From Planctomicrobium sp. (lineage in GTDB: Bacteria > Planctomycetota > Planctomycetia > Planctomycetales > Planctomycetaceae), in the NCBI GenBank assembly GCA_029259835.1, contig JAJDEL010000173.1, forward strand, positions 1-12,364: a stretch of 12,364 nucleotides of DNA. Reading direction: 5' to 3'. Made by a program: the position numbers and the translations under genes. The notes below the pieces were generated by a model, which was given only the letters and a program-made list of their open reading frames with translations, did not search any database and was not told the DNA's origin. The stretch's first letter is position 1. Every line of letters begins with the position of its first letter. Below, one piece after another: positions 1-12,364 of this stretch.

Positions 1-506
1 TACTCAGGAACTCCTGTCTTCGGAGCCTTCTTCATGTAGACGAAAACATTTGCCAGGCCACCATCCTTTGAGACAACAACAGATTCATTTGGGACAGCCA
101 TTTCTGAACAAAACGGGTCTTTAGTCATCGCACCTTGGGCAAGAAGGTCAGCAAGTTTCGGAGCACTTCCTTTCACTACGACTCGACCCACAAATTTCGC
201 TGGCCCAGTGTAACTTGAAGTTGCAGAAGCTTTTTCAGCAACAGCTAGCTTTGGTGTTTCAGTGGCTGCAGTCATCTCTTTCTTTGGAGTTGCCACCGCT
301 GGAGTTGAATCCTGGCCCGCTGTTGGCGCTGCGACTTCGTTAGAAGTCTCTTCGGGATCATCAGAAAATGCAAGATCTTCAAACTGAATCACGACGTCAG
401 CAGCTGATTTGACCTCCGTCTTTTCACGACGAGGCTGAGGTGTGCAACCTGAAAGGATCGCAACCGTAAACAACAAAACAAATTGTATTTGAAACCGAGC
501 AAACAT
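1..506 (-). CDS. Cupredoxin-family-like lipoprotein, 3' end cut by window
   Basis: This reading frame opens with ATG at 504-506 and runs 168 codons to the window edge with no stop, so it is a partial gene. Residues 1-21 form a lipoprotein signal: a short hydrophobic stretch ending in L-S-G-C with Cys21 as the likely lipidated residue. Residues 25-100 are a low-complexity linker rich in Ala, Thr, Pro and Glu. From about 103 it matches the next gene upstream: a small beta-rich segment (KFVGRVVVKG), then D-P-F-C with Cys133, then N-E-S-V-V and G-G-L-A-N-V-F-V-Y-M-K-K. The two are therefore tandem paralogues, and 31 bp separate them. The part that would carry copper ligands in the paralogue lies outside the window, so metal binding cannot be judged. 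It is probably an envelope-anchored partner of the Rieske/cytochrome b complex encoded upstream; that role is inferred from context. Confidence 0.85.
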   Translation of the reverse strand, partial: MFARFQIQFVLLFTVAILSGCTPQPRREKTEVKSAADVVIQFEDLAFSDDPEETSNEVAAPTAGQDSTPAVATPKKEMTAATETPKLAVAEKASATSSYTGPAKFVGRVVVKGSAPKLADLLAQGAMTKDPFCSEMAVPNESVVVSKDGGLANVFVYMKKAPKTGVPE

Positions 507-537
507 TACTGTTTCCGTGTCTCTTTTCGAGATGAGT

Positions 538-1404
538 TTAACCGGCGAGTTTGGAAGCTTTAACTGTGACTTCAATCGGCGCCGCTTCTCCATTGGGCGG
601 AACATCCACCGAATATGATCGTTCGATGATCCCAAGTTTTTCATGCCAAATGACGAAATCAACTTTTCCAGCTGGAACGTTTGGAATTTCAAACGTTCCA
701 TCGAGATGAGTCACTGCCGCCCAAGGGTGGTCAAGTGGCATCACGTACGCTGACATAAATGTGTGGAAGTCGCAGACAATCCAAGTTGGCTTTCGATCAC
801 TGAACTGAAATTGGTAGTCAACGTTGGCTTCATTATTCGCCGAAATCGTTGCAGCTAGGGAATTCGAACCACCATTCAGTTTCACATTGTGGGCAATGGG
901 ATCAGAGTTCTTGAGCAGAACCGGTTGACCCACTTGCACAACTTGTGCGTGGGGAACAAAAATGCACCCCTGCTGATCCATGACAAGTTGATCAGTAGGT
1001 GGGGGTGGGATATCAACATTTGGGACTTTTTTCAGATAGATGAAAACGTTCCCTAAGCCACCGCTTTCTCCGACGACAGATTCATTCAGGATGTCCATGG
1101 CGCCGCAAATCGGATCTTTTGCCTGACCTTTCGGACTCGCATGAGCAAGCTTCGGCAAGGCGCCATCAACAGAAATCGTCCCGCGAACCGTTCCGAATTC
1201 TGTGATCTTCGGTCCAGCCGCAACTACGGATTCTGCCTCCGAATCACCTTCCCCACCTTCACGCAAAAGTGTGACAGTGACAGGCGTTAAGGCTCCGCCG
1301 CCGAGTGCTTCTTTTCGTACGGACGAATCACATCCGGACACAAAGAGAGTCGACAACACGAGTCCGGCAAAGACGGTCTGTTTAGTTTGCATGTGAATCA
1401 TCAT
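538..1404 (-). CDS. Cupredoxin-like lipoprotein with carboxypeptidase-regulatory-like tail
   Basis: A 288-residue lipoprotein: the signal segment ends in F-V-S-G-C with Cys25 as lipidation site. Residues 65-127 match the family segment shared with the downstream paralogue (D-P-I-C at 97-100, N-E-S-V-V, G-G-L-G-N-V-F-I-Y). Residues 140-222 look like a cupredoxin: His172 in N-S-D-P-I-A-H-N, then C211-D-F-H214-T-F-M217, which fits the His...Cys-x-x-His-x-x-Met ligand pattern of type 1 copper sites. Residues 225-286 resemble a carboxypeptidase regulatory-like beta domain (D-G-T-F-E-I-P-N-V-P-A-G). Such proteins are common in planctomycete genomes but poorly characterised. The ATG at 1402-1404 overlaps the stop of the octahaem cytochrome gene (ATGA), which implies translational coupling. 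An ATG at 1390-1392 (residue 5) is an equally good start and keeps the signal intact. It may be a copper electron carrier accepting electrons from that cytochrome; this is inferred and copper binding is not proven. Confidence 0.9.
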   Translation of the reverse strand: MMIHMQTKQTVFAGLVLSTLFVSGCDSSVRKEALGGGALTPVTVTLLREGGEGDSEAESVVAAGPKITEFGTVRGTISVDGALPKLAHASPKGQAKDPICGAMDILNESVVGESGGLGNVFIYLKKVPNVDIPPPPTDQLVMDQQGCIFVPHAQVVQVGQPVLLKNSDPIAHNVKLNGGSNSLAATISANNEANVDYQFQFSDRKPTWIVCDFHTFMSAYVMPLDHPWAAVTHLDGTFEIPNVPAGKVDFVIWHEKLGIIERSYSVDVPPNGEAAPIEVTVKASKLAG

Positions 1405-4400
1405 TCGGCACCAGCTGCTTTCGCTGGAGGGGCGGCAGACTCTGGGTTGTAAGTCGTCGGACCGTGTATTTCGAGCAGTTGTTTGTAGTTGAAGAGTCCG
1501 TCAATGATCGATTGTGCCTGACGTGGGTTCTCACCGCCAAAGAGCTTCTTCATGTCGGCAGGTTTTCCAGCCGGGAAGTTCTCTGGCATTGACGTGTAAG
1601 GGTAAACCCACATCGGTTTGTAAACCCAAAGCTGAGTCCATTCTGGTCGCAGCCGCTCTTCAGCACGCTGGAGATTTGGACCTTTGATCTGCTTTGGGTC
1701 GTTGACAAAGTTACCACCGACATTGTGACACTTCCGACACAGCGGACCGTTGAGGACATTCCAGGAAGCTGAGAGGTAATCGTGCTCTGCTTCTGGGAAT
1801 TTTCCAGCGTATGTTGCGGCTTGTTGAGCCTGATATTCCAACTCTTTCGGTGGAATCGATTGATATGGGAACGCAACTCCATCCTTCGCAGCGAAGTAGT
1901 TCGCCAGCGTCTGGGCTTCTTCGTCGCTCATATTAAATCGAGGCATCCGCAAAACCGTCGTCCGACGTAGTGGTTCAGGATTTTTTAGGAATTGATACAG
2001 CCACGGAGTCTGCACCTTGAAACCTTCGGAGGTCAACGGAGGAACCGATGCCTGCCAGGCAGCGTTGTAATCTGTGCCACCAGGTGTCTTACTGAGTTCT
2101 GGAGCAAGCTTGCCAGCTAACCACGCGGCAAATTTTCCACCGCGACCATCAATGAACTTACGGACTTGACCTTCGGCGATTTGAACACCTTCACTCGGCA
2201 TGATGTACTTGCCGTCAGCGAGTTGGAAACCATCCCAGAATCGGTAGGAGTAAAAACGGAACTCCGAATCTTCTTCATCGGGGTCAGGGATTCCCTGAAT
2301 GAATCCGTTAGCTCGGTAAACGAGTGATCCATCCTCTGTCGTTTCACCTGTCGCGCCTTGTCCACCACGCCCGATGGGCTTGATGTGCGAGAGTAAATCA
2401 AAGGCAGCGCGGTCTGCGTCTGCGATTTCCTGACCTTTGATAGCCAGAATTGCCGGATCGTAGGCAAATTCGACGGAACCCATTTCGAGAACGTGACAAC
2501 CTGTGCAATTGAACTTGGCGAGCAATCGCTCCCCTTCAAAAATTGCTTCTTTGGATTTGTCTGGACGGTACTGGAATTCCTCCGATGGTGGATGAGCGAT
2601 CAACCCCAGGACGAATGTTGAGACTGACTCGATCTGATCTTTGTCGAGCGGGAACTTCGGCATTCGAAGTCGCTCGTCCCAGCCTTTTGTCTCAGTCTTT
2701 TTGTAATCGTAGCTTCTTGGCTGGCGAAGTTTCTGCCAGAGGAAGCCTGCTCGACCATGCGAAATCACGCTCTTGTAGAGCATTGCTTCCGTCAAATCTT
2801 GCTCGCTGACGTCTTCGTCACCAGCCTCCTTCTTTGCAACAATCATCTCCATCCGAGCAGCCGTACTTGTTCCAAGTGCAGCGTGGTCATCGTCACCGTG
2901 CGATCCATGAGCGTGTGAATCGTGGTCGCCAGCTGACTTCTTAACTGGTTCACCGTGGTGATGTAAGTATTCGTGAATGTGTTCGTAGGCCAGCTTCGAA
3001 GTGTCTTTACGGCCCCAATCCTGAAGTGCTGTTCCTATCGGTCGTGCAGTTTCAAATCCAGGGATATCGTGGCAACCATAGCAGCCGTAACGCGAAATCG
3101 TACGACGGCCGAGATAGACCATTTTTCGTTCTTCCCACTGTTCTGGTGTCACTTCTTCATCAACACTCAGTGGAGCAAGTTCGACTTCGTCACCTTTAAT
3201 CACACCCGGAAGCAACGCTCCGTCGGCATACATCTCAGCCTTCACCGGATACTTGTGTTCGTCAAGTGCTTTATTTAAGCCAGCGTTACCAAGGGCCTTA
3301 CCCAGGAACAGACGGACCAAATCATCCAGAGGTGTCGCGACAATCAGCCGAGCAGTCAACTCTCGACCACCGCGAATGACCGATAACGTGACCACATCGT
3401 TCACAGATGTTGCAGCCTCAAGCTCTTCCAGGTGCTCCGGAGACTTGATTGCCGATCCATCGAATGTAGTGAGAACATCGCCCGCAAGCAGTGGGCAAAC
3501 TTCCCAACCTTCGTCGTTTTTCTTTTCAGCGCGGTCAGCCGGGCTTCCTTGAATAACTTCTTGAACCAGAATGCCACGGAATTGATCATCGCTGAGGCCA
3601 AGTTCTTTTGCATCTTCTTCAGTGAAGTCATGCGCTGCGACCAACCCGAGATTCGGTTTTGGAATCGGCAACGCAGGGAATTCTTTCGCACCACCTTGTA
3701 GTAAGTACGTCGCGATATCTGCCGCCGGATCAATGTAAGTTTCACCCTCTTCGTATGGTTTCAGAAACAGGTCAGGCATTTTCGTTCGTGTGTGATATCG
3801 ACTTGGCTCTTTAATCCAAGTGTACATCCACAGGAAGCCATCTTTGCCAGGCTTGACCTTTTCATGAATCCTGGAAAGGTCTGGGCCAAAGTTCGCGGTA
3901 ACACCTTCGAAAGCTTCGCCCTGCTTGCTGTGACAAGCTAAACAACCCCGCTTAGAGAAAAGTTCTTCTCCACGCTTAGCATCTGGAGTGTAGTCATCAT
4001 TAGGTGAGAGATACTCGAACTTCTCCGACTTGACTTCAAGGTATTTCGCAATCGCTGCGAGCTCCATAGGCTGCAGGAGTGCTGCCATGGCATCGTGCTG
4101 GTTCGTGAGATCAAAGAACTGCGGCATTCGCGTTGTCGGGCGGAATCGACTCGGTTCTTCTGTCCAGTAAGCAATGAATTCTGGTGTTGTTTTGCTGGCA
4201 ATGTGACGAAGTGCTGGCCCGACCTTTCGCATTTTCCCAGGGATCATGTTCGGATCAGCTTCGATAATCGCGAGTTCTTCAGGCGAATTCGGCTCCAATC
4301 GCAAGTCAGGACCAATTGGTGTTGTCCCGTCGAAACCATTGATTTCGTGGCAACCAAAGCAGCCATAAGAACTAATCGTTTCAAAACCCTTAACGAGTTT

Positions 4401-5576
4401 CGGTGCTGTTGCCCCGAACGTCGGATTCACTCCAAGTTCAACCACATCATGATGGCATTGCAGGCAACTTGATTCTATGAAATGGCTCGGAAGTTGTGGT
4501 GATTCCCAGAAGTGATTGGAATGCCAACCATGTTTCTTTTCCCACTCCTTCGCGACGACTGGGTTCGCAGGTGTATGTTCCGCGTTTTGGAAACTCGTGC
4601 CTGAACCATCTCCAGCGTGACAGATTGTACATCCGAAGTCATTAACTGGATGAGGGCTTGCTGCGGTGAGAAAGAGCTCAGGGTTCGGGTGAGAAACAAA
4701 CGGCTGCGGGAAATCTCCATCCGGGTAACTCTGCTTCATGCCGGCAACCTGACCATTCTCGCGGACAACACTAAAGTCATCAATAAAGACATGGCATGTC
4801 CGGCAGCGGTCAACACGATCAACCTCTTTAGATCCTAACGTCTGCTTTTGCCCAGACGGCCAATCGTACTGAATTTTGATATGAGGGTTGAATCCTTCAA
4901 GAATTGGCAACTCTTTTGCCCAGCGTTTAATGGCAACAAAACTATTGTCTGGGGCGAGGAGATTCTGTTGCTCTTTCAGAGCATCTTCTGCCTCGGTTGC
5001 TTCAGCAAGTGCAGTTTTCGCTGCATCAAGCTGACTGCGTTGAGTATTGAGACTACTTTTTGCTGCTTCAAATTTTGCGAGTGCCTGTTCGGCAGAGAGA
5101 GCCGTCTCATTAGCAACGAGCTTTGCCTGCTCGAAGACTCCCAGGTAATGAGCCAAAACTTCGGGACTCGATTCATCACGAACTTGAATATCGTAATCTG
5201 CCCGCGCCTTATCACGTTCGGCATTTCGCGTCTTCGAATCCGCCTTGAGAATCTGGACCTGACCTTCAAGAGCACGCAGTTCTGATTCAAGATTCTTGAC
5301 ATCAGATGAACGCGCGTCCCAGTCAGCTTGCAAGAGTTTGACACTCTCCTTCAGTTCTTCGACCTTCTTCAGGTAATCAGCGTCGTTGTACTTCTCACGT
5401 TCCTGTTCGACGCGCTGTACACGGTACTTTTCACCCTGCTTCTGGTAGTGCTTCCAGGAACGAGCTTCGTCTTTGTACATCATTAACAAAGTCGTACCGA
5501 GTAGTAACACGGCACTCGCCGCAAACACTTTGTGCATTTGCGGGAGACTTCGCCAATACTGTTCACTTGCTGGCAT
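1401..5576 (-). CDS. Membrane-anchored octahaem cytochrome c with coiled coil and PDZ domain
   Basis: A 1391-residue cytochrome c. Residues 16-33 form one membrane anchor with a short N-terminal inside stretch. Residues 40-208 are charged, Leu/Ala-rich and strongly predicted by eye to be coiled coil. Eight CxxCH haem sites start at Cys258, 316, 371, 406, 545, 832, 1024 and 1280. The last five are each followed by a W/F...P...MP segment with a candidate axial methionine (Met484, 600, 972, 1211, 1330); the first three lack one and may be bis-His. Residues 665-748 read as a PDZ domain (G-S-P-A-D-R-A and L-A-G-D-V-L-T). Residues 866-898 carry ten histidines. The gene follows the cytochrome b genes and overlaps the lipoprotein gene by ATGA. 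It probably takes the place of cytochrome c1 or f, carrying electrons from the Rieske protein to periplasmic acceptors. The haem count is read directly; the role is inferred from context. The start has no clear Shine-Dalgarno sequence, but it puts the anchor at the expected place. Confidence 0.93.
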   Translation of the reverse strand: MPASEQYWRSLPQMHKVFAASAVLLLGTTLLMMYKDEARSWKHYQKQGEKYRVQRVEQEREKYNDADYLKKVEELKESVKLLQADWDARSSDVKNLESELRALEGQVQILKADSKTRNAERDKARADYDIQVRDESSPEVLAHYLGVFEQAKLVANETALSAEQALAKFEAAKSSLNTQRSQLDAAKTALAEATEAEDALKEQQNLLAPDNSFVAIKRWAKELPILEGFNPHIKIQYDWPSGQKQTLGSKEVDRVDRCRTCHVFIDDFSVVRENGQVAGMKQSYPDGDFPQPFVSHPNPELFLTAASPHPVNDFGCTICHAGDGSGTSFQNAEHTPANPVVAKEWEKKHGWHSNHFWESPQLPSHFIESSCLQCHHDVVELGVNPTFGATAPKLVKGFETISSYGCFGCHEINGFDGTTPIGPDLRLEPNSPEELAIIEADPNMIPGKMRKVGPALRHIASKTTPEFIAYWTEEPSRFRPTTRMPQFFDLTNQHDAMAALLQPMELAAIAKYLEVKSEKFEYLSPNDDYTPDAKRGEELFSKRGCLACHSKQGEAFEGVTANFGPDLSRIHEKVKPGKDGFLWMYTWIKEPSRYHTRTKMPDLFLKPYEEGETYIDPAADIATYLLQGGAKEFPALPIPKPNLGLVAAHDFTEEDAKELGLSDDQFRGILVQEVIQGSPADRAEKKNDEGWEVCPLLAGDVLTTFDGSAIKSPEHLEELEAATSVNDVVTLSVIRGGRELTARLIVATPLDDLVRLFLGKALGNAGLNKALDEHKYPVKAEMYADGALLPGVIKGDEVELAPLSVDEEVTPEQWEERKMVYLGRRTISRYGCYGCHDIPGFETARPIGTALQDWGRKDTSKLAYEHIHEYLHHHGEPVKKSAGDHDSHAHGSHGDDDHAALGTSTAARMEMIVAKKEAGDEDVSEQDLTEAMLYKSVISHGRAGFLWQKLRQPRSYDYKKTETKGWDERLRMPKFPLDKDQIESVSTFVLGLIAHPPSEEFQYRPDKSKEAIFEGERLLAKFNCTGCHVLEMGSVEFAYDPAILAIKGQEIADADRAAFDLLSHIKPIGRGGQGATGETTEDGSLVYRANGFIQGIPDPDEEDSEFRFYSYRFWDGFQLADGKYIMPSEGVQIAEGQVRKFIDGRGGKFAAWLAGKLAPELSKTPGGTDYNAAWQASVPPLTSEGFKVQTPWLYQFLKNPEPLRRTTVLRMPRFNMSDEEAQTLANYFAAKDGVAFPYQSIPPKELEYQAQQAATYAGKFPEAEHDYLSASWNVLNGPLCRKCHNVGGNFVNDPKQIKGPNLQRAEERLRPEWTQLWVYKPMWVYPYTSMPENFPAGKPADMKKLFGGENPRQAQSIIDGLFNYKQLLEIHGPTTYNPESAAPPAKAAGAE

Positions 5577-5648
5577 TGTTATTCAACGTTGCTCTGCTCT
5601 GCCTGCAAGGTTGCCTATTTGACAACCGCCGACAGAAATCAACTTCAC

Positions 5649-7019
5649 TTAGATGTTAAAGACCCACTCGGGAATCGAAACGATGTATTTCAGATTAAAG
5701 ACCCACCGCAGCACCATCTTCAATGGTAGCGAGGCCATAAAAAGAAACAGGTTCGCAAGCACCATAAACCGCACGAATCCCATTTTCACGAAGAACTTCT
5801 TAAAAATGGTGACTGCCAGCAATGGAGGAATCGCAAACAAGTAAAACAAGATGACAAGTATCCCTGTCCACTCACGCAGCAAAATCGAACTCGCTTGCGA
5901 AACGAAACTAGTTTCCGGGTCAGGCTTCGGGAGAGGAAGCTCCAGAAACGTCAACCAGAAATAATCGGACAAGTTGACATTGTTCAACACTTCAAGTTTG
6001 TGCGAATCCCAATACTCATAAAGTCCGAACATGTTCCAGTTTGGACCACGAATAAACGTCCCGAGAACGATCATCCCGGTCCATAATGGCATAAACCCAA
6101 ACAGAAAAGTCGTAATCGCAAATGGACGCTCATTGAACGTGTAGTAACCGTTACCCTTGGTATTGAAATCGATATAGGGGATCGCCATCAGCCCGACAAG
6201 AATCACACTCGGAAGGACAACCCCAGCCATCCACGGATCAAAGTAGACCAACATTTCCTGAAGACCAAGGAAATACCAAGGAGCCTTCGATGGATTCGGT
6301 GTTTTGACTGCTGATGCCGGCTCTTCAAGAGGAGCCTGAAGTGCGACACCCCAGACGATAAGAAGTGCCGTGATCAGAATCATGCAGATCATCTCGGTAT
6401 AAACGAGATCGGGCCACACAAGAACTTGGTCAGAAAGCTCCTTTTCACGAACCGGGCGGCCTTCGGCAAGCCGCTTGTCATTCTCATTCGCCTTAACGAA
6501 GAACAACCATGTCGTAAAACCGACCAGAAAGAGCATCCCGACAATCGGGACATTATCAGGTTTACCAACAATCCTACGGAAGTCGTAGTCCGTCATACTG
6601 ACGGAAATAAACAACACGCTGAGATTAAAGAGAATCCAAGAGACAGTTGGCTTCACCCACGTTTTGCGAAGCACGATAATCGCAATATAAATGACGATAG
6701 ACAGGCAAAAAAAGCTAATCGGATTCGCAATGACCGAGTCAGCAGGATTTTTAATAAACTCGGGCAGCCTCAACACGAAGTCTTCCGCTGATGTTGCACT
6801 TTGGACCGCAAAATGAACCAAAGCAACAAGCAACAATAACGCAGAATAACCTGCCCATAAAAATGCTTTCGGGATGTGTTTAAACCCCAGAATGTCTTCA
6901 AACTGCCCATCAACCTTAAAGCTACGAACTGACCAGCCGATGTTCAAAAAGAACAACAGCAAGTACAGCCAGCCAAGGCCGTGAATCACGCCAACCGTTA
7001 AATCGGGATGAGGATTCAT
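5649..7019 (-). CDS. Cytochrome b C-terminal (subunit IV-like) protein, enlarged, about 10 membrane segments
   Basis: A 456-residue membrane protein. Residues about 200-325 align by eye with subunit IV (PetD) of b6f: W-P-D-L-V-Y at 202-207, a helix at 207-227, K-A-P-W-Y-F-L-G-L-Q-E at 245-255 where PetD has the PEWY motif, then helices at about 262-281 and 300-322. Ordinary PetD has about 160 residues and three helices. Here there are also five extra hydrophobic segments before it (about 10-31, 52-72, 100-118, 125-142, 158-176) and two after it (about 382-404 and 412-436). This subunit should complete the cytochrome b core and form part of the quinol-oxidation (Qo) site. It lies 82 bp after the cytochrome b6 gene and 72 bp before the octahaem cytochrome. 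TTAGGGAA sits close before the ATG as a poor ribosome site. The extra helices are not recognised; they might bind another cofactor or hold the large cytochrome c. Confidence 0.88.
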   Translation of the reverse strand: MNPHPDLTVGVIHGLGWLYLLLFFLNIGWSVRSFKVDGQFEDILGFKHIPKAFLWAGYSALLLLVALVHFAVQSATSAEDFVLRLPEFIKNPADSVIANPISFFCLSIVIYIAIIVLRKTWVKPTVSWILFNLSVLFISVSMTDYDFRRIVGKPDNVPIVGMLFLVGFTTWLFFVKANENDKRLAEGRPVREKELSDQVLVWPDLVYTEMICMILITALLIVWGVALQAPLEEPASAVKTPNPSKAPWYFLGLQEMLVYFDPWMAGVVLPSVILVGLMAIPYIDFNTKGNGYYTFNERPFAITTFLFGFMPLWTGMIVLGTFIRGPNWNMFGLYEYWDSHKLEVLNNVNLSDYFWLTFLELPLPKPDPETSFVSQASSILLREWTGILVILFYLFAIPPLLAVTIFKKFFVKMGFVRFMVLANLFLFMASLPLKMVLRWVFNLKYIVSIPEWVFNI

Positions 7020-7101
7020 AATTCCCTAACACCGCACTCTTATCAATGTACAAACAAAAATCGGCTTCACTTCCAAGCAAAGCTCTCAGCCAACTAAAAC
7101 A

Positions 7102-7875
7102 TTACAGCGGCTGACTAATTCCACCATCTTTACGAACACGCCAGAAGTGAACGGCGATCAGCCCTGAAACCACAATCGGAATTGCGACGCAGTGCAGGAT
7201 ATAAAACCTGTTCAAAGTCTCTTCACCCACAGTACGTGCCCCCAAGAGCAGGAACCGTGCATCGCTCGCATTTGTAATCAAATCAAAGCCACCCACGTTG
7301 AGCAACTGAAACCCTGGTCCCTCATGACCAAGGAATGGTGTCGCACGAGCCATGTTCGAACCAACCGTAATCGCCCAAATCGCCAACTGATCCCAAGGGA
7401 GCAGATAGCCTGTAAACGACAACAGCAGGGTCAACACCAGAAGTAAAACTCCAATCACCCAGTTAAATTCCCGAGGAGGCTTATAGCTCCCCGTCAGGAA
7501 CACCCGGTACATATGAAGCCACACGGTGATCACCATCGCATGCGCCCCCCAGCGATGAATCTCACGCATAATCCCGAGAGTATTCACATCTCGCAGGGCG
7601 CGAATATCAGTAAACGCCCACTCAAGAGTCGGGCGATAATAAAACATCAACAAAACGCCAGTGAGCGTTTCAACCAGAAACAGAAAAAACGTAATCCCAC
7701 CCATGCACCACGTGTAAGACAGGGCAATCCCGCCCTTCTTCGCAGAGACAGGGTGCAAATGCAAAAAGAAGTTCGTCAATATGACGACCGCACGATTACG
7801 ACGATCATACGGGGCAGGGTGGCGAAAAATGCTTCGCCAAATCTGCGACTTCCGAATATATTCAGTCACCGACAT
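7102..7875 (-). CDS. Cytochrome b6-type subunit (cytochrome b N-terminal half)
   Basis: A 257-residue four-helix dihaem cytochrome b. Haem ligands are visible as His107 (I-H-R-W-G-A-H) and His121 (W-L-H-M-Y-R) in the second helix, and His228 (Y-I-L-H) and His243 (A-V-H-F-W-R) in the fourth. The spacings are 14 and 15 residues; the 15-residue step is typical of cytochrome b6 rather than mitochondrial-type cytochrome b. Cys57 in W-C-M-G-G-I-T falls where b6 has the cysteine that binds haem ci (cn). F-Y-Y-R-P-T, F-L-T-G-S-Y-K-P-P-R-E and G-Y-L-L-P-W-D-Q are further b6-like signatures. A roughly 20-residue longer loop lies between the third and fourth helices compared with plant b6 (about 171-220). 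The protein ends G-I-S-Q-P-L, like b6, confirming that the gene is split rather than truncated. An AGGT ribosome site (complement of 7882-7885) sits at good spacing before the ATG. It carries quinol electrons through the membrane as the complex's core. Confidence 0.95.
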   Translation of the reverse strand: MSVTEYIRKSQIWRSIFRHPAPYDRRNRAVVILTNFFLHLHPVSAKKGGIALSYTWCMGGITFFLFLVETLTGVLLMFYYRPTLEWAFTDIRALRDVNTLGIMREIHRWGAHAMVITVWLHMYRVFLTGSYKPPREFNWVIGVLLLVLTLLLSFTGYLLPWDQLAIWAITVGSNMARATPFLGHEGPGFQLLNVGGFDLITNASDARFLLLGARTVGEETLNRFYILHCVAIPIVVSGLIAVHFWRVRKDGGISQPL

Positions 7876-7881
7876 GCAATT

Positions 7882-7885
7882 ACCT
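7882..7885 (-). promoter_or_regulatory. Shine-Dalgarno AGGT for the cytochrome b6 gene
   Basis: AGGT is followed by six bases (AATTGC) before the ATG at 7873-7875. This is the only well-placed Shine-Dalgarno match I see in the respiratory cluster; the Rieske, octahaem and lipoprotein genes have weak or no match. It supports the chosen start of the cytochrome b6 gene. Confidence 0.5.
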
Positions 7886-7935
7886 GACGGACACTACTTC
7901 AATAAACACAAAACAAAACGAGCCTTGCCGAGACC

Positions 7936-9048
7936 TTACGCAACTTCGTAAGACTTAGAGTCAGACCACTGACCCAGCTCTTCCTGAAACTTCACACTCT
8001 TATCAACTTCCAGCATCCCGTCATCGGCGACGCTAATCCCAACACGCTCCAGCGGACGCGGTGCAGGACCTTCAAAATTGACACCAGTAATATAAAAACC
8101 TGAACCATGACAGGGACACTTAAACTTCTGCTCCCCCTCCAGCCAGTTGGGAGTACATCCAAGGTGAGTACAAACAGAAGCCAAGGCGACAATCACGCCT
8201 TGCCCATCGTATTCATCTGTGTTCACAATCCAAATTCCACGAGCCGCCTTAAACTTCGCCGAGACAGTCCCTGGCGGAAAATCAGAAGGAGGACCAACCT
8301 TAAACCGGGAGGGTAACTCCAGAACCATGTTCGGCATCATAAACCGTGCTGTCGCGAGCGACCATATTGCCGCGATCGCACTCATTGAAGACCACGCCAA
8401 CACAAAAGGTGAAACCGCTAGAGCAGCTAAAAGAACCACAAACCCCCGGCGTCCGACCTTTTCCTTCTTACTGGGAAACTTCGGCTTCACAGGTGCAGGC
8501 TTACCAACAGGCAACTTCGGCTTCGCCGGACCACCTGTCACTTGAGCTTCTTTTACAGCAGCGACCATATCCTTCAAAGCAGGACGATCACCAACCGGTG
8601 CCACAGCAGCAGTTTTCTTTGCCTTTGGCTGACTCGCAGCAGGTGAGGCCTTCGCAGCACTTCCGCCTCCAGCACGAGCATCCGCTAGGATATCAGCGGT
8701 TGACTTAGGTGCATCAGCAGCAGGTTTTGGTTTTGTCGCCCCCCCACCTTGGGCACGGGCAGCAGCCATGATATCGGCTGTTGATCCTGGCGCCGCAGCA
8801 GGTTTCGGCTTCTCGAAACCACCTCCCTGAACAGGGTCTCCCTGAGCACGGGCAGCGGCGAGAATGTCAGCAGTTGACTTTGGTGCTGCCGCAGGCTTGT
8901 TATCTTCAGCCGGAACGGGAGCTTGAGAAGATTCCGGAGTAGCGCTGCTCCCCGAATTATCATCATTAGAATCCGCACCTCCACCACTGTCTTGTTGACG
9001 GGCGAGAGCGAGAATTTCTGCAGTTGTAAGTTTCTTATTATCCGCCAT
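7936..9048 (-). CDS. Rieske 2Fe-2S protein with repeat-rich N-terminal extension
   Basis: A 370-residue Rieske protein. The cluster-binding boxes are C293-T-H295-L-G-C298 and C311-P-C313-H314-G-S-G-F, giving two Cys and two His ligands plus the disulphide pair. Residues 199-235 hold a twin-arginine pair (G-R-R-G-F) followed by a long hydrophobic segment, as expected for a Tat-inserted signal anchor. The first 195 residues, absent from ordinary Rieske proteins, are Ala/Pro/Lys-rich and contain four copies of a short helix-like unit resembling S-T-A-D-I-L-A-A-A-R-A-Q-G at about 7-19, 57-70, 88-101 and 115-128. Given the Tat topology this tail should stay in the cytoplasm. It heads the respiratory cluster, 60 bp before cytochrome b6, and would pass electrons from quinol to the octahaem cytochrome. 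The start is supported because the first repeat begins only six residues in. No Shine-Dalgarno sequence is evident. Confidence 0.95.
   Translation of the reverse strand: MADNKKLTTAEILALARQQDSGGGADSNDDNSGSSATPESSQAPVPAEDNKPAAAPKSTADILAAARAQGDPVQGGGFEKPKPAAAPGSTADIMAAARAQGGGATKPKPAADAPKSTADILADARAGGGSAAKASPAASQPKAKKTAAVAPVGDRPALKDMVAAVKEAQVTGGPAKPKLPVGKPAPVKPKFPSKKEKVGRRGFVVLLAALAVSPFVLAWSSMSAIAAIWSLATARFMMPNMVLELPSRFKVGPPSDFPPGTVSAKFKAARGIWIVNTDEYDGQGVIVALASVCTHLGCTPNWLEGEQKFKCPCHGSGFYITGVNFEGPAPRPLERVGISVADDGMLEVDKSVKFQEELGQWSDSKSYEVA
8665..9030 (-). repeat. Four degenerate repeats coding for T-A-D-I-L-A-x-A-R units in the Rieske tail
   Basis: Four in-frame copies of a unit of about 13 codons, spaced irregularly (about 50, 31 and 27 codons apart) by Pro/Ala/Gly-rich linkers. 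The second, third and fourth copies are most alike; the first (T-T-A-E-I-L-A-L-A-R-Q-Q) is more diverged. A possible fifth, very degenerate copy may lie at residues 155-170 (P-A-L-K-D-M-V-A-A-V-K-E-A). The repeats are protein-level, with synonymous differences in the DNA, so they are old or under selection rather than a recent slip. Confidence 0.8.
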
Positions 9049-9092
9049 AACGATCGTTGGTGACGTTTCAAGAACCAGAATAATGGGATGTG

Positions 9093-9120
9093 TAATGAAA
9101 ACCAGTGCCTTGAAGCACTG
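9093..9120 (-). terminator. Hairpin with U-rich tail between queG and the Rieske gene
   Basis: On the minus strand CAGTGC pairs with GCACTG around a six-base loop (9103-9120) and is followed by GTTTTCATTA. It could be a weak intrinsic terminator that separates queG from the respiratory cluster, or a hairpin in the leader of the Rieske transcript. The stem is only six pairs and the U-tract is broken, so this is tentative. Confidence 0.35.
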
Positions 9121-9153
9121 TCCTTTGAATCATGGCATCTCGTTGTAAGGCCA

Positions 9154-9176
9154 GCAACCGTTGCATCTTCGGTTGC
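9154..9176 (-). repeat. Inverted repeat, 7-bp arms, 9-base loop
   Basis: GCAACCG at 9154-9160 is perfectly complementary in inverted order to CGGTTGC at 9170-9176. It lies in the middle of the gap between queG and the Rieske gene. No U-tract follows on either strand, so it is not an obvious terminator. It might be an RNA leader hairpin or a protein-binding site. Confidence 0.4.
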
Positions 9177-9215
9177 AAGTGAATTCCCAGAAGAAGGAAA
9201 CAATGCGAAACAACA

Positions 9216-9233
9216 CTTCCCGGCGCTGGGAAG
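9216..9233 (-). terminator. Hairpin directly after the queG stop codon
   Basis: CTTCCC and GGGAAG pair around a six-base loop, beginning three bases past the queG TGA. On the minus strand it is followed by TGTTGTTTCG, a poor U-tract. Flanking GAAAC and GTTTC could extend the pairing across an internal bulge. It may be a weak terminator or an RNA 3'-end stabiliser for the queG transcript. Confidence 0.35.
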
Positions 9234-9235
9234 TT

Positions 9236-10378
9236 TCATTCCTTCTCGTGTTCCTCTTGCGATCCAAGGGCGCTGTCAATTTCAGCCAGAACCGATGCAT
9301 CCGCTTCAGCCGTACGCCGGGCAAGCAGAAACTTTCTCGTTTGCTCGTTCAGCATCCTCCCCAGCGCCCACGCAGATGCTCCACGAACTAAATATGAACT
9401 GTCCTGAAGCCCGGCATTCAAGGCAGAAATCCACTTTTCATCTCCAGAATTTCCCAGAATAATGGCTGCGTTTCTTGCCATTCCTTCTCGGTTTGGACGA
9501 GAAAATGGAGTCCGTTTATAGCGCGATTTGAATTCTTCTTCAGTGATCAACAAAAACGAAGCAGCGTCGCGAACAGAGGAGATGTCCGGCAAAAGCCCAG
9601 ACTCTTCCGTATTCGTTGCTTTTCGATTCCACGGGCAAACATCCTGGCAAATGTCGCAACCGAAGAGCCAGTCTTCCATGCCTGATCGCAGCGGTGCTGG
9701 AATCGGTTGACCACGTAACTCAATTGTCAGATACGAGATACACTTTCGAGCGTTCAGTTCATAGGGAGCCTCAAAGGCGTCCGTCGGGCATGCCTCAAGG
9801 CAGCGCGTACACGTTCCACAGTGGTCGGTCAGGTGAGGTTGATCGGGCGGCAACTCAACATCAGTCAGAATGCCGCCGAGGAAAAAGTAGCTTCCTTCCT
9901 GCTTGTTGATCAGCATTGTGTTTTTCCCGAACCAGCCCAGCCCAGCGATTCGCGCGAAGTCCCGCTCCAATAAGGGGGCGGTATCGACGATCACTCGACT
10001 GCGGCACCCCGGCGACGCTTCATGCAACACCGCAGCTAGGGACTTCAGCTTGCTCCGGATCAAATCGTGATAGTCAGCGGACCCGGCTGCGTATTTTGCG
10101 ATTCGCCCGACTCCAGTGCCAGTCGAATTGGACTCGCCATGAAAGTAATTGAGGCCGACGAGAATCAGACTAGACACATCCGGAAGAACTCCACGTGGAT
10201 GGCCATACGCATCTTTTCGTCGGGCCATGTAGCCCATTTCTCCGGCATGACCATCGGAAAGCCACTGATGCAGAAAGTCGATTGTATCTGGACGAGCCGC
10301 CGGCGCGATCCCGACTAATGAGAAACCGAGCTGATTCGCTTTGTCTTTGATCTGCGATGCGATTTCAGCTGCGGTCAT
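9236..10378 (-). CDS. queG: Epoxyqueuosine reductase QueG
   Basis: A 380-residue cobalamin-dependent iron-sulphur enzyme that makes the last step of queuosine synthesis, reducing epoxyqueuosine to queuosine in tRNA anticodons, in the cytoplasm. The family signature V-D-T-A-P-L-L-E-R-D at 131-140 and G-L-G-W-F-G-K-N at 146-153 are present. Two ferredoxin-like 4Fe-4S boxes are seen: C187-G-T-C190-T-R-C193-L-E-A-C197-P and C241-D-I-C244-Q-D-V-C248-P-W-N, with Cys213 between them as in other QueG proteins. Residues about 300-345 look like a HEAT-type repeat that in QueG helps hold the tRNA. Length is normal. It is not functionally tied to the respiratory cluster next to it; hairpins lie on both sides, so it is probably a separate transcript. 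No strong Shine-Dalgarno sequence is seen before the ATG at 10376-10378. Confidence 0.96.
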   Translation of the reverse strand: MTAAEIASQIKDKANQLGFSLVGIAPAARPDTIDFLHQWLSDGHAGEMGYMARRKDAYGHPRGVLPDVSSLILVGLNYFHGESNSTGTGVGRIAKYAAGSADYHDLIRSKLKSLAAVLHEASPGCRSRVIVDTAPLLERDFARIAGLGWFGKNTMLINKQEGSYFFLGGILTDVELPPDQPHLTDHCGTCTRCLEACPTDAFEAPYELNARKCISYLTIELRGQPIPAPLRSGMEDWLFGCDICQDVCPWNRKATNTEESGLLPDISSVRDAASFLLITEEEFKSRYKRTPFSRPNREGMARNAAIILGNSGDEKWISALNAGLQDSSYLVRGASAWALGRMLNEQTRKFLLARRTAEADASVLAEIDSALGSQEEHEKE

Positions 10379-10394
10379 AAAAATGACTTCGTTA

Positions 10395-10431
10395 CGTCGA
10401 AAAAATTTAAGTCGGACACTTTAAGTGTCCG
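10395..10431 (-). terminator. Probable rho-independent terminator after the permease gene
   Basis: CGGACACT (10413-10420) pairs perfectly with AGTGTCCG (10424-10431) around a three-base loop. On the minus strand the hairpin starts 14 bases after the permease TGA and is followed by ACTTAAATTTTTT, so the U-run comes after a spacer of about seven bases. A run of eight T on the minus strand also precedes the stem (10433-10440). The spaced U-tract makes this less than canonical, but it is the strongest stem with a T-run in the window. Confidence 0.6.
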
Positions 10432-10445
10432 GAAAAAAAACATGC

Positions 10446-11294
10446 TCAACTACTCGCGCTACGATAATTTGAAAGCGACCATGTGAAAATTCTCCTCGAA
10501 ATCAGCACCATGACCAGAGTCGTTGCCGGCGCGATCAGCAGCACGGTCCAGTTCGGATCGAGTGTCTTTCCAAGGATGTGACGTGACGGAACAGTCACGA
10601 CGAGCAGAATCGGAATAATAAACGAAAAGCCGAACCAGATGACTTCGCCACCGAACGACTGCTTGTAAAAGTTTTGCGGATAGCGCGCGAAAATCGTGAT
10701 GTAAAACCAAAAGTCGTACAGACCCTGGTTTCTACCGAACCAAACCGAAGTACTCGCCAGCGCAATCATCAAGCTATAGAAAAACGCGACACCCACTCCC
10801 AGCAGCAACACGTAGGTAATGCTCCTCCCAAGTGTGATCGTCGCTCCGGTTTGGGAGAGCGAATACCACAACAACCCGCCTGCCAGCAACAGCTGATTGA
10901 CCATCGCGAAGTTGACTTTCTCAAACGAGACCAGGAACTGCGTATCTATCGGCTTCAGCAATGCAAAATCGAGATCACCTGTCCTGATCAGTTCGCTAAA
11001 GTTCGCGCAGTTCGGCATGAAGAACGCTTCAACAAAAGAGTTGATGAGCATGCCTGTTGCCATAAATCCAAAATACTCTGGGCGACTCCAATCCTGAATC
11101 GTCGGCACGTGACTGAAAATAATATCGAACAGCACAAGCTGAGCCGTAAACCAAAACGCGCGGGTAACTAGCTCGATCAAGAAGTTCCCGCGAAACGTCA
11201 TTTCCCGAATCAGCGAGTTCCGAAAGAACATCGCCCAGACCCGAAAGTAATTCGGTCGGAATGAGTCATCAGCAGTCGGTCGATCCGGCGACAT
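10446..11294 (-). CDS. ABC-2 type transporter permease (COG3694/DUF990-like)
   Basis: A 282-residue integral membrane protein with about six hydrophobic segments. The N-terminal pattern ([13 protein letters not shown], then R-G-N-F-L-I-E) and the central [12 protein letters not shown] stretch are typical of permeases of the COG3694 group. These pair with an ATP-binding protein and usually a second permease (COG4587-like). No such partners are in the window; they would have to be encoded elsewhere. The substrate is unknown. I chose the ATG at 11292-11294. The frame stays open upstream to a TTG at 11409-11411, but those 39 residues are Arg/Cys-rich, cross an 8-bp hairpin and look unlike coding sequence, and family members are about 260-285 residues long. 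The stop is followed by a likely terminator. Confidence 0.88.
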
Positions 11295-11300
11295 TAAAAT

Positions 11301-11314
11301 TTCACTTGAGTGAA
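11301..11314. promoter_or_regulatory. 14-bp near-perfect palindrome just before the permease start
   Basis: TTCACT and AGTGAA are inverted arms around a two-base centre (TG), ending seven bases before the permease ATG. A dimeric repressor bound here would cover the ribosome site and start region. The site is short and could be chance; no regulator is encoded nearby. Confidence 0.3.
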
Positions 11315-11359
11315 TTCGATTTGAAAAGATTCTGCCTTGAGTTCTGCAACATCGCCTTG

Positions 11360-11381
11360 CACCACACTTCATTGTGTGGTG
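11360..11381 (-). repeat. 8-bp inverted repeat between cstA and the permease
   Basis: CACCACAC pairs perfectly with GTGTGGTG around a six-base loop, 23 bases after the cstA stop. No U-tract follows on the minus strand, so it is not a classical terminator. It may mark the 3' end of the cstA transcript or attenuate read-through into the permease gene. Confidence 0.5.
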
Positions 11382-11404
11382 ACCGCGAAGTCGATTTTCA
11401 CCCT

Positions 11405-12364
11405 CTAACAATTCGGAGCACTCGTCGTCCCGACCGGCGGCGTTTGAGCTAACGGCGGCAACGGCTGTTCAAGCTCCCCTTTCACTTTCGGCCATATCAG
11501 GAAGCCTTCAATGACCATCCAGACTTGCAGGGAAAGAATGAGTCCGCCAAAACTGAGTAGCAAGTAATTCCCGTCCGCCAGCCAGCCTTTCATTTGCCAA
11601 GTCAAGGCAAGTGCTGGCATGAGGAGCATCATGATCATTGGCAACAAAGCGAACAGAATCGGCTTGCTCCGTCGCCACAAGTAAAAGACCGTCACCATAA
11701 AGGCGAGTCCTGCGAGTAGCTGATTTGTGGCACCGAAGAGCGGCCATAAGATGAGACCGCCGGTGCCAATTCCTTTTGGACCTGGAAGCATGGCGACAAT
11801 CAAACCGAAGGTCACTGCAAGCCCGGTCGCCACATACTTGTTCTGAAGTGGCGGTAAGCGAAGTGTTCCGCCCAGTTCCTGAATGACGTATCTTTGCAAT
11901 CGAGTCGCAGAATCCAATGTTGTTGCAGCGAAACAAGCGACCAACGTGGCAATGATCCCAATTCCAAACCGCAGGGGAATTCCAAGAGTCGAAAGAAAGT
12001 TGGAACCACCTTCAACGAAGGCACCAACAGTGCTCGGCAACCCGAAATTACCCCAGTCTCCTTTGGAGTCGTACTTCATTGCCCACGCAGCATGACCTGT
12101 CACAGGCTCACCTGCTGCATTGACAGTTTGCGTAAAGGCGCCATCGGATTGCTTGGTGAAATGCCCCATTCCAATACCTGCGGTGCAAGCCAGAATGACA
12201 ATCACCGCGAGCGCCCCTTCCAGAAGCATCGACCCGTACGCGACAAATTGAGCGTCGCCTTCACTTTCGACTTGCTTGCTCGTCGTTCCGCTACTCACCA
12301 GGCAATGAAAACCGCTGCAAGCCCCACATGCAATCGTAATGAACAAGAACGGAAAAATCGGCGG
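11405..12364 (-). CDS. cstA: CstA-family carbon starvation transporter, C-terminal part (5' end cut by window)
   Basis: The open frame runs from the window edge to a TAG at 11405-11407 and codes the last 319 residues of a polytopic membrane protein. Its first visible residues [20 protein letters not shown] are a hallmark of CstA, followed by S-S-G-T-T. Further family blocks are [11 protein letters not shown] and the [20 protein letters not shown] stretch. CstA proteins import peptides and, in enterobacteria, pyruvate. About six or seven membrane segments are seen, with a Pro-rich hydrophilic tail at the C-terminus. CstA proteins are about 600-750 residues, so roughly half is missing. The start lies beyond the window; an in-frame TTG near the edge (12344-12346) is only a Leu codon within the conserved motif, not a start. 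Confidence 0.95.

Follow-up and report, generated by a model that had tools for sequence, protein, structure and literature searches.

The gene cluster described here, from Planctomicrobium sp., most probably encodes a menaquinol oxidoreductase that translocates protons, belongs to the Rieske/cytochrome b complexes with a split b6 and acts as complex III for an aa3 oxidase. The window (the whole stretch of 12,364 nucleotides analysed) is the entire contig C82, so that the cluster is truncated at base 1. As the original prediction had held, positions 1 to 9048 carry six co-directional genes, all on the minus strand (Table 1). Their products are a Rieske subunit, a cytochrome b of the b6 type, subunit IV in an enlarged form, an octahaem cytochrome c of 1391 residues and two lipoproteins, the gene of the second lipoprotein being cut by the contig end. 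The further proposal, of a quinol oxidoreductase whose c1 or f subunit is replaced by an octahaem protein, is supported by synteny, by conserved haem and copper motif residues and by a predicted cupredoxin fold in one lipoprotein.

Gene order, distribution and genome context

The synteny sought among planctomycetes extends well beyond this genome. In 44 of 56 planctomycete regions, the Rieske, b6 and subunit IV genes precede the octahaem gene in that order, the set having been hand-picked from the strongest matches rather than sampled at random; in the source listing 254 of 392 genomes matched, many only in part, and the scope of the octahaem survey was Planctomycetota. Among the other 12 regions, five have the octahaem gene less than 2.3 kb from a contig end (L071, L079, L083, L084 and L086), one (L098) has an altered gene order, three (L074, L082 and L096) hold the Rieske gene only, and three (L067, L100 and L101) hold none of the three genes; the b6 gene lies 10-11 kb off on the same strand in L082 and L096 and on a different contig in L074. 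A scan of named genomes gave five loci. Within the family, a strong octahaem match was found in 16 of 32 genomes, the very ones that also match b6 strongly, and the complex is missing from the other half of those sampled. In the alignments used below, L003 and L048 are one locus, which is therefore counted twice, and the fragment L005 was excluded.

The predicted absence of cytochromes c1 and f also stood: the c1 family (PF02167) had no match in the organism's own genome, which is 82% complete, and cytochrome f had none in the cluster and none above the cut-off in that genome. The sole cytochrome f match, below the cut-off, was rejected, its ORF being read by eye as RNA polymerase beta'. Two further Rieske/cytochrome b loci lie elsewhere in the genome. 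A second bc complex, whose di-haem c is fused, occurs in the genus. The original prediction would have been undone by another complete bc operon whose products co-purify with these subunits; another bc operon does exist, but sharing of subunits is not indicated. A cbb3-type oxidase is also encoded by the organism. Alternative complex III was rejected as the quinol oxidase: NrfD-type quinol subunits were not found in the cluster, and the single NrfD gene lies outside it, adjoining an ORF with four CXXCH motifs (neighbours read by eye). The genome and two relatives each have two PF02621 genes, and MenD falls below the cut-off; reading these as markers of the menaquinone pathway, we therefore expect menaquinone to be made via the futalosine route.

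Features of the redox subunits

Table 1. Predicted genes, domains and candidate cofactor sites of the cluster, from the Rieske gene onwards
Feature	Position	Strand	Basis
Rieske [2Fe-2S] subunit, 370 aa	7936..9048	-	PF00355
Cytochrome b6-type subunit, 257 aa	7102..7875	-	PF00033; cytochrome b6 7r0w_I, E 8.8e-43
His39 of cytochrome b6, putative equivalent of Kustd1481 His62	7759..7761	-	matching spacing to Arg
Cys57 of cytochrome b6, aligning with haem ci/cN Cys of b6f	7705..7707	-	alignment to 7r0w_I
Subunit IV, 456 aa	5649..7019	-	b6f subunit 4 match over residues 200-315
N-terminal extension of subunit IV, about five TM helices	about 6435-7019	-	hydropathy
Glu209 of subunit IV, at b6f Phe40 place	6393..6395	-	alignment to b6f subunit 4
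APWYF at Qo motif, subunit IV	6270..6284	-	alignment and conservation
Octahaem cytochrome c, 1391 aa	1401..5576	-	eight CXXCH; PF00034, PF14522
TM anchor near the N-terminus (about residues 14-34), with a long helical stretch as far as about residue 207	4956..5537	-	hydropathy
Haem motif 1 (residue 258), read as bis-His	4791..4805	-	CXXCH; invariant His 296/309/334
Haem motif 2 (316), read as bis-His	4617..4631	-	CXXCH and conservation
Haem motif 3 (371), read as bis-His	4452..4466	-	CXXCH and conservation
Haem motif 4 (406), read as His/Met, Met484	4347..4361	-	CXXCH and conservation
Haem motif 5 (545), read as His/Met, Met600	3930..3944	-	CXXCH and conservation
PDZ domain between haems 5 and 6 (residues 664-744)	3345..3587	-	PF13180, E 7.5e-9
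Haem motif 6 (832), read as His/Met, Met972	3069..3083	-	CXXCH and conservation
Haem motif 7 (1024), read as His/Met, Met1211	2493..2507	-	CXXCH and conservation
Haem motif 8 (1280), read as His/Met, Met1330	1725..1739	-	CXXCH and conservation
Cupredoxin lipoprotein 1, 288 aa, lipobox-like Cys25	538..1404	-	predicted model and cupredoxin matches
Proposed type 1 copper site His172, Cys211, His214, Met217, amicyanin spacing	754..891	-	amicyanin alignment
Cupredoxin lipoprotein 2, initial part (about 168 aa), lacking copper motif region	1..506	-	contig ends

Both Rieske Cys/His ligand motifs, a defining feature of Rieske/cytochrome b complexes, are present (CTHLGC...CPCHGSGF), with the Ser retained and Phe at the position of the bc1 Tyr; across 53 sequences the motif residues are kept at 94-100%, and CTHLGC and CPCHGS at 100%. 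The N-terminus is long, of repeat type and rich in Ala and Pro. The nearest solved structure is 9rk3_A (E 9.9e-35), which we take to be Kustd1480 of the anammox bacterium Kuenenia stuttgartiensis. The isolated Kustd1480 Rieske protein has a cluster potential of +335 mV (PMC12954380).

All four haem-ligating His residues of cytochrome b are likewise present, the ligands H107, H121, H228 and H243 being found in 98-100% of 52 sequences. Cys57 is kept in all 52 and is a predicted site for a covalent haem ci/cN as in b6f, where the aligned Cys carries this haem. Glu209 of subunit IV, conserved in 98% of 53 sequences, would be the probable second ligand of haem cN; it occupies the place of Phe40 in b6f. 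Subunit IV has a b6f-like core and about 10 TM helices by hydropathy; its PF00032 score is slightly below the cut-off, and its extra N-terminal helices had no family match in Pfam or NCBIfam. PEWY is the canonical Qo motif, of which variants are known, and we did not treat it as strictly defining for Rieske/cytochrome b complexes; it is absent here, APWY standing in its place in 98% of 53 sequences. The cluster thus resembles cytochrome b6f in the split b6 and subunit IV, the haem cN Cys and the His spacing of 14 and 15, but differs in having an octahaem protein for cytochrome f, no PEWY, a long Rieske N-terminus and an enlarged subunit IV.

The window holds 10 CXXCH-type DNA motifs where 0.82 are expected (maximum of 5 in 200 shuffles), so that a chance origin was rejected; eight of them fall within the octahaem frame. 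These eight are retained in 60 of 61 aligned octahaem sequences, the lone seven-motif sequence (L094) stopping at a contig end, and the five Met-Pro partners are invariant. The pattern of conserved residues suggests a haem set of three bis-His and five His/Met haems, in a protein that appears to replace the c1/f subunit. By hydropathy, the TM anchor was present in 10 of 13 rows tested, the window among them; an SMC-like match over residues 34-207 was weak (E 0.0043, far under the cut-off). The PDZ domain was rejected as a defining part, since its segment is filled in 13 of 61 sequences only, all from the window's family or L001-L004. A search for relatives of solved structure gave nine matches, all with E of at least 0.16, to PDZ proteases or single c domains, and the AlphaFold2 model of residues 192-1391 (mean pLDDT 35) was not used for interpretation.

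Predicted copper proteins and the aa3 oxidase

The start of the lipoprotein 1 gene overlaps the octahaem stop. Its predicted model (mean pLDDT 71) matches cupredoxin structures, pointing to a cupredoxin fold, and residues 137-224 align with amicyanin 18-105. Copper binding by lipoprotein 1 may be inferred from residues kept at 96-99% across 70 lipoprotein-like ORFs, taken anywhere within the regions of 50 loci; the amicyanin-type C-x2-H-x2-M loop is found in 63 of the 70 and, by a crude pattern, a lipobox-like motif in only 36. For lipoprotein 2, the signal sequence makes a start at 506 likelier than one at 701, and its full-length relative (L001, 15065-16033) carries the copper motif.

Cupredoxin, di-haem cytochrome c and coxB genes lie downstream in all 16 regions of the same family (in L059 as a coxB fragment only), and coxA in 15, the exception, L059, stopping at a contig end. 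The organism's own aa3 genes are on a separate contig (C465) in the same order as in the relatives: it starts inside the di-haem c gene and runs through coxB-coxA-ctaA-ctaB-coxC-cox4, with a SCO1-DUF420 protein later, and the CuA motif is preserved in coxB (read by eye). The cluster evidently extends past the window, judging by this shared order, into the di-haem c and the aa3 oxidase. The original prediction had electrons delivered to a copper carrier. The predicted fold and conserved motif of lipoprotein 1 favour such a carrier, but because the cluster continues into the di-haem c and oxidase, the chain probably does not stop at copper, and its first carrier may be another one.

From the genes, their order, conservation and motifs and the predicted lipoprotein fold, we infer an assembled complex working by a Q cycle, with the following order of carriers and of potentials to match. 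Menaquinol would give up its electrons at the Qo site, where cytochrome b6 meets subunit IV; one would be recycled via haems bL, bH and cN, and the other would pass via the Rieske cluster to the octahaem cytochrome, anchored in the membrane in place of c1/f. The His/Met haems of the latter may then reduce the di-haem cytochrome c, the amicyanin-like cupredoxins with their lipid anchors, or both, and these in turn would pass electrons to the CuA site of the aa3 oxidase encoded in this cluster. Since the genus has a second bc complex and half of the family lacks this one, that oxidase could be served by either.

Multihaem wires often serve extracellular metal, nitrogen oxide or multihaem reductase acceptors, and the three probable bis-His haems could be taken to mean that the complex feeds such an acceptor, with the oxidase a mere neighbour. 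Linkage outside the class gives this some weight: coxA is linked in just 3 of 33 regions there, against 5 of the 7 class regions beyond the family, several contigs ending early, and the neighbour counts cover labelled ORFs, so that other partners may lie among unlabelled ones. However, the five invariant Met-Pro partners and the conserved copper motifs fit high-potential transfer, and one clade of 25 loci (support 0.993) consists wholly of aa3-labelled members, in a midpoint-rooted tree of the 51 of 61 loci with all three proteins, L001 left out; the labels were assigned by hand and include the window, with its oxidase on another contig, and L059, with its coxB fragment. We regard a different acceptor as improbable. 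Still harder to credit is a complex run in reverse, from a high-potential donor to the quinone pool. Nitrospina, discussed under reverse electron transport, has the same type of operon according to the relevant part of PMC3578206; against this direction, CuA oxidase genes are conserved downstream in the window's family, and a family search recognised no donor enzyme in the window.

Relation to the anammox complex and other known systems

That no characterisation of such a complex was known may hold for this aa3-linked variant, which is apparently new, but not for the type of complex, which has been described, with Rieske structures, as Kustd1480-1485 of Kuenenia stuttgartiensis (PMC12954380). 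The two share a b6-like cytochrome b with a separate subunit IV, a large multihaem c with a TM anchor and long helices, and the Rieske Ser and Phe, the haem cN glutamate and the interface His (PMC12954380). In the window, an anchored octahaem c adjoins Rieske, b6 and subunit IV genes, with H39, R248, K249 and E209 all in place. Locus L099, taken as an anammox relative, also has eight haem motifs and is 30% identical to the window's octahaem protein over 860 aligned residues, but its own is 938 aa long versus 1391 aa. Subunit IV has about 10 TM helices in the window, versus five in Kuenenia (PMC12954380) and in L099; the PDZ insertion is the window's, and cupredoxins, di-haem c and an aa3 oxidase follow in its relatives.

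Kustd1480-1485 has been proposed to be a bifurcating complex that sends a low-potential electron to NAD(P), with Kustd1481 His62 as a ligand of a haem b at the dimer interface (PMC12954380). The same activity might be expected of the present complex, which belongs to the same subunit family, has the Rieske protein nearest to 9rk3 and a Glu at the haem cN position, and conserves His39 (52 of 52 sequences), Arg248 and Lys249 in keeping with the proposed interface site; the His-to-Arg spacing is 204 in both L099 and Kustd1481 (numbering of the latter from PMC12954380). The anammox complex, however, includes an NAD(P) oxidoreductase: the L099 oxidoreductase, searched at E 1e-5 against ORFs of at least 70 aa in 65 regions (the window, the organism's own C465, C353 and C76 regions, L001-L005 and L046-L101), matched only L099 itself, and not the window, C465 or any other region. 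Among complete sets, a large gap between b6 and subunit IV (2.3 kb) occurs only in L099, and the window's cluster leads into an oxidase instead. NAD(P) reduction is thus very unlikely here, and menaquinol oxidation for the aa3 oxidase is the reading that we prefer.

A bc-like operon has also been noted in Nitrospina, Kuenenia and Methylomirabilis (PMC3578206, relevant part). In the same account, those of Nitrospina gracilis and Methylomirabilis oxyfera have an Fe-S protein, a split cytochrome b and an adjoining octahaem c, but belong to other phyla and to nitrite-oxidising and nitrite-driven methane-oxidising organisms, respectively, and its relevant section makes no mention of aa3 and cupredoxin linkage (PMC3578206); the comparison is by description, not by sequence.

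As far as checked, then, the type of complex was already known, and what is new is a variant that lacks the NAD(P) oxidoreductase of anammox bacteria and is linked to copper carriers and to an oxidase. In the actinobacterial bcc-aa3 supercomplex and in alternative complex III-caa3, a complex III and an A-type oxidase cooperate via bound c haems, in di-haem c or in penta- plus mono-haem subunits, the alternative complex III having neither Rieske protein nor cytochrome b; the window differs in its octahaem protein and cupredoxins. It is a tentative, rather doubtful idea that the Rieske/b6 core and aa3 are joined by the octahaem protein, cupredoxins and di-haem c into one menaquinol-to-oxygen supercomplex without a freely diffusing carrier, and that in aerobic complexes such as these His39 likewise binds a haem b across the dimer. 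If so, the interface haem, put forward to explain NAD(P)H formation in anammox bacteria, would be an old family feature that shares electrons between monomers, and the anammox complex would be a relative of a respiratory complex III that gained an oxidoreductase.

Our results suggest that the anammox octahaem Rieske/b complexes fall within a broader planctomycete grouping, in which those close to the window resemble a standard complex III equipped with a most unusual c subunit. They also bear on the NAD(P)H proposal, the interface His being present in every aligned sequence and the NAD(P) oxidoreductase being found beside only one. The window's genus includes a cultured organism, Thalassoglobus neptunius KOR42, and in such organisms the roles of the eight haems, the copper carrier and the interface haem could be tested.

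Gene order and its continuation into an aa3 oxidase

The six genes of the Rieske/cytochrome b6 cluster run from position 9048 to position 1 in the order Rieske, b6, subunit IV, octahaem cytochrome c, and cupredoxin-like lipoproteins 1 and 2 (see the table); as the window is an entire contig (C82), lipoprotein 2 is cut about half-way. Five named relatives were compared: Planctomicrobium MAGs L001 and L005, further planctomycete MAGs L002 and L004, and Thalassoglobus neptunius KOR42 (L003). The set is complete in L001 and L003, L002 and L004 have a single lipoprotein, and the L005 region begins within the octahaem gene; lipoprotein 2 of L005 is reduced to a short open frame (2590-2919), reflecting either assembly error or decay. 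The upstream neighbours of the complex occur in identical order in the window, L001, and L003.

Features of the gene set in the window
Feature	Place	Strand	Basis
QueG, ABC-2 permease, CstA (upstream neighbours)	9236-12364		family search
Rieske protein	first gene of set	minus	gene calling and family search
Rieske N-terminus	8480-9048		
Cytochrome b6-type protein, 257 residues		minus	gene calling and family search
Subunit IV, 456 residues		minus	gene calling and family search
Additional TM helices of subunit IV	6435-7019		
Octahaem cytochrome, 1391 residues, eight CXXCH motifs		minus	motif count
PDZ domain of octahaem protein	3345-3587		
Overlap of octahaem stop with lipoprotein 1 start	1401-1404		
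Two lipoproteins	last in set, down to base 1	minus	gene calling

In all five relatives, the genes that come next encode a di-haem cytochrome c, CoxB, and CoxA, followed in L001 to L004 by ctaA, ctaB, coxC, and cox4 (families checked for L001). Contig C465 of the window's own genome (9,986 bases) opens inside a di-haem cytochrome c gene and then has the same order; judged by the relatives, C82 and C465 would be adjacent in the genome. Past cox4, C465 carries ORFs resembling an ABC transporter pair and then a SCO1-DUF420 fusion (L042 7039-9985), a region that perhaps has a role in CuA assembly.

Spread and synteny among planctomycetes

The octahaem protein has matches, many of them partial, in 254 of 392 planctomycete genomes (E of 1e-3 or better), and the b6 protein in 244, a count that takes in other cytochromes b. 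Within the window's family, 16 of the 32 other genomes have a strong octahaem match (E below 1e-100), and strong b6 matches (E below 1e-150) occur in exactly these genomes; in the remaining 16, the best E values are 4.6e-10 for the octahaem protein and 2.4e-27 for b6. The original prediction of one complex built around the octahaem protein is supported by synteny outside the window's genome: the octahaem gene is preceded, on the same strand and within 6 kb, by genes for Rieske, b6, and subunit IV in 44 of 56 regions chosen around strong octahaem matches (16 family, 7 further same-class, and 33 other-class, own-genome regions being excluded). In these three groups, respectively, cupredoxin-like genes follow within 5 kb downstream in 16/16, 7/7, and 20/33 regions and a di-haem cytochrome c in 16/16, 7/7, and 3/33; coxB follows in 16/16, 5/7, and 4/33 and coxA in 15/16, 5/7, and 3/33, several contigs being too short to be informative. 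A tree built from 51 loci places 25 of those that we had labelled as aa3 linked in one clade (support, 0.993), and three more so labelled lie outside it. One region, L098, is rearranged, with octahaem and cupredoxin genes 5' of Rieske, b6, and subunit IV, all on the same strand.

Membrane core, Rieske protein, and octahaem protein

The four b-haem His residues of b6 and the Cys matching the one that carries haem ci/cN in b6f show 98 to 100% conservation among 52 sequences. In the alignment, Glu209 of subunit IV stands at the position of a b6f Phe; Glu at the haem cN position has been discussed as a ligand lowering the haem cN potential (PMC12954380). The Qo motif is APWY instead of PEWY, and at the two tuning positions of the Rieske protein Ser is kept and the second residue is Phe, a combination shared with Kustd1480 of Kuenenia, whose isolated domain measured +335 mV (PMC12954380). 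We identify the nearest solved structure, 9rk3, as Kustd1480 on the Phe in its printed chain, the structure table giving no locus tag. In the Rieske N-terminus, an Ala-rich unit of the form PKSTADILAAARAQ is repeated several times, with similar repeats in near relatives and none in the distant rows compared. Ahead of its b6f-like core, subunit IV has about five additional TM helices; hydropathy gives TM totals of five in L099 and seven to eight in other-class rows. PF02621, the MqnA/MqnD family, is represented by two genes each in the own genome and in two relatives, and profile searches of the own genome and two relatives gave no MenD match over the cut-off; on these grounds, menaquinol would be the expected electron donor.

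Eight CXXCH motifs are present in 60 of 61 aligned octahaem sequences, the lone seven-motif sequence being truncated by a contig end. His 296, 309, and 334, located among motifs 1 to 3, are invariant, and Met-Pro follows each of motifs 4 to 8 (Met 484, 600, 972, and 1211 in 100% and Met 1330 in 98%), a pattern suggesting three bis-His and five His/Met haems. A PDZ domain between haems 5 and 6 occupies a segment filled in 13/61 sequences, close relatives only. Hydropathy places an N-terminal TM in 10 of 13 rows examined, and a weak SMC-like match suggests a long helical stretch; both are reminiscent of Kustd1485, whose helices are described as wrapping round its complex (PMC12954380).

For the Kuenenia complexes, a new haem b lying between one cytochrome b and the other has been predicted, with His62 of Kustd1481 as ligand and Arg266 and Lys267 close by (PMC12954380). 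In L099, taken for an anammox relative on its Rieske protein and gene order, the spacing from His to the Arg-Lys pair is 204 residues, equal to that in Kustd1481, and these residues align with His39 and Arg248-Lys249 of the window b6. His41, beside His39, is equally conserved; His39 is preferred because of the spacing. Among the 52 b6 sequences, His39 and Arg248 are each found in 52/52 and Lys249 in 98%. Among the 65 regions examined with the L099 NAD(P) oxidoreductase as query, none contained another copy, so the presence of His39 is not tied to this enzyme within the cluster. We consider a single supercomplex with an interface haem rather unlikely.

Other complexes of the genome and known systems

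Contig C353 of the same genome carries a Rieske gene and the beginning of another cytochrome b; in three genus relatives (L107, L108, and L109), the corresponding cytochrome b is fused to a two-CXXCH part with PEWY intact, resembling Kuste3096-3097 as described (PMC12954380). On contig C76 (L045 5183-8036), genes for a Rieske protein and a cytochrome b that is not split stand beside a multihaem gene running off the contig; its product matches PF13447 and has a further match, far below the cut-off, to hydrazine dehydrogenase. One COX1 gene, of the aa3 type, is on C465, and one, cbb3-like and with FixO, is on C149. The genome thus has three Rieske/b loci, the window complex among them, and the operon link is the chief ground for pairing that complex with aa3. 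The respiratory mechanism read from this anatomy is, in our judgment, quite probable.

Kuenenia has three complexes, two of which combine a c subunit of six or eight haems with NAD(P) oxidoreductases (PMC12954380), and in Nitrospina an octahaem protein adjoins a split-b operon, a structure shared with Kuenenia and Methylomirabilis (PMC3578206). Phycisphaerales genomes have been described as encoding ACIII and lacking bc1 (PMC11266412), and planctomycetes as having b6f-like Rieske paralogues, a fusion of cytochrome b to c1, and one type of COX operon accompanied by an Nrf-like cluster (PMC4013037); the parts of PMC10732223 consulted give no Rieske protein. Among the titles and abstract starts listed by searches of an open-access library, none concerned a planctomycete octahaem complex linked with cupredoxins and aa3, which is weak evidence for novelty. 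The octahaem Rieske/b6 complex itself is a known type, present in many planctomycete families; what seems new is that, in the window's family and part of its class, the complex is joined to an aa3 oxidase as well as to copper carriers.
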